From Clostridia bacterium (lineage in GTDB: Bacteria > Bacillota > Clostridia > Lachnospirales > Anaerotignaceae): a DNA stretch of 64,000 nucleotides. The stretch lies in the NCBI GenBank assembly GCA_009929735.1, contig RZZU01000007.1, forward strand, positions 1 through 64,000, read 5' to 3'. Position numbers and translations under genes: made by a program. The notes below the pieces were generated by a model. That model saw nothing but the letters and a program-made list of their open reading frames with translations. It searched no databases and had not been told where the DNA came from. Numbering within the stretch: position 1 is the stretch's first letter; every line of letters begins with the position of its first letter. Below, one piece after another: positions 1 through 64,000 of this stretch.

Positions 1-123
1 CAGACCAATTACTCCCTTATTATAAATTAAAATAAGCGCAAATGTTCAAGCACTAATGATATGCTCTAACACTTACACTTATATGGTACTAAATAATGCA
101 GGAAAATCTTCAGAAATGTTCAA

Positions 124-175
124 AAAAGAACAAAAATATTCTTTGATAAAATAATAAGAATAATTTTGTTCTTTT
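124..175. promoter_or_regulatory. Long inverted repeat, probable operator
   Basis: The arms are 20 bases each (124-143 and 156-175), with one mismatch and a 12-base spacer. Each outer end reads AAAAGAAC in its own direction. It lies just upstream of the -35 box at 182. Position and symmetry suggest a site for a dimeric regulator. It could instead be the terminator of a gene left of the window, but no clean T-run follows the right arm. Confidence 0.5.
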
Positions 176-181
176 TGTACA

Positions 182-210
182 TTGAAATAAATTCTCATAT
201 GTGATATAAA
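182..210 (+). promoter_or_regulatory. Sigma-A-type promoter for the PLP enzyme/transporter pair
   Basis: TTGAAA at 182-187 and TATAAA at 205-210 are separated by 17 bases. This is the best vegetative-type promoter ahead of the gene at 528. It sits between inverted repeats at 124-175 and 221-263. Confidence 0.6.
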
Positions 211-220
211 TATTTTAGAA

Positions 221-263
221 CCTTTTATTTTATAAATGAACATTTATGAACAAGAATAAAAGG
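221..263. promoter_or_regulatory. Second inverted repeat, just downstream of the promoter
   Basis: Outer arms are 221-229 and 255-263 (CCTTTTATT and its complement). A nested palindrome, ATAAATG/CATTTAT, lies at 232-247. It covers the expected start of the transcript, so a bound repressor would block initiation. It could also fold as a 5' RNA hairpin. Confidence 0.4.
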
Positions 264-527
264 GAAATATAAAATCAGGTGATTTGTAAAATACATATTT
301 TTATCGTGGTAGTTCAGCAGTAATTATTACTAATAACACAGGTTTGTTATGCTTTTGGGCAAAGAAAGGGTTCGATATTTCTTTGATTACGCTGAAACAT
401 AATCATGTATATGTATTTCAGAAGCGGCAACTGATTTTACGAAATATCATGTAGGATAGAATTTAAAAAGGGAGGGTGTACAACAGAGATTACGGTTATT
501 CATATTGTTTAATAAAGGAGAAGAAAA

Positions 528-1817
528 ATGAATCAAGAAAAAGGAATTTTATTTGAAAAATCATACCAAGAAAGTTTGAAAGAAAAGTTTTTTTATGCTG
601 ATGCAGACCCAGACCACGGAAAAAGAATATTTTTAGACAACTCTGGGGGTTCTTTAAGATTAAAAAAAGCAGTAGAAGCGAAATGTGCGGCAGAAATGTT
701 TCCTGACTGTCCAGAGAGAATCCATGAACGTTCCTTATATTTAAAAGGATTGGTGGAAGAAGGGACGAATGAAATATTAAAAATTGTATTTGGAGCTAAA
801 AGTGGTGCATTAATCACAGAATTAACAGCTTCGCAAACCATGTTTCAGGCGATCGGAACAATTTTAGAAAATGTGAAAGAGGGAACGAATGCAGTTACTT
901 CTGCAATAGAGCATCCATCGGCTTATGATGCAATGCAGTATTATTGTGATAAAACAGGACGTGATTTTCGAGTTGTACCTGCAAATAAAGTAACAGGTGG
1001 TATTGATGCGGACGAAGTAATGAAATATGTAGATAAGAATACCTGTGCTTTAAGTATTATGGCAGCATCCAATATATCTGGAAACATTATGGATATTGCG
1101 GAGATTGCAAGAAGAGCCAAAGAAATCAATCCCAATATCTATATCATAAGCGATGCAGTACAGCATGCGCCTCATGCGATCATGGACGTAGAGGCATTGG
1201 GTGTGGATGTTATGAATTTTGCACCATACAAATTTTTTGGTGTAAGAGGCTGTGGATTTGCTTATGTATCTGAAAGAGTTGCTGCAATGAAGCATCATAA
1301 ATTGCTTGCCAAAAGTCAGAATGTATGGGAACTCGGTACTTCAACCCCAGGGAATTTTGATGCAATGATGGAAGTAATACAATATGTTTGTGAAATTGGT
1401 AAGGATGCCGGGAAAACTGGTGACAAGAGAGAATTATTTCAAGCTGGTATGCACCGTATTCATTTACAAGAAAGAGCATTGCTAAGCCGTATGCTAGATG
1501 GAACAGAAGAAGTTCCTGGTCTTAGGCAGATTGAGGGAGTACACGTCTATGTTGATACCCAAGATATTACGAATCGTGATTTAATCGCTGCGATTGGAAT
1601 TGATGGCATTGGTTTTACAGAGTGTGTAGCGGAGTATCAAAAGCGTGGTATTACGGTGTATGAACGTATCAACACAAGTGTATACTCAAAACGTATCGTT
1701 GAAGCTTTGGGCTTAGAGGGTGCCATTCGTGTATCCCCTATGCATTGTCAAGGAGAAGAGGATATTGATCAATTTTTAAGAATAACAAAAAACATTGCTG
1801 ATAAATTTAAAAGATAA
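528..1817 (+). CDS. Aminotransferase class V-fold PLP enzyme (cysteine desulfurase-like)
   Basis: The 429-residue protein belongs to the fold type I class V group that includes cysteine desulfurases and selenocysteine lyases. The PLP-binding aspartate lies in SDAVQHAPH near residue 210, and the Schiff-base lysine in APYKFFG near 234. The SufS-like C-terminal RxGHHCA motif is not present; the nearest match is RVSPMHC. A sulfur-transfer role is therefore uncertain, and a lyase or aminotransferase on an imported amino acid is equally possible. A GGAG site precedes the ATG. The transporter gene follows after 20 bases, so the two are probably co-transcribed. Confidence 0.85.
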   Translation: MNQEKGILFEKSYQESLKEKFFYADADPDHGKRIFLDNSGGSLRLKKAVEAKCAAEMFPDCPERIHERSLYLKGLVEEGTNEILKIVFGAKSGALITELTASQTMFQAIGTILENVKEGTNAVTSAIEHPSAYDAMQYYCDKTGRDFRVVPANKVTGGIDADEVMKYVDKNTCALSIMAASNISGNIMDIAEIARRAKEINPNIYIISDAVQHAPHAIMDVEALGVDVMNFAPYKFFGVRGCGFAYVSERVAAMKHHKLLAKSQNVWELGTSTPGNFDAMMEVIQYVCEIGKDAGKTGDKRELFQAGMHRIHLQERALLSRMLDGTEEVPGLRQIEGVHVYVDTQDITNRDLIAAIGIDGIGFTECVAEYQKRGITVYERINTSVYSKRIVEALGLEGAIRVSPMHCQGEEDIDQFLRITKNIADKFKR

Positions 1818-1837
1818 ATTGAACGGGGGGATTACTT

Positions 1838-3061
1838 ATGAACAGTCTTAAAAAAATGTCATTAGGTAAAAAGATATTAATAGGTATTGCAATTGGTTTG
1901 GCAATCGGATTTATTTCTCCAAAAGCAGCTGAGGTTATTTCACCAATCGGAAGTGTTTTCCTTCGTCTATTAAAAATGCTGATTGTACCTTTGGTGTTTT
2001 TCAGCATCACAAGTGGTGTTTGTAAAATGGGAGATGTAAAACAACTTCGTACCGTTGGGCTTCGATTTGTATTATACATTCTTGCAACTTCAGGATTATC
2101 TGCCTCTGTGGGAGTAATTGCAGGCTTAATTGTTAAGCCTGGCACGGGCACAACAGAGTTTTTAAATACTGCCGAACAGGTTGAAAGTGTTTCTTATAGC
2201 TTTATTGATAACGTGGTTTCTTGGGTGCCTGATAATGTAGTCAGTGCAATGTCCAATGCCAATATGCTTCAAATCATAGTATTTGCAATTTTCTTGGGGG
2301 TTGCATTACTTTCATTAGGCGAGAAAGTGAAAAGCCTTATCACTGTTATAGATCAAGGTAGTGAAACAATGTTGAAAATAACAGAATATGTAATGGCATT
2401 TTCTCCATTTGGTATTGCATCCTTAATGGCAACGATGGTAAATACCGTTAGTGGTGCAACAATGAAGGAAGTTGTCACTTTTGTGGTTACGGATAACATT
2501 TGTGCATTATTGATATTATTTATTCTATATCCAGTTATTATTAAAGGTCTTGCGAAATTAAGTCCCATTAAATTTTTAAAGAAAATTACGGAACCGATGT
2601 TGGTAGCTGTTACGACAACATCTTCCGCAGCAACACTTCCTGTATCCATTAAAATTGCAGAAAGAAGGCTGGGTATTCCTGAAAATATTTATGGGTTTAC
2701 GCTTCCGCTGGGAAATACTTGTGGCATGAATGGATTTGCATTATTTGTTGGTTTATGTTGTATTTTTGCATCGAACCTCTATGGGTTTGATATTACTGCC
2801 TCAAGAATCATTCAATTCGTGTTCTTGGGAATTATTTTATCAGTTGGTGCTGCAGGAGTAAAAGGTGCGGGTATTGTAATGTCAACAGTATTGTTGGAAA
2901 CCCTTGGAATGCCTTTAAGCTTAATACCAATTTTAGCTGCCATTTGGCCTACCATTGACCCTGCACATACTGTATTAAACAATGTAAGTGATTTGACAGG
3001 TACTGCTGTAGTTGCTAGTTCACTTGGAAAATTGGATAAGGACGTATTTGAAAATAATTAA
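1838..3061 (+). CDS. DAACS-family cation:amino acid symporter with atypical binding site
   Basis: The 407-residue membrane protein has about eight membrane spans and two re-entrant hairpins, as in GltP and GltPh. The HP1 motif is intact (TTSSAATLPVS). The TM7 NMDGT motif is replaced by GMNGF (about residues 296-300). In TM8 the arginine that holds the side-chain carboxylate of glutamate or aspartate is histidine (DPAHT, about 374-378), and the equivalent of GltPh D390 is proline. The asparagine and aspartate of the TM8 sodium site remain. I infer a substrate other than an acidic amino acid. A GGGGGG ribosome site precedes the ATG, and the gene follows the PLP enzyme closely. Confidence 0.88.
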   Translation: MNSLKKMSLGKKILIGIAIGLAIGFISPKAAEVISPIGSVFLRLLKMLIVPLVFFSITSGVCKMGDVKQLRTVGLRFVLYILATSGLSASVGVIAGLIVKPGTGTTEFLNTAEQVESVSYSFIDNVVSWVPDNVVSAMSNANMLQIIVFAIFLGVALLSLGEKVKSLITVIDQGSETMLKITEYVMAFSPFGIASLMATMVNTVSGATMKEVVTFVVTDNICALLILFILYPVIIKGLAKLSPIKFLKKITEPMLVAVTTTSSAATLPVSIKIAERRLGIPENIYGFTLPLGNTCGMNGFALFVGLCCIFASNLYGFDITASRIIQFVFLGIILSVGAAGVKGAGIVMSTVLLETLGMPLSLIPILAAIWPTIDPAHTVLNNVSDLTGTAVVASSLGKLDKDVFENN

Positions 3062-3077
3062 TAACGTGTTTCTTTCG

Positions 3078-3240
3078 GGAAACGCTGATTCATTGCGTGT
3101 GCACATCTCACTGCTTGGTAAATTTCCTACTTGGGCGGCGTCAAAAGGCCTCGCAATTGCGTTGCAATTACTGCATTTTTTCCTTGCGAAACGAAAATTC
3201 TCTCGACCGTCTGTACACACTCCTTTCAATCAGCGCTTCC
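3078..3240. repeat. MITE-like palindromic element of about 163 bp
   Basis: The left end (3078-3105) and right end (3212-3240) are imperfect inverted repeats of about 28 bases sharing GGAA(A/G)CGCTGATT and GTGTG(C/T)ACA. The GC-richer interior is open in several frames but has no ribosome site or recognisable domain. This layout fits a non-autonomous repeat. No second full copy is visible in this window and I see no clear target-site duplication. Confidence 0.45.
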
Positions 3241-3297
3241 TTAGAATGTTAAAAGCAAGCTTTGAACCCTCCTAAAGTTATATAAAATATTAAAAAA

Positions 3298-3330
3298 ACT
3301 GCACTTCAATATGAAGTGCAGTTTTTTATA
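3298..3330 (+). terminator. Terminator between the transporter and rpiR-type genes
   Basis: A near-perfect hairpin has arms AAACTGCACTTC and GAAGTGCAGTTT around a short ATAT loop. A-runs on the left and T-runs on the right let it work in both directions between these convergent genes. Confidence 0.85.
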
Positions 3331-3345
3331 GGCAGAAAAATAAAT

Positions 3346-4209
3346 TTAATAGAGCTTTAATTTCGATGTGTATTCATCAATAAGCCGAAGCTTATCTTCA
3401 TTCTTTTTACCAATTTTTTTGCAAACATATGTTGCCAACACTTCTGCGGTATACATGGATGGAATCATAGAATTAAAAAAGCTGATAGAATTAACTGAGT
3501 TAGTGAAAAGAAAATTCGCATATTGTGCAAGAGGCGCTGTGGGGGTGTCCGTAAGGACGATGACGGCGGCTCCTTTTTTATACGCCAATTCGGCAGCAAG
3601 GCGACTAAGTTCCGAATACCTGGCATAGCTTATGACAATTAAACAGTCATTTTTCCCTATATCACTTAAAAAATCAAAGGTATTACAACTTCCAGAAGGT
3701 TCTGCAAAAACGTGTGGCAGGGTATCTTTCAAAATAATAGAAAAAAATGATGCTATGGAATGGCAACCTCTGTTTCCCACAATATATTTTGTTTTAGATT
3801 GGATGATTTTTTCACTTGCTGCTGCAAAAAGCTCATCAGAATTGTTTAAAATAGCAGATTGAATATTTTCCTGTGTAAGCATAGAGATATCATCCATTAT
3901 AGAGCGTTGAGGCAGTAAATCAGCTGTCTGGGCTAATTTAAAAGTTGGAATATTCATAGCTTCACCAAGAGAAGCAATATAATCGTTATATAATTTTCGG
4001 ATTGCTTGCTGGTAATCGGAGTAACCGGAGAAACCAAGCGCTCGACTATAGCGGATGACAGAAGAATGGCTCGTTTCAAGGGCATTTGCCAGAGCTGTTG
4101 AAGTGATAAAACACGCATCTTTAAAATTTGCCAATACAAAATCTGCAATAACCCGTTCTTTTTTTGTAAGTTTTGCATTTTTCACTAATTCTTGAAATTC
4201 GGGTATCAT
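3346..4209 (-). CDS. MurR/RpiR-family transcriptional regulator
   Basis: The protein is 287 residues from the ATG at 4209, which has TAGGAG eight bases upstream; an upstream in-frame ATG has no such site. An N-terminal RpiR helix-turn-helix (about residues 1-75, including SHSSVIRYSRALGFSGYSDY) is followed by a SIS sugar-isomerase fold (about 125-260, including YIVGNRGCHSIASFF). SIS domains usually sense a phosphosugar, but some members control amino acid pathways. It is convergent with the PLP enzyme/transporter pair, whose promoter carries large palindromes, so it is the obvious candidate regulator. That link is inference. Confidence 0.88.
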   Translation of the reverse strand: MIPEFQELVKNAKLTKKERVIADFVLANFKDACFITSTALANALETSHSSVIRYSRALGFSGYSDYQQAIRKLYNDYIASLGEAMNIPTFKLAQTADLLPQRSIMDDISMLTQENIQSAILNNSDELFAAASEKIIQSKTKYIVGNRGCHSIASFFSIILKDTLPHVFAEPSGSCNTFDFLSDIGKNDCLIVISYARYSELSRLAAELAYKKGAAVIVLTDTPTAPLAQYANFLFTNSVNSISFFNSMIPSMYTAEVLATYVCKKIGKKNEDKLRLIDEYTSKLKLY

Positions 4210-4486
4210 GTTAGTCACTCCTATAAAATAATATTTATTATAACAAAAAAAAGGGTAATCGTCATTACTATTTTTTAAATGAGTCCTCAATAGGCGAAAA
4301 GTCACGGAAAGGCACTCTATATTACAGGATGAAAGGATTTCAATACAGTATTCGAAGCTAGGCCTAATATGGACATACGATATATTTTTTCACACTATAA
4401 CTGGATTTAACTCGCAACAACCCCCCTATAAACTAATGTTATAAAAAGGAACATTACCAACCCTATGTATTAAAGGAAGGCTTACC
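4210..4486. other. Intergenic region entering the decayed stretch
   Basis: No gene or RNA is recognised. It holds the short leader of the rpiR-type gene on the minus strand and, near 4474-4480, an AGGAAGG ribosome site for the broken DUF1643 gene. Confidence 0.5.
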
Positions 4487-4821
4487 ATGACAATGACAGA
4501 AAAAGCAACCATCGGAAGTAAATGCACCTAGCGAAGGACGGGAAACACAAGTTTCGGCTAGCCCTAGAATGGGGGGAAAAGAAGCCGATAGCTGTTGTCG
4601 TCATGACATCACCAGCAGAAGTCAACTGCATTGTCACAGACTTAACCCCAAGCCTTGACATTAAAAGCCTACATTCTCTGGGCTATGGCGGGTGCGACCC
4701 TGTAAACCTTGCTTCTAAGCACCATTATAACAAGCTTATTGTGGATAAAAAGGAAGAGGATTACAACAAGGAAAATGAAGAGGTGATTCAGAGCTGTGTA
4801 GCAGACGAGAAGAATGTATAA
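4487..4821 (+). pseudogene. Frameshifted DUF1643-domain gene
   Basis: An ATG at 4487 with AGGAAGG upstream encodes MTMTEKATIGSKCT and then stops. The rest continues in another frame from about 4522. That part resembles DUF1643 proteins: a KFRLALEW entry, a TSPAEVNCIVTDLT segment in place of NPSTAD...DLT, then LGYGG and a VNLASK block. It ends at TAA 4819-4821, short of the usual family length. DUF1643 genes are common in phages and defence or mobile regions. Identification is by motif recall, so moderate certainty. Confidence 0.55.
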
Positions 4822-5232
4822 ACAATCATTGCATATTTGTATTTGATAAAACTTTCCTATGGCGCAACGGTGTGTACTTTTGGATGAAACGAAAGGAAAG
4901 CGGTGGATTTGGACATTTTGAAGCAGGTGAAGAAACGCTTGGAGGGTATATTGATTGAGAATAAAAGCTTTGCCAAGCTGATTCCTGCCCAGGATTGAGG
5001 GGAACCCTCTTTTATTGGGGAATCCCCGTACCATAATACGGAAAACTATTATGATACGGGGGAGGATGTTTTAAATGGAGAAATGCACATATTGTTGAGA
5101 GATACATTAAAGGGCATCAAAGGAAAATTTATTTTATCCTATAATGATGAATATATCAGGGAGCTTTATATGGATTTTGTCATTGAAGAAGTGGTGCGGC
5201 CTGATAATTTAAGAATGGGGAGGAGAGAATAG
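4822..5232 (+). pseudogene. Decayed D12-class (Dam-like) DNA adenine methyltransferase, C-terminal part
   Basis: In the same frame as the DUF1643 fragment, translation gives YLYLIKLSYGATVCTFG, a TGA, a segment with IENKSFAKLIPAQD, a second TGA, then SPYHNTENYYDTGED, and finally GIKGKFILSYNDEYIREL up to TAG 5230-5232. These match the order of blocks in D12-class N6-adenine methyltransferases (TSYG, IENKDF, DPPY, KGKFILSYND). The catalytic DPPY reads ESPY and the N-terminal AdoMet-binding part is missing. The gene cannot be functional as it stands. It is typical of phage or restriction-modification cargo. Confidence 0.65.
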
Positions 5233-5716
5233 GGAAGTAAATATAAGGAATTAGTCATCAGGAACTTCTGGTATTAAATGTTGGTTTTCTGGGGGCCAAG
5301 GAGAAAAAAATTTTTGAGGTAAACTACTAAATTTTTGTTTCAGGTAAAATATAGAATAACGTAATACGAAAATGTTACAATTAATGTGAATAAACACGAA
5401 TTGTAGCATTTTTTTGTATTTGTGGAAATTTTTTGAAGAATGCAGTATAATAATTAAAATATTGTTATGGATAAACTGGATTGGAATTTAATATTTGAAG
5501 TTTTGAAATTGGTAATTAGGTTCACGTTATGTTTAGACAGCGGAACCGGTTTGAGAGATACGCAGTTGTACCATAATAAGAAATTAGGATGAGCATAACA
5601 AAAGTTTTTACGTGGGAAGGGAACATCATAGCGGAACCGCTGTTGCACCTAGATCACAAGTGAGATACTTAACTTTAGGTACAAGTAGCGTTCCTGTGAA
5701 TTAGCAGGGGGGGAAT
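5233..5716. other. Intergenic region, no gene recognised
   Basis: AT-rich, with no convincing open frame on either strand and no recognised RNA. The last bases contain a GGGGGGG ribosome site directly ahead of the ATG at 5717. Confidence 0.5.
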
Positions 5717-6139
5717 ATGGAATTGAGAAAAAGCGCTATTTTTTTGCAGATAGGGATCCTAATCATTTCATCAATTATTAATTTTACTGCTTTTTCTAAG
5801 GGGTATATGCCTACCCCTTTTCAAGCTTTTTTTTCAGGATTATGTGTTTTTACTTGGTTTTCTTACAGTTTATATAATGGGTGTAGAAATAACAGTAAAT
5901 ATTTGATTTTCTGCAGTTTGTTTTGGGGTATTGGATTACTGTTATTTGTTTTAGGGTATTTGACTAAAATCTTATTTATAGGTATTCCGTCGATATTTTT
6001 TATTGCTGGGGCATTATACGGATTGAAATACATTATGAATATTGGTACAGATATGATTCTTGTTATTGTATATGTTTCTGTTTCATATTTATTAATACTC
6101 TTTGCTTTTTTTCTCGGAAAGTTTTTTTATAGAGAGTAA
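5717..6139 (+). CDS. Small multi-pass membrane protein of unknown function
   Basis: The 140-residue protein is almost entirely hydrophobic, with four or five likely membrane spans (about residues 8-25, 34-52, 62-82, 85-105 and 113-136). A G-rich ribosome site stands five bases before the ATG. I do not recognise a family. It stands alone in the decayed stretch, and its very AT-rich codons differ from the core genes further right. Confidence 0.55.
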   Translation: MELRKSAIFLQIGILIISSIINFTAFSKGYMPTPFQAFFSGLCVFTWFSYSLYNGCRNNSKYLIFCSLFWGIGLLLFVLGYLTKILFIGIPSIFFIAGALYGLKYIMNIGTDMILVIVYVSVSYLLILFAFFLGKFFYRE

Positions 6140-6271
6140 ATGAATACTCCGTCATTCAAGTTGTCTCAGCTTCTTCTAAATAATAAACTTCAATCAAAGC
6201 TTAGAATATAAATTTCGCATTTTGTTTATAAGCTTTAGCGCAGCCATGCTGGCAAACTGCCAATTATCCAT

Positions 6272-6307
6272 AAAAAAAGCCCTAATGTTTAACTAGACAT
6301 CAGGGCT
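6272..6307 (-). terminator. Terminator of the amidase-domain gene
   Basis: The hairpin has arms AGCCCTAATGT and ACATCAGGGCT with one mismatch. It is flanked on the plus strand by AAAAAAA, which gives a U-run on the minus-strand transcript coming from 6399. Confidence 0.75.
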
Positions 6308-6398
6308 TGTGAGCTCATTTTGAGCGGTATCGTTTCACTTGCTGTGTAAAAATGCGTAGGCAGTCACTAATGCAGGACGCCATGCCACTTGAGCAGAC

Positions 6399-6896
6399 TT
6401 ACCAAGTGTTCACATGTGTAATGTGCAAATAGCGAATGCTTACATACTGATAAGTATTCAGTGGGCGATTGTCAGCGTCGAATGTGTGTGCGGCGACGAG
6501 GATATTAGAGGGAGAGGGAGCCGCTCCAACGGAGACAATCGTAGGCGAATGGCTAAACACCATTCCGTCGAAAGAAAGCTGGATAATATCCCCCGGTTCT
6601 ACCTGAGAAAGATCTGCCTCTACCGCAACAGGGCCAATTTCCAGGTTCTTCACAAGGAATTTATGCAAGAATTCAACACCAGTCCACGCTGGCGCACGGT
6701 TATTCAGGCTGTGATAATACCAGCCGAAGGTTGGTTTGGGATTCATAACCCCTGAACCGGCATACAACACCTGCGAGGCAAAATTTGTGCAGTCTCCTCC
6801 TAGGCGGTCAAAATTGTAGTATTGTGGATTTCGTCCATATGCCCATTTGTGCGCATAGGATACAGCTCTTTCCCGATCATAGTGTGTTTTTATCAT
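6399..6896 (-). CDS. Amidase-domain (Amidase_6-like) protein
   Basis: The protein is 165 residues from the ATG at 6896, chosen because GGAGGTGG lies just upstream; the longer frame to 6935 has no ribosome site. It matches the putative amidase domain (Pfam Amidase_6), a papain/NlpC-like fold. YDRERAVSYAHKWA leads to GGDCTNFASQVLYAG with the likely catalytic cysteine near residue 38. A histidine follows in MVFSHSPTIVS, and a further one in VAAHTFDAD. No signal peptide is seen, unlike sporulation-linked family members that are exported. It has its own terminator and no operon partner. Confidence 0.75.
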   Translation of the reverse strand: MIKTHYDRERAVSYAHKWAYGRNPQYYNFDRLGGDCTNFASQVLYAGSGVMNPKPTFGWYYHSLNNRAPAWTGVEFLHKFLVKNLEIGPVAVEADLSQVEPGDIIQLSFDGMVFSHSPTIVSVGAAPSPSNILVAAHTFDADNRPLNTYQYVSIRYLHITHVNTW

Positions 6897-7281
6897 GGTC
6901 TCCACCTCCACACTATTGTATGCAGGTGGCAGCATGAGCGTGCATGGTAAAGCATCATAATGGATATTCTCGAAAGCAAGGTATCCAGCAAATCATCGAT
7001 CTTCTCGCACAGAAAGAATACGAAGATTATGAGGGATAATTTATTACAAGCGCATCGGTAGATGAGAATGTATGCAAGTCCGCAAGTGAGAATACATAGA
7101 TGTTATGGATGGCACTGCGTTAGTTGATTTGATTGTTTTAAATTTCCTGAGCTGTAAGAAGCTACAAAAGGCTACTTGTATTCGTGTAATTCTTCGTATG
7201 ATTTTCTTGAACTCCGTTTAATGCTTAGAATATTACGTGGTACCAAAATGCACATTATCCATAATTTAGTGAGGTGTTAGT
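6897..7281. other. Intergenic region with gene-like debris
   Basis: A short plus-strand frame (6944-7039) reads in part GIQQIIDLLAQKEYEDYEG and looks like the tail of a lost gene, but has no ribosome site or recognisable family. The rest shows no feature apart from the GAGGTG site for the next gene. Confidence 0.35.
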
Positions 7282-7557
7282 ATGAAAAAGATTAACTGGA
7301 GAATATTTAATTTAGCTCTTTGGATAGAGATTTTTTTATCTTATCTTTTACCTTTTAAAGTCATAGATGATTTTGAGTATAAAATAGGTTTTCCAATTCC
7401 ATTTATATCTATTTATGATAGTGTGATTGGAATAAATCCATTTACATCAATGTCCGTAAATCCTTTTGGATTTTTACTTGATGGATTTATTATCTCTTTT
7501 ATTATAATGTTTATCGTAAAATCATATTACAAAATTAAACATAACACCGCAAAATGA
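7282..7557 (+). CDS. Small two-span membrane protein of unknown function
   Basis: The 91-residue protein has an N-terminal hydrophobic segment (about 10-28), a central stretch rich in Phe, Pro and Ile, and a second span (about 66-83) before a basic tail. GAGGTG lies seven bases before the ATG. No family is recognised. It stands alone in the accessory-looking stretch. Confidence 0.5.
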   Translation: MKKINWRIFNLALWIEIFLSYLLPFKVIDDFEYKIGFPIPFISIYDSVIGINPFTSMSVNPFGFLLDGFIISFIIMFIVKSYYKIKHNTAK

Positions 7558-7880
7558 GCATACCTGGAAATAGTGATTGCTTGATGAGTTTGCAGTTTGT
7601 TTATTTGCAGACAAGTCTAGGGTAATATTTTGGAGCTCGTTATATGCATTAACTGGAATAATTATAGAATTGTAAATAAATTTTATTTAATTATAATAAT
7701 ATCAGGGAACCCCTTTTAGTTACCATAGAGATACAGCAAAAACAATGTTTACTGCCGTTCTCTTTATATTCTAGCGATAAGTTTGGCGCTTTGAAAACTC
7801 AGCCTTTCTTTTAAAAAGTCCGAAGATACTACAAAAAACGTATTTTGTCTGCACAAGAGCAACGAAAGTGAGCAAACCTT
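7558..7880. other. Intergenic region, no feature recognised
   Basis: AT-rich spacer without a convincing frame, RNA or terminator. It contains the weak AGTGAG ribosome site of the radical SAM gene. Confidence 0.4.
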
Positions 7881-8741
7881 ATGAAAAAAATTTCTCGTAT
7901 CTACATTGAAATCACGAATGTGTGTAATCTGTCGTGCAGTTTTTGCATTGGCAACGTTCGTGTACCACGGTTTATGAGTACTGACGAGTTCTCACATATA
8001 ATTCAGCAAGCAAAGCCTTATACGAACCACATTTATCTGCACGTACTGGGAGAGCCTCTGGTACATCCGCAATTGGAAGAACTTTTGGCTGTGGCACATC
8101 ACTTCGGCATGATTGTAAATATTACCACAAACGGGACGCTGCTTGCGAAAACACAGAAAGTACTGCTGAGTGCACCTGCATTGCGAAAAGTAAGCGTATC
8201 ATTGCACAGCATGGAACCTGGTAGCGCATATTGCAAGGAGGAGTATCTACGAGATGTGGCATTGTTTGTTACAGCTGCAACAGGTAAAGGGATTTTTTGT
8301 GAGCTGAGAATGTGGAATCTGGGTGCAAATGACATTGATAATGAGGCTATTTTTACACCTTTGTGCCGTCTTTTAGGATTGGACAAGGCTGCACAAGAAG
8401 TGGCACGGGGTAAAATCCGTGAAAACGGTAACACCACACTAGCACCGCGACTTTTCCTTGGAAAGGCTGCTCGTTTTACGTGGCCGAGCATGGCTGAACC
8501 TCGCACGGAGCAGCCCATATTCTGTCATGGGCTACGTAACCAGATGGCCGTACTAAGCGATGGAACTGTAGTGCCTTGCTGTCTTGATAGCCGAGGTGAT
8601 ATTGCATTGGGCAACATTTTTCAAACGCCGCTTAATCAAATTCTATCCGGCGAACGTGCACAGGCGCTTTACAAAGGTTTTTCAGCACGCCAACCAAGCG
8701 AGGAGCTTTGCCGCCGATGCGGGTATGCAAAACGCTTTTAA
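7881..8741 (+). CDS. Radical SAM/SPASM-domain protein
   Basis: The 286-residue protein starts with the radical SAM cluster motif CNLSCSFC (CX3CX2C, about residues 14-21). A Gly-Glu-Pro SAM-binding region (HVLGEPLVHP) and an ITTNGTLL strand follow. The C-terminal third has SPASM-type cysteines: FCHGLRNQ, VVPCCLDS and LCRRCGYAKRF. SPASM enzymes bind extra Fe-S clusters and often modify peptides, but many stand-alone members are uncharacterised. No precursor peptide gene is evident beside it. The interior of the barrel looks short, so a compact or diverged member is possible. Confidence 0.85.
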   Translation: MKKISRIYIEITNVCNLSCSFCIGNVRVPRFMSTDEFSHIIQQAKPYTNHIYLHVLGEPLVHPQLEELLAVAHHFGMIVNITTNGTLLAKTQKVLLSAPALRKVSVSLHSMEPGSAYCKEEYLRDVALFVTAATGKGIFCELRMWNLGANDIDNEAIFTPLCRLLGLDKAAQEVARGKIRENGNTTLAPRLFLGKAARFTWPSMAEPRTEQPIFCHGLRNQMAVLSDGTVVPCCLDSRGDIALGNIFQTPLNQILSGERAQALYKGFSARQPSEELCRRCGYAKRF

Positions 8742-8935
8742 GGAATCAAGCAAGTGAGGAAATAGGAACGTCGTATTATTTCGATTTAAATATAAGTATG
8801 TGGAAGTCGGTTTTTTTGAACTGTGCATCATGTTTATAATTAGTCTAATTTCATAGTTGTGTATTTTTCTGACACATGGAGAATGTTTTTTATTTCTTAA
8901 ATATTGATAGGTGTTAAAATCTAAATAAAACAAAA

Positions 8936-8967
8936 AACAACCCCTGAAAAGAGAGGTTGTTTTGCTG
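8936..8967 (+). terminator. Hairpin terminator downstream of the radical SAM gene
   Basis: Arms AACAACCCCT (8936-8945) and AGAGGTTGTT (8952-8961) have one mismatch, with A-rich sequence on the left and a T-rich tail on the right. It may also serve the minus-strand tmRNA side. Confidence 0.7.
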
Positions 8968-8995
8968 TTTTTGTGATATACTTCGTGACATATTT

Positions 8996-9018
8996 TGGCT
9001 TTATTAAGCCATTTTTTA
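8996..9018 (+). terminator. Short hairpin with T-run
   Basis: TGGCTT (8996-9001) and AAGCCA (9006-9011) close a TATT loop, followed by TTTTTT. Outer inverted repeats (TGACATA/TATGTCA and TGTGATA/TATCACA) extend the symmetry to about 8971-9048. This nested symmetry is larger than a normal terminator needs. Confidence 0.5.
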
Positions 9019-9130
9019 TGTCATAGAACAAATTTTTGTATCACAGGACAACTTTGTTAAAATACTCCGAAACGCTGATATTTGAGCGTTTTCCCCAGTT
9101 TCCAAGCTTTCTTAATATCCTGGAAAAAAA

Positions 9131-9483
9131 TGGAGATGAGGGGAATCGAACCCCTGTCCGAAAACCCATCCATAAGAACTTCTTCCATCACAGTCAGTCT
9201 TTTAAGATTCCCTCGAGATACCGCCGATTGACAGGCTGTATCCTTTGGTAGCTTCATAAATCTTTTTACGCCGCAAAGCTTAAGCGAAAAAGTGCCCCGC
9301 CTGTTTGACGCCGGTTACTCTGACAGCGAGTGATCAAAGGCCGACGGCTGCCGCAATTAGGCAGCGATTGCTAAATTATTATTGTCTTTTCTTTTTAAAG
9401 GTTTCCGGCTTGGTGACGCAGTTAACCGGGCTGCGGATGGCTATCCCTATTTTCAAGACTCCCGTCGAAACCATTACATCCCC
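9131..9483 (-). ncRNA. ssrA: tmRNA (transfer-messenger RNA)
   Basis: Reading the minus strand, the 5' end GGGGATG at 9483 begins the conserved GGATGTAATGGTTTCGAC block. The 3' end has a T-arm (GGGGTTCGATTCCCC) and CATCTCCA ending at 9131. The 7-bp acceptor stem pairs, and CCA is not encoded. The tag frame ends in NNNLAIAA followed by TAA (complement of 9357-9359). The total of about 353 bases is normal. It lies 24 bases downstream of smpB in the same direction. Confidence 0.96.
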
Positions 9484-9507
9484 CTAATAAAAAGGGTCAT
9501 TCTTTGA

Positions 9508-9981
9508 TTACAAGGTAAGATTGCGGATTTTAAAGTCCTTTTCAGCCTGACGCTTTTGATCATTCTTCGCAATGGTATCCCTCTTATCATAGAGTTTTTT
9601 CCCTTTTGCTAAAGCAATATCCATTTTAACCAAACTGCGATCAAAATATACCTTAAGTGGAACAATGGTATAACCGGCTACTTGACTTTCCTGAGCAATT
9701 TTGCGTATCTGGTTTTTATGAAGCAAAAGTCTTCTTACCCTAAGTGGGTCTGTATTGAAAATATTTCCATGTTCATACGGACTGATATGCATATTGTAAA
9801 TCAAAGCCTCTTCATTTTCAATTCGAATAAAGCTTTCTTTTAGGCTGCATTTGCCCGCGCGCAGACTCTTTACTTCAGTACCTACCAAAGAAATGCCGGC
9901 TTGGAATACTTCTTCAATAAAGTACTCATGATACGCTTTTTTATTTTGAGCAATTAGCTTTGTACCGTTTCCCTTTGCCAT
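9508..9981 (-). CDS. smpB: SsrA-binding protein SmpB
   Basis: The 157-residue protein is standard length for SmpB, the tmRNA partner that delivers it to stalled ribosomes. Family blocks seen are [47 protein letters not shown] and the C-terminal basic tail [17 protein letters not shown], which enters the empty mRNA channel. Its gene directly precedes ssrA on the same strand. The ribosome site is weak. Confidence 0.97.
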
Positions 9982-10622
9982 AAAAAAACCTACGCTTTCC
10001 TTGTATCAATGAATTGCTGAGAAATCTCATAAGAATGATACCATATATTCATTAAAAAGGCAAATGACAATCATATTACAATATTAAGAAATCATGGTAA
10101 TTATAGTGCATTTTCTTTGATAAATATGCAGTAAAAAACCTTTTCATAAAAAAAAATAAATTTTCTTTTCTTTTATCCTAAAAAGCAATATAATAAGCCA
10201 AGTATGGCAATTTTTATTTTGTGGATTTTTTGGAAGGGAGAATAGATGCAGAAGAAATTTTTTGTGATGATTGCTCTATTATGTCCCTGTATTGGGGTAC
10301 TCCGTGTCATGCAGGGGAAGGAGAATAGCCTTATAATGTAGTTGTTAGTGTAACGTTAAATATTGTGACTGTGTATAGTATGGAAGAAGAAGGCAAGGAT
10401 ACAGTTTCGGACAGAGCTTTTACCCGTTTTTGGGGGAGGCAATACCGACGGGAACTTTTCATTCATCTGATAAATATGCTTGGGGCCTTTGTTTGGCAAT
10501 ATTGGTACAACAGGGTTAATCAAGTGAAATAACTTCCTTGGCAAAGTGAATGTATTCAGTCTGAAAAATAATTGTAGCTTCAACAGAGGCTTTATCTTTT
10601 GTAAAAGGAAATGAGGGGAATC
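9982..10622. other. Intergenic region with a gene remnant
   Basis: Apart from the short frame at 10246-10341 and gene-like sequence after it, no intact gene is seen. The sequence from about 10340 to 10530 is open in alternating frames, as expected of a decayed gene. Confidence 0.4.
10246..10341 (+). pseudogene. Remnant start of a membrane-anchored protein (possibly SpoIID-like)
   Basis: An ATG with AAGGGAG upstream encodes a 31-residue peptide with a single hydrophobic segment (FFVMIALLCPCIGVLRVM), then TAG. Downstream frames give VTVYSMEEEGKD and, shifted, FLGEAIPTGTFHS. These loosely recall the ITVY...LEEYLxGVVAxEIP region of SpoIID-type proteins. The resemblance is weak; a broken membrane-anchored gene of unknown kind is the safer reading. 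Confidence 0.3.
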
Positions 10623-11636
10623 ATGATTCTGAAAAAAACAGCGGTAATCGTATGTGTTTCGGCTGCGATGCTATGCGGGGCGATTGCTCTTTCTATGAGG
10701 CTGACCGAGGCAAGGGAGATTGAAATGGAGGTTTCTAATCCCAAGCAAGAGGTTATACCTGAAGAAGAAAAGCAAACTTATGACGAGGGGGGGAATATTC
10801 CATTATATTATGATGATGAGGATATTTTGCTTTTGCCGGTGCGAAATGTAGCCAAAGGTTTGGGGGGAACTGTGATTTGGCAGAAGGAATCGAAAAACGT
10901 AGTCATTGAATTCAGAGGCAAAAAACTAATGCTTGCGGCAGGCAGCACCAGCGCAGAAATGAATGGGTATCATATTACGCTTTGCGCTGAACCGCAGACC
11001 ATTAATGGATGTATTTATGCTGAGACGTCTGTTCTTTCTGATTTTTTTTCAACGGAAGTGCAATGGGACAGCACAAAAAAACAAATTTCTTTAAAGTCGA
11101 AAGGAAATTCTATACCCATTGTTATGTCTGATTTTTTAATAGGAGAAAATGCAGAGAAGAAATACAGTCTGGAAATTCCTGTTATTATGAACTTAAATGA
11201 TGCAAGCTATGAAAAAGGGCTGAACAAAGAAATCAGTATGGAAATGCAAGCTTTCGCAGATGAATTTATGCTTGATGAAGGAGAAGGTGAATTTTGCCTC
11301 CAACTGGAAAAAGGGTTTGTAAGCGGGGATTTTCTTTCTCTTTGCTGTAAGGGGACAAAAGGGTCGCAATCCTTTTACAAAGCAATTAACATTGATTTGA
11401 GAGAACAAAAGAGCGTAAATCTTTCTGATATGTTGACACAAAATGGAATGAGGGAACTGAAAGAACGGGGAAATTTAACAGATAAGACTCCTTTCTATAT
11501 TACGCAACGTAAAGAACTGGCTATTTTTGATGTAACCAAAGAGGAACCAATGACTATTTTATTACCTTCAGATGGAGCTTTATTGGGTGGAGAATGGAAT
11601 GCAAAGTATGAAAACCTATTTTTTGGAGCAATATAA
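10623..11636 (+). CDS. Secreted protein with copper amine oxidase N-terminal-like domain
   Basis: The protein is 337 residues from the ATG at 10623, which has GAGGGG at proper spacing; the ATG at 10611 would overlap that site. An N-terminal signal or anchor (about 7-25) is followed by an acidic linker. A Cu_amine_oxidN1-like repeat comes next (LLLPVRNVAKGLGGTVIWQ, about 72-150), a cell-surface module that does not imply amine oxidation. The C-terminal half (about 165-337) resembles DUF3298/RsiV-type domains. It is probably membrane-anchored outside the cell, role unknown. It stands alone. Confidence 0.7.
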   Translation: MILKKTAVIVCVSAAMLCGAIALSMRLTEAREIEMEVSNPKQEVIPEEEKQTYDEGGNIPLYYDDEDILLLPVRNVAKGLGGTVIWQKESKNVVIEFRGKKLMLAAGSTSAEMNGYHITLCAEPQTINGCIYAETSVLSDFFSTEVQWDSTKKQISLKSKGNSIPIVMSDFLIGENAEKKYSLEIPVIMNLNDASYEKGLNKEISMEMQAFADEFMLDEGEGEFCLQLEKGFVSGDFLSLCCKGTKGSQSFYKAINIDLREQKSVNLSDMLTQNGMRELKERGNLTDKTPFYITQRKELAIFDVTKEEPMTILLPSDGALLGGEWNAKYENLFFGAI

Positions 11637-12310
11637 TTAACACTTAAAACCGTTTTCGAAGTTTCTTTACACAAATAGTTTTTTGAAAAAGAAATCGGAG
11701 GGAGTTGAAGAGCGGTGTGAATTTTAGGAATTTTACATTGATTTACATTTGTTGATTTTTGTTAGGGAATATTAAAACAAAATTCATAAAACACCCCTTA
11801 AAATAAAATGCAAACATTCTAATTAAAATTCAAAAAAATATTTTGTGAATGCAAACAGATAAAAAAATCTTTAAGAAAAAAAATAAAAAATAATCATTGA
11901 TATTACATTATCAAACTGAGGTACTCGTGACACCGCATTTGCGACAATAGTTGCTCTTGGAAGCTTCTTGTCAGACATTGAAAAGGTTGAAATTCTGCAC
12001 TTTTTTAAAATGTTGCATAAATATAGTTTTTTTTGGTAGAATGTATTAAGCAAAGACAACAAAAAACCTTTTGTTAGAAACATAACGCTGAAAATTATTT
12101 TAATAGTTGAAAAGATAAAGGTTTGATTGTATAATGAACGAGTAAAAAAACAACCGTTTTCTGGAAAGGCAAGATTGACAATTGTCTGACAAAGACTGTG
12201 ATAAATCTCTGCCATTCTTGAAAGGCGGAGGGAACTAGTTTGAGAACGGCAAACAAGTTTTCCCTGACAAAAAACAGACAATAATCTAAATTTGTAAGGA
12301 GGAAGTACGA
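11637..12310. other. Intergenic region and leader of nifJ
   Basis: No gene is recognised. The first 470 bases are very AT-rich. From the promoter at 12107-12135 to the nifJ start there is a leader of about 165 bases. It contains possible stems, for example CTCTGCC at 12213-12219 with GGCGGAG about ten bases downstream. No known riboswitch is recognised. Confidence 0.4.
12107..12135 (+). promoter_or_regulatory. nifJ promoter
   Basis: TTGAAA (12107-12112) and a perfect TATAAT (12130-12135) with 17-base spacing. A second, weaker pair (TTGCAT, 18, TAGAAT) lies about 95 bases upstream. Confidence 0.7.
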
Positions 12311-15300
12311 ATGTCTAAAGTAATGAAAACAATGGACGGTAATGAGGCTGCTGCATACGCTTCCTATGCGTTTACAGAAGTAGCAGGAATTTTCCCCATC
12401 ACTCCATCTTCCCCAATGGCTGAAAAAACGGACGATTGGGCAGCAAATGGCAAAAAGAATCTTTTTGGTCAGACTGTAAAGGTTGTAGGAATGCAGTCCG
12501 AAGCGGGCGCTTCCGGTACTGTTCATGGCTCTTTGGCCGCAGGTGCGTTGACAACAACATACACTGCATCTCAGGGTCTGCTGTTAATGATTCCCAATAT
12601 GTACAAGATTTCCGGCGAATTGCTTCCCGGTGTATTCCACGTAACAGCACGTGCATTGGCAGCACAGGCATTGTCCATTTTCGGTGATCATTCCGACGTT
12701 ATGGCTTGCCGTCAGACTGGTTTTGCAATGTTGGCATCCAACAGCGTTCAGGAAGTTATGGATTTGGGTTGCGTTGCACATTTATCCGCAATCAAAGGCA
12801 GAGTGCCTTTCCTTCACTTCTTTGATGGTTTTAGAACCAGCCACGAAATTCAGAAAATTGAATGTGTGGATTATGATGAACTGGCTAAAATCGTTGATAT
12901 GGATGCGGTAAACACATTCAAGAGAAATGCTTTGAACCCTGAACACCCCGTAATCAGAGGTACAGCACAGAACCCTGATATTTATTTCCAGGCTCGTGAA
13001 GCTGCAAATAAATACTACGATGCTCTTCCAGCAGTAGTAGAAGAATATTTGGGCGAAATCAACAGAATTACAGGCAGAGATTATAAGCTGTTCAATTATT
13101 ATGGTGCTCCCGATGCTGACAGAGTTATCATTGCTATGGGTTCTGCTTGTGAAGCAATCGAAGAAACCATTGACTACTTAACAGCAAAAGGCGAAAAAAT
13201 TGGTATGGTTAAAGTTCACCTGTTCAGACCTTTCGTTGCTGCAAAAATGTTGGAGGTTCTTCCTAAGACAGTTAAGAAAATTGCTGTTTTGGACAGAACA
13301 AAGGAACCCGGCTCTCAGGGCGAACCTTTGTACATGGATGTTTGTACAGCAATGTTTGAAGCTGATCAGGCTCCCGTTGTTGTTGGCGGACGTTATGGCT
13401 TAGGCTCCAAGGATGTTACTCCTGCACAGTTTATTGCTGTATATGCGAACCTGACACTGGATAAACCTAAGAACCACTTCACAATCGGTATCATCGATGA
13501 CGTAACCGGCCTTTCCTTAGAAGTTGGCAAGGAACTCAGCGTTACCGAAGGTGATGGCACAATCAGCTGTAAATTCTGGGGTCTGGGCGCAGACGGTACA
13601 GTAGGCGCAAACAAGAACTCCATTAAGATTATTGGTGACCATACAGATATGTACGCTCAGGCTTACTTCAGCTATGACTCCAAGAAATCCGGCGGTATTA
13701 CACAATCTCACTTACGTTTCGGCAAGAAGCCTATTCGTTCCACATATTTGGTTAAGACAGCTGATTTCATTGCTTGCCATAAGCAGGAATATGTTAATCT
13801 GTACGATATGGTTTGCGAATTGAATGAAGGCGGCACATTCCTGTTGAACACCAACTGGACACCTGCTGAATTGGGCGAAAAACTTCCTGCAAACTTGAAG
13901 AAGCAGTTGGCAGAAAAGAATGCTAAATTCTACATCATTGATGGTACAGCAATTGCAGCAGAAATCGGCTTGGGTAACAGAATCAACACTGTTCTTCAGT
14001 CTGCATTCTTCAAGCTTGCAAACATCATTCCTATTGATCAGGCTGTAGAATACATGAAAGCAGCAATTAAAAAGTCCTACGGCAAGAAGGGTGATACCAT
14101 CTTGAACATGAACTACGCAGCTGTTGATAAGGGCGTAGAAGGCATTGTGAAGGTTGAAATCCCTGCTGATTGGGCTAACTCTGTTGATACAGAAGTTAAG
14201 GCAGAAAGAAAAGCAACAGAATTCGTTAAAAATGTTGTTGAGCCTATGAACGCACAGGAAGGCGATAAACTGCCTGTTTCCGCATTCTCCGGTAGAGAAG
14301 ACGGTACTTTCCCTTGCGGTACTGCTGCTTACGAGAAACGTGGCGTTGCAGTTGACATTCCTGAGTGGATTCCTGAAAACTGTATCCAGTGTAACCAGTG
14401 TGCATTTGTATGTCCTCATGCTACAATCAGACCTGTATTGGTATCTGATGCAGAATTGGCTAAGGCTCCTGAAGGCTTTAAGGCTGTTGCAGCTAAGGGC
14501 GTAGGCTTTGGCGATTTGAAATTTAGAATTCAGGTTTCTCCTTTGGATTGTTTGGGTTGCAGCAGCTGTGCTGTAGTTTGCCCTGCTCCTAAAAAAGCTC
14601 TGGTTATGAAGCCTTTGGCTAGCCAGGAAGTTGAAGTAGCTAACTGGGATTTTGCTATAGAAGAAGTTGCTCATAAGGCTAACCCTATGAACAAAGCAAC
14701 CGTAAAAGGCAGCCAGTTTGAAGAACCTCTGCTTGAGTTCTCCGGTGCTTGTGCAGGTTGTGGTGAAACACCTTATGCAAAATTGATAACACAGTTGTTT
14801 GGTGATAGAATGTATGTTGCAAATGCAACAGGTTGCTCCTCTATCTGGGGTGGTTCCGCACCTTCTATGCCTTACACAACAAATAAAGACGGCCGTGGTC
14901 CTGCTTGGGCAAACTCTCTGTTTGAAGACAACGCAGAGTATGGTTTGGGTATGTCAACAGCTGTAAAACAGATGAGAGAAGGCATCAAGGATAGACTTGA
15001 AACTTTGAAATCTGTTGATGCTTCCTTTACAGGCGTAGTTGATGAATGGATTGCAACCATGAAAGATGGCGATAAATCCAGAGCAGCTTCCGACGCTGTG
15101 GTTGAAGCATTGAAGGCTTATAGTGGCGCAGATGCAGAAGCTAAGAATGCTATCGCTCATGTTCTTGAAAATCAGGATCAGCTGGTTAAAAAATCTCAGT
15201 GGATCTTTGGTGGCGACGGCTGGGCATATGATATCGGTTACGGCGGTTTGGATCATGTATTGGCTTCCGGCGAAGACGTAAATGTTTTTGTATTTGATAC

Positions 15301-15838
15301 AGAAGTTTACTCCAATACAGGCGGTCAGGCTTCTAAATCTACACCAGTTGGTGCTGTTGCGCAGTTTGCGGCTTCTGGTAAGAGAATTAGAAAAAAAGAC
15401 CTTGGTATGATGGCTATGAGCTATGGTTATGTATATGTTGCGCAGGTAGCTATGGGCGCTGACAAGAATCAGGTAGTAAAGGCTATGATGGAAGCTGAAA
15501 AGTATGACGGTCCTTCCTTGATTATTGCTTACGCTCCTTGTATCAACCATGGTATGAAGGGTGGTATGAGCGGTGCGCAGGACGAAATCAAGCGTGCTGT
15601 TGATGCTGGCTACTGGCATATGTACAGATTCAACCCTACTTTGAAAGAAGAAGGAAAGAATCCGTTCACATTGGATTCCAAGGATCCTACAACAAGCTTC
15701 AGAGATTTCTTGGTAAGCGAAGTTCGTTACAGCTCTTTGCAGAGAACATTCCCTGAAGTTGCAGAAGATCTCTTTGCAGAATCTGAAAGAAATGCAAAAG
15801 AAAGACTGGACAGCTACAAGAGATTGGCTAATCAGTAA
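12311..15838 (+). CDS. nifJ: Pyruvate:ferredoxin (flavodoxin) oxidoreductase
   Basis: This 1175-residue single-chain enzyme oxidises pyruvate with CoA to acetyl-CoA and CO2 and reduces ferredoxin; it is cytoplasmic and central to anaerobic energy metabolism. The N-terminal domain carries the pyruvate-contact region EVAGIFPITPSSPMAE. Two 4Fe-4S motifs are CIQCNQCAFVCP (about 691) and CLGCSSCAVVCP (about 747). The C-terminal TPP domain has CAGCGETPY (about 814, ligands of the proximal cluster) and GGDGWAYDIGYGG (about 966). Codon use is strongly biased, as in highly expressed genes. It has its own promoter and terminator. Confidence 0.98.
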   Translation: MSKVMKTMDGNEAAAYASYAFTEVAGIFPITPSSPMAEKTDDWAANGKKNLFGQTVKVVGMQSEAGASGTVHGSLAAGALTTTYTASQGLLLMIPNMYKISGELLPGVFHVTARALAAQALSIFGDHSDVMACRQTGFAMLASNSVQEVMDLGCVAHLSAIKGRVPFLHFFDGFRTSHEIQKIECVDYDELAKIVDMDAVNTFKRNALNPEHPVIRGTAQNPDIYFQAREAANKYYDALPAVVEEYLGEINRITGRDYKLFNYYGAPDADRVIIAMGSACEAIEETIDYLTAKGEKIGMVKVHLFRPFVAAKMLEVLPKTVKKIAVLDRTKEPGSQGEPLYMDVCTAMFEADQAPVVVGGRYGLGSKDVTPAQFIAVYANLTLDKPKNHFTIGIIDDVTGLSLEVGKELSVTEGDGTISCKFWGLGADGTVGANKNSIKIIGDHTDMYAQAYFSYDSKKSGGITQSHLRFGKKPIRSTYLVKTADFIACHKQEYVNLYDMVCELNEGGTFLLNTNWTPAELGEKLPANLKKQLAEKNAKFYIIDGTAIAAEIGLGNRINTVLQSAFFKLANIIPIDQAVEYMKAAIKKSYGKKGDTILNMNYAAVDKGVEGIVKVEIPADWANSVDTEVKAERKATEFVKNVVEPMNAQEGDKLPVSAFSGREDGTFPCGTAAYEKRGVAVDIPEWIPENCIQCNQCAFVCPHATIRPVLVSDAELAKAPEGFKAVAAKGVGFGDLKFRIQVSPLDCLGCSSCAVVCPAPKKALVMKPLASQEVEVANWDFAIEEVAHKANPMNKATVKGSQFEEPLLEFSGACAGCGETPYAKLITQLFGDRMYVANATGCSSIWGGSAPSMPYTTNKDGRGPAWANSLFEDNAEYGLGMSTAVKQMREGIKDRLETLKSVDASFTGVVDEWIATMKDGDKSRAASDAVVEALKAYSGADAEAKNAIAHVLENQDQLVKKSQWIFGGDGWAYDIGYGGLDHVLASGEDVNVFVFDTEVYSNTGGQASKSTPVGAVAQFAASGKRIRKKDLGMMAMSYGYVYVAQVAMGADKNQVVKAMMEAEKYDGPSLIIAYAPCINHGMKGGMSGAQDEIKRAVDAGYWHMYRFNPTLKEEGKNPFTLDSKDPTTSFRDFLVSEVRYSSLQRTFPEVAEDLFAESERNAKERLDSYKRLANQ

Positions 15839-15860
15839 TTTCTAAATAAGACTTAATTTT

Positions 15861-15892
15861 AGGCGGGAAGCGTTGCTTCTCGCCTTTTTTAA
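15861..15892 (+). terminator. nifJ terminator
   Basis: Arms AGGCGGGAAGC and GCTTCTCGCCT flank a short loop and are followed by TTTTTT. Confidence 0.92.
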
Positions 15893-16071
15893 AAGAAAAA
15901 TGAAGAAGTAGGTTTTGTTAAATAGGAAGTGCTTAATGTGGGAAAATGTTGCGGAATTTGCGCTGAATTGGAAAAATTTTTAAATTAAAAGAATATTAAG
16001 AAATATTAACAGACTTCTTAGAATTTGACTCTTATAATAGAAACATATGAAAAATCCAAGGAGGCAATTAT

Positions 16072-17253
16072 ATGGCGTTATCGAAGAAAAAGAAAATTTT
16101 ATTAGCCGTTGCAGGTTTAATTGTTGTGGCTGTTGGTGCGAAGGTTGTTTTAGGAGGAGATAAGACACCTGAGGGAACAATGGTAAGTACTTCTTTTGTA
16201 GAAAAACAAAATGTGGAAGAGGTATTAAAATTAAAAGCAGTTTTAGAAGGAACGGAAAGCACGGAGGTTGTATCAAAGCTGCATTATGAAGTAAAGCAGC
16301 TATTGGTCAAAGAGGGGGATAAGGTGAAAAAGGGACAGCTATTGGCTGTTTTGGACAGTTCTGACCTTACGGAGCAGTTGAGTTTGAGCAAAGGTGAGCA
16401 AACCTTATTGCAAATGCAGCACAATGAGCTGCTGGAGGATAGACAGACAGAATATGATGAAGCGAAAAAGGATTATGATGATTTAAAAGAAATGTTAGAG
16501 ATTGGTGCGGCCAGTCAAAGTGAAGTGGATGATGCAAAAAGAAAGCTGGACAATATTCCGTCAAAGAATGGAGTTGCAATTTTGTCGGATTCGGAAAGAC
16601 AGACCATGGACAATACGAACCATAAGGTGAGCATTGAAGCAAAAACCTTGGAGGATTGCAAAATTTGCAGTATGATTGATGGCACCGTTACCCGTGTCAA
16701 TACAAAAGTTGGCCGTTTTGCCGATGATACGGAAGATGATAAGCCGATGTTTGTCATTGAAAATATTGATAAGCTTCAAATGAAGGTTTTGGTAAACGAA
16801 ACAGATATTGCAAAGATTAAAATAGGCCAAAAGGCAGATATTACTGCGGATATTTTAAATGAAGAAAGTGTTGAGGGTGTGGTAACACGCATTTCTCCAA
16901 CCGGTGAAAGTAAGAGTGATAGCTCAACAGAAAGGGTTATTCCTGTTTACATAGAAATAGTTGGCACACATGAAAAGCTGATTGCAGGCATTACCGCAAA
17001 AGCCACCATTCATATTGCACAGGCGGAGCAGGTATTAACAGTTCCTTATGAGGCGGTCAGTGAATTGGAGGATGGATCAACCGTAGTTTATGTTGTGAAG
17101 GAAGATAATACCATTCGTATTGTACCTGTAACAATTGGTTTGGAAACAGATCTGTTGATTGAAGTACAAGAGGGTGAATTGACCGAGGGGCAGCAGATTG
17201 TGCTCAATCCCAACCTTGCTTTGACGGAAGGCATGACCGTCATTCCTCAGTAG
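16072..17253 (+). CDS. HlyD/MacA-like membrane fusion (adaptor) subunit
   Basis: The 393-residue protein has one N-terminal membrane anchor (about 9-30), then a barrel-sandwich lipoyl-like domain split around a coiled coil. The first half contains LVKEGDKVKKGQLLAVLDSSD, the helical hairpin spans about 105-175, and the second half contains KICSMIDGTVTRVNTKVG. Beta-barrel and membrane-proximal domains follow. In Gram-positive cells such subunits assist MacB-like exporters in secreting peptides or antibiotics. It is first in a three-gene operon, with AAGGAGG before the ATG and 10 bases before the ATPase gene. Confidence 0.9.
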   Translation: MALSKKKKILLAVAGLIVVAVGAKVVLGGDKTPEGTMVSTSFVEKQNVEEVLKLKAVLEGTESTEVVSKLHYEVKQLLVKEGDKVKKGQLLAVLDSSDLTEQLSLSKGEQTLLQMQHNELLEDRQTEYDEAKKDYDDLKEMLEIGAASQSEVDDAKRKLDNIPSKNGVAILSDSERQTMDNTNHKVSIEAKTLEDCKICSMIDGTVTRVNTKVGRFADDTEDDKPMFVIENIDKLQMKVLVNETDIAKIKIGQKADITADILNEESVEGVVTRISPTGESKSDSSTERVIPVYIEIVGTHEKLIAGITAKATIHIAQAEQVLTVPYEAVSELEDGSTVVYVVKEDNTIRIVPVTIGLETDLLIEVQEGELTEGQQIVLNPNLALTEGMTVIPQ

Positions 17254-17263
17254 GAGGTGCGTA

Positions 17264-17959
17264 ATGAAAGAAATTATTAAAATTGAAGAGCTCAATAAGG
17301 TTTACGATACCGGCGCCATTCAGGTACACGCCTTGCAAAATGTTTCTGTTTCCATAATGGAGGGAGAATATGTGGCAATTATGGGGCAGTCGGGATCGGG
17401 AAAATCTACGTTAATGAACATTTTAGGTTGTATGGACAGACAGTTTCAGGGAACCTATCTATTGGATGGTATTCCAATTGTGGATCAGGGCGAGAATGAC
17501 CTTTCCAGAATCAGAAACAAGAAAATAGGCTTTGTTTTTCAGGCATTTCAGCTAATTCCCCGTACTTCAGCTTTAAAAAATGTGGAAATCCCTATGATAT
17601 ATGGGGGAATGAAGGCGGAAGAACGAAAAATAAAGGCAAACAATTTGCTTGAGAAGGTTGGGTTGGGGGAAAGAGTACATCATATGCCAAATGAGCTTTC
17701 AGGCGGCCAAAAGCAAAGGGTTGCAATCGCAAGGGCTTTGGCGAATGACCCTGCCATTATACTTGCTGATGAACCAACCGGCAACTTGGATAGCCATTCC
17801 TCCCATGAAATTATGGATTTTTTTACGAAGCTGAATGAAGAGGGGGCAACGGTCATTGTTGTTACCCATGAAGAGGATATTGCGCAATGTACTAAGCGCA
17901 TCATTCGCTTTCAAGACGGACAGATTGTAAGCGATGAAAAGGTGGTGAAGGAAGGGTGA
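17264..17959 (+). CDS. MacB/LolD-type ABC transporter ATP-binding protein
   Basis: The 231-residue ATPase has Walker A GQSGSGKST (about 43-51), Q-loop FQAFQLIP, signature LSGGQKQR, Walker B IILADEPTGNLD and the switch histidine VVTHE. Sequence and length fit the macrolide/lipoprotein-exporter subfamily, which pairs with FtsX-like permeases. It energises the permease encoded next; its stop codon overlaps the GTG start of that gene. Confidence 0.95.
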   Translation: MKEIIKIEELNKVYDTGAIQVHALQNVSVSIMEGEYVAIMGQSGSGKSTLMNILGCMDRQFQGTYLLDGIPIVDQGENDLSRIRNKKIGFVFQAFQLIPRTSALKNVEIPMIYGGMKAEERKIKANNLLEKVGLGERVHHMPNELSGGQKQRVAIARALANDPAIILADEPTGNLDSHSSHEIMDFFTKLNEEGATVIVVTHEEDIAQCTKRIIRFQDGQIVSDEKVVKEG

Positions 17960-19161
17960 TATTCGAAAATCTAAAATTAGCCATGTTCTCTATTCGTGCC
18001 AACAAAATGCGTTCTTTTTTAACCATGCTGGGTATGATTATCGGTATCAGTTCGGTTATTGCCATTGTATCTTTGGGGGATACCATGCGTAGCGTAGTTG
18101 CTGGTGAGTATGAAAATTTTGGAACAGGATTGGCGGGTGTATATATTATGTCACCTGATGACGTTTATACAGATAGTAATTTGTTTACAAAAGAAGATGC
18201 CGATCAGTTAAAGGAAGCAATGGGTGGAGAGCTTACTTATGTCGGCTTTCGAAGCTCTACGAGGGCTGATGTAAAAGCGGGCAGGAAAACGGAAACTGTT
18301 TCTTTGACGGGATTGGCAGAAAATCCTACGGAGATGAAGGATCCCAAAATCATGTATGGGCGTATGTTGAATGATAAGGATATTTTAGAAAAGAAAAATT
18401 TTGTGGTTTTGGATAGTACAACGGCGGTAAATATTTTTGGACAGGAAAATGTTGTCGGAAAAACAATAAAAACCACCATACAGAACCAAGCCGAAGAACT
18501 TTTGGTGATCGGGGTATTTCAGAATACGGATTCGGCACTGATGAAATTGATGAACGGCGGCTCTGTTGCCGATGCATTTGTTCCCGAAAGTATTCTGTTG
18601 AGCGAAAACGAGTATCAATGGTCATTATATTTTTGTATGGCAGAGGATCAGGATATGACACAGTTGCAAAGCAGAGTTGTGGCCTATATTGCCAGAATGA
18701 AAAATCAAGACCTAGAGAATATTATATGCAATTCGGCGCAGCAAGAAATGTCTTCTATAGATTCCATGCTTGCCTCCCTTTCGGCCGTGGTTGGTGCCAT
18801 TGCTGCCATTTCTCTGGTAGTAGGCGGTATTGGAATTATGAATATCATGCTGGTATCCGTGACAGAAAGAACGAGAGAAATCGGGATACGAAAAGCACTC
18901 GGCGCAAGAACCGGAGATATTATGATTCAATTTTTAATTGAAGCCGCCGCAATTTCTGCGGCTGGCGGACTTATTGGAACATTATTAGGCATTTCCGTTG
19001 TTGCCATTGGCGGAATGATCGTGGGCGTTGGGGTTGTTGTGAAGCCGTCAGTTGTATTAATTGCGGTTGCATTTTCAGCCATGGTTGGTTTGGGTTTTGG
19101 TCTATACCCTGCAAAAAAAGCAGCAAAGAAAGATCCTGTAGAGGCTTTGCGATACGAATAA
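17956..19161 (+). CDS. MacB-like ABC transporter permease
   Basis: The 401-residue protein has the MacB layout: TM1 near the N-terminus (FLTMLGMIIGISSVIAIVSLG), a large extracytoplasmic MacB_PCD domain (about 45-265), and an FtsX-type domain with three spans (about 275-395). The conserved TREIGIRKALGAR loop is present. It starts with GTG, overlapping the ATPase stop (GTGA). With the two preceding genes it forms an exporter whose substrate cannot be read from sequence; a TolC-like partner is not expected in a Gram-positive cell. Confidence 0.93.
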   Translation: MIFENLKLAMFSIRANKMRSFLTMLGMIIGISSVIAIVSLGDTMRSVVAGEYENFGTGLAGVYIMSPDDVYTDSNLFTKEDADQLKEAMGGELTYVGFRSSTRADVKAGRKTETVSLTGLAENPTEMKDPKIMYGRMLNDKDILEKKNFVVLDSTTAVNIFGQENVVGKTIKTTIQNQAEELLVIGVFQNTDSALMKLMNGGSVADAFVPESILLSENEYQWSLYFCMAEDQDMTQLQSRVVAYIARMKNQDLENIICNSAQQEMSSIDSMLASLSAVVGAIAAISLVVGGIGIMNIMLVSVTERTREIGIRKALGARTGDIMIQFLIEAAAISAAGGLIGTLLGISVVAIGGMIVGVGVVVKPSVVLIAVAFSAMVGLGFGLYPAKKAAKKDPVEALRYE

Positions 19162-19173
19162 TTTGATTTGGAA

Positions 19174-19207
19174 AACAGCGTACTATAAAATGGTACGTTG
19201 TTTTTTT
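19174..19207 (+). terminator. Terminator of the MacAB-like operon
   Basis: Arms AACAGCGTAC and GTACGTTGTT, then TTTTTTT. Confidence 0.85.
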
Positions 19208-19555
19208 AAGGATATTTGCAGTGTTTTTCCAGACATTTTTTAAAATGTTTGTTTTTACTGGCTTTGTTTGAGATAAGGATAAAGAATTTATTAATGAAAT
19301 TGTGAAAATGAATGTTAGCTCGGTATAAATTAAGATTAATCAACATTATTTGTAAAAAAAGAAATTGCAAATCAAACGGCGAAAATGATTGTTTTGAGAA
19401 ATACTAGTCCTAAGGCTTTTGCTATGTTTATCTAAATTCAAATATATGGGCACGATTTTGTCCCATTGGGACTAAAATTAATTTATCTTTTTTATAGAAG
19501 GAAAATATGGTATAATAAAACGAAAATTTAGAAAGAAAATTTTAGGAGGTGCAAA
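19208..19555. other. dnaE upstream region
   Basis: No gene is seen. It includes a small GTCCC-ATT-GGGAC hairpin near 19460-19475. An extended -10 (TGGTATAAT, with TATAAT at 19511-19516) is the probable dnaE promoter; its -35 is poor. Confidence 0.45.
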
Positions 19556-22500
19556 ATGGATTTTACAGAAAATTTCAATCAAACAAAGCCCTTTGCGCAC
19601 CTGCACGTTCATACGGAGTACAGTCTTTTGGATGGTTCGGCAAAGATAAAAGAGCTGGTTCAGCGGACGAAGGAATTGGGAATGGAAAGTATCGCCATCA
19701 CGGACCATGGTGCGATGTATGGCGCCATAGAATTTTATAAGGCTGCGCTTGAGGCAGGGGTGAAGCCCATTATTGGCTGTGAGGTTTATGTAGCACCGCA
19801 ATCACGCCTGACTAAGGATAGCAAAAACGGAGGAAACTATCACCTTGTTCTTTTGGCTGAAAATAATGAAGGGTATCAAAATTTGATAAAATTGGTGTCC
19901 TATGGCTTTATTGACGGGTTTTACTATAAGCCACGTGTGGATAGGGAGCTTTTGCGAAAGCATCATAAAGGAATTATTGCCTCCAGCGCTTGCTTGGCGG
20001 GAGAGATCTCCAGAAAAATTTTGACTGCTTCCTACGAAATTGCGAAGGAAGCGGCATTGGAGTATTTGGATATTTTTGGCGAGGGAAATTTCTTTTTGGA
20101 GCTTCAGGATCATGGTATGCGGGAGCAAAAACAGGTCAATATGGCTTTGGTTCGTATGAGCCAGGAAACGGGTATTCCTTTGATTGCCACCAACGACAGC
20201 CACTATATATATAAAGAGGATGCAGAGCCTCATGATATTTTACTATGTATTCAAACGGCAAAAACAGTTTTGGATGAGGATAGAATGCGCTATGAAGGTG
20301 GACAGTTTTATCTGAAAAGCCCTGAGGAGATGTATGATTTATTTTCTTATGCACCTGAGGCATTGGAAAATACCGTAAAAATCGCACAAAGATGCAATGT
20401 TTCCTTCCGTTTTCATGAATTAAAGCTGCCGAGGTTTGATGTGCCTGATGGGAAAACGGCGCAGCAATATTTAAGAGAGGTTTGTGAGGCGGGTTTTCGG
20501 GAAAAATATCCTCAAGATAAAAAGGAATGGAAAGACCGTCTGGAATACGAGCTTTCCACCATTGAAAATATGGGATATGTGGATTATTTTCTCATTGTCT
20601 GGGATTTTATAAAATATGCGAAGGACAACGGAATTATTGTTGGACCGGGGCGTGGTTCGGCGGCAGGAAGCATGGTTTCCTATTGCTTATCCATCACCAC
20701 CATTGAGCCTTTAAAATACGACCTGATTTTTGAACGATTTTTAAACCCAGAGCGTGTCAGTATGCCTGATATTGATATAGATTTTTGCTACGAGCGTCGC
20801 CAAGAGGTCATAGATTATGTGATTCGCAAGTATGGTGAGGATCATGTTGCCCAAATTATAACCTTTGGTACCTTGGCTGCGAGGGCGGCAATTAAGGACG
20901 TTGGGCGAGCTTTAGCGATGCCTTATGCTGACGTTGACCGTATTTCAAAAATGATTCCGACGGAATTGGGGATTACTATAAAAAAAGCTTTAACGATGAA
21001 CCCCGATTTGCAAAAGGCATATGAAGCAGAGGAGGATACCCATCGTCTGATTGACACTTCGATGCGTTTGGAAGGGCTGCCAAGGCATTCCTCCACCCAT
21101 GCGGCAGGCGTTGTCATCTGCAAAGAGCCTGTCATGGAATATGTACCGTTAAGTGCAAATGATGGTCAGATTAATACACAATATACTATGACGCTCTTAG
21201 AGGAGCTTGGTATTTTGAAGATGGACTTTCTTGGACTGCGTACCCTAACAGTCATACAAAATGCTGTGCAAGAGGTGGAGCGTATCCATGGGATTAAAAT
21301 AGATATTGATACAATTCCCGATGATGACGCAGAGGTGTATCAGCTGATTAGTCAGGGGAAAACAGAGGGTGTTTTTCAGCTGGAAAGCTCAGGCATGAAG
21401 CAATTTATGCGTGAGCTTCAGCCAAAACGGCTGGAGGATTTGATTGCCGGGATTTCCTTATATCGCCCAGGCCCCATGGATTTTATTCCAAAATATATCA
21501 AGGGGAAGAATAACCCTGAAAACATACAGTATATTCATGAAAGCCTTGTGCCAATTTTGGACAACACCTATGGCTGCATTGTATATCAAGAACAGGTTAT
21601 GCAAATTGTGCGAGATTTGGCGGGCTACAGCCTTGGTCGAAGCGACCTTGTGCGCCGTGCGATGAGTAAGAAAAAAGCAGCGGTTATGGCTGAGGAGAGA
21701 AAAAATTTCGTTTACGGCGTTGGGGAAGATGTTCCTGGCTGTGTAAAGAACGGCATTTCAGCGGAAGCGGCAGAAAAAATATTTGATGAAATGACGGATT
21801 TTGCAAAGTATGCCTTTAACAAAAGCCATGCTGCCTGCTATGCGGTTGTTGGATATCAAACGGCATGGTTAAAAGCACATTATCCTGTGGAGTTTATGGC
21901 GGCTTTGATGACAAGTGTTATGGATAATGCAAGTAAGGTTTCAAGCTATATTGAAGAATGCAAGAAAATGGGGATAGCATTACTGCCGCCTGATCTGAAT
22001 GAAGGGTATGAACATTTTTCGGTTTCCGACGGAAAAATACGTTTTGGGCTTGCCGCAATTAAAAATGTGGGACGTGGCGTAGTCAGTGCTTTAGTGGCAG
22101 AGCGTGAAAAAAGTGGATTATTTCAGTCCATGACAGATTTTTGCAGTCGAATGGAAGCAGGAGAAATCAATAAGCGTTGTTTTGAAAGCTTAATTAAAGG
22201 CGGTGCGATGGATTCTTTGGGCGGTGCCAGAAGCCAGTATATGGCGGTTTATAAAAGTATTTTGGATGGAATAGGGCAGGCTAGAAAGAATAATATTGTA
22301 GGGCAAATGAATTTGTTTGATATGGATTTAGGCGAGGAAAGCTATAAGCCTTGCGATGATTTGCCTAATGTGGCGGAATTTGAGCCACGAGATAAGCTTG
22401 CAATGGAAAAAGAGGTTTTGGGCATTTACGTAAGTGGTCATCCTTTGGCGGAATACGAGGATAGGCTTAGACGGAAGATCAGCCACAGAAGTATTGATTT

Positions 22501-23038
22501 TTTGCCTGTTGAGGAGGGTGAAAACCGACAACAGGTTGCGGAAGATACAAAGGTGATTGTTGGCGGTATGATTGCAGTCGTTTCTGTAAAATATACAAGA
22601 AACAATGATAAAATGGCGTTTCTTACCTTGGAAGATTTTCAAGGAACGATGGAGGTTATTGTTTTTCCAAAGGTTTATCAACAGTTTTTCGAACTTTTTC
22701 AGGAGGAAGCGGTTATTCTGATTAAGGGACGTGCAAATATTTCGGCTGATGGGGAAGGCAAGATTATTGCATCGCAAATTCAAATACTGCCCTTGGAGGC
22801 GGAGCAAAAGCCTGCATCCTTATGGCTGAAGATTGAGAATGCAAGAGAGGTGCCTTTGCCGCAAATTACAGCTGTTTTATTGCAGCATAAAGGCAATATT
22901 CCCGTTTTTATCTATCAAGAAAAAAGCAAGGAAATTATGAAGGCAGAAAGAAAATATTGGGTTAATTGTTCCTCGGAGCTGCAACAGGAGTTGAAGCTTT
23001 TGCTGGGAGAAGGCAATGTGGCGGCGAAGCACGAGTAG
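19556..23038 (+). CDS. dnaE: DNA polymerase III subunit alpha
   Basis: The 1160-residue replicative polymerase is a C-family enzyme of DnaE rather than PolC type. The N-terminal PHP domain begins FAHLHVHTEYSLLDG. The palm carries GPGRGSAAGS and the catalytic aspartates PDIDIDF (about 404-410). A helix-hairpin-helix region and a C-terminal OB-fold (about 990-1080) complete the usual order. In Firmicutes with both enzymes, DnaE extends primers for PolC. TTAGGAGG precedes the ATG. The TRAP homologue follows after 13 bases and pfkA after it, so the three may share a transcript. Confidence 0.97.
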   Translation: MDFTENFNQTKPFAHLHVHTEYSLLDGSAKIKELVQRTKELGMESIAITDHGAMYGAIEFYKAALEAGVKPIIGCEVYVAPQSRLTKDSKNGGNYHLVLLAENNEGYQNLIKLVSYGFIDGFYYKPRVDRELLRKHHKGIIASSACLAGEISRKILTASYEIAKEAALEYLDIFGEGNFFLELQDHGMREQKQVNMALVRMSQETGIPLIATNDSHYIYKEDAEPHDILLCIQTAKTVLDEDRMRYEGGQFYLKSPEEMYDLFSYAPEALENTVKIAQRCNVSFRFHELKLPRFDVPDGKTAQQYLREVCEAGFREKYPQDKKEWKDRLEYELSTIENMGYVDYFLIVWDFIKYAKDNGIIVGPGRGSAAGSMVSYCLSITTIEPLKYDLIFERFLNPERVSMPDIDIDFCYERRQEVIDYVIRKYGEDHVAQIITFGTLAARAAIKDVGRALAMPYADVDRISKMIPTELGITIKKALTMNPDLQKAYEAEEDTHRLIDTSMRLEGLPRHSSTHAAGVVICKEPVMEYVPLSANDGQINTQYTMTLLEELGILKMDFLGLRTLTVIQNAVQEVERIHGIKIDIDTIPDDDAEVYQLISQGKTEGVFQLESSGMKQFMRELQPKRLEDLIAGISLYRPGPMDFIPKYIKGKNNPENIQYIHESLVPILDNTYGCIVYQEQVMQIVRDLAGYSLGRSDLVRRAMSKKKAAVMAEERKNFVYGVGEDVPGCVKNGISAEAAEKIFDEMTDFAKYAFNKSHAACYAVVGYQTAWLKAHYPVEFMAALMTSVMDNASKVSSYIEECKKMGIALLPPDLNEGYEHFSVSDGKIRFGLAAIKNVGRGVVSALVAEREKSGLFQSMTDFCSRMEAGEINKRCFESLIKGGAMDSLGGARSQYMAVYKSILDGIGQARKNNIVGQMNLFDMDLGEESYKPCDDLPNVAEFEPRDKLAMEKEVLGIYVSGHPLAEYEDRLRRKISHRSIDFLPVEEGENRQQVAEDTKVIVGGMIAVVSVKYTRNNDKMAFLTLEDFQGTMEVIVFPKVYQQFFELFQEEAVILIKGRANISADGEGKIIASQIQILPLEAEQKPASLWLKIENAREVPLPQITAVLLQHKGNIPVFIYQEKSKEIMKAERKYWVNCSSELQQELKLLLGEGNVAAKHE

Positions 23039-23051
23039 GAGGACATGACGT

Positions 23052-23294
23052 ATGGATGAAAAAAATATAGAAAATACTCCATATATCTGCGTGAAAGCGT
23101 TGGAAAAGGGCGTAAGCATTATCGGTGTCACCCGTGGGGAAATTACCAAAATTCATCATACGGAAAAGCTTGACAAGGGAGAAGTTTTGATTGCACAGTT
23201 TACGACGAATACTTCTGCCATCAAGATAAGAGGCGAGGCTGAAATCTATACACAATTTGGTGTCATTCGCACAGAAAAATCGGAGAAGGAATAA
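23052..23294 (+). CDS. mtrB: TRAP: trp RNA-binding attenuation protein homologue
   Basis: The 80-residue protein aligns along its length with Bacillus subtilis MtrB, which forms an 11-subunit ring that binds tryptophan and then (G/U)AG repeats in trp leader RNA. The core ITKIHHTEKLDKGEV is nearly the family sequence. From recall of the B. subtilis numbering, the RNA-contact residues are kept (E38, K39, D41, K58, R60), as are the tryptophan-pocket threonines, glutamine and serine (T27, T32, Q49, T51, S55). The B. subtilis F32 position is isoleucine. AGGAGGA precedes the ATG. No trp genes are in this window, so its targets lie elsewhere. Confidence 0.9.
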   Translation: MDEKNIENTPYICVKALEKGVSIIGVTRGEITKIHHTEKLDKGEVLIAQFTTNTSAIKIRGEAEIYTQFGVIRTEKSEKE

Positions 23295-23318
23295 AGATTG
23301 GGATAGGAGGAACAGTCG

Positions 23319-24299
23319 ATGGAAATGAAAAAAATTAATAAAATCGGTGTTTTAACCAGCGGGGGGGATGCCCCTGGGATGAATGCGGCGATTCGTGCAG
23401 TCGTGAGGACGGCAATTTTTTATGACATAGAAGTGACGGGCATTCGCAAGGGCTACAATGGTCTGATTAATGGCGAAATCAAGGAAATGCACAGCAAAGA
23501 CGTATCAAATGTAATGAATTTGGGTGGTACCATTTTGCATACGGCACGCTGCCCTGAAATGATGACAGAGGAAGGGCTTAAAAAAGCGGCTGCAATTTAC
23601 AAAATATTGGGATTGGATGCCTTGATTGTCATCGGCGGTGACGGCTCATATAGAGGCATGGGGGAGCTGGCAAAGTTAGGCGTAAACGGTATTGGTATCC
23701 CTGCAACCATTGATTTGGATATGAGCAGCACAGAGTATACCATTGGCTTCGATACTGCAGTTAATACAGGGATGGATGCATTGAATAAGCTGAGGGACAC
23801 ATCAAGCTCTCACGAACGCTGTTCCGTGGTTGAGGTTATGGGGCGTGATGCCGGATATATTGCGGTATGGTGTGGCATGGTCGGTGGCGCAGAGGATGTG
23901 ATGTTCCCCGAAGCAAAGGACGTGATTAACAGCCAAAAAGTGATTCAGCAAATTTTGGAAAATAGAAGTATTGGCAAAAGACACAATCTGATTGTGGTTG
24001 CCGAAGGTGTTGGGGGAACCCAGAAATTAGCAGATGATATTCAAGAAATTACTGGAATTCAGACCAGAGCTACGATTCTTGGTCATTTGCAAAGAGGCGG
24101 AAGTCCTACAGCGATTGATCGTATGCACGCTTCCATGATGGGCTATCATGCCGTAAAAGCGGTTATGGAAGGAAAGCAAAATCAGGTTGTCGGCTTTAAT
24201 AAAGGAAGCTATGAAGTTCTAGATTTTGAGGAAGCTTTTGGGATGGAGAAAACCTTGGATCAAGATATTTACAATGTAATTAAAATTCTTGCAATATAA
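23319..24299 (+). CDS. pfkA: ATP-dependent 6-phosphofructokinase
   Basis: The 326-residue enzyme phosphorylates fructose 6-phosphate in glycolysis. GVLTSGGDAPGMNAAIRAV is the nucleotide-binding start. IGGDGSYRGM has the glycine typical of ATP-using rather than pyrophosphate-using members. The catalytic segment reads PATIDLDM instead of the usual PGTIDND: both aspartates remain but asparagine is leucine and glycine is alanine. EVMGRDAGYIA and LGHLQRGGSPTAIDR complete the site. GGAGGA precedes the ATG. A structured spacer and pyk follow. Confidence 0.96.
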   Translation: MEMKKINKIGVLTSGGDAPGMNAAIRAVVRTAIFYDIEVTGIRKGYNGLINGEIKEMHSKDVSNVMNLGGTILHTARCPEMMTEEGLKKAAAIYKILGLDALIVIGGDGSYRGMGELAKLGVNGIGIPATIDLDMSSTEYTIGFDTAVNTGMDALNKLRDTSSSHERCSVVEVMGRDAGYIAVWCGMVGGAEDVMFPEAKDVINSQKVIQQILENRSIGKRHNLIVVAEGVGGTQKLADDIQEITGIQTRATILGHLQRGGSPTAIDRMHASMMGYHAVKAVMEGKQNQVVGFNKGSYEVLDFEEAFGMEKTLDQDIYNVIKILAI

Positions 24300-24373
24300 C
24301 GGACTTACGAAAGGTAAGCAGGTGCAGTGCAAACTGTGCCAGCTTACAAGATGTTGAAAATACCGTCCGTTAT
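24296..24373 (+). other. Structured spacer element between pfkA and pyk
   Basis: A perfect 9-bp helix (ATAACGGAC at 24296-24304 with GTCCGTTAT at 24365-24373) closes about 60 bases. An inner hairpin is GTAAGC/GCTTAC (24314-24319 with 24342-24347), extended by GCAG/CTGT-type pairs. TTAC/GTAA (about 24305-24308 with 24314-24317) could compete with the inner stem. No T-run follows, so it is not a plain terminator. I recognise no known riboswitch. Its left arm overlaps the pfkA stop codon. Confidence 0.5.
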
Positions 24374-24667
24374 GAATAAATATAAGAAATTATTTTACGA
24401 TAAATAAGGGATGGACTTTTCAAAGGTTTACTTAATTTGGGCAACATCCCACAATTCCCAGCGAATGCTTTGCATACCCATCTGTTTGCATCTTTTCCGT
24501 CAGCCTGTACAAAAATGCTCACCAATATATCCAGTATTCGTTGTGCTTTTTGTTTTGTCTAACGAAAAATCTGACTGCACATCTGGGCACGCAGAATTAT
24601 GCGGTATTGCCTTAGGAATTTTAATTTTTTTACAATAGAAAGAACAGCAAAAAGAGGAGGTACTGCA
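24374..24667. other. pyk leader region
   Basis: No gene is seen; frames here lack ribosome sites. An AGAGGAGG site immediately precedes the pyk ATG at 24668. No clear promoter is seen, so pyk may be read from upstream through the structured element. Confidence 0.4.
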
Positions 24668-26437
24668 ATGCGCAGGACAAAAATTGTTTGCACACTGGGC
24701 CCGGCAACAGACAGTATTGAAATAATGAAAAAATTAATTCAAAATGGTTTGGACGCGGCTCGTGTGAACTTTTCACATGGAAACTATGAATCACATGGGG
24801 AAATGATAAAAAAATTGAAACAAGCAAGAGAGGAATTGGGTGTGCCAATCCCCTTGATTTTGGATACAAAAGGCCCCGAAATACGAATTAAAACCTTTGC
24901 CGAGGGAAAAATCGTATTGGAAGAGGGAGATAAATTTACGTTAACCACCGAAGATATTGAGGGCACAAAGGAGAAGGTATCTGTAACCTATTTGGATTTG
25001 CCCAAGGATTTGCAAATTGGCTCCCGTGTATTAATTGATGATGGATTAATCGAGCTTAAGGTAGAGCGAATTGCAGGCCCTGAGGTTCATTGCGTGGTTG
25101 TAAACGGCGGAAAGGTTGGCTCAAGAAAAGGGGTTAATCTGCCGGGGATTAAAATTAATTTACCTGCTTTAACACAAAAGGATATTGAGGATTTGCAGTT
25201 TGGCATTGCCAATGGGTTTGATATTGTAGCCGCCTCCTTTATTCGTTGTGCTTCTGATGTAACAAGAATCAGAAAGGTGTTAGAGGAAAACGGCGGCGAT
25301 GGGATCCATATTATTGCGAAGATTGAAAACCAAGAAGGCGTAGATCATATTGACGAAATATTAGAGGTTTCCGACGGAATCATGGTTGCCAGAGGTGACT
25401 TGGGCGTGGAAATTCCCCCGGAAGAGGTACCTTTGGTTCAGAAGCAGCTGATAGCAAAAGCCAATCTGCGCAGCAAGCCAGTTATTACGGCAACACAAAT
25501 GTTGGAGAGCATGGTGAATAGTCCAAGACCGACAAGAGCAGAGGCGAACGATGTTGCAAATGCAATTTTTGACGGCAGTGATTCCATTATGCTTTCGGGA
25601 GAAACTGCGGCGGGAAATTATCCGCTTGAGGCTGTTGCAACCATGGCTCGTATTGCGGAAAAAACGGAAAGCAGTATCAATTATAATAAAATGTTAACTA
25701 GACAGCTTGACGGGGTAACGACAAATATTACAAACGCAATCAGCTTTGCTGCGTGTTCAACGGCCGCCGAATTAAATACCGCTTGTATTTGCACCATTAC
25801 CCAATCCGGCTTTACAGCTAGGATGATATCCAAGCATAGGCCTGTTTGCCCCATTGTAGCAGCAACCATGACGGATCGGGTTTGGCGTCAGCTCAATTTG
25901 GTATGGGGCTGTAAGCCAATGCTGCATAAAGAAACATTATTGCAGGGTAAGGTTTTTGATACAGGCATGGACATTATACAGGCAAGTGGACTTGTGAAAA
26001 ACGGAGATACGGTTGTTTTGGCATTGGGTATGCCCCTTGGTGTAAGCGGTGCAACAAATACCCTTCGGGTTGATATTGTTGGTGATGTACTTTGCAAAGG
26101 GATTGGTGTCGGAACAAAAAAAGCGAGCGGCAGAGCCAGAGTGATAAAAATGCGTGAGGATATGGAGCGTAGCTTTCAAAAAGGGGATATTTTGGTTGCA
26201 ACAGCGACAGATAACGATTTTATGCCTTATATCCAAAAGGCTTCTGCCATTATCGTAGGTCCCATGGATCATAGTGACGATTGTCACGCAGAAATTGCGG
26301 GGAGAGCATTGGATATTCCTGTTATCATTTGCAATGCAAAGGTTGTGGATTTTATTCCCAATGATGCTTTGATTTCAGTGGATGCGTCAACCGGATTTAT
26401 TTGTGCCGGCCTGCCAGAAGAGGAAAAAAAAGCATAA
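24668..26437 (+). CDS. pyk: Pyruvate kinase with C-terminal PEP-utiliser-like domain
   Basis: The 589-residue enzyme makes pyruvate and ATP from phosphoenolpyruvate. The start at 24668 follows GAGGAGG and gives the family N-terminus MRRTKIVCTLGPATDS. Motifs include ARVNFSHG, MVARGDLGVEIP (about 240) and KPVITATQMLESM. After the usual ~475 residues comes an extension of about 110 residues with GRARV and DCHAEIAGRALDIPVI, the phosphohistidine-like domain known from Bacillus-type long pyruvate kinases; the usual TxH reads DCH. With PfkA and Fba in this window it covers key glycolytic steps. Confidence 0.97.
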   Translation: MRRTKIVCTLGPATDSIEIMKKLIQNGLDAARVNFSHGNYESHGEMIKKLKQAREELGVPIPLILDTKGPEIRIKTFAEGKIVLEEGDKFTLTTEDIEGTKEKVSVTYLDLPKDLQIGSRVLIDDGLIELKVERIAGPEVHCVVVNGGKVGSRKGVNLPGIKINLPALTQKDIEDLQFGIANGFDIVAASFIRCASDVTRIRKVLEENGGDGIHIIAKIENQEGVDHIDEILEVSDGIMVARGDLGVEIPPEEVPLVQKQLIAKANLRSKPVITATQMLESMVNSPRPTRAEANDVANAIFDGSDSIMLSGETAAGNYPLEAVATMARIAEKTESSINYNKMLTRQLDGVTTNITNAISFAACSTAAELNTACICTITQSGFTARMISKHRPVCPIVAATMTDRVWRQLNLVWGCKPMLHKETLLQGKVFDTGMDIIQASGLVKNGDTVVLALGMPLGVSGATNTLRVDIVGDVLCKGIGVGTKKASGRARVIKMREDMERSFQKGDILVATATDNDFMPYIQKASAIIVGPMDHSDDCHAEIAGRALDIPVIICNAKVVDFIPNDALISVDASTGFICAGLPEEEKKA

Positions 26438-26453
26438 TAAGTTTCATATGTTG

Positions 26454-26488
26454 AAGGTCATGTCTTTAAGGCATGGCCTTTTGTATTT
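26454..26488 (+). terminator. pyk terminator
   Basis: Arms AAGGTCATGTC and GGCATGGCCTT (with G-U pairs), followed by a T-rich tail. Confidence 0.75.
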
Positions 26489-26662
26489 AAAAAAGAACAA
26501 ACAATATTCAGGGAATAGAAAAAAGTACATTGATTTTTTTTGGAGTTTTTTGTGATATTTTGATAGCTGTTTTGGATTGAAACTCAATAATAATTGTGAA
26601 TGTGCATTAAGTTATACTGAAAAAAGTATAATTGCAGTAGAATGCTTTCATTTTTTGAGTGA

Positions 26663-26691
26663 TTGACAAGAAAACAAAAGCGTGCTAACAT
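26663..26691 (+). promoter_or_regulatory. Promoter of the DUF819/dipeptidase operon
   Basis: Perfect TTGACA (26663-26668), 17-base spacer, and TAACAT (26686-26691). Confidence 0.6.
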
Positions 26692-26701
26692 TATGAACAA
26701 G

Positions 26702-26735
26702 AATTCAATATATTGAATTAATTCAAGATATTGAA
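26702..26735. promoter_or_regulatory. Two tandem palindromic operators
   Basis: The perfect 18-base palindrome AATTCAATATATTGAATT (26702-26719) is followed by TTCAAGATATTGAA (26722-26735). Their centres are 18 bases apart and lie just downstream of the -10 box, the place for a repressor. The convergent XRE-cupin gene at 29401-29952 is the nearest regulator; its own upstream region has a related TTCAATTATTGTA (29997-30009). Confidence 0.6.
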
Positions 26736-26835
26736 AATTCTTCACAGGTCCTGCGTTAGCATTTTGGTTCAGCGGCAGCTAGGGTGCGAACATGGAATTT
26801 TACTTATTTTTTTCTATTTAGAAGGAGGAGATATT

Positions 26836-28053
26836 ATGACTAGTACAACATGGATTAGTGCTGACAATACGTGGGCACTCATGGCCATTACTTGTGGCTG
26901 GGTTGCGTTTTCTATTTACGCAGAACAGACATGGGCATGGGCATCAAAAGTCTCTGGTGCAATTATTGCGCTGGCAGGAGCTTTGATATTAACAAATTTA
27001 AACATTATTCCTACAAATGCCCCTTGGTTTGACGACGTTATTTGGGGGTATGTGGTACCTCTGGCGATCCCTCTGCTGCTGCTGCAGTGTGATATCCGCA
27101 AAATCTGGAAGGAATCTGGAAAATTGCTGGTTATTTTCTTAATCGGCTCTATTGGTACTACGGTATCCGCCATGCTGGCTTTCCATTTATTGAAAAACAG
27201 TGTTCCTGATGCGGCGGCTGTTGCGGCAATGATGACAGGCTCCTACATCGGTGGTGGCGTAAACTTTGCTGCTTTAGCAGGTTCCTTTGAGATTCCTGGC
27301 GCAACTGTTGCAGCTACAACGGTAGCGGATAACCTTTTGATGGCTTGTTACTTTTTTGTATTAATTGCAATTCCAAGCATTAGCTTTTTCCGCAAGGCTT
27401 TCAAGCATCCACATCTGGATGAGGTTGAAAGTGTTGGCGTTGATGAAGCTGCAAAAACACAGGCTGCTGCTTATTGGGAAAGAAAACCTATTTCCCTGAG
27501 AGACATTGCTGTAGACTTTGCCCTGAGTGCAATTATTGTTTGGGTTTCTGTTGAAATTGCAAAACTTTTTGGTGCGGTTATCCCTGTAGGTAACAAAGGG
27601 CTAGAAATGATAAATGGTTTATTAGGCAACAAATATTTGATTATGACCACCATTGCGATGGCGGTTGCAACCCTTGGCTCAAAGCATGTGGAAAAAACAG
27701 CGGGTTCTCAGGAAATAGGTACATACTTGATCTATTTATTCTTGTTTGTTATCGGCGTTCCTGCATCCATTGGCCAAATCATCAATAATGCACCTTGGTT
27801 GTTTGCATTCTGCTTAATCATGGTTGTCGGCAATATGTTGTTCTGCTTTATTTTTGGGAAGTTGTTCAAATACAATCTGGAAGATATTATTCTTGCATCC
27901 AATGCAAACATTGGCGGCCCTACAACAGCGGCAGCTATGGCAATCTCCAAAGGTTGGGTTAAATTGGTTGGACCTATCATGCTGGTTGGTACATTGGGCT
28001 ATGTCATTGGCACATACTTCGGTACTTTCATCGGACAAATGTTAGGCGCATAA
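26836..28053 (+). CDS. DUF819-family (YjcL-like) membrane permease
   Basis: The protein is 405 residues from the ATG at 26836, chosen for GAAGGAGGAG upstream; the longer frame from 26731 would run through the operator leader. Ten or more membrane spans are evident. Family blocks include MMTGSYIGGGVNFAALAGSF and NANIGGPTTAAAMAISKGW, a pseudo-twofold repeat of glycine-rich re-entrant segments. The family is thought to transport small organic solutes but its substrate is unknown. Being 39 bases ahead of a dipeptidase gene suggests peptide or amino acid related uptake or export (inference). Confidence 0.88.
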   Translation: MTSTTWISADNTWALMAITCGWVAFSIYAEQTWAWASKVSGAIIALAGALILTNLNIIPTNAPWFDDVIWGYVVPLAIPLLLLQCDIRKIWKESGKLLVIFLIGSIGTTVSAMLAFHLLKNSVPDAAAVAAMMTGSYIGGGVNFAALAGSFEIPGATVAATTVADNLLMACYFFVLIAIPSISFFRKAFKHPHLDEVESVGVDEAAKTQAAAYWERKPISLRDIAVDFALSAIIVWVSVEIAKLFGAVIPVGNKGLEMINGLLGNKYLIMTTIAMAVATLGSKHVEKTAGSQEIGTYLIYLFLFVIGVPASIGQIINNAPWLFAFCLIMVVGNMLFCFIFGKLFKYNLEDIILASNANIGGPTTAAAMAISKGWVKLVGPIMLVGTLGYVIGTYFGTFIGQMLGA

Positions 28054-28092
28054 GCATAAGAGATTATTTAAAGAGACGGAAAGAGGAGTAAT

Positions 28093-29064
28093 ATGATTTT
28101 TGACGGACATTCTGACATCTTTATAGATGTTACCATCAAGCGCCTGCTTGGGGAAACGCAGGTATTTAAGAATCACCACCTTACTAGATTGCGTAAAGGC
28201 GGAATTGAGGGAGGCTGTTTCGTCATCTGGATTGACCCGCCTTACGACAAAGAACCAGCGAAAAGATTGGCACAGATTTTGAAGGCTACAAAAGAAGAAA
28301 TGGCAGAGTGCAAAGAAGCGGTTTTGGTTCATAATATTGCCGAAATCGAAGCGGCGCAAAAAGCTGAAAAATTTTTTATTCTACTTGGTATAGAGGGTCT
28401 TTCCGGTATCGGGGAAGATGTGGATCAGATACATATGCTTTATGATTTTGGTGCACGTCATGCTATGCTGACATGGAACGAGCAAAATCCATTGGCAACA
28501 GGGGTTCAGGGCGATCCTACCAGAGGGGTAACAGAGCTTGGCAAAAAAGCCATTCGGATCCTTCAAAAAAAACGTATGATCGTAGATGTTTCTCATTTAA
28601 ATGAGCGTTCCTTCTGGGATGTCATGGATATGACAGAAGGCCCTGTTCTGGCATCTCATTCGAACGCAAAGGCACTGGCGCCTGCGGCAAGAAATTTATC
28701 GGATGAACAGCTATTTGCAATTAGAGATACAAAGGGTTTGGTTGGATTGAATTCCTTTAATCTTTTTGTATCGCAGGATTTAAAAAATCAGAATGTAGAT
28801 AACTTGGTAAAGCATGCGTCCTACATTGCAGATAAAATCGGTGTAGAGCACCTTGGGTTTGGTTTTGATTTCTTTGAATTTTTATCAACAGATTCCATGA
28901 AGAGTTATAGTGATCAAGAAACCTCCTTTACCATAGGTTTGGAGGATTGTTCCAAGGTTCCTGAACTGCTTATAAAAATGAGGGCAGCAGGATTTACGGA
29001 TAAAGATCTTGAAATGATTTCCGGAGGTAATTGGTTGAACCTTATCAGTAGAGTAATTGGTTAA
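28093..29064 (+). CDS. M19-family (renal dipeptidase-like) dipeptidase
   Basis: The 323-residue zinc enzyme is of the membrane-dipeptidase family, cytoplasmic here as no signal peptide is seen. It hydrolyses dipeptides, in some members with D-residues. Likely metal ligands are H6 and D8 (DGHSDIF), the glutamate in LGIEGLSG (about 100), and histidines in VSHLN (about 167) and ASHSNAKAL (about 186). GAGGAG precedes the ATG. The gene follows the DUF819 permease, which may move its substrate or product. Confidence 0.92.
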   Translation: MIFDGHSDIFIDVTIKRLLGETQVFKNHHLTRLRKGGIEGGCFVIWIDPPYDKEPAKRLAQILKATKEEMAECKEAVLVHNIAEIEAAQKAEKFFILLGIEGLSGIGEDVDQIHMLYDFGARHAMLTWNEQNPLATGVQGDPTRGVTELGKKAIRILQKKRMIVDVSHLNERSFWDVMDMTEGPVLASHSNAKALAPAARNLSDEQLFAIRDTKGLVGLNSFNLFVSQDLKNQNVDNLVKHASYIADKIGVEHLGFGFDFFEFLSTDSMKSYSDQETSFTIGLEDCSKVPELLIKMRAAGFTDKDLEMISGGNWLNLISRVIG

Positions 29065-29093
29065 ATAATGGAAAGGCTTCCTAGATTTTCGAA

Positions 29094-29135
29094 AACAAGG
29101 CATATCGGCGTTAACGATATGCCTTGTTTTTTTTG
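29094..29135 (+). terminator. Terminator of the DUF819/dipeptidase operon
   Basis: Perfect 14-bp arms (29094-29107 and 29115-29128) around GCGTTAA, followed by an eight-T run. Confidence 0.95.
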
Positions 29136-29366
29136 AGAAGGAAAGTCTGCTTTTTTAAAGGCATTCAAAGGTTGCGATGATTATATTAGGGGATTTGAAC
29201 GCATCCGATAAAGGCGGTATGTGTCATCGGGTGTGATTCTGTGTTTTTGAGAAACGCTGCCGTCATACCATAATGACGTTTGAAAATCTACGGTTTCAAA
29301 TTCGCAACGTCAGTATTGGCAGTAGAAGGTATTATTTGGAGAAATAAGTATTATAATATAGTAATT
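29136..29366. repeat. Spacer with possible short dispersed repeat
   Basis: Between two terminators lies about 230 bases without a gene. Around 29250-29340 it has a GC-richer patch with CGTCAT/ATGACG symmetry and a frame open in places. Its look is like a genome-wide repeat, but no second copy is visible in this window. Confidence 0.25.
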
Positions 29367-29393
29367 AAAAAAACGCTGCAAAATTTGCAGCGT
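29367..29393 (-). terminator. Terminator of the XRE-cupin gene
   Basis: Arms ACGCTGCAAA and TTTGCAGCGT, with AAAAAA to the left giving a U-run on the minus transcript. Confidence 0.85.
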
Positions 29394-29400
29394 GAGCGGA

Positions 29401-29952
29401 TTAAAAAAAACGGGGCGTCATTGCCCAAATGGAAATACATTCTTCGTTGGTGTTATTGATATATTTATGGGGGAGAGAACTACTGAAATAAATGCTGTCA
29501 CCTTTATAGAGCACATATTCGTTTCCGTTTAAGTGAACTGTCAAGACGCCTTTTAAAACGTAACCGCATTCTTCGCCCTCGTGGCAAAGGGTTTCTTTTT
29601 CATAGGTACATCCGCCTTCTAAACGAACCTCCGTCATATCCAATAAATGACCGGAATGAGTGGGAGATAAAAGCTTATAAAAGCTGTTATTTCGATGCGT
29701 TACAATGATTTTATGGTCACCTCGACGGATGAGAATACTATCCTCCTTTTGCGTGTCTTCAAAAAAATAATTGATATTTGTGTCCAAAGCACTGGCTAAA
29801 CGCCAAAGGCTGACCACAGAGGGAACTACCAAATCACGTTCAATTTGGCTGATTAAGCCGGTACTTACATCAGAAGCTTTAGAAAGCTCTGCAATACTCA
29901 ATTTTTTTTTGTTGCGCAGTTCTTTAAGCCGTGAACCGATTTGAAAATCCAT
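29401..29952 (-). CDS. XRE-type regulator with C-terminal cupin sensor
   Basis: The 183-residue protein has an N-terminal helix-turn-helix (about 7-62, with LSIAELSKASDVSTGLISQIER) and a C-terminal cupin barrel (about 105-180, with CHEGEECGYVLKG and DSIYFSSSLPHKYIN). This is the SutR/PuuR-like layout that often controls amino acid or polyamine genes by binding a small ligand in the cupin. It faces the DUF819/dipeptidase operon and probably represses it through the palindromes at 26702-26735 (inference). TAGGAGG precedes the ATG. Confidence 0.92.
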   Translation of the reverse strand: MDFQIGSRLKELRNKKKLSIAELSKASDVSTGLISQIERDLVVPSVVSLWRLASALDTNINYFFEDTQKEDSILIRRGDHKIIVTHRNNSFYKLLSPTHSGHLLDMTEVRLEGGCTYEKETLCHEGEECGYVLKGVLTVHLNGNEYVLYKGDSIYFSSSLPHKYINNTNEECISIWAMTPRFF

Positions 29953-30221
29953 ATGCTTTCCTCCTATCTCTACGGTATTAAAATGAGTAGTTTATTTTCA
30001 ATTATTGTATTATTTTCAGCAAAGAATACAAATAGTATTGTATATACTGCAATTGATGATGGATGCAGTATGTTAAGCTTACACGAAGGCAGTATTGTAT
30101 GTTTCTTCTTTTTTGTGCATTCCCTTACATTTTATCATCAAAGAGTTGAAGGAACAATCTTTTTCTGAAAAAAACAGTCGAAGCTAAAATTTGCTGGAAT
30201 TGGGCTTATTCGGCGGGACGA
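29953..30221. other. Divergent region between the XRE-cupin gene and yhbY
   Basis: No gene is seen. It contains TTCAATTATTGTA (29997-30009), related to the operators near 26.7 kb, and an inverted repeat ATACTGCA/TGCAGTAT (30044-30051 with 30064-30071). Both are plausible autoregulatory sites. Confidence 0.4.
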
Positions 30222-30250
30222 TTGCAAAGTCAGGGTTTGCGTGCTATAAT
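30222..30250 (+). promoter_or_regulatory. Promoter of the yhbY operon
   Basis: TTGCAA (30222-30227), 17-base spacer, TATAAT (30245-30250). Confidence 0.7.
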
Positions 30251-30296
30251 GTTAGGGATTATTGAGAGATGTTTTAATAAAAAATCGGAGGATATT

Positions 30297-30599
30297 ATGT
30301 TGACAAGTAAACAAAGATCATATTTGCGTTCTATGGCAAACGGAATTGATGCAATTTTTCAGGTTGGGAAAAACGGTGTAACACCTGAGCTGAGAGATAC
30401 GGTGCATAGTGCATTGGAAGCCAGAGAATTGATTAAAGTCAGCGTCCTGGATAATAATATGCTGTCGGCGGCAGAGGCGGCGGAAATGCTTGCCAGCAGA
30501 ACAGGGGCGGATATTGTTCAGATTATTGGCAATAAGTTTGTGTTGTTCCGTCAGTCTAAAACAAAACCTGTGATCGAGTTGCCTAAAGTAAAAAAATAA
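30297..30599 (+). CDS. yhbY: YhbY-family (CRM domain) ribosome assembly RNA-binding protein
   Basis: The protein is 100 residues from the ATG at 30297, which has CGGAGG at five bases. Translation from 30222 would begin inside the promoter. MLTSKQRSYLRSMAN, the GxxG-type loop GKNGVTPEL and ELIKVSVLDN match YhbY/YqeI proteins, which bind pre-50S particles. It is the first gene of a run ending in rsfS, in line with the usual yqe gene neighbourhood (yhbY/yqeI, nadD, yqeK, rsfS). Confidence 0.94.
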   Translation: MLTSKQRSYLRSMANGIDAIFQVGKNGVTPELRDTVHSALEARELIKVSVLDNNMLSAAEAAEMLASRTGADIVQIIGNKFVLFRQSKTKPVIELPKVKK

Positions 30600-30619
30600 T
30601 ATTTAGGGGAGAGGGTTTC

Positions 30620-31750
30620 ATGACGAATGTGTTTGATTATCTGCTTTGGCGGGGAGATTTGACGTTAGAGCAATCGCCGTTTGAGGATGTGGATGGACTC
30701 ATTTTATCATGCTTATCCTATCACTATTTCACAGAGGTTTTAAAGCAGTATGAGTCTGCACCTGTGCGCATTGAGGAGTTGGCAAAAAAAGTAAAGGCTT
30801 TGCCTGCGGAAAAGCTTCGTGTGCGTGATCCACAGGATGTTGCATTATTGCAGCTTGTGGGGAAAAGCCGGCGGTTTCAAAATATGGAGGTTTGCTTATA
30901 CGTTGACCATGTTGATGCAGAGAAGGAAGCACAGTTTTCTGCGGTTACCATTCTTTTGGGAGATGGTACTTTTTTTGTTGCATACAGAGGAACAGATATG
31001 ACATTGGTCGGCTGGAAAGAAGATTTTAACATGAGTTTTTTGGACTTTGTCCCTGCACAAATTATGGCGGCGATATATCTGTTATATGCAGCGCAAAACT
31101 TATCTGGAGCCATCCGTATGGGGGGACATTCGAAGGGCGGAAATCTAGCTGTTTTTGCAGCGGCGGTATGCCCAAGAAAAACGCAGGATCGGATTCTATG
31201 TGTTTATAATTATGACGGCCCGGGTTTTCAAGAAGGAATGCTCCGTTTTCAAGGGTACAATGACATTATTCCCAAGGTGCACTCTTTCGTTCCCCAATCG
31301 GCTGTGATTGGGATGCTGCTGAGTCACCAAGGGGGATATACGGTTGTTAGAAGCGCAGAGAAGGGTTTGCTACAACATGATCCTTACTCTTGGGAGATTT
31401 TGGGGGCAGACTTTGTTCGTTTAGAGGATGTTTCCAAAGAAAGCAAATTTTGGGACAAAACACTAAAAAGCTGGCTAAATAGCTTATCTCAGCAAAAAAG
31501 AGAAAAATTTGTTGATGCTTTGTTTGAGCTGCTTTCTACAAATTATACGGATGAGCTGGGAGTGCTTGATTTATCGCCTAAAAATGTGTATCGCTCCCTA
31601 CAAACATTGAAGGATGAGGATGAGGAAACAAAAAAAGCCATATTAGAGGGTTTATGGTTGCTTTGGCAGGCAGCCAGAAAAACAGCTGGGGATTACGGGT
31701 TGGGATTGCAAAAGCTGGGCGATTTAAAGCTGTTGGACAAAAAAAGATAA
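30620..31750 (+). CDS. DUF2974 (Mbeg1-like) alpha/beta-hydrolase-fold protein
   Basis: The 376-residue protein matches DUF2974 proteins. These start with the VFDYLLWRGDLTLEQSPF-type region and carry a lipase-like nucleophile elbow, here GGHSKGGNLA with the serine near 171. YRGTDMTLVGWKEDF is the oxyanion-side block typical of class 3-like lipases. Activity of the family is not established; a lipase or esterase is plausible. No signal peptide is seen. It sits between yhbY and the nadD-yqeK fusion, closely spaced on both sides. Confidence 0.85.
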   Translation: MTNVFDYLLWRGDLTLEQSPFEDVDGLILSCLSYHYFTEVLKQYESAPVRIEELAKKVKALPAEKLRVRDPQDVALLQLVGKSRRFQNMEVCLYVDHVDAEKEAQFSAVTILLGDGTFFVAYRGTDMTLVGWKEDFNMSFLDFVPAQIMAAIYLLYAAQNLSGAIRMGGHSKGGNLAVFAAAVCPRKTQDRILCVYNYDGPGFQEGMLRFQGYNDIIPKVHSFVPQSAVIGMLLSHQGGYTVVRSAEKGLLQHDPYSWEILGADFVRLEDVSKESKFWDKTLKSWLNSLSQQKREKFVDALFELLSTNYTDELGVLDLSPKNVYRSLQTLKDEDEETKKAILEGLWLLWQAARKTAGDYGLGLQKLGDLKLLDKKR

Positions 31751-31762
31751 AGAGGCGTTTCT

Positions 31763-32995
31763 ATGCGAAATGAGATAGCTGGTTATAAAAATTGCAAGAG
31801 CATAGCCATTATGGGCGGAACTTTCGACCCCATCCATAATGGTCATTTGGTGACGGCGGAAGCTGTGCGCCATCGTTTTAATGTGGACAAGGTCATATTT
31901 ATTCCCACAGGCAGACCTGTTCATAAGGTGAAGCAGCAGGTAACCCACAATGAGCATCGATATTTGATGACTGTGTTGGCAACCATGCGCAATGAAAATT
32001 TTGAAGTATCCCGCATTGAAATTGACCGTCCAGGTGCGACCTATACGATTGATACCATTGAAGCATTAAAAAAATTATGCCGCCCAGATGTAAGACTATA
32101 TTTTATCACGGGGGCGGATGCCATTCATCAGATTATGCACTGGAAAGAGCCCGAGCGGCTTTTGTCCCTGTGTGATTTTGTTGCGGTAACCAGACCAGGA
32201 TATGATAGAGATCGATTGTTTGGTGATATTCGTGAGATAAGAGAGAAATTTACCAGCCGTATCCATTTTATGGAGGTGCCTGCATTGGCGATTTCTTCTT
32301 CAGACATCAGAGATCGTGCAAAAAGAGGGGTGCCCATTAAATACTTGTTACCTCAGGCGGTGGAGGATTATATCCATAAATTTTGTTTGTATCAGGACGA
32401 GGAAAAGGATGAGGTGAAATTTATGTTGAATTTGGACATCATGCAGGAAAAATTACAGTCTGCATTGTCGATTAAAAGATATATTCATACCATGGGGGTT
32501 GTCGATGAGGCGGAACGCTTGACTGAAATATATGGTTCGCAAAGCGACAAACAAAAGGTACAGGTAGCAGGCTTATTGCATGATTGCGCAAAGGATTTTC
32601 CACCTGAAATGAGGGATCGTTTTTGTAAGGAATACAAGGTTCCTGTGGATGATTATATGAAGAAGGTTCCTGATTTGATTCATCCCTTTTTAGGCGCAGA
32701 GGTTGCAAGAAGAGAGTATTTGGTTGCGGATGAAGAAATTTTGGAAGCAATTCGTTATCACACGACAGGTAGGGCAAATATGTCTTTGCTGGAGAAGATT
32801 ATTTATATTGCAGACTATATTGAGCCAAACAGAGAACCGTTTGAGGGGCTTGAAGAAGCCAGAAGATTGGCATACTTAGACTTAGATATGGCAATGAAGT
32901 ATATTTTAGAGCAAACGATTCAATATGTAAAAGCAAGAGGACGTGAGCTGCACCCTTTTTCGATGGAAGCATTAGAATATTACAAAGACTGTTAA
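31763..32995 (+). CDS. nadD/yqeK: NadD-YqeK fusion: nicotinate-nucleotide adenylyltransferase and HD-domain Ap4A hydrolase
   Basis: One 410-residue frame joins two proteins that are usually separate neighbours. Residues 1-205 are NadD, which adenylylates nicotinate mononucleotide in NAD synthesis: GGTFDPIHNGHL (about 17-28), ITGADAIHQI and the ISSSDIR loop. Residues about 221-410 are YqeK, an HD-domain enzyme that splits diadenosine tetraphosphate symmetrically, with the metal pair in LLHDCAKDF (about 270) and further histidines in LIHPFLGAE and RYHTTGR. A methionine at about 221 has GAGG upstream, so YqeK might also start separately. Confidence 0.95.
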   Translation: MRNEIAGYKNCKSIAIMGGTFDPIHNGHLVTAEAVRHRFNVDKVIFIPTGRPVHKVKQQVTHNEHRYLMTVLATMRNENFEVSRIEIDRPGATYTIDTIEALKKLCRPDVRLYFITGADAIHQIMHWKEPERLLSLCDFVAVTRPGYDRDRLFGDIREIREKFTSRIHFMEVPALAISSSDIRDRAKRGVPIKYLLPQAVEDYIHKFCLYQDEEKDEVKFMLNLDIMQEKLQSALSIKRYIHTMGVVDEAERLTEIYGSQSDKQKVQVAGLLHDCAKDFPPEMRDRFCKEYKVPVDDYMKKVPDLIHPFLGAEVARREYLVADEEILEAIRYHTTGRANMSLLEKIIYIADYIEPNREPFEGLEEARRLAYLDLDMAMKYILEQTIQYVKARGRELHPFSMEALEYYKDC

Positions 32996-33006
32996 GGAGG
33001 AACTAT

Positions 33007-33342
33007 ATGAATGCATTGGAAGCGGCAAAGATTGCCCAGGAGGCATTGGAGGATAAGTTAGGTCAGGATATTCGGGTTTTAGATTTAAAGGGATTATCCA
33101 ATATTGCGGAATGCTTTGTGATTGCAAGCGGTAACAATGTAAATCATTTAAGAGCAATGGCGGATGAAATTGTTCGCAAGCTTCACCAAGAAAACATAAG
33201 GCTGCACCATTCGGAAGGATATAGTGGAGCTACATGGATTTTATTGGATTTTGGGAGTCTTTTGGTGCATTTGTTTAATAAAGAGCAGAGAGATTTTTAT
33301 GGATTGGATCATGTTTGGAGCGACGCTAAGAACGTAAAATAA
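33007..33342 (+). CDS. rsfS: Ribosomal silencing factor RsfS
   Basis: The 111-residue protein (DUF143/Iojap family) binds bL14 on the 50S subunit and blocks subunit joining when nutrients are scarce. LDLKGLSNIAECFVIASG and the HHSEGYSGATWILLDFGSLL block are characteristic. AAGGAGGA precedes the ATG, 11 bases after the nadD-yqeK stop. Confidence 0.97.
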   Translation: MNALEAAKIAQEALEDKLGQDIRVLDLKGLSNIAECFVIASGNNVNHLRAMADEIVRKLHQENIRLHHSEGYSGATWILLDFGSLLVHLFNKEQRDFYGLDHVWSDAKNVK

Positions 33343-33374
33343 CACATCATCGAAGAAGAAAATAATTGAAAAAC

Positions 33375-33410
33375 ACGCTGCCTGAATGAAAAAGGGTGGC
33401 GTTATTTTTT
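33375..33410 (+). terminator. rsfS terminator
   Basis: ACGCTGCC (33375-33382) pairs with GGTGGCGT (33395-33402), allowing two G-U pairs, followed by a T-rich run. Confidence 0.65.
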
Positions 33411-33683
33411 TCCCCACAGAAATTAGGCCATAATCAGGTTCAAGAATAAGGTTTTTCTGTGCATAAATTAAAAACATTTGTCCGCCTGCAATGGAACTAA
33501 AATAAAATTATCAATCGTTTTTTTTCAGTCAGTATGTAATTATTCATATATTTAATAAATAACAGTTCGTTTTTTTAATGATTATAGCTAATAAATTTAT
33601 GATGTGCGCCGTGTTCAATGGTAACTAATGTTCAAATTAGATACATTTTCGCAAAGTGCATTTTTCACTGCTGCTTTCGAGCA
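33411..33683. other. Upstream region of gltB
   Basis: AT-rich and without genes. I see no clear operator. It ends at the promoter at 33684. Confidence 0.4.
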
Positions 33684-33712
33684 TTGCATTCATGACGGAA
33701 ATAGATTATAAT
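33684..33712 (+). promoter_or_regulatory. gltBD promoter
   Basis: TTGCAT (33684-33689), 17-base spacer, TATAAT (33707-33712). Transcription would start near 33719, only about 12 bases before a terminator hairpin. Confidence 0.65.
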
Positions 33713-33730
33713 TGTCCCCAAGATCAAAGG

Positions 33731-33779
33731 AGTTCTTAAACAGTAGGCGTTGTTTGTCTGTTTAAGGGCTTTTTTTTTT
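33731..33779 (+). terminator. Leader terminator (candidate attenuator) ahead of gltB
   Basis: AGTTCTTAAACAG (33731-33743) and CTGTTTAAGGGCT (33758-33770) form a strong hairpin followed by about ten Ts. It lies between the promoter and gltB, so most transcripts should stop here unless termination is relieved. No antiterminator partner or leader peptide is obvious. Confidence 0.75.
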
Positions 33780-33925
33780 CTCTAAAATCAAAAATGGGTT
33801 GTTTTTTTATATTCTTTTTCAAGAAAAATAACAAAACGAAAACAGCGGTTGAAGGGTTTGAAGAATTTGAAGGATGATAAGGATAGAGCAGCATTCAGCA
33901 GCAAAACATTGAAAGGATGATGGGT

Positions 33926-36900
33926 ATGAACAAGAATTTGTTTCAGCAGCATAACGAACCAGAAGGCTTGTACGATCCAAGCTTTGAGCATGATAATTGC
34001 GGTATCGGTGCCATTGTAAATATCAAGGGAATCAAAAGCCACCAGACCGTGGAGGATGCATTAAAGATTGTAGAAAACCTTGAACACAGAGCAGGAAAGG
34101 ATGGAGAGGGAAAAACCGGTGACGGTGTCGGCATTCTTTTACAGATTTCTCATAAATTTTTCACGAAAGAGGCGAAAAAGCTAGGCTTTGAAATCGGCGA
34201 AGAGGGCGATTATGCGGTCGGTATGTTTTTCTTGCCCCAAGGGGAGCTAGAGAGAAACCGTGCAAAAAAAATGTTTGAAATCATTGTGGAAAAAGAAAAT
34301 TTGGAGTTCATTGGTTGGCGAGAGGTTCCTACCAACGCCTCTATTTTAGGCAAGCAAGCCTTGGATTGTATGCCTTATATCTTACAATGCTTTATCAAAA
34401 GAAAGCCTGAAACAGAAAAGGGACTGCATTTTGAACGAATGGTATATGTTGCAAGGCGTGTTTTTGAACAAAGCAATGATAATTCCTATGTGGTTTCCTT
34501 ATCCAGTCGGACGATTGTTTATAAGGGAATGTTTTTGGTAAATCAGCTGAGATTATTTTTTAAGGATTTACAGGATAGGGACTATGAATCTGCCATCGGT
34601 ATGGTGCATTCTCGTTTCAGCACCAATACAACGCCAAGCTGGGACAGAGCGCATCCGAACCGTTATATTCTTCATAATGGAGAAATTAACACCATTCGAG
34701 GCAATTCAGACTTGATGCTTGCCCGTGAGGAAACCATGGCGGCAGATGTTTTCAAAGGAGAAATGCACAAAGTTCTGCCCATTATCAATCAGTCCGGTTC
34801 TGACAGTGCCATGCTGGATAATACGTTGGAATTTCTTGTAATGAGCGGTATGGATTTGCCTTTGGCAGTTATGGTTACCATTCCAGAGCCTTGGAGCAAT
34901 AATAAAAATATTAGTCGCGCGAAAAAGGATTTCTACCAATATTATGCAACTATGCTGGAGCCTTGGGACGGCCCTGCTTCCATCCTCTTTTCCGATGGTG
35001 AAGTATTGGGTGCGGTTTTGGATAGAAACGGCTTAAGACCTTCCAGATACTATATTACTGATGATGACAGATTAATTCTTTCCTCAGAGGTAGGCGTTTT
35101 GGATATTCCGGTAGAAAAAATTATAAAAAAAGACCGTTTGCGTCCCGGTAAAATGCTTCTTGTTGATACAACAAAGGGTACAATTATTGCGGATGATGAT
35201 TTAAAGGAGCAATACGCAACACGACAGCCTTATGGCGAATGGATTGATAAAAATCTTGTTCACTTGAAGGATATTACGATTCCAAATAAGAAAACACATC
35301 AATATTCAAAAGAGGAGTTAACCAGACTGCAAAGAACCTTTGGTTATACTTATGAGGAAGTAATGACTGCTGTGTTGCCAATGGCAAAAACCGGCGAGGA
35401 GGCAATTGCTTCCATGGGTACGGATACGCCATTGGCTGTTCTTTCCGAAACGAAAAAGCCATTGTTTAATTACTTTAAGCAAATGTTTGCACAGGTTACA
35501 AACCCTCCCATTGATGCAATTCGTGAAGAAATTGTAACAAGTACAACGGTTTATATTGGCGGAGCAGGGAACCTTTTGGAGGAAAAACCTGAAAACTGTA
35601 AGGTTATTCGTGTAAACAATCCAATCCTTACAAATACAGATTTGCTGAAAATCAAGGAAATGGATATTGAGGGATTTAAGGTTGCAGTGCTCCCCATTAC
35701 CTACTATAAAAATACACAGTTGGAAAGAGCCATTGACCGCCTATTTGTTGAGGTGGATCGGGCGTACAGAGATGGGGCGAATATCATCATCCTTTCCGAC
35801 CGTGATGTGGATGAAAACCATGTTTCCATTCCGTCGTTATTGGCGGTATCTGCTGTCAGCAAATATTTGGTGAAAACCAAAAAGAAAACAAGCATTGCGC
35901 TGGTTTTGGAAACGGCGGAGCCAAGAGAGGTCCATCACTTTGCAACGTTGTTGGGCTATGGTGCTTGTGCGGTAAATCCCTACTTAGCACAGGATACGAT
36001 TGCAAATCTGATTGATGAAGATATATTAGACAAGGATTATTATGCGGCAGTGAACGATTATAATTCTGCCATTCTTCACGGGATTGTAAAAATTGCTTCC
36101 AAAATGGGTATCTCCACCATTCAGTCTTACCAAGGCGCACAAATTTTTGAGGCGGTGGGCATTGATTCAAAGGTTGTGGATAAATACTTTACCAATACCG
36201 TTACCAGAATTGAGGGTGTCGATTTAGATGACATTCAAAAGGAATTTCATGAATGGCACAACAGCGCATTCGATCCCTTGGGCTTGGATACAGACCTCAC
36301 CTTAGACAGCGTGGGCAGCCATAAATTCAGGAGCAATAAATCAAAGCATTTATACAATCCTCAGACCATACACCTTTTGCAAGAAGCAACAAGAACGGGG
36401 GATTATAACCTTTTTAAAGAATATACCCGTTTCGTGAATGACGAAGCGAAAGTAACCTTGAGGGGCTTAATTGGGTTTAAATTTGCAGAAAACCCCATTC
36501 CCATTGAAGAGGTTGAAAGCGTAGAATCTATTGTAAAACGCTTTAAAACAGGAGCAATGAGTTATGGCTCGATTAGCCAGGAGGCGCACGAAACTCTTGC
36601 CATTGCCATGAACCGTATCGGCGGCAAAAGCAACAGCGGGGAAGGCGGAGAAAGCATTGAACGTTTGACACCCGACCCGAATGGGGATAGCCGATGTTCT
36701 GCGATTAAGCAGGTGGCATCAGGGCGTTTTGGCGTAACCAGTCGTTATTTGGTAAGCGCAAAGGAAATTCAGATAAAAATGGCGCAGGGAGCAAAACCCG
36801 GCGAGGGCGGGCATTTGCCTGCGGAAAAGGTTTATCCTTGGATTGCGAAAACAAGGCATTCCACACCAGGTGTAGGCTTGATTTCCCCTCCACCGCACCA

Positions 36901-38479
36901 CGATATTTATTCGATTGAGGACTTGGCTCAGCTGATTTATGACTTGAAAAATGCCAACAGAGATGCGAGAATTACCGTTAAGCTTTGCGCCGAGGCAGGC
37001 GTAGGTACGATTGCCGCAGGTGTAGCAAAGGCGGGCGCACAGGTTATTCTGATTTCAGGCTATGATGGCGGTACGGGAGCGGCGCCCAGAACCTCCATTC
37101 AACATGCAGGGGTTCCTTGGGAGCTTGGCTTGGCGGAAACACACCAAACCTTAATCCGCAACGGCTTGAGAAATAAAGTTACGCTGGAAACAGACGGTAA
37201 GCTAATGAGTGGCCGTGATGTTGCCCTTGCCGCATTGATGGGAGCGGAGGAATTTGGGTTTGCAACGGCACCGCTGGTAACGATGGGCTGCGTTATGATG
37301 CGTGTATGCAATCTGGACACCTGTCCGGTTGGCGTAGCAACGCAAAACCCTGAACTAAGAAAAAGATTTAAGGGCAAACCCGAATATGTAATTAACTTTA
37401 TGTATTTTATTGCCCAGGAATTAAGAGAGTATATGGCAAAGCTTGGTTTTAGAACCATTTCAGAAATGGTTGGACGAAGCGATTTGTTAAAGGTTCGTGA
37501 TGGCGCAAGAACAAGAACGACGAAGGTTGAATTGGAAAGAATCATCACTAATCCGTTTGCAAAGCCGGGTCAAAATTTTGGGTGTGATTCAAAACAGGTT
37601 TATGACCATCATTTGGAGGAAACCTTGGATTTGAAGGTTTTGTATCATAAGCTGAAAAATGCCATAGAGACCAAGACTCCGGTTAGGCTTGAGGTTGACG
37701 TGAAAAATACAGACCGTACCGTTGGCACAATTTTGGGTTCTGAAATTACAAAGCGATACCCCCAAGGGCTTGCGGATGATACGGTACATATTAAATGTAA
37801 CGGTACGGGCGGACAAAGCTTTGGTGCATTTATTCCAAAGGGGCTTACCCTTGAATTGGAAGGAGATAGCAATGACTACTTTGGCAAGGGACTTTCCGGC
37901 GGTAGATTAATTACATATCCTCCAAAGAAGAGCAAGCTGAAAGAGGACGAAAACATTATTATCGGAAATGTTGCGTTGTATGGAGCCACAGGCGGAGAGG
38001 CCTATATCAACGGTGTGGCAGGCGAACGCTTCTGCGTGCGTAACTCCGGTGGAAGGGCTGTCGTTGAGGGCGTTGGCGATCATGGCTGCGAGTATATGAC
38101 AGGTGGAATTGCCGTTATTATCGGAAATACGGGGAAAAACTTTGCCGCAGGCATGAGCGGTGGTGTTGCCTATGTTTTGGATGAAAACAGAGATTTCTAT
38201 ACCCGAGTAAACAAAGAGCTGGTTTCCTTGGAAGAAATGCTGCACAAACAAGACGTTACGGTTTTGAAGGAAATGCTGACAAACCACGTGAAATTGACAG
38301 GCTCGAAAAAGGGACAGGAAATTATTGACGATTTTAGCAACTATCTGCCTAAATTTAAAAAAGTTCTGCCTCATGATTTTGACAAGATGTATAAGGCTAC
38401 CGTTCGTATGGAAGAAAAAGGGCTGAGTGGTGACGAGGCGTTAATTGAGGCATTCTATGCGTTCTATTCAAATAAATAA
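33926..38479 (+). CDS. gltB: Glutamate synthase (NADPH) large subunit
   Basis: The protein is 1517 residues from the ATG at 33926, where GAAAGG has better spacing than for the ATG at 33917. It hydrolyses glutamine and uses the ammonia with 2-oxoglutarate to give two glutamates. The N-terminal glutamine amidotransferase begins at Cys25 (NCGIGAIVN) after a short propeptide. The FMN synthase domain has FKTGAMSYGSIS, the 3Fe-4S cysteines lie in CVMMRVCNLDTCPVG (about 1122-1136), and the glycine-rich C-terminal helix follows. It forms a complex with GltD, encoded 17 bases downstream. Confidence 0.98.
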   Translation: MNKNLFQQHNEPEGLYDPSFEHDNCGIGAIVNIKGIKSHQTVEDALKIVENLEHRAGKDGEGKTGDGVGILLQISHKFFTKEAKKLGFEIGEEGDYAVGMFFLPQGELERNRAKKMFEIIVEKENLEFIGWREVPTNASILGKQALDCMPYILQCFIKRKPETEKGLHFERMVYVARRVFEQSNDNSYVVSLSSRTIVYKGMFLVNQLRLFFKDLQDRDYESAIGMVHSRFSTNTTPSWDRAHPNRYILHNGEINTIRGNSDLMLAREETMAADVFKGEMHKVLPIINQSGSDSAMLDNTLEFLVMSGMDLPLAVMVTIPEPWSNNKNISRAKKDFYQYYATMLEPWDGPASILFSDGEVLGAVLDRNGLRPSRYYITDDDRLILSSEVGVLDIPVEKIIKKDRLRPGKMLLVDTTKGTIIADDDLKEQYATRQPYGEWIDKNLVHLKDITIPNKKTHQYSKEELTRLQRTFGYTYEEVMTAVLPMAKTGEEAIASMGTDTPLAVLSETKKPLFNYFKQMFAQVTNPPIDAIREEIVTSTTVYIGGAGNLLEEKPENCKVIRVNNPILTNTDLLKIKEMDIEGFKVAVLPITYYKNTQLERAIDRLFVEVDRAYRDGANIIILSDRDVDENHVSIPSLLAVSAVSKYLVKTKKKTSIALVLETAEPREVHHFATLLGYGACAVNPYLAQDTIANLIDEDILDKDYYAAVNDYNSAILHGIVKIASKMGISTIQSYQGAQIFEAVGIDSKVVDKYFTNTVTRIEGVDLDDIQKEFHEWHNSAFDPLGLDTDLTLDSVGSHKFRSNKSKHLYNPQTIHLLQEATRTGDYNLFKEYTRFVNDEAKVTLRGLIGFKFAENPIPIEEVESVESIVKRFKTGAMSYGSISQEAHETLAIAMNRIGGKSNSGEGGESIERLTPDPNGDSRCSAIKQVASGRFGVTSRYLVSAKEIQIKMAQGAKPGEGGHLPAEKVYPWIAKTRHSTPGVGLISPPPHHDIYSIEDLAQLIYDLKNANRDARITVKLCAEAGVGTIAAGVAKAGAQVILISGYDGGTGAAPRTSIQHAGVPWELGLAETHQTLIRNGLRNKVTLETDGKLMSGRDVALAALMGAEEFGFATAPLVTMGCVMMRVCNLDTCPVGVATQNPELRKRFKGKPEYVINFMYFIAQELREYMAKLGFRTISEMVGRSDLLKVRDGARTRTTKVELERIITNPFAKPGQNFGCDSKQVYDHHLEETLDLKVLYHKLKNAIETKTPVRLEVDVKNTDRTVGTILGSEITKRYPQGLADDTVHIKCNGTGGQSFGAFIPKGLTLELEGDSNDYFGKGLSGGRLITYPPKKSKLKEDENIIIGNVALYGATGGEAYINGVAGERFCVRNSGGRAVVEGVGDHGCEYMTGGIAVIIGNTGKNFAAGMSGGVAYVLDENRDFYTRVNKELVSLEEMLHKQDVTVLKEMLTNHVKLTGSKKGQEIIDDFSNYLPKFKKVLPHDFDKMYKATVRMEEKGLSGDEALIEAFYAFYSNK

Positions 38480-38496
38480 GACAGGGGGGATAATGA

Positions 38497-39981
38497 ATGG
38501 GAAAAGCAACGGGATTTTTGGAGTATGAAAGAAAATCCGGGGGAGAAACAAGCCCGAAGGAAAGAATTAAGCACTTTCAGGATTTTCATGAGCATTTGCA
38601 AAAATGCGAGCAACAGCAGCAGGCAGCAAGATGTATGGATTGCGGCGTACCCTTCTGTCAGAGTGGAATGATGTTAAAGGGAATGACTTCCGGTTGTCCT
38701 TTGAATAATTTGATACCGGAATGGAACGATTTAATTTATCTGGAAAAGCCTGATCAGGCATTAGGAAGACTTTTAAAAACCAACAGCTTTCCGGAATTTA
38801 CAAGCCGTGTATGTCCTGCGCCTTGTGAGGCGGCTTGTACTTGCGGCTTAAATGATACACCCGTTACCATTAAGGAAAATGAATGGAGTATTATTGAAAA
38901 CGGATATGCCTCGGGATTGATTCAGCCAAATCCGCCAAAGGTAAGAACAGGCAAGAAAATTGCGGTTATTGGAAGCGGGCCATCGGGGCTTGCGGCGGCG
39001 GATCAACTGAACAAAAGAGGGCATAGCGTTGCTGTTTATGAGCGCAATGACAGGGTTGGTGGATTGTTGATGTACGGCATTCCCAATATGAAGCTGGAAA
39101 AAACGGTAATTGATCGCAAAATAAGAATTATGGAAGAAGAGGGTATTGAATTTATTACCAATGCTGACGTAGGCAATACAATTAAGGCGGAAAAGCTGAT
39201 TAAGGAATATGACTGTGTTATTCTTGCCTGCGGTGCGTCTAATCCCCGTGATATTAAGGCTTCCGGACGAGAGGGAAAAGGAATTTATTTTGCGGTGGAT
39301 TTTTTAAGGGCTACAACAAAAAGTCTTTTGGACAGCAATTTGAAGGACGGTAACTATATATCCGCAAAGGGGAAAAATGTTTTGGTCATTGGCGGCGGCG
39401 ATACGGGAAACGATTGTGTTGGCACATCTATACGCCATGGGGCGAAAAGTGTGGTTCAGCTGGAAATGATGCCAAAGCCTCCCATGGAAAGAGCGGATAA
39501 TAATCGCTGGCCGGAATGGCCGAAGGTTTTAAAAACCGATTACGGTCAACAGGAGGCAATCGCTGTTTTTGGAAATGACCCTCGACTTTATGAAACAACA
39601 GTTACAGAGTTTGTTTTAGACAAGGAAGGCAATGTTGCAAAGGCTAAAATTGTGAAACTGGAGAAAAAAGTGGACAAAAACGGGGCGATAACGTTTGGTC
39701 ATGTCAGAGGGAGCGAAAAGACAATCGATGTGGATTTGGTATTGATTGCAGCGGGCTTTTTAGGAAGCCAAAGCTATGTGGCGCAGGCGTTTAAAGTGGA
39801 GCTGAATGAAAGATCAAATGTTAAGACCCGTGAAAACAGCTTTCACACAAATGCACCCAAAATCTTTGTTACGGGCGATATGCACAGAGGGCAGTCCTTG
39901 GTTGTATGGGCAATTAAGGAAGGGCGCAGTGTTGCGAGAGAGGTGGATGAAACGCTGATGGGTTATACAAATCTGGTATAA
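38497..39981 (+). CDS. gltD: Glutamate synthase small subunit
   Basis: The 494-residue flavoprotein passes electrons from NADPH to GltB. The N-terminal cluster region has CMDCGVPFCQSG (about 46), GCPLNNLIPEW and CPAPCEAACTCG. FAD binds at GSGPSGLAAADQL (about 157) and NADPH at VIGGGDTGNDCVG (about 299). The FAD-closing GDMHRGQSLVVWAI segment is present. GGGGGG precedes the ATG. Confidence 0.98.
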   Translation: MGKATGFLEYERKSGGETSPKERIKHFQDFHEHLQKCEQQQQAARCMDCGVPFCQSGMMLKGMTSGCPLNNLIPEWNDLIYLEKPDQALGRLLKTNSFPEFTSRVCPAPCEAACTCGLNDTPVTIKENEWSIIENGYASGLIQPNPPKVRTGKKIAVIGSGPSGLAAADQLNKRGHSVAVYERNDRVGGLLMYGIPNMKLEKTVIDRKIRIMEEEGIEFITNADVGNTIKAEKLIKEYDCVILACGASNPRDIKASGREGKGIYFAVDFLRATTKSLLDSNLKDGNYISAKGKNVLVIGGGDTGNDCVGTSIRHGAKSVVQLEMMPKPPMERADNNRWPEWPKVLKTDYGQQEAIAVFGNDPRLYETTVTEFVLDKEGNVAKAKIVKLEKKVDKNGAITFGHVRGSEKTIDVDLVLIAAGFLGSQSYVAQAFKVELNERSNVKTRENSFHTNAPKIFVTGDMHRGQSLVVWAIKEGRSVAREVDETLMGYTNLV

Positions 39982-40088
39982 TGGTTCCTTCAGCAAATCT
40001 GTTCCAGGCAAAAAAGTGAAACAATAATCATTCTCTTATTTTTTGAGCATTCTAATCTGTATGATGCAGATGATTTAAAAAAGATATT

Positions 40089-40132
40089 AAGAAAGGGCAG
40101 CAACTGTTTTCTCGGTTTCTGCCCTTTCTTGT
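40089..40132 (+). terminator. gltBD terminator
   Basis: Perfect 12-bp arms AAGAAAGGGCAG and CTGCCCTTTCTT. The T-run is modest. Confidence 0.8.
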
Positions 40133-40346
40133 ATCTTTAGAAAAGTACAATCTGTTTTTTGCGATATAGAAGCCATCCAGCTTCATTTATTTGGACTGGC
40201 CAAACAGTGGTGTTCATGATGCGTTTGTGGTCGTAAAAGAACCCCTTGGTTCAATTCCTCCACCGCTTTTTTAAGATGTGCTACTGGTAATTGAATTTGA
40301 GTTCGGATATGGAGTTATCCACTATGCGAAAATAATATGCACCCCA
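40133..40346. other. Spacer with possible gene debris
   Basis: On the minus strand about 40190-40310 an interrupted frame reads in part PVAHLKKAVEELNQGVL. It has no start, ribosome site or recognisable family, and looks like a fragment of a lost gene. Confidence 0.3.
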
Positions 40347-41108
40347 TTAACCGCCTATCATTACACCCACATTACCATATAAAAGAATTCGAATGATACC
40401 GCAAACAAAAAGATGCAAGGGATAATAAGCGTAGAAGAACCACTTCATTCCTTTCCAATCCCCTTGGCGGCCATTGTATTGCTTGAGCAGAGGAATAGAT
40501 AAGGCAACAAACATCTGTAATATGCCATATACTTTATTGATAAAGAAGAAATATACCGTTGCATACATTGCCACTAATAATAGCATGCTTTGCATCTGCT
40601 TTTTAAAATTGCCTCTATGATTGCCAATATACATAATTGCCATTGTTGCGATGCTGCTCCAATCCGAACAAAAAGTAAGCGCACAAATGGCGATGATAAG
40701 CAAGGTTTTTACCCATTGCTTGAGTCTTGGGTCTGTGCTTTGGGAAATTGCAAGGGCTACCAAGCCCCATGCCAATGGCCATAATACGCTTGTTTGGTTA
40801 AAAACAGTTGTTTGAAATGGAACAAACGGGATTCCAAAAGCAAAGTTATATGCAAAATGTGAAACAATAGAAAATAGAAACAGTCTTTGAAGATATTTTT
40901 TTAAATCGTGCGTGTAATAATATCCTTCCGCAACGAAAAACCACATAATGGGAGCAGTAAGTCTGCCAATAATATGTAATAACAAAATCAGAGGATTGGT
41001 TGGGTAATTGGGGAAAATAACGCAGGTTAAATGGTCTATTGTCATAGCAATAATGGCAATTAATTTAAGATTGTTTGAGGTCAATCCTTTTTGGCTTATT
41101 GTAGGCAT
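40347..41108 (-). CDS. TraX-family membrane protein
   Basis: The protein is 253 residues from the ATG at 41108, which has GAAGGAGG upstream. It matches the TraX family (PF05857). The start has the characteristic LKLIAIIAMTIDHL segment, followed by IIGRLTAPIMWFFVAEGYYYT and about eight membrane spans. TraX acetylates F-pilin in conjugative plasmids. The many chromosomal homologues in Firmicutes are probably membrane acyltransferases of unknown substrate. No conjugation gene lies nearby, so the pilus role should not be carried over. Confidence 0.88.
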   Translation of the reverse strand: MPTISQKGLTSNNLKLIAIIAMTIDHLTCVIFPNYPTNPLILLLHIIGRLTAPIMWFFVAEGYYYTHDLKKYLQRLFLFSIVSHFAYNFAFGIPFVPFQTTVFNQTSVLWPLAWGLVALAISQSTDPRLKQWVKTLLIIAICALTFCSDWSSIATMAIMYIGNHRGNFKKQMQSMLLLVAMYATVYFFFINKVYGILQMFVALSIPLLKQYNGRQGDWKGMKWFFYAYYPLHLFVCGIIRILLYGNVGVMIGG

Positions 41109-41348
41109 GAAAATAATCCTCCTTCTATATGGGTATTTCTGTGAGAATTTGTATATGCACAGTCGGCACATAGGCTAATGTTATTTTATGACAAGATTGA
41201 AAATAACACAATCAAAAGGTATAAAAAGTCTAAGATTTCAGACTATGTACATCTGTTTTGCAAAGAGAACCATAAGTTTTGGGTTCAGGCATAAGGATGG
41301 ACTTTAGGCAGGAGGCAATGAAAAGCGCAATGATGCCCGTTATATTGC

Positions 41349-41380
41349 AACAGCAACCCTCCAAATGAAGGGTTGCTGTT
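41349..41380. terminator. Hairpin between the chemoreceptor and TraX-like genes
   Basis: Perfect 12-bp arms AACAGCAACCCT and AGGGTTGCTGTT. Neither strand has a strong U-run, so termination may be weak. Confidence 0.5.
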
Positions 41381-41400
41381 GATTGTCTTTTCTTAAAACT

Positions 41401-43155
41401 TTAGTAACGTTCTATAAAGGTCGCTTCATGATTTTCAAATTGAAATTGAACAATCAAATCCTTTAGAATATCGGCCTGACTGGATATTTCTTCGCTTGCA
41501 GCTGCACTTTCTTCAGATGTTGCGCTGTTTACCTGAATTACAGTTGAAACTTGTGTGAGGCTGCCACTAACTTCATCTATTGATTTTTTCTGTAGCATTG
41601 CTGCATCAGCAATGCTTTGTATCATGTCCGCAGTCTGTTCGGAGCTTGTTATAATTTGATTTAAAGATGCTGCAGTTTCTGACACGATTTTTGATCCGCT
41701 TGCAATTGCAGCCATAGAATTCTCTATGAGCTCAGTGGTGATTTTTGCGCTTTCGGCTGATTTGCCCGCAAGATTGCGCACCTCATCCGCAACAACTGCA
41801 AACCCCTTTCCGGCATCACCTGCACGAGCGGCTTCAACCGCTGCATTTAAGGCAAGGATATTTGTTTGAAATGCAATATCATCGATATTTTTGATAATCT
41901 TCCCGATTTCATTGGAAGCATGGCTGATTTTTTCCATAGCCGCTATCATTTCCTGCATCTGCTGCTGTCCTTGCGAGGAAGAGTGACTGGATTCTATTGC
42001 AATCTGTTTGGCCTGTCCTGCATCGTTGGCAGTTTGATGAATGCTTTCCGTTATCTCTGAGACAAAGCTTGACAACTCTTGAATTGATGCTGCTTGTTCA
42101 GTTGCACCCTGCGCAAGCGTTTGGGAGCCTTCCGCAACCTGTTTGGAACCTCGGGCAACTTCTTCGGAAGCGGCATAAATTTGTGATAATGTTTTTGAAA
42201 TATTACCCGAAAAGCTTTGGATGGAATTGTTAATCTCGGATAAATCGCCACTATATTCCAATGTGGAGTTCAGGATAAAATTTCCTTCGGAAAATCCTTT
42301 CATAACATTATGAATGTCATACAGAATTCCGCTTAAGTTATTCACGGTTTGTTGTGTTGCGATAGAGAGGGTTTCAAATTCATCCCCGGTTTTTACATCC
42401 GGAATAGGAGAGTGCAGATCACCTTGACTAAGCAGCGTAAGGCGCTGTGTGACACTTGTTAAGTGCTTCGTCATTCTTTCGGATAGGAGTAGCACCCAGA
42501 TTATCCCGAGTGCGCCCATTACAGCACCGCAGGCAACAATTCCAATTAAAGAAAGAATTTTTTGCTTTTGATATTTCTCAATAATATTTTCTACATCGTC
42601 ATAGTAATTGCCTGTGCTGATGTACCAGCCATATGGCTCAAATTTCTCGGTGAAGCCACGTTTTTTAAAGGTACCTTCTTCATTGGGCTTGGTGAAGTAA
42701 AATTCTGTAAATCCGCCATTTGCCTGATTACCCGCTGCAATAAAATTTTGGACAAAGTAGTTTCCCTCTTGATCCTCTGTATTGAATCTTTGGGCTCCCT
42801 CATATTCCGGATTCATATGCACAATACAGGTGCCATCCGCCAAATCTGCCCAGAAATAACCTTCTCCGTTATTGTATCTGGTGTCACGGACAATTTTCTT
42901 GGCGGTTTCCATTTCCTCTGCCTGTGTAATTTCACCGTCTAAATAGCGTTGATGGTTTACGTCCAAAACGCCAAGCAGATTATCAACACTTGCTTGAATT
43001 AATGTATCAAAGTTTTGCTTATGTGCTTCAATTGTAGCGTTATGGGATTTTGTTAATTGGATAAATGATACTGCGCATTGGACAAAAATTGTTGCAATAA
43101 TTATCGTGCCAAAGAAAAGAAGTATTTTTGTTTTGAGCTTTGCTGCTTTTAGCAT
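41401..43155 (-). CDS. Methyl-accepting chemotaxis protein with single Cache domain
   Basis: The 584-residue receptor has TM1 (about 10-30), an extracellular single Cache-2-type sensor (about 35-185, including GEGYFWADL and [14 protein letters not shown]), TM2 (about 196-218) and HAMP. The signalling domain has its conserved tip [20 protein letters not shown] (about 430). Cache-2 domains usually bind small carboxylates or amino acids. No CheR-tethering C-terminal pentapeptide is evident. AAAGGATGG precedes the ATG. No other chemotaxis genes are in view. Confidence 0.95.
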
Positions 43156-43715
43156 TTTACACCATCCTTTACTTTTTCAGTTTAAAAAAATTACAAATAA
43201 TGAACCTCATTCTGATAACGTGCTTCTTCAAAATTGCACTAATTGGCTTCCTTCAGGAGGGTACGCTCTATAAGCATAAAGCGTATGCTTTATTCAGTTT
43301 GGTGTAATTTTGCGCAATAGCAGTGACGTTTTCAATAAACTTATAAATTTCAGCGGCTCTGCGTCAAACAGAACGTTATATGTAATCAAAGAATTTGCAG
43401 TTAGTATAGCAACCTGTTTATTGAGATTACTCATTTTTACATATAACACATAAATTTATAAGGTTTTTCAATTCAAAATAAGTAATAATTTTCTTGTTAT
43501 TCTTCCATATTCATCTAAAAAAAACATAACTTCAATCGTAAATTTTAGCAGTTAGTTACTTTTTTGTCAATCCCCTTTTTTCGTCATTGCTCAAAAGGAT
43601 TTTCAGACAAGCAGATATAAAAATCTTTCTTTTTCTTGCTTTTCTGCCATTAAATAAAACTGAAAAAAGAACATTTAGAAACATACAGTGGGTGTGTTTA
43701 AAGGGAGTGGTGATT
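43156..43715. other. Upstream region of the chemoreceptor gene
   Basis: No gene. On the minus strand the long leader contains GACGCAGAGCC (complement of about 43354-43364), faintly like the core of c-di-GMP-I riboswitches, and a hairpin AAGCATA/TATGCTT near 43271-43293. Other riboswitch landmarks are missing. Confidence 0.35.
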
Positions 43716-43820
43716 ATGATAATTGCAACTGAATTTCTGACAATAAAAAAATTCCCAAGAAAAATTGGGAAATTATTAGGAAAAGCTGATACGCAAGCTT
43801 TTTTGTCAGGCGTTCAGTGA
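43716..43820 (+). CDS. Possible 34-residue small protein
   Basis: An ATG with GGGAG at good spacing opens a short frame rich in lysine and hydrophobic residues (MIIATEFLTIKKF...). No family is recognised. An internal inverted repeat (about 43748-43775, ATTCCCAA/TTGGGAAAT) might instead be a minus-strand hairpin. Confidence 0.25.
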   Translation: MIIATEFLTIKKFPRKIGKLLGKADTQAFLSGVQ

Positions 43821-43991
43821 AACGAAAGCAAATTTATTCAAGGGATGCTGTAGCGTAAAATCATAATGATGTTGCACGTTCATGAACAGACAGGGAAAAG
43901 CCAAAAAGCAATTATTTTTGTCCATGGATTTTTACTCTTTTGCATTTTTCTTTATTTTTAATGGAAAGGTCTCCATTGTGTCATCGAATGA

Positions 43992-45137
43992 TTATTCCTC
44001 AACTTCATGCGCAACTTTGTGGGAGTTCTTTTCAATATACATTTTCTGATCGATTACCTCTAAAAAAAGTTCGGCTTTTCGGCCGTATGATGGTTGATAT
44101 ACTGCATATCCGATGCTGAAATTCATCTTATATGGTTTTTTTGTATTCTTGTTAAACTCTCGAAGGTTAGTGTAAATTCCTTGTACGATTGCGTCTAAAG
44201 CGGACGAATCATCTTCACTTAAAATGATACAAAATTCATCGCCCCCATATCGTGCAATAAAATCCGTGGGACTCACGGAATTGCGCAAAAGCTTTGTGGT
44301 ATTAATCAGTGCGAGGTCGCCCTCATAGTGACCAAAGCCGTCATTGATTAATTTAAAGTTGTCAATATCAAGCAGCAATGCAGAAAAGGAACGATTGTTT
44401 GTGGCTGTGTCAATTTTATGCTGCATATGATGATCCAATGATCTTCGGTTGAAAACGCCCGTCAAATAGTCTGTATCCATGCTGCGGTTTTGGATATTTG
44501 TAAATACAACCTGTGCAGCAAAAGTGATACTGATCAGTGTAAAAGGCAAGCCATAAATAAAAAACTGAAATACTGTCCCGATGATCGGACAAACAAGAAA
44601 AAGAAGCAAAGTTTTATAGTGGCTTATTTCGATTTTGCGCCTTTGATTGATGATGAAGCCTTCGATAATAAACATCATGAGAAAAAGGATAGACATTGGA
44701 AGCCAAAGAAGAGGGCCCCGATGATAGATGCCTGCTTCATCAAAATAAAACACTTTTTTGTTCATGACGGAAGAAAGCACAATCATACTGCAAATGGCAG
44801 CCATTATCCAAAGTAGGCTATTTATTCTGCGCTTTAATACCACATCTAAATCTGAAATTTGGGTGCACACATAAAGGTGAAAGATTGGAAGCAGCAGCGT
44901 GTTGAGAATAATTTCAAAATAATTTCCGGCGGCTGCAAGGGGAAAAATCCAAGCAGAAGCAAGATAAAGGCTGCTTAAAATGTCCGCAACGAATGATAAT
45001 AAAATTATTATTAGAAGCATAGAAAAATAATGCTCCTTTATAAAGTGAATGTTTCGGCGTTTATGATCCATTATGGTGAGAAAAGTCAGCTGGAGTATAC
45101 AATAGATACAGATACTTAAATAAGGCAGAGAAAACAC
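43992..45137 (-). CDS. Membrane-bound diguanylate cyclase (GGDEF)
   Basis: The 381-residue protein starts with GTG preceded by GGAGGAG. About six membrane spans (1-215) form an uncharacterised sensor region. A GGDEF domain follows with LLLDIDNFKLINDGFGHYEGD and the catalytic signature RYGGDEF (about 294-300), so it should make cyclic di-GMP from two GTP. No EAL domain is attached. The RxxD inhibitory site is not evident upstream of the signature. Confidence 0.94.
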   Translation of the reverse strand: MFSLPYLSICIYCILQLTFLTIMDHKRRNIHFIKEHYFSMLLIIILLSFVADILSSLYLASAWIFPLAAAGNYFEIILNTLLLPIFHLYVCTQISDLDVVLKRRINSLLWIMAAICSMIVLSSVMNKKVFYFDEAGIYHRGPLLWLPMSILFLMMFIIEGFIINQRRKIEISHYKTLLLFLVCPIIGTVFQFFIYGLPFTLISITFAAQVVFTNIQNRSMDTDYLTGVFNRRSLDHHMQHKIDTATNNRSFSALLLDIDNFKLINDGFGHYEGDLALINTTKLLRNSVSPTDFIARYGGDEFCIILSEDDSSALDAIVQGIYTNLREFNKNTKKPYKMNFSIGYAVYQPSYGRKAELFLEVIDQKMYIEKNSHKVAHEVEE

Positions 45138-45559
45138 AAAAACTCCTCCATTTTGTCAGTGTTTTGACGAAATAACAAAATATCGTTGACTTCGGTCATT
45201 TGTTAAAGATGTTCATTTGCTATTCCATAATAATACGCTCTATTTTGAAAGCAGGCAAGCCTTTTCAGGAGGCCTTAAAGATTAAAAAATGAATTTCATT
45301 AACGTGTAAGGATTCTTTGGCAGAAAGCTTCATTCTTTATCAATAACCTTATGCTTGCATTTTTTAGCTTCTCGTTTTTTTGTTCAAATTTATCTGTATT
45401 TTCCAAGCCAATACATCTGCAAGTGGAAATAACAGCAGACCCCTCGTGCAAGATGCACTTTGGGGTACTCACTGCAATTTGTTTTCCTGCTTTAACTTCA
45501 GAACGCTCATTAGTATGGTATTTCGTTGCTATTTTTCACTGAAGCTTATATAAAGAAAC
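45138..45559. other. Intergenic region, no feature recognised
   Basis: The only open frames lack ribosome sites and recognisable domains. A small AGGCAAGCCTTTTCAGGAGG patch near 45252-45275 shows imperfect symmetry. Confidence 0.35.
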
Positions 45560-46303
45560 TCAGTCGCCGCTTATAATGTTTTCTTCCTTACAGAACAGAT
45601 TTTTTCTTACCTCAAAAGAGTAGAGATAGGGATATTCTGCGCACAGATGTCTCATGTATTCGACCCATTGAATGAGCAGTGACTTTAAGGCTCTTTGAAT
45701 GTCGTTGGAAAGATGCGCCATGTCTAAGTGGTTGAGATCTTCAAAGCCATCTCTAGCGATTAATTCTTCTGTAACATGAAAAACGGAAAGGAGCATATCT
45801 GTAAAAGTGTCATGCTCAAGCAGGTTTGGGTTTTCAATTAACCGAATCAAAAAGTCCCGCTTGCTTTTCATCAGCACTTTCAAATCCTCAAGCTGAGCTG
45901 CACCGCATTCGATTTTTATTTCTGCATTTTCAAGATAGCGTACTGTTTTTAAAAACATAATGTCAGTCCAGTCGGTCTGAACCTTTAGTTTTTTGCTAAT
46001 ATCGGTATCATTTTTGCTAAAGCCTGTCATATTTTTAAGGATATCCGTTCCGGCTTCACTGAAAAATGCGTTGATGACAATGCTTATTTTTTCGAGTCTT
46101 TCGGTCTTTTCACGGTTTTTAAGGTACCTGCCCAGTACGACCGTAACAATCGCTATTTGAAGCGGGAGAAAGGCAAAATCCTGTAAAATATAGAAAGCTG
46201 TATCGCGTGGAGCGTGGAAAACTATAATTTGCACCCCGTACATAAGCACCGAAAGCAGTGCCAGAAGTAAAACGATCAGTAAACTGGAATTTTCTTTTTT
46301 CAT
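45560..46303 (-). CDS. Two-span membrane protein of unknown function
   Basis: The protein is 247 residues from the ATG at 46303, preceded by GAGGGG. Two N-terminal membrane spans (about 7-28 and 37-60) are followed by a helical, charged cytoplasmic domain with no recognised motif. Clusters of acidic and leucine residues suggest an all-alpha bundle. It is the last of four minus-strand genes running from rlmD. Confidence 0.65.
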   Translation of the reverse strand: MKKENSSLLIVLLLALLSVLMYGVQIIVFHAPRDTAFYILQDFAFLPLQIAIVTVVLGRYLKNREKTERLEKISIVINAFFSEAGTDILKNMTGFSKNDTDISKKLKVQTDWTDIMFLKTVRYLENAEIKIECGAAQLEDLKVLMKSKRDFLIRLIENPNLLEHDTFTDMLLSVFHVTEELIARDGFEDLNHLDMAHLSNDIQRALKSLLIQWVEYMRHLCAEYPYLYSFEVRKNLFCKEENIISGD

Positions 46304-46405
46304 ATCGTATCCCCTCTGCTTCAATATATGTTTTTTAATTTTTAGGTTACCACGATAAAACGAGGCTGCATCTGTTGTTTTCTGTAAAGTACGCATCGAA
46401 AAATA

Positions 46406-46996
46406 TTATGTGTGCTTCGTGAAAAATCCCCGAATATATTCTTTTGCTATCTGCGCTTGTTCCGTGTTGAAACACTTGGAATAAGGATCCATAAATCCAT
46501 GACTTGCTTTTAATTTGTGAACTTCGACATTAGATGTACCACGAAGCTTGCTTATTACACTGTCTACATCAAACGAATCCTGCGTGGCAAACAATAAAAG
46601 TGCCGGACAGCATGGTTGCAGTAACAAATCATCACGTATGCGAGAACCATAACAGCAGATGATTCCATCACAGTTTACATTTTCACAGCATCTCCAGGCG
46701 ATTGTTGCACCCACACTGAAACCAAGTATAAATACCTTATCATAGGCAGGCTTTATCTTTTCAACAAACTGTTCAATTTTTTTATCATAATCGAAGCCTA
46801 TTTTATTTGTAAAGTAATGGTACGCCTCGGAAGCCTCGGAATATGAAAAACATTTTCGTTGAAGCATTTCTGGACAGAACACATCAAATCCTTGCATATG
46901 GTATGCAGAACAAACTTCTTCCATAAACCTATTTGTCCCATATATTTCGTGCAGTATAATTAACGCATTTTTATGATTACTTATTTTTTCAATCAT
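46406..46996 (-). CDS. Dienelactone hydrolase-like alpha/beta hydrolase
   Basis: The protein is 196 residues from the ATG at 46996, supported by CAGGTG seven bases upstream; longer starts in this frame lack a site. The nucleophile elbow is LGFSVGA (serine where classic dienelactone hydrolase has cysteine). The acid lies in ATQDSFD and the histidine in KASHGFMDP. It is a small cytoplasmic hydrolase of unknown substrate. Confidence 0.8.
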   Translation of the reverse strand: MIEKISNHKNALIILHEIYGTNRFMEEVCSAYHMQGFDVFCPEMLQRKCFSYSEASEAYHYFTNKIGFDYDKKIEQFVEKIKPAYDKVFILGFSVGATIAWRCCENVNCDGIICCYGSRIRDDLLLQPCCPALLLFATQDSFDVDSVISKLRGTSNVEVHKLKASHGFMDPYSKCFNTEQAQIAKEYIRGFFTKHT

Positions 46997-47154
46997 TTTG
47001 TCACCTGTCATATTGTATTTTGCCATTCTTTCTTGTTTAAGAAGGAAATTCTCGCTACTTGCCGTGAGAAGGCAAAAATGATGCCCGCTGAAGCCAGTCA
47101 TTTCTTGACAACAATGGTGTTTCGTTTGTTTCTTATACATAGAATTTATTTGGG

Positions 47155-47718
47155 TTACTGTTTCACTTCTTTTGATGCGTCATAACCTAATTCATAGTAA
47201 GTATTCTGATTAAACGTAAAGCTTTTAATCACGTCAAGACCAAGCTTTTTTGTATGCGCATAGTACGATCTGGTATTGATCTGGTTGATAAAGGTGATCA
47301 AAATAGGAAATCTTTCCTGCATTTGCGCTCTGGAGAAATTAAAAATCTTAATGAGGACTTCGCTTCCTCTGTAATCCTTTTGAATGCAGACGGGCCCATA
47401 TTGATAAGAATTTTCAGTAGTTAGTATCTGTCCCATATATTCCGTATTTTCTAGGTCATTCATCATATGCTGAAAAAGCGGCCATTTAGCCCAATATGCC
47501 CAGGACGCCGCCATAACGTAGGCTACGATTTTTGCACCGTCAGATGCAACGGCAATTCCGTTTTCTTTTTCAATGAGCTCCTGAAACTGCGCATCCGTAA
47601 ATAAGGTGGTGACAAAGCCATCTGCTTTATCTAGTTCATCAATCGTTGCAATATGATTTTTTTTCTGTAACTCTGCTAAAGCGGGTATGTCTTTAATTGT
47701 AGCATTTCTGTATAGCAT
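47155..47718 (-). CDS. GNAT-like N-acetyltransferase
   Basis: The protein is 187 residues from the ATG at 47718, with AGGAGG nine bases upstream; the ATG three codons earlier abuts that site. YRNATIKDIPALAELQ is a typical GNAT first strand and helix. A YGPVCIQKDYRGSEV block follows, with the acetyl-CoA loop in weak form (YRGSEV for the usual Q/RxxGxG/A). The tail has a TRSYYAHTKKLGL segment typical of motif B. Substrate unknown. It lies 37 bases after rlmD. Confidence 0.75.
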   Translation of the reverse strand: MLYRNATIKDIPALAELQKKNHIATIDELDKADGFVTTLFTDAQFQELIEKENGIAVASDGAKIVAYVMAASWAYWAKWPLFQHMMNDLENTEYMGQILTTENSYQYGPVCIQKDYRGSEVLIKIFNFSRAQMQERFPILITFINQINTRSYYAHTKKLGLDVIKSFTFNQNTYYELGYDASKEVKQ

Positions 47719-47755
47719 ACGATTCATCCTCCTACTATTTAGTCATTTCGGAATG

Positions 47756-49120
47756 CTAGCATCTCTTGGTTAACAGGCAAACTGATTCTACATGAACAGT
47801 TCTTGGGAACATATCCATCAATTTCACTCGTTCCACCTTATATCCTGCCTGTTGAAATATTACCAAATCTCTAGCCAAAGAAGTAGGCTTACAGGAAACA
47901 TAAACGATTTCAGGGGCAGCAAAATCTATGATTTTTCCGATTGCTTTTGGATGGATGCCGTCCCGAGGAGGGTCTACAATAATTAAATCAGGTTTGTCCG
48001 TCAATTCATCAACCTTTTGTAAAACATCCCCGGCGATAAAGGTGCAGTTTGACAAGCCGTTTCTGCTGGCATTTTCGTTTGCGGCAGAAACAGCCTCTTC
48101 AACCAATTCAATGCCGACAACCTTTTTTGAGCCTGCTTCAGCCATAATTTGGCCAATGGTTCCAGTTCCGCAATACAAATCAAATACCATTTTATCGGAA
48201 ACATTCCCAGCAAAGTCCTTGACGATGGCGTATAATTTTTCCGCACCCTTTGTGTTGGTCTGAAAAAAAGAATATACGGATACCTTGAACTCTAAATCAA
48301 ACAGCTTTTCTACAAAATAATCTCTGCCATACAAGGTCGTTATTTCATCACTGCGCACAACATCAGCAACACTATCATTCACGGAATGAAGAATTCCACA
48401 AAGAGTGCCGCAAAGTGGCAATGCCAAGAGCATATTTTTAAATTCTTCCGCAGAAAAGGGGACTTCACTGCTTGTAACCAAATTAACCAGTATTTCCCCT
48501 GTGGCAGCACCTTTTCTTACAACCAAATGGCGCAAAGAGCCCTCGTGGCGGAGCTTGTGGTAAAAGGGCACGTTTTTTTCCTGAAAGAAAGCCAAAGTGC
48601 CTTCGATAATTTTTAAGTAATCCTTGTCAATAATATTGCAATCCTTTAAGGATACAACCTCATAATGACTCATGCGCTTGCGCATCCCTAAAGCCAAATC
48701 GCCGTTTTTTTCTTCATCACCAAAAGAGAATTCGCACTTATTGCGGTAAGCTGTTTCGGATGGAGCGGGAACAATGCCTTCCCAGCTTTTTACATTGATT
48801 TTTTCTTGCTCAAGTAGACGTTTTACTTGACGCTCCTTTAATTTTAATTCTTCCTCGTGGCGCAGGGGTTGGTAGGTGCAGCCGCCGCAAAGCGTGTAGT
48901 GAGAACAGACGCCATCCTGCCTTTCCAAAGGAGAGTGTTCTAAAACGGTTTGCTGTCTAGCTTCAATGCCGCTGCTTCTTTTTTTAATGATTTGTGCCTG
49001 CACGGTTTGACCGGGAATGCCGTTTTTTACGACAACCTTTTCTCCATCCACAAAACCAAAGGCTTTATTAGGGAAAGCAACATCCTCGATTTGAATGGTA
49101 ATGATATCTTTTTTCTTCAT
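47756..49120 (-). CDS. rlmD: RlmD-type 23S rRNA (uracil-C5) methyltransferase
   Basis: The 454-residue enzyme methylates a uracil at C5 in 23S rRNA using AdoMet. It has an N-terminal TRAM domain (about 1-60), iron-sulfur cysteines C72, C78 and C81 (CSHYTLCGGC) with a fourth near 160 (DCNIID), and the methylase motifs DLYCGTGTIGQ, DPPRDG and catalytic cysteine VSCKPTSLARDL. The exact target base cannot be read from sequence; Firmicutes relatives (RlmCD) may modify two sites. GGAGGAG precedes the ATG. Confidence 0.93.
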   Translation of the reverse strand: MKKKDIITIQIEDVAFPNKAFGFVDGEKVVVKNGIPGQTVQAQIIKKRSSGIEARQQTVLEHSPLERQDGVCSHYTLCGGCTYQPLRHEEELKLKERQVKRLLEQEKINVKSWEGIVPAPSETAYRNKCEFSFGDEEKNGDLALGMRKRMSHYEVVSLKDCNIIDKDYLKIIEGTLAFFQEKNVPFYHKLRHEGSLRHLVVRKGAATGEILVNLVTSSEVPFSAEEFKNMLLALPLCGTLCGILHSVNDSVADVVRSDEITTLYGRDYFVEKLFDLEFKVSVYSFFQTNTKGAEKLYAIVKDFAGNVSDKMVFDLYCGTGTIGQIMAEAGSKKVVGIELVEEAVSAANENASRNGLSNCTFIAGDVLQKVDELTDKPDLIIVDPPRDGIHPKAIGKIIDFAAPEIVYVSCKPTSLARDLVIFQQAGYKVERVKLMDMFPRTVHVESVCLLTKRC

Positions 49121-49222
49121 GAATTCTCCTCCGAAAGTGGTTAGATTTTATTTGTATTCAAGTGTATTCTATGGTATACTGTTCCAGTAATCTTAAAATT
49201 CTGAACGGGAGTGTATATTGGA

Positions 49223-49669
49223 ATGTCTGAAAAATTAGAAGTAGGCAGTATTGTTGAAGGAAAGATTGTGCGCATTAAACCTTTCGGTGCAATTGTTTCT
49301 TTAGGCTCTTTACAAGGATTAGTGCATATCTCTCAAGTTGCCAACAGCTTCGTACAAGATATCAATGACCATATAAAGATTGGGGATATTGTTAAAGTAA
49401 AGGTTCTTTCCATTGATGAGGAATCGCATAAAATTGCATTATCTATTCGGGATGCTTTACCCAGGGAAGAACGCCAGCCCAAATCCGATAGGCCTTTCCG
49501 TAAACCAAATCAGACACAAAAGCCCCCAAGCCCTGCTGAGGAGTTTTTACGTCCTCAATCCGCTGGTAATGGTGCTTCAGATTTTGAAGAAAAAATGAAG
49601 GAATGGGCAAAGCAGTCTAACGAGCGTCATACCAGCTTGAATAAAAGAGCAAATAAGCGCTCCTATTAA
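49223..49669 (+). CDS. S1 RNA-binding domain protein (YabR/GSP13-like)
   Basis: The protein is 148 residues from the ATG at 49223; an upstream GTG at 49211 abuts the GGGAG site. Residues about 5-75 form an S1 domain (VGSIVEGKIVRIKPFGAIVS, LVHISQVA, VKVKVLSID, IALSIRDA). A proline-rich, charged, probably disordered tail follows. Such proteins associate with ribosomes or mRNA. It is a single gene running divergently from rlmD. Confidence 0.9.
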   Translation: MSEKLEVGSIVEGKIVRIKPFGAIVSLGSLQGLVHISQVANSFVQDINDHIKIGDIVKVKVLSIDEESHKIALSIRDALPREERQPKSDRPFRKPNQTQKPPSPAEEFLRPQSAGNGASDFEEKMKEWAKQSNERHTSLNKRANKRSY

Positions 49670-49741
49670 AATATTGCTTAAACATCTTACCATGAAACTG
49701 TTTTAGATGCAATAAACAGACGGCGCAGTGGGAGGAATATT

Positions 49742-50038
49742 ATGTCATTGTTTTTTGTCGTGGGAATATATTTTTATGCACGTGGTGTATTTGCATTGTT
49801 TGGACAGACAACTTTGTATACCAAGCGTATGTTGGAACGCATAGAGCCCGAAAATTTACCTGCTTACTTGAAGGAAATAGGAACCTTGCAAATGGTGGTT
49901 GGAACAATTTTTGTTGGCAAAGCGTTGATAGATATTGCATTCCCTTTTCATAAGGTGTTTTACTGGATATTTATTACGTTATTGGTTGTTTGTGTTTTTT
50001 TTCTTGCCCGTTGTAATGAACGGTATACTAAAAAATAA
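49742..50038 (+). CDS. Small membrane protein of unknown function
   Basis: The 98-residue protein has three likely hydrophobic segments (about 2-18, 50-68 and 73-91) and a basic tail. GGGAGGA precedes the ATG. No family recognised. It lies 72 bases after the S1-domain gene and may share its transcript. Confidence 0.6.
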   Translation: MSLFFVVGIYFYARGVFALFGQTTLYTKRMLERIEPENLPAYLKEIGTLQMVVGTIFVGKALIDIAFPFHKVFYWIFITLLVVCVFFLARCNERYTKK

Positions 50039-50045
50039 AAGTTGG

Positions 50046-50082
50046 GCCTTTTTGCATTTGCAGAAAGGCTTTTTATTTTTTT
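50046..50082 (+). terminator. Terminator after the small membrane protein
   Basis: GCCTTTTTGC and GCAGAAAGGC arms with one mismatch, followed by T-rich sequence. Confidence 0.8.
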
Positions 50083-50358
50083 GAAGGAATTCCAAGCCAT
50101 TCAAGGGAACGTTTTTTCTTACTTAAAGAAGTGCATTAGGCTTTTCGATGCTGCTATTTTTAAGGGATGCCGTGTTTATAAAATTAAGATGAAAAATAAG
50201 CCGTTTTCAGAGTTGTGACTGGCGTTTCCATGGTGAAAGTTGGCGAAATGAAAAATAATTATGAAAATATGTATAGTTGGAAAAGTGTGTTTCATATTTT
50301 TCTGTTCATTATTTCACAAAAATAAGGGGAACTAAGTTTTATATGGCGCAAAAGGGTG

Positions 50359-50387
50359 TTGACAAGAAAATAGTGTTGTATTATGAT
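50359..50387 (+). promoter_or_regulatory. Promoter of the T-box/metNIQ operon
   Basis: TTGACA (50359-50364), 17-base spacer, TATGAT (50382-50387). Transcription would start about 10 bases before the T-box leader. Confidence 0.7.
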
Positions 50388-50399
50388 TAACCCAATTAA

Positions 50400-50686
50400 A
50401 AATACAAAGACGTTGAAAAGAAGAGTAGTGAGCGGATGCTTTTACAGAGAGTCCTCATTTGGTGGAAGAGGATAAAGATATGCTGATGAAGATGGTCTTG
50501 GAGTTGCATGGTCGAATTGATTTAGACCGTGACGGGTGCACCCGTTAGCGTGCCAGGGTATTATCCATACGTATGGACGTACTTGTTGAGGTTTGTTTTG
50601 TGAGGAACAAATAAAATTAGGTGGTAACGCGAAGCTTTGCTCTCGCCCTGATGATAAAAATCATTATGGGCGGGAGCTTTTTATAT
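50400..50686 (+). promoter_or_regulatory. T-box riboswitch, probable methionine specifier
   Basis: Stem I carries the AGAGAG motif (about 50456-50461) and a GGTGGAA distal loop. On its return strand TGAAG-ATG-GTC places ATG (50492-50494) as specifier codon, matching tRNA-Met and the metNIQ genes downstream. The T-box bulge sequence AGGTGGTAACGCG is at 50619-50631. A strong terminator follows: GCTCTCGCCC (50639-50648) with GGGCGGGAGC (50668-50677) and TTTTT. Uncharged tRNA should stabilise the antiterminator and turn on transport. The specifier assignment is by eye. Confidence 0.93.
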
Positions 50687-50727
50687 TTAAGGCTTGCACT
50701 TGATACAAAAGAAGAGGGGGGAACGGT

Positions 50728-51759
50728 ATGATTTCGCTGGAAAAAGTAAGCAAAACCTTTCAGGCAGGTGGTGGAGCAATTCATGCGGTGGAGGAAGTCA
50801 GCTTAAGGATTGGCGCAGGTGAAATATTCGGTATTATTGGCTTTTCAGGTGCCGGAAAATCAACCTTGGTTCGGTGTATTAATCTTTTGGAAAGACCGAC
50901 AGGAGGGAAGGTAATCATTGACGGGATTGACCTCATGGGGTTGCCAGAGGTTCGTTTAAGAGAGGAAAGACGAAAAATAGGCATGATTTTTCAGCATTTT
51001 AATCTGTTGCGCTCCCGTAATGTGTACCAGAATATTGCGTTTCCTTTGCGCAAGAGTAAGCTGTCAAACGCCCAAAAGCATGAGAAAATCGTATCCTTGC
51101 TGGAGCTTGTTGGATTGTCCGACAAAAAGGATGCTTATCCATCACAGCTGTCGGGTGGGCAGAAGCAAAGAGTGGCGATTGCAAGAGCTTTGGCAAATGA
51201 TCCAAAGGTTTTGCTTTGCGATGAGGCAACCAGTGCCCTTGATCCGCAGACGACGAAGTCCATTTTGAACCTATTAAAAAAGGTAAATAAAGAGCTGGGA
51301 ATTACAATCGTTTTGATTACCCATGAAATGGCAGTGGTAAAGGACATTTGTGACAGGGTCGCCATTATGGAGCTGGGGCGTGTTGTGGAAGAAGGAGAAA
51401 CAGCAAATGTTTTCTCACATCCTAAGGAAAAGCTAACCCGTGATTTTATGGATACAGCAAGTAACATCAATAAAATATACGAACTACTTGAGGAAGAACA
51501 TGAATTAACACAGATTAAAAACGGTGAAAAATTGGTGCTGCTTACCTATTCGGGCGGGAACGCCGGAGAGTCCGTGATTTCTCATTTGGCACAGGAATAT
51601 CATGTTGAGGCAAATATAATTTTTGGGAATGTGGATATTTTAAAAGATAAGCCCATTGGGAAGCTGGTTGTAATACTAAGCGGAGAAGCGGAAAATATGC
51701 AAAAAGCATTGCAATATATTCAGGACAGAAAAGTAGAGCTGGAGGTGATTAAGGGATGA
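50728..51759 (+). CDS. metN: Methionine ABC transporter ATP-binding protein MetN
   Basis: The 343-residue ATPase has Walker A GFSGAGKST (about 38-46), signature LSGGQKQR, Walker B VLLCDEATSALD and switch VLITHEM. The C-terminal NIL domain (about 270-343) binds methionine and inhibits transport when the cell is replete. The operon order metN-metI-metQ and the T-box with a methionine specifier support the substrate. Its stop overlaps the metI start (ATGA). Confidence 0.96.
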   Translation: MISLEKVSKTFQAGGGAIHAVEEVSLRIGAGEIFGIIGFSGAGKSTLVRCINLLERPTGGKVIIDGIDLMGLPEVRLREERRKIGMIFQHFNLLRSRNVYQNIAFPLRKSKLSNAQKHEKIVSLLELVGLSDKKDAYPSQLSGGQKQRVAIARALANDPKVLLCDEATSALDPQTTKSILNLLKKVNKELGITIVLITHEMAVVKDICDRVAIMELGRVVEEGETANVFSHPKEKLTRDFMDTASNINKIYELLEEEHELTQIKNGEKLVLLTYSGGNAGESVISHLAQEYHVEANIIFGNVDILKDKPIGKLVVILSGEAENMQKALQYIQDRKVELEVIKG

Positions 51760-52433
51760 GTTTTTTATATAAAATTGCCCCTCATTTGGAGTCCTTGCAG
51801 GGCGAATTAATAAAATGTATGCAGCAAACCTTTCAAATGCTGTTTATTTCAGGAACAATTGCATTTGTACTAGGCTTGATTTTAGGCGTACTACTGATTG
51901 TTACGAAAAAAGATGGGCTGATGCAAAATCAGGTAGTATATAAATTTTTGGATAAAGCCATTGACATTGTCCGCTCTATCCCCTTCATTATCCTAATGGT
52001 GCTTTTGATACCCATTAGTCGGGCAATTGTGGGTACGGGTTCGGGTGTTACGGGGTCTTATGTTGCGCTGATAGCGGGAACGGTTCCTTTTTTTGCAAGG
52101 CAGATCGAAACCGTATTATCGGATGTGGATTATGGGATTATCGAGGCAAGCGAGGCAATGGGTTTTGGCCCCACGGAAATTATTTTTAGTGTTTACCTGA
52201 AGGAAAGTATTCCAGGAATTACTCGTGTGACAATGATTACCTTTGTAAGCTTAATTGGTATCACTGCCATTGCAGGGGCGATTGGTGCGGGAGGCTTAGG
52301 AGATTTTGCCATCCGTTACGGTCATCAAATGGGGTACAGAGATATGATTTGGGTAACGGTTGCCATTATTTTGCTGATTATCACTGTGATTCAGTGGATT
52401 GGAAATACCATTATTAGAAAAACAATACACTAA
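51756..52433 (+). CDS. metI: Methionine ABC transporter permease MetI
   Basis: The 225-residue inner-membrane subunit has five spans. The coupling loop EASEAMGFGPTEIIFSVYL is the EAA motif that contacts MetN. IVRSIPFIILMV and GAIGAGGLGDFAIRYGHQ are typical of MetI. It overlaps metN by four bases and precedes metQ by 77 bases. Confidence 0.96.
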   Translation: MSFLYKIAPHLESLQGELIKCMQQTFQMLFISGTIAFVLGLILGVLLIVTKKDGLMQNQVVYKFLDKAIDIVRSIPFIILMVLLIPISRAIVGTGSGVTGSYVALIAGTVPFFARQIETVLSDVDYGIIEASEAMGFGPTEIIFSVYLKESIPGITRVTMITFVSLIGITAIAGAIGAGGLGDFAIRYGHQMGYRDMIWVTVAIILLIITVIQWIGNTIIRKTIH

Positions 52434-52510
52434 GGCTTGGCTGTTCAATGGAAACATTTTAAGCATAAAAAAAAGACAAGAAAGCATAAATAGAAAAGGA
52501 GAGATGTATT

Positions 52511-53386
52511 ATGAAAAAGAATTTGAGAAAATTATTTGCGGCAACATTGGCAACTGCGGTTGTATTAGGCTTGGCAGGCTGCGGTTCTTCGGGCAGTGCA
52601 GAGGAAGCGGCACCAGCAGCAGATGACAGCGCTGAGGTAACGATTGTAAAGGTTGGTGTAGTGGGTGAATACAATGCCCAGTGGGATACTGTGAACGAAT
52701 TGCTTGCAGATGACAATATTCAGGTTGAGCTTGTAAAATTTTCGGACTATGCCGCTCCAAACCGTGCGTTAAACGATGGCGAAGTGGATTTGAATGCATT
52801 CCAACACAAAGCATTCTTGGCAAACGAGATTGAAACAAAAGGTTACGATATTGTAGATATTGGGGATACATTTATTTCTCCCATATCTATGTTTAATAAC
52901 AAAGATAAGATTTCTTCCGTTGCAGATATTCAAGACGGCGATGTGATTGCAATCCCCAGCGATTTGACAAACGGCGGCCGTGCTTTGAAATTAATGGAAG
53001 CAGCAGGGCTGATTGAATGTGACCCTACAAAGGGCTTTGTACCTACAAAACAAGACATCACAAAATATAATAAGCAGATTGAAATTCTGGAAGCAGAATC
53101 TGCAACCTTGGCTAATATGTTACCCGACTGCGCAGCAGCAATTATTAACGGCGGCAATGCTTATACAGCAGGATTAGATGCCAAGGAAGATACAATTTTC
53201 ACAGAAAATGTTGATCCCGCAGTAAATGAATCCGTACCTCAATTAGTGAATGTCATTGTATGCCGTACAGCAGATAAAGACAATGCAGTATATCAGAAAG
53301 TTGTAGAAGCATATCAAACAGAAGAAGTTAAAACAACAATCAACGATGCATACAAAGGTGCTTTTATCTGCGCTTGGGAAGAGTAA
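52511..53386 (+). CDS. metQ: Methionine-binding lipoprotein MetQ
   Basis: The 291-residue protein has a lipoprotein signal peptide with lipobox LAGC (Cys24) and an acidic linker. The NlpA/MetQ fold follows: VKVGVVGEYNAQWDTV, the YAAPNRALNDGEVDLNAFQHKAF block and IPSDLTNGGRALKLME. It is anchored outside the membrane and delivers methionine to MetNI. Paralogues bind other amino acids, but the T-box and MetN NIL domain argue for methionine. Confidence 0.95.
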   Translation: MKKNLRKLFAATLATAVVLGLAGCGSSGSAEEAAPAADDSAEVTIVKVGVVGEYNAQWDTVNELLADDNIQVELVKFSDYAAPNRALNDGEVDLNAFQHKAFLANEIETKGYDIVDIGDTFISPISMFNNKDKISSVADIQDGDVIAIPSDLTNGGRALKLMEAAGLIECDPTKGFVPTKQDITKYNKQIEILEAESATLANMLPDCAAAIINGGNAYTAGLDAKEDTIFTENVDPAVNESVPQLVNVIVCRTADKDNAVYQKVVEAYQTEEVKTTINDAYKGAFICAWEE

Positions 53387-53460
53387 AATAATGATTTCCC
53401 AAAGTGTTAGATAGATGAAAGGATAAAAAAATTTTTTGTATAGAAAATCAGGAGGGGTTT

Positions 53461-53518
53461 ACCCATCCGAAAATACAGATGGGTTTATCGGTTTTTACCG
53501 ATGAGCGCATCTGTTTTG
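53461..53518 (+). promoter_or_regulatory. Mutually exclusive hairpins between metQ and the M20 gene
   Basis: Helix A pairs ACCCATC (53461-53467) with GATGGGT (53478-53484). Helix B pairs ACAGATG (53475-53481) with CATCTGT (53508-53514), enclosing a hairpin ATCGGT/ACCGAT (53487-53492 with 53497-53502), and is followed by TTTT. A and B share bases 53478-53481, so only one can form. This is the layout of an attenuator or small riboswitch, with B as terminator. I recognise no known class. Confidence 0.5.
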
Positions 53519-53584
53519 CTTAGGATTTTTCGGAAAATATTTCATTGACAAATAATAAAATGTGTTGAAAAAGGCGGTGCGGCT

Positions 53585-54763
53585 ATGGCACTAAAGGGCT
53601 ATATTTTAAAGGAAAAAGAGTATATCATTGAATTGAGAAGATATTTTCATGCCCATCCTGAGGTTAGCTTGCAGGAATTTGAAACCTGCAAGAAAATTGA
53701 GGCGGAGCTTGATGCTTTGGGGATTCCACACAGAAGAGTGGGGGAAACTGGTGTATATGCGTGGATTGATGGAAAAAAATCTCCCCAAGGGAAAATTGTT
53801 GCACTCAGGGCAGATATGGATGCCCTTGCCATGGAGGATTTGAAAATAGTTCCTTATCATTCCCAAAGAAAGGGATTTTGCCATGCCTGCGGACATGACG
53901 CCCATTCAGCAACTTTGCTTGGAGCGGCAAAGGTTTTAAAGTCAATGGAGAATGACTTTTCGGGACAGGTGAGGCTGTTTTTTCAGCAGGCAGAGGAAAT
54001 TGGGCAGGGTGCAAGGCTTTTTGTTCAAGAGGGCTTGCTCAATGGATGCGAAAGGATATACGGCGCTCATGTTGCGAGCAGACTGCAAAGCGGTAAAGTG
54101 GCATTGACGAAAGGGCCCCAGTGTGCCAGCTGTGATTATTTCAAAATAACCATAACTGGAAAGGGAGCCCATGTTTCGACGCCACATTTGGGCGTGGATG
54201 CGGCATATATTGCGGCGCAGGTTGTTGTAAACTTGCAGTCCATTGTAGCAAGAAGCACTGCACCGCTGGAAACCGTCGTTGTAGGCGTGGGTGTAATCAA
54301 AGCAGGCACACAGTATAACATTGTTGCGGAAAAAGCGGAAATTGAAGGGACAACCAGAAGCTTTTTGCCCAAGGTGCGCAATTTTACAAATGAAAGAGTG
54401 GTACAGCTAGCGAAGCAGACAGCCGCAATGTACGGTGCTGAGGCTGAGGTTTCTTTTTTGGATTATGCCGCACCCTTAGTAAACGATGGGGATGCAGTAG
54501 AAGAAGTGACGAGGATTGCCGAAAGGCTGATTGAGCGAATAAATATTGTGGAGGACTATGAAAAGGCATTGGGAGCCGATGATTTTGCTGATTATTTGGC
54601 TGTGACAAAGGGAATATATGCTTTTATTGGCACTGGAAACGAGGAGAACCCCAATACAAAGGTTGCCCATCATCACGGTTTATTTGATCTTGATGAGGAG
54701 GCGTTGCTGCTTTCGTGTAACTTGTATGTGGATTATGCTTTACAGGTTTTGGAGACAGAATAA
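53585..54763 (+). CDS. M20-family amidohydrolase (N-acyl-amino acid hydrolase-like)
   Basis: The 392-residue metallo-enzyme belongs to the M20D/YxeP-HipO-like group that removes acyl groups from amino acids. Metal ligands lie in HACGHDAHSA (about 99-108), the catalytic EE pair in FQQAEEIGQGA (about 136), and another histidine in GAHVAS. HHGLFDLDEEALL is the C-terminal ligand block. The dimerisation insert (about 185-295) is present. The position after metNIQ suggests salvage of an imported N-acylated or sulfur amino acid (inference). Confidence 0.92.
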   Translation: MALKGYILKEKEYIIELRRYFHAHPEVSLQEFETCKKIEAELDALGIPHRRVGETGVYAWIDGKKSPQGKIVALRADMDALAMEDLKIVPYHSQRKGFCHACGHDAHSATLLGAAKVLKSMENDFSGQVRLFFQQAEEIGQGARLFVQEGLLNGCERIYGAHVASRLQSGKVALTKGPQCASCDYFKITITGKGAHVSTPHLGVDAAYIAAQVVVNLQSIVARSTAPLETVVVGVGVIKAGTQYNIVAEKAEIEGTTRSFLPKVRNFTNERVVQLAKQTAAMYGAEAEVSFLDYAAPLVNDGDAVEEVTRIAERLIERINIVEDYEKALGADDFADYLAVTKGIYAFIGTGNEENPNTKVAHHHGLFDLDEEALLLSCNLYVDYALQVLETE

Positions 54764-54795
54764 GGAGATAAAGCTAGTTTTCTTGCAATGCAAAA

Positions 54796-54837
54796 GCCAG
54801 TATTACAAGGTAGATCCTGTAATACTGGCTTTTTTTC
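54796..54837. terminator. Bidirectional terminator between M20 and MATE genes
   Basis: Perfect 11-bp arms GCCAGTATTAC and GTAATACTGGC with TTTTTTT on the right and AAAA on the left, between convergent genes. Confidence 0.92.
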
Positions 54838-54899
54838 TTGTTTGAAAAGACTTAGGAAACTACGCCTTTCAAAAAGTGTCAATATTGTCTTTTTTATCA

Positions 54900-56258
54900 T
54901 TAAAAGTTCAGCTTTTTCATCGTTCGTGCAAGGAATAAGGAACAAAGGGCAAAGGCCGCAATTTCTGCGATAGGGAATGCAAGCCAAACCTGATTTAATT
55001 CGCCAAAACGCGCCAACAAATAGGCGGCAGGCAAAAGCACAACCAGCTGTCTTGCAACGGAGATAAGCAGGCTGTAAATGCCATTGCCCAACGCCTGAAA
55101 TACTGAGCTTGTAACGATATTATACCCTGCCAGCAGGAAGCTGAAGGAAATAATCCTTAAAGCCGGTACACCGATTGCGATCATGTTTTCTGAAGCTTTA
55201 AACATTGCCAAGAGCTTGTGGGGCAGGAACTGAAAAATGGCAAAGCCAGCGAACATAATCACGACTGCGGCAATAATGCTCATTTTAATTGTTTGGTGAA
55301 TACGCAGTTTATTTCTAGCACCATAGTTATAAGCAATAATTGGAATCATACCATTGTTTAAGCCGAATACAGGCATAAAGATAAAGCTTTGCAGTTTAAA
55401 GTATATGCCGAAAACAGCAATTGCGGTTGAGGTAAACCCATCCAAAATACGATTCATGCAAAAAATCATAATTGAGCCGATAGAAATCATTAAAATTGAG
55501 GGAATTGCAACGGTATATATTTTTTTCAGTATGTATTTATTTGGAAGGACATTTTTAATGTCAATATGTATTTCATGGTTTCTTTTTAGGTTGAGATAAA
55601 GAGCAACCATACAGCCAATCATTTGACCAAAAATGGTGGCAATCGCTGCGCCGGCAACCCCCATTTTCGGGATGCCAAACATACCAAAAATGAAAATAGG
55701 GTCTAAAATGATATTCACGACGGCACCGATGCCTTGGCTGATCATTGCCTCAAAGGTTCGGCCCGTTGCTTGCAGCAGACGCTCCATTGCAACCTGTAAA
55801 AAAATACCAAAAGAACCAAAGAGGACAATGCGCAGATATATTTCACCATCTTGAATAATTTCGGTGACATCTGTTTGACCCCTTAAGAACGATTTTGTAA
55901 AGACAAAGGCAATTAAAATAAAGAATAACCAGTTCAGTACAGCTAAAAACAAGCTAACACTGGCTGTTTTGTTTGCAGTATCAAACTTTTTTGCACCTAG
56001 GCTTTTTGAGAGCAAGGCATTTACACCAACCCCTGTGCCTGCGCCAACAGCAATCATAAAGTTTTGCATGGGAAATGCTAAAGATACTGCGGACAACGCA
56101 TTTTCACTAATTTGCGCTACGAAAGCGCTGTCTACAATATTATACAGTGCTTGTACAAGCATAGATATAACCATAGGGACAGACATTGTAACAAGTAATT
56201 TATTTACGGGCATAGTGCCCATCTTGTTTTCTTTTATTTCAGTGGCAACGGAACTCAT
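54900..56258 (-). CDS. MATE-family efflux transporter
   Basis: The protein is 452 residues from the ATG at 56258, which has AAGGAGG upstream. The longer frame to 56426 would cover the upstream hairpin. Twelve spans form two pseudo-repeats, each opening with the MATE signature region (SVPMVISMLVQALYNIVDSAFV in the first). It resembles the MepA/DinF-like branch, cation-coupled exporters of drugs or metabolites. Substrate unknown. Confidence 0.93.
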   Translation of the reverse strand: MSSVATEIKENKMGTMPVNKLLVTMSVPMVISMLVQALYNIVDSAFVAQISENALSAVSLAFPMQNFMIAVGAGTGVGVNALLSKSLGAKKFDTANKTASVSLFLAVLNWLFFILIAFVFTKSFLRGQTDVTEIIQDGEIYLRIVLFGSFGIFLQVAMERLLQATGRTFEAMISQGIGAVVNIILDPIFIFGMFGIPKMGVAGAAIATIFGQMIGCMVALYLNLKRNHEIHIDIKNVLPNKYILKKIYTVAIPSILMISIGSIMIFCMNRILDGFTSTAIAVFGIYFKLQSFIFMPVFGLNNGMIPIIAYNYGARNKLRIHQTIKMSIIAAVVIMFAGFAIFQFLPHKLLAMFKASENMIAIGVPALRIISFSFLLAGYNIVTSSVFQALGNGIYSLLISVARQLVVLLPAAYLLARFGELNQVWLAFPIAEIAAFALCSLFLARTMKKLNF

Positions 56259-56315
56259 TGATAAACCTCCTTTTCCGTAATAAAACTTCAGTTTGGTCGT
56301 AAAGTGTGCGAAAGT

Positions 56316-56339
56316 ATAGCGCTGCCGAAGCAGCGCTAT
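56316..56339. terminator. Perfect hairpin between the MBL-fold and MATE genes
   Basis: ATAGCGCTGC and GCAGCGCTAT close a CGAA loop. There is no U-run on the minus strand, so it may be an attenuating or processing hairpin rather than a strong terminator. Confidence 0.5.
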
Positions 56340-56441
56340 TTTGCTTTTGATGGAATATCTACCAATGATACGCTGATATAATATTATTGTCAATACAAAT
56401 TTAGAGTTGCCCATGAAACCACGCACAATCTGGCTTTCCTT

Positions 56442-57332
56442 TTAAAGAGAAGGTTCAGTCGTCTTCCAAAAAAGATAATTGTTTTCAACAAACGCTTCGA
56501 TTTTTCCCATATCGCAAAGGTAAGATAAATAGGAACGGATTGTGCTTCCTACCAGAACGTATTGCGCAGGATCCATGGTTAGTGAAAATTTTTCAAAGAT
56601 ATTATGGAGAATGTCTTCAAAAAACTTTGGGGATGCACAAATTTGCAATAATTCATTGAGGATTTCAATTGTTTTTGCACGGTTCGTTTCAACCAATGGA
56701 CGAATATCCGCTGTTGGCTCTGCGTGTGCAGGAATGAATAGAGTGCCCTCAAGCGTTTCGAGAAAATCAAGGGTTTTGAAATAAGCGGAAACATCATAAT
56801 TAAAGCTGATATGATATTTGCTCAAAATGGTTTCGCTGAAAACAGAATCAGCGATAAAGTATACATTATCCGGTGTTTTTACTCCAATCATCTGCCAGAA
56901 ATGACCGCCCAAAGGGAAAATTTCCATACCATCCGGAAGATTTGCCAGAGAAATATTCTGTGCTTTTGAAGGAGTTGCCATTAAAAATTTGCTTTTCAGT
57001 TTTTGAAATGGGTATCCACCATAAAGGAAAGAAGGCTCTAGAATAGGGTTTTCAATGACAGCGTTTTCCATTGGAGTGGAATATATGGGGCAATTCAGTC
57101 GATCCTGCAGCAGGGTATTTCCGCCGATATGGTCAGCATTGGAATGGGTATTGATAATCCCCATGAGTTTCCAGCCTTGCTGGTCAAGGATTTTTTGGAT
57201 TTTTCGTCCTGCGTCCTTATCATTTCCGCTGTCAATCAGCCAGACATTTTCCGCTGAACTACGGTATACGCCTATTTTTGAGGGAGAGTTGATATAAAAA
57301 GTGTTTTCAGCAGCTTGAATTAATTCGTACAT
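56442..57332 (-). CDS. Metallo-beta-lactamase-fold hydrolase with altered metal motif
   Basis: The 296-residue MBL-fold protein has a GGAGG site seven bases before the ATG. The metal motif HxHxDH reads H63-S-N65-A-D67-H68, so the second histidine is asparagine. Further ligands are likely H144 (GGHFWQMIG), D162 (IADSVF) and H203 (PAHAEP). The C-terminal ~80 residues look like a winged-helix or helical add-on. Function unknown; with one altered ligand it may bind a single metal or a different one. Confidence 0.85.
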   Translation of the reverse strand: MYELIQAAENTFYINSPSKIGVYRSSAENVWLIDSGNDKDAGRKIQKILDQQGWKLMGIINTHSNADHIGGNTLLQDRLNCPIYSTPMENAVIENPILEPSFLYGGYPFQKLKSKFLMATPSKAQNISLANLPDGMEIFPLGGHFWQMIGVKTPDNVYFIADSVFSETILSKYHISFNYDVSAYFKTLDFLETLEGTLFIPAHAEPTADIRPLVETNRAKTIEILNELLQICASPKFFEDILHNIFEKFSLTMDPAQYVLVGSTIRSYLSYLCDMGKIEAFVENNYLFWKTTEPSL

Positions 57333-57373
57333 AGAAACCTCCTTTTTAGTTACACATCGCTATGTTTTAAAAA

Positions 57374-57398
57374 AGCTGTTCCTGTTTTAGGAACAGCT
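57374..57398 (-). terminator. Terminator downstream of fba and the tandem repeat
   Basis: AGCTGTTCCT and AGGAACAGCT with a short loop. A-rich sequence on the left gives U residues on the minus transcript. Confidence 0.75.
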
Positions 57399-57420
57399 CA
57401 GACTTTAGAAAAACCATGGG

Positions 57421-57553
57421 AGTGACCCCCTCACTGCCCAAGACAGGGCAGACGGCGAAGCCGGCTTTTGCGAAGCAAAAGTGAGTGACCCCCTCACTGC
57501 CCAAGACAGGGCAGACGGCGAAGCCGGCTTTTGCGAAGCAAAAGTGAGTGACC
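57421..57553. repeat. 63-bp tandem repeat, 2.1 copies
   Basis: Copies start at 57421 and 57484 and are identical as read, with a seven-base start of a third at 57547. Each unit is GC-rich and contains an inverted repeat (CTGCCC/GGGCAG). The period of 63 keeps frame, so the minus strand reads open, but there is no start, ribosome site or known domain. It looks like a REP-type repeat. Confidence 0.8.
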
Positions 57554-57725
57554 TAAAACCCTTGTGGGTTTTTGAGGGAAAGCCGCCAAGATTTTGCAAT
57601 GATTTGTTTTGCAGATGCGCAAAGACTATTCTACAGATTTCGTTGAAAATATTTTTCATAAAACCCTTTTGATGCTTGAAAAATAATTCTTCTGCATTCT
57701 TTAGTCAGCCAGAAAAACGCATTGC

Positions 57726-58673
57726 TTAGTCCATTGAATTGGTAGAACCAATTACATTTTTAATTTTGTCATCTACCAATGCTTGAATCAGCTCTCGTGC
57801 GGCACCAAGATAGCCACGAGGGTCAAAAGCGGAGGGGTTTTCGCCAAAGGATTTGCGAACTGCCGCCGTCATTGCCAAACGAATGTCTGTGTCCATATTG
57901 ATTTTGCAAACCGCCATTGCGGAGGCTTTTCTGAGCATTTCAGCAGGAATTCCCTTAGCACCCGAAATATTACCGCCAAATTCGTTGCACATCGCAACAC
58001 AGTTTTGGTCTACGGAAGAAGCACCGTGCAAAACAATAGGATAGTTATGGAAGCCTTCTGCCTCTAATTTTTTTGTAATGGTTTCCAGACGGTCAAAGTC
58101 CAGTTTTGCTTCGCCTTTAAATTTATAAGCACCATGGCTTGTTCCAATGGCAATTGCCAAGGAATCTACGCCGGTACGTTTTACGAAATCAACTGCCTGA
58201 TCAGGGTCAGTATAAGTAGCATGAGCGGCATCAACCTTTACATCGTCCTCTACACCTGAAAGCTTACCCAATTCAGCCTCCACAACAACCCCTCTGGTAT
58301 GGGCATATTCTACGATTTCCTTTGTTTGAGCCACATTTTCCTCATATTCCAAGTGGGAACCGTCAAACATGACTGAGGTGAAGCCATATTCAATGCAGTC
58401 CTTGCAAATTTGAAAATCAGAACCGTGATCCAGATGCAGAGCAATGTCCAAGCCTGTTTCCTCAACAGCCGCATCTACCATAGCCTTTAAATATTTGGGG
58501 TGCGCATATTTTAACGCACTTTTGGAAACCTGAAGAATAACGGCGGAGTTCTGAGCCTTAGCCGCCTCAACTACACCTTGAATAATTTCCATATTGTTAA
58601 TATTAAATGCGCCGATGGCATAGCCGCCTTGGAAAGCTTTTTCAAACATTTTTTTTGTTGTAACCAACGCCAT
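57726..58673 (-). CDS. fba: Class II fructose-1,6-bisphosphate aldolase
   Basis: The protein is 315 residues from the ATG at 58673, which has AGAGGTG upstream; an ATG three codons earlier lacks spacing. It splits fructose 1,6-bisphosphate into two triose phosphates. Motifs include the catalytic aspartate and zinc histidine in LHLDHGSDF (about 81-89), SVMFDGSHLEYEEN, EAELGKLSGVED, and phosphate-binding GTSHGAYKF and LHGASSVD. It complements pfkA and pyk elsewhere in the window. Confidence 0.97.
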   Translation of the reverse strand: MALVTTKKMFEKAFQGGYAIGAFNINNMEIIQGVVEAAKAQNSAVILQVSKSALKYAHPKYLKAMVDAAVEETGLDIALHLDHGSDFQICKDCIEYGFTSVMFDGSHLEYEENVAQTKEIVEYAHTRGVVVEAELGKLSGVEDDVKVDAAHATYTDPDQAVDFVKRTGVDSLAIAIGTSHGAYKFKGEAKLDFDRLETITKKLEAEGFHNYPIVLHGASSVDQNCVAMCNEFGGNISGAKGIPAEMLRKASAMAVCKINMDTDIRLAMTAAVRKSFGENPSAFDPRGYLGAARELIQALVDDKIKNVIGSTNSMD

Positions 58674-58726
58674 ATTATACACCTCTTTCTTTTTTTTGTT
58701 TACAAATGATTGTTTCCTGTACTAAA

Positions 58727-58755
58727 ATTATAATACGGTACTTAGGCTGTGGCAA
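58727..58755 (-). promoter_or_regulatory. fba promoter
   Basis: On the minus strand TTGCCA (complement of 58750-58755), 17-base spacer, TATAAT (complement of 58727-58732). Confidence 0.7.
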
Positions 58756-58824
58756 GATAATTTGAGTGAGAATAACGCCTTTTATGGCAAGAAAAACAAT
58801 TATTCAAGAATGGGGTGAAGCGTT

Positions 58825-59283
58825 TTGAAAAATATCTTAGTTTTTTTGGGTGTTTTGGGTTTTGATTTGGGAACCAAAAAATGGGCGGATTTGAAATTAC
58901 CGCTGGGTAAGCGAAAAAAGGTATCCAAAAATCTACTGTATTTCCAGCACATAAAAAATTCCGGAATGGCATATCATAAGCTTACAGGGAAAAAGAATTT
59001 AATTCTCTTTATTACTGGAGGATTAACAGCTGTGTATAGTATTTTGTTTTTTGGGGCGTGTTTTGGCAAGAAAGATGCTAAAAAATATGGCGTTCCTCTG
59101 GCGATAACCTTAGGCGGCGCTTATGGAAATTTTTTGGAAAGATGGAAAAAGGGCTATGTAACCGATTTTATTTATATCAAAAAGGGAAAGAATGCCCCGA
59201 TTTTCAATGTTGCGGATGCTTCGTTGTTGCTTGGCGCAATTTCGGTCGTAATCACATCTTTCATAGAAACGGAAAAAAAGTAG
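58825..59283 (+). CDS. Signal peptidase II-like protein
   Basis: The 152-residue membrane protein has a TTG start with GGGGTG upstream. It shows LspA signatures: HIKNSGMAYHKL (for NxGAAF), GGAYGNFLERWKKGYVTDFI with a catalytic aspartate (about 121), and FNVADAS with the second (about 136). The usual N-x-x-D-R reads N-x-x-E-R. LspA cleaves lipoprotein signal peptides such as that of MetQ. Deviation from consensus and the TTG start suggest a second, divergent LspA rather than the main one (inference). Confidence 0.8.
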   Translation: MKNILVFLGVLGFDLGTKKWADLKLPLGKRKKVSKNLLYFQHIKNSGMAYHKLTGKKNLILFITGGLTAVYSILFFGACFGKKDAKKYGVPLAITLGGAYGNFLERWKKGYVTDFIYIKKGKNAPIFNVADASLLLGAISVVITSFIETEKK

Positions 59284-59294
59284 ATGTTTTCCTA

Positions 59295-59323
59295 TTGATG
59301 TATTGCGAAATGCGTTGTATAAT
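59295..59323 (+). promoter_or_regulatory. Promoter of the 6S-like RNA
   Basis: TTGATG (59295-59300), 17-base spacer, TATAAT (59318-59323). The predicted start is near 59331. Confidence 0.7.
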
Positions 59324-59330
59324 GTAAATA

Positions 59331-59521
59331 CAAATTCCTGAAGTGTGCGAGAGCTTACCATTTTTGAACCTACACAATTGACTCGGGATTCCTATACGCG
59401 AAAGTTATGTCAGGCCCCAAGATAATTCCCTTTGGGCAGGGGAAGGCAGATACTTTGGCTGCGGTAACCCACCTGGCTTAGGCTAGGTGTCACGCGGTAA
59501 GAACGGCACTTTGGGTTTTTT
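59331..59521 (+). ncRNA. ssrS: Probable 6S RNA
   Basis: About 190 bases of non-coding sequence run from a strong promoter to a T-run. The ends pair (CCTGAAGTG at 59337-59345 with CACTTTGGG at 59507-59515, G-U pairs allowed), and CTTACC pairs with GGTAAG inside. Blocks such as TTTGAACCTACAC and TAACCCACCTGG recall Firmicutes 6S RNA, which binds the sigma-A holoenzyme as a promoter mimic. Identification is from memory of the consensus. Confidence 0.75.
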
Positions 59522-59568
59522 ATTTTAAAGATATAAGCAAATGAAAATTGTTATAGAATGTTTTTTTG

Positions 59569-59601
59569 GCTGAGTCGATTTTATTTAGACTCAGCTTTTT
59601 T
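59569..59601 (+). terminator. Second terminator after the 6S-like RNA
   Basis: GCTGAGTC and GACTCAGC arms followed by TTTTTT. Confidence 0.8.
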
Positions 59602-59686
59602 GTTTGGTTAAGAGGCGTAAATCATTAAAACTTTATTCTGCTTATTTTTATGTCTGCTTTTTTATTGACAGTATTTCAGAAGGCTT

Positions 59687-59728
59687 AAAAAATTGCACCA
59701 TATTAGATTTTTTCTAATATGATGCAAT
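59687..59728 (-). terminator. ridA terminator
   Basis: Arms TTGCACCATATTAGA and TCTAATATGATGCAA with one mismatch. AAAAAA on the left gives the U-run on the minus transcript. Confidence 0.88.
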
Positions 59729-59783
59729 AAAAAGAGCGCTCTCTGTGTATAAGCTTTGTTTTTTGAGGAAAATTGTGTAAACC

Positions 59784-60161
59784 TTATTTCAACAGTGCAA
59801 TTACTTCAACTTCGCACAAAACATTTTTGGGAAGTGTTTTTACTGCAACGCAGGAACGTGCGGGTTTATTCGTAAAATATGTGCCATAAATTCCGTTAAA
59901 AACAGCAAAATCAGCCATATCTGCCAAAAAGCAGGTGGTTTTAATTGTATCAGCAAAGGTTAAACCATTTGCTTCCAAAACAGCACTAAGATTTTTCATA
60001 ACCTGTTCTGTTTGACCTTCGATTGTTGTTGCCACCACATCGCCAACAGCAGGGTCAATGGCAATCTGACCGCTTGTGAAAAGGAAACCGTTTGCAGACA
60101 TTGCCTGAGAGTAAGGGCCGATTGCTGCGGGTGCTTTCTCTGTGCTTGTTACTTTAATCAT
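59784..60161 (-). CDS. ridA: RidA-family enamine/imine deaminase
   Basis: The protein is 125 residues from the ATG at 60161, eight bases after GGAGG; two earlier ATGs sit too close to that site. It clears reactive enamines made by PLP enzymes such as threonine dehydratase. Family blocks are PAAIGPYSQAM, FTSGQIAIDPAVG and the catalytic-arginine segment KPARSCVAVKTLP, followed by VEVIALL. Length is exactly typical. Confidence 0.95.
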   Translation of the reverse strand: MIKVTSTEKAPAAIGPYSQAMSANGFLFTSGQIAIDPAVGDVVATTIEGQTEQVMKNLSAVLEANGLTFADTIKTTCFLADMADFAVFNGIYGTYFTNKPARSCVAVKTLPKNVLCEVEVIALLK

Positions 60162-60469
60162 AATCATTACCTCCAAGTGTTTTTATGGTTTTCACGAGCT
60201 ATTGGAAGGAAATTGCCCTTGAAGTGGTAAAAACCCCTTCAAGAACAGAAAAAATCCTTATAGCCTTGACCTTATTACGGTGATAGTTCTATTTTATCTC
60301 AAAGACATTTTTTCGTCAATGTGTTTTTCTCACATACAGAAGGTTTATTTATTTTTTGTGAATTGCATATTTTTCTATTCCCTTTTTCCCCTCTTTCGGG
60401 TAAAATGAAAATAATGCGTATTTTTATTGAAATGAACTATTTACAATAGATAGAAAGGAATTTACTTTA
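60162..60469. other. Divergent region between ridA and prfC
   Basis: No gene. An inverted repeat CTTGAAGTGG/CCCCTTCAAG near 60219-60244 lies in the ridA upstream region and could be an operator or RNA hairpin. Confidence 0.4.
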
Positions 60470-62062
60470 ATGAGTATTTTGGAAGAAATCCAAAGAAGGC
60501 GGATTTTCGGTATTATTTCTCACCCGGATGCCGGTAAAACAACTTTAACCGAAAAGCTTCTACTTCATGGCGGGGCAATTCGTGAGGCAGGGACTGTAAA
60601 AGCAAGAAGAAATGCAAAGTTTGCGAAAAGTGACTGGATGGAGATTGAAAAACAGCGTGGCATTTCTGTTACTTCCTCCGTCATGCAGTTTGAATACAAC
60701 GGAAAGGTTGTATCCATTATGGATACCCCTGGGCATAATGATTTTGGCGAGGATACCTACCGCATTTTAACCTCTGTTGACAGTGCCGTAATGGTGATTG
60801 ATGCGGCGAAGGGCGTTGAGACGCAGACAGTAAAGCTTTTTAAAGTTTGCAGTATGCGAGGAATTCCTATTTTTACGTTTATTAACAAGCTGGATCGGCA
60901 GTCAAAGGATCCTTTGGAATGTATGGCGGATTTGGAGGATGCTTTAGGGCTGCCTTCAACTGCTGTGACATGGCCAATTGGGAATGGGCTTACCTTTGAA
61001 GGTATTTATGATAGGCTGGGAAATAAGGTATTTTTGTACCGCCAAAAAAGCGGCATGATTGAGCTTGGGGCAAATGGAGTTTTCGGCGATGCGCTGGAGG
61101 GAGTGATTTCCCAAGCAAATTTAGATATTTTGCGTGAGGAAATGGAGCTTTTGGATGGAGCCGGCAACAGCTTTGACTTACAGGCAATCAAAGAAGGCAA
61201 GCTCTCTCCTGTGTTTTTCGGTTCAGCACTGGTAGATTTTGGAATAACGCCGTTTTTAAAGCATTTCTTAGAATGGGCGCCTGCTCCAGGGGCAAGAAAA
61301 ACGACCACAGGCGAAGTGAAGCCGACAGATGAATTTTTCAGCGGCTTTATTTTCAAAATTCAGGCAAATATGAATCCTGCCCACAGGGATAGATTGGCGT
61401 TTTTGCGTATCTGCTCGGGAACCTTTACCAGAGGCATGACGGTAACCCTATCCAGAACGGGAAAGCAGATGAAGCTGAGTCAATCTACACAGCTGATGGC
61501 AAACGAACGAGAAACCCTAGAAACTGCGGTTGTCGGGGATATTATCGGTATTTATGACAGCGGAAATTATCAGATTGGGGATACCTTGACAGATACAAAA
61601 GAAAAGCTGTTTTTCGAGCCTTTACCAACCTTCCCGCCGGAATTATTTATGCGTGTGCATCCTGTAAACTCCTTAAAGGCAAAGCAGTTTCAAAAAGGGG
61701 TGCAGCAGCTGGCGCAGGAAGGGGCAATTCAAGTTTACCGTAATGATTTTAATGACATTATTTTGGGTGCAGTTGGACAATTGCAATTTGAAGTGTTTGA
61801 ATACCGCCTGAATAATGAATACAATTCGGAAATTCGTATGGAAGCTTTGGATTACAACGTTGCACGTTGGGTAAACCCTGCATCCGTTGGAGATATAAAA
61901 GACCATCTGGTGGCAAGAAGCACACTGGTGTATGACCGTTTTGAGCGACCGATTTTGCTTTTTGCAAATCAATATACCTTAAATAATTTTATGCAGAAAA
62001 ATCCCGATATAGAGCTTTGGGAGGCACTAAACGTGGACGACAGCGAATACCAAGAGGTATAA
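60470..62062 (+). CDS. prfC: Peptide chain release factor 3
   Basis: The 530-residue GTPase recycles RF1 and RF2 from the ribosome. G1 is ISHPDAGKTTLTEKL (about 17), G3 is DTPGHNDFGEDTYR (about 84), and G4 is NKLD. Switch-type EKQRGISVTSS precedes G3. The 'SHPDAGKTT' and 'GEDTYR' forms separate it from EF-G. AGAAAGG precedes the ATG. Confidence 0.97.
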   Translation: MSILEEIQRRRIFGIISHPDAGKTTLTEKLLLHGGAIREAGTVKARRNAKFAKSDWMEIEKQRGISVTSSVMQFEYNGKVVSIMDTPGHNDFGEDTYRILTSVDSAVMVIDAAKGVETQTVKLFKVCSMRGIPIFTFINKLDRQSKDPLECMADLEDALGLPSTAVTWPIGNGLTFEGIYDRLGNKVFLYRQKSGMIELGANGVFGDALEGVISQANLDILREEMELLDGAGNSFDLQAIKEGKLSPVFFGSALVDFGITPFLKHFLEWAPAPGARKTTTGEVKPTDEFFSGFIFKIQANMNPAHRDRLAFLRICSGTFTRGMTVTLSRTGKQMKLSQSTQLMANERETLETAVVGDIIGIYDSGNYQIGDTLTDTKEKLFFEPLPTFPPELFMRVHPVNSLKAKQFQKGVQQLAQEGAIQVYRNDFNDIILGAVGQLQFEVFEYRLNNEYNSEIRMEALDYNVARWVNPASVGDIKDHLVARSTLVYDRFERPILLFANQYTLNNFMQKNPDIELWEALNVDDSEYQEV

Positions 62063-62069
62063 CATTTTA

Positions 62070-62105
62070 CGGGCGAACTTTTTATAGGTTCGCCTGTTTT
62101 TTTGT
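62070..62105 (+). terminator. prfC terminator
   Basis: CGGGCGAAC and GTTCGCCTG arms followed by a T-run. Confidence 0.88.
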
Positions 62106-62326
62106 ACAGAAAAAGATTTTGCGGATAAATGAAAAGAGTTTCGAGGTTATGGAACAAAATTCTATTTTTTACGTCAAATTTATTTTGTTGTGGAGTTTTA
62201 ATTTATGGAAACTTTATGTGGCAGAAAATGAATGGAAAAAGCACATTTCAAAAAAATGTTTTTGATTCTCAATGCAATCTATATTATGATGTTGGTATTG
62301 ACAAGAAGAAACGGAGGTGATCAAAA

Positions 62327-62968
62327 ATGGCGAAGGAAGCGGCGGAAGAGCAAGGGAGCAACTCTTTAATTTCCAGAGCAAAGCAGGGGGATATGGCGGC
62401 GTTTGAAGAGCTGATTTTGCAGCATGAAAAAACTGTTTATAACGTTGCACTCAGAATGATGAACCATAGCGAGGATGCCAGAGATATTTCCCAGGAAGTA
62501 TTGATTAAGGCGTTCCGAAATATCGCCAATTTTGACGAACGCTCAAGCTTTTCTACATGGCTCTATCGAATTACGGTAAATACCTGCATAGATGAGATGA
62601 GAAAACGGAAAGGAAAGCAAAGCCTTTCTTTGGATAATGAGCTTGAGGACGATGAAGGTACTTGGAAGCGTGAGATTGCGGACGACGGTGATACGCCCGA
62701 AGAAAGCCTGATGCGAAAAGAGGAAAAAAGTGAATTATTAATGGCGTTGGAAACGATTTCTCAGGATTACAAAACCGTGTTTATTCTAAGGGATATGCGA
62801 GGGCTTACCTACGAAGAAATTGCCGACATTACGGGGCTAGCATTAGGAACGGTGAAATCCAGAATTTCACGTGCCAGAAATTACATAAAACAAGAAATCT
62901 ATAGAATGTGGGAACGAAACGGTACTGAACCTCGTCAAAAAAACAGAAAGGAGGGGGAAAATCCATGA
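62327..62968 (+). CDS. ECF-type RNA polymerase sigma factor
   Basis: The 213-residue sigma factor has region 2 (about 20-95: FEELILQHEKTVYNVALRM, DARDISQEVLIKAFRNI, FSTWLYRITVNTCID) and region 4 (about 140-195: YKTVFILRDMRGLTYEEIAD and LALGTVKSRISRAR). It resembles SigW/RpoE-like factors that respond to envelope stress. CGGAGGTGATC precedes the ATG. The downstream anti-sigma gene overlaps its stop by four bases (ATGA), so the two are translationally coupled. Confidence 0.95.
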   Translation: MAKEAAEEQGSNSLISRAKQGDMAAFEELILQHEKTVYNVALRMMNHSEDARDISQEVLIKAFRNIANFDERSSFSTWLYRITVNTCIDEMRKRKGKQSLSLDNELEDDEGTWKREIADDGDTPEESLMRKEEKSELLMALETISQDYKTVFILRDMRGLTYEEIADITGLALGTVKSRISRARNYIKQEIYRMWERNGTEPRQKNRKEGENP

Positions 62969-63948
62969 GCTGTGAAAAATGCAGAGAATTATTGTGGGAT
63001 TATTTGGAAAATGAATTAACGAAGGAAGATGCCGATTTTGTAGCGGCACATTTCATGCAATGTGAAAGCTGTCAGAAGGAAGCCGATCAAGTGAAAAAAA
63101 TCATGGATTCCTTGAAAAACCTTCCTGAGGAGGAATTGCCTGAGGGGTACCATGAGGAATTTATGGAGAAATTGGCACAAGAAGAGAAGGTAAGCCCTTT
63201 ATTTGTTCAGAAAAAGCCTCGATATAAATGGAAACAATTCAGCCTTGTAGCGGCGGCAGTTTTGCTTGTGGCGGTGATAGGCGGTGGTCAGGGCATTTTA
63301 AATTTGCGTGAAAATCAAAATGAAATGACTGAAAAAATGGTCAACGACAAAAAAGAAGATACCAGCGATGCTGCTGTTGAATATTCAATTACTTCACAAG
63401 GGGAAGGGATGCTTGATTTGGCGCCAGAGTTTCAGCAAACAGAAAAGGCGGCGCCTCCCGATACAGGACTTGTGGGGCAGGCAAAACAAAATGGCATTTC
63501 GCAGGAAGCGATCCCCCAAGAGGAACAAAAGGCGGCACAGAATGTCCAGGAGGAATTGCCTAAAATGACGGTAAGCCGGAAGGCGGAGGTGGACATAGAC
63601 ACGGACATTCTTCAGGATGAGGCGGCACCCGAATTGGAACAGGCAGAAACAAGAAGTATGTTATTTGCGCAAAATGACAGCGGAGAAGACTCGCAAGCAC
63701 AGCAAGAAGTCATACTGACAGTTGTACGTAAAGATGGAGTGTTGGACAGCATTAGGGATTTGGCCGTTTCCCTTGAAGGGGACGAAGTGGAACAAGCTTT
63801 GGAAGATTCCATAAAGGTTTTTGTGCCTTTCGATCACGCCGACGATTTCATGGACGGCTTAAGGAAGTTGGGCGAAACCCGCTCTATGGAAGAAGCTTTC
63901 GAAGAAACGGAAATTGTTTTTTTTGAAGTAACACTGGAAACAGAATGA
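62965..63948 (+). CDS. Anti-sigma factor with zinc-finger domain
   Basis: The 327-residue protein opens with a zf-HC2 anti-sigma domain (about 1-45). CEKCRELLWDYLENELT is followed by the H-x3-C-x2-C zinc motif AHFMQCESC. A single membrane span (about 90-110: LVAAAVLLVAVIGGGQGI) leads to an extracellular part of about 215 residues, rich in Glu and Gln and probably flexible in its first half. The domain at the end (about 245-327) is not recognised and may be the signal-sensing part. It should hold the ECF sigma factor inactive at the membrane. Confidence 0.9.
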   Translation: MSCEKCRELLWDYLENELTKEDADFVAAHFMQCESCQKEADQVKKIMDSLKNLPEEELPEGYHEEFMEKLAQEEKVSPLFVQKKPRYKWKQFSLVAAAVLLVAVIGGGQGILNLRENQNEMTEKMVNDKKEDTSDAAVEYSITSQGEGMLDLAPEFQQTEKAAPPDTGLVGQAKQNGISQEAIPQEEQKAAQNVQEELPKMTVSRKAEVDIDTDILQDEAAPELEQAETRSMLFAQNDSGEDSQAQQEVILTVVRKDGVLDSIRDLAVSLEGDEVEQALEDSIKVFVPFDHADDFMDGLRKLGETRSMEEAFEETEIVFFEVTLETE

Positions 63949-63951
63949 TTG

Positions 63952-63993
63952 AAAACGCTTTTTTCTAATGAAATAGGGAGAAGCGTTTTTTTA
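63952..63993 (+). terminator. Terminator of the sigma/anti-sigma operon
   Basis: AAAACGCTT (63952-63960) and AAGCGTTTT (63981-63989) arms followed by Ts. Confidence 0.8.
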
Positions 63994-64000
63994 TTATGTA

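Follow-up and report, generated by a model that had tools for sequence, protein, structure and literature searches.

In the genus Anaerotignum, the spacer between metQ and an M20-family amidohydrolase gene carries a real, conserved RNA hairpin. We read this element, with a probability of about 0.68, as a constitutive intercistronic hairpin that would set metNIQ expression above that of M20, through partial termination and/or stabilisation of the 3' end, within an operon controlled by a T-box. The original prediction had seen in the same place an antiterminator/terminator layout. Its terminator-like half holds, with a conserved position, a T-run and a positive terminator score, whereas its antiterminator half does not: helix A, the proposed antiterminator, is broken in two of seven species, shows no covariation and is far weaker than the hairpin with which it would compete.

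Table 1. Features of the window, the 64,000-nucleotide stretch of DNA that was analysed, and copies of the dispersed R2 element outside it.
Feature	Position	Strand	Remarks
tmRNA gene	9128-9483	-	
T-box leader, RF00230	50404-50653	+	head of operon, known regulator; Rfam 122.4 bits, E 1.3e-26
metN, ABC ATPase with NIL domain	50728-51759	+	Pfam PF00005 and PF09383; top NCBIfam match MetN TIGR02314, below cut-off
metI, permease	51756-52433	+	PF00528; top NCBIfam match MetI, below cut-off
metQ, substrate-binding lipoprotein	52511-53386	+	PF03180, E 1.3e-68
P1, upstream hairpin	53451-53468	+	GGAGGG-loop-CCC(A)UCC
Helix A, proposed antiterminator	53461-53484	+	53461-53467 with 53478-53484
P2/P3, terminator-like hairpin	53475-53514	+	53475-53481/53508-53514 (helix B) around 53483-53492/53497-53506; about -25.9 kcal/mol in the window
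Short T-run 3' of P2	53514-53521	+	TTTTGCTT
M20-family amidohydrolase gene	53585-54763	+	PF01546, E 5.1e-29; TIGR01891, 347 bits, above cut-off of 153.75
Intrinsic terminator 3' of M20, operon end	54796-54836	+	seven T
6S RNA gene	59332-59521	+	
R2 copies, outside the window	G000:C2:12249-12332 (L093); G000:C10:153306-153389 (L104); L092, L094, L100, L114, L202, L206, L212		many more

The location within a met operon was correctly recognised beforehand: the spacer that houses the element measures 198 nt and separates metQ from M20 in a metN-metI-metQ-M20 operon. The T-box leader upstream of metN, which had been overlooked, in effect regulates the entire operon, and the spacer, scanned at 9 of 12 matches, gave no promoter of M20's own. 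The leader has an AUG triplet close to where the specifier is expected, as a candidate.

The pairing reported for positions 53461-53518 was confirmed. Helix A (ACCCATC with GATGGGT) and helix B (ACAGATG with CATCTGT) are both 7-bp Watson-Crick helices; they have the four bases GATG (53478-53481) in common and exclude each other. Helix B surrounds a further hairpin of 10 bp, six of them uninterrupted Watson-Crick pairs, and is followed by a run of four T. Two helices of at least 7 bp sharing at least 4 nt arose in none of 5,000 dinucleotide shuffles of the 58 nt, and in 5 of 5,000 when helices of at least 6 bp were accepted. On the plus strand of the whole 64-kb window, the layout appears at only four spots, and inspection of the folds showed the other three to be A+T-rich or weak. 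The minimum free energy of 53445-53560 was -37.5, compared with -20.9 +/- 3.1 in shuffles (z = -5.3), and the entire spacer folded with z = -3.4. P1, a hairpin that the original prediction had missed, competes for the CCCATCC segment, and the resulting layout of segments pairing as 1:2, 2:3 and 3:4 is above chance. The minimum-energy fold of the window also contains an outer helix of 8 bp (53466-53473/53527-53534, TCCGAAAA/TTTTCGGA) that closes around P2/P3; likewise overlooked before, it is absent from the folds of the other species.

An M20 orthologue adjoins metQ in all eight Anaerotignum genomes, and seven of these carry the element in the intervening spacer. Sequence identity reaches 72% in the core, against 22% in the upstream and 49% in the downstream flank. 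P2/P3 is kept in all seven genomes and P1 in six, being remodelled in the seventh; across P1 and P2/P3 together, 90% of cells are paired compared with 40-48% in slid controls. Double changes within the genus number only two and do not exceed those in shuffles, since there is little variation in the arms. The structure is therefore conserved but unproven by covariation, and its support is conservation and the slid controls. In the eighth genome, G002, the spacer (L008) contains a different hairpin (AGGGGCAG...CTGTCCCT), and M20 is preceded by a TATAAT-like promoter box, possibly an alternative solution.

With a covariance model of the element (R1), each of the seven genomes yielded a single strong locus; all other matches within the family were weak. 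Applied to 295 genomes of the order, the model gave a single match in another family at E <= 1e-5, which at 40 bits proved to be a plain terminator hairpin; no homologue outside the genus was found among these genomes, and the element is limited to the metQ-M20 spacers of one genus. The earlier failure to match it to a known class was borne out, as Rfam returned nothing credible in the spacer either at gathering thresholds or at E <= 10 (best matches with E 2.3 and 4.4, well short of the gathering threshold). The element is thus not a T-box, although a T-box controls the same operon. Literature searches on metNIQ with M20, T-box or riboswitch yielded no description of it.

Trp-type attenuators are built of segments that pair as 1:2, 2:3 and 3:4. 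If the spacer held a true attenuator or small riboswitch, pairing of segment 1 (GGAGGGG) with segment 2 (CCCAUCC) would let 3:4 (P2/P3) terminate, and a signal freeing segment 2 would favour 2:3 (helix A) and transcription of M20. The resemblance goes some way: the segments overlap and can pair in two ways, the last hairpin is terminator-like, and the core is well conserved. Moreover, the six central pairs of helix A (CCCATC/GATGGG) are intact in five of the seven species, where P1 (-8.5 to -10.2 kcal/mol) and helix A (-7.3 to -9.2 kcal/mol) are nearly isoenergetic. However, unlike in the trp type, the element lies inside the operon, has no leader peptide, and contains a 2:3 pairing that is unconserved and much weaker than 3:4. 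In G005 helix A has a C-A mismatch and in G007 it has two, yet P2/P3 stays paired in both, so that the two exclusive helices are not maintained together across relatives. Covariation over metQ-M20 spacers, which the original prediction had named as a check, was absent from helix A, with no compensating double change among the seven species. P2/P3 alone (-9.4 to -27.0 kcal/mol) is stronger than helix A (-1.5 to -9.2 kcal/mol) in every species, and folds in which helix A was enforced lose 9-22 kcal/mol relative to the alternative fold. P2/P3 should therefore displace 2:3, and by these energies helix A would not hold its own as an antiterminator against the terminator.

Neither a leader peptide nor a known aptamer that could drive such a switch was found in the spacer. 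In the six species having GGAGG, no ATG, GTG or TTG follows within 16 nt 3' of it; a leader peptide using the Shine-Dalgarno-like AGGAGG is therefore excluded, and a candidate after AGGAGGGG was rejected for its absent start codon. We also dropped a short ORF that would start with the ATG at 53479, since its conservation was not apparent in two relatives read by eye. Nor did we find a conserved aptamer or spread to several genes or taxa, the one match in another family being the plain terminator. The proposal of a new attenuator or small riboswitch is thus unsupported, and we consider it unlikely. A genus-specific three-segment switch, in which P1 and helix A would respond to a protein, an sRNA or a metabolite and tune M20 read-through independently of the T-box, strikes us as distinctly improbable. 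The segments of P1 and P2 cross-pair, and the arms of the two hairpins are similar (CAGGAGGGG/CCCATCC and CAGATGGG/CTCATCTG). The overlap of helix A probably stems from this likeness of neighbouring hairpins, a simpler source than selection for a switch, and helix A is probably not a regulatory state.

The observations fit a leaky terminator within the operon or a hairpin that protects the 3' end. The 17-bp P2/P3 stem runs directly into the U-run, and its terminator score D, calculated with the formula of d'Aubenton Carafa, is 25.0 with a T-run score of 4.4, weaker than the operon-end terminator with 47.7 and 6.0; D was above zero in 15 of 19 spacers. We infer that stem and U-run would work constitutively, causing partial intrinsic termination and/or blocking 3'-to-5' exonucleases on the metNIQ message, and that transporter mRNA, above all metQ, would as a result exceed M20 mRNA. 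P1 would be a genus-specific addition, possibly a further stabiliser. Against a terminator stand the P1 arms, linker and P2 arms, which are more conserved within the genus than a bare terminator requires. Furthermore, two genus members, G003 and G007, have D below zero, and termination may therefore not be the common function. These poor scores would suit a pure mRNA processing or stability device, in which P1 with its AGGAGG would, through a bound ribosome or its own structure, stabilise the 5' end of a cleaved M20 message and termination would play no part, as would the retention of AGGAGG, followed by no start codon, in five of seven species (G003 has GGGAGG). Yet AGGAGG is predicted to be paired inside P1, and P1 is missing from sister genera; we regard such a device as very improbable.

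The same spacer in sister genera often contains a hairpin of different sequence followed by a short T-run (L127-L130, L139, L144, L145, L147, L149 and L168). Such hairpins of other sequence with the same kind of T-run, for example GCAGGTCGG...CCGACCTGTTTTC, occur in Anaerotignum lactatifermentans DSM 14214 as well as in the sister genera; in A. lactatifermentans and its close relatives, the hairpin ends CAG...CTGTTTT match those of P2. Position is therefore conserved even though the sequence differs. Many of the metQ-M20 spacers in other Clostridia are short and lack a hairpin, which counts against the constitutive reading. Hairpins are known to protect messages for substrate-binding proteins such as malE (PMC5927463). 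Like the leaky terminators and protective hairpins of the malEFG type (PMC5927463), the present element is intercistronic, lies directly 3' of the substrate-binding-protein gene of an ABC transporter and is conserved in position; it differs in standing at the end of metNIQ before M20 and in its extra upstream hairpin.

Weak matches of the metQ-M20 model led us to a dispersed non-coding family, captured by a second model (R2), which is more surprising than the metQ-M20 finding. The R2 element is some 220-230 bp long. Covariation is strong in its multi-hairpin core, where 13 of 27 pairs have both partners substituted, a level reached in 0 of 500 shuffles. Of the family's 58 genomes, 40 contain the element, with as many as about 50 copies, and Rfam matched none of the ten loci that were tested. 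Of 38 copies, 16 are bordered by exact direct repeats of at least 12 nt (12-28 nt) at almost constant distances, compared with 0 of 297 mismatched flank pairs, and several of these repeats are terminator-like palindromes. By inspection, the ends of the element bear similar inverted sequences, CAGACTGTCGA and CAGGGTGTCGA. R2 is thus likely a non-coding mobile element that frequently inserts into terminators, duplicating them. REP-type transposases (PF01797) were rejected as its partner, as the window's genome has none yet carries R2 copies; an IS1182-type lead in the literature gave no answer.

Descent of the metQ-M20 element from R2, as a degenerate and domesticated copy, could be read from the reciprocal matches of the R1 and R2 models to each other's families at 20-34 bits and from a common order of features (GG-GGG hairpin, AAAACAG, UUU..., CAUCUGUUU). 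The 12 seeds of the R2 model were, however, themselves selected with R1, and R1 gives as much as 40 bits to the unrelated plain terminator from another family; such scores are therefore no evidence of descent. Inspection of the metQ-M20 spacers revealed neither outer hairpins nor terminal repeats nor flanking duplications, and a simple hairpin whose ends are likewise CAG...CTGTTTT is already present at the same site in sister genera. We hold this origin to be quite unlikely.

In conclusion, overlapping helices can arise merely from the similar arms of adjacent hairpins, and should be read with that caution. The position of the metQ-M20 hairpin is held across genera while its sequence turns over. 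Our analysis suggests how a T-box-controlled operon for methionine uptake can give its transporter and its hydrolase different levels by means of a simple intercistronic hairpin.
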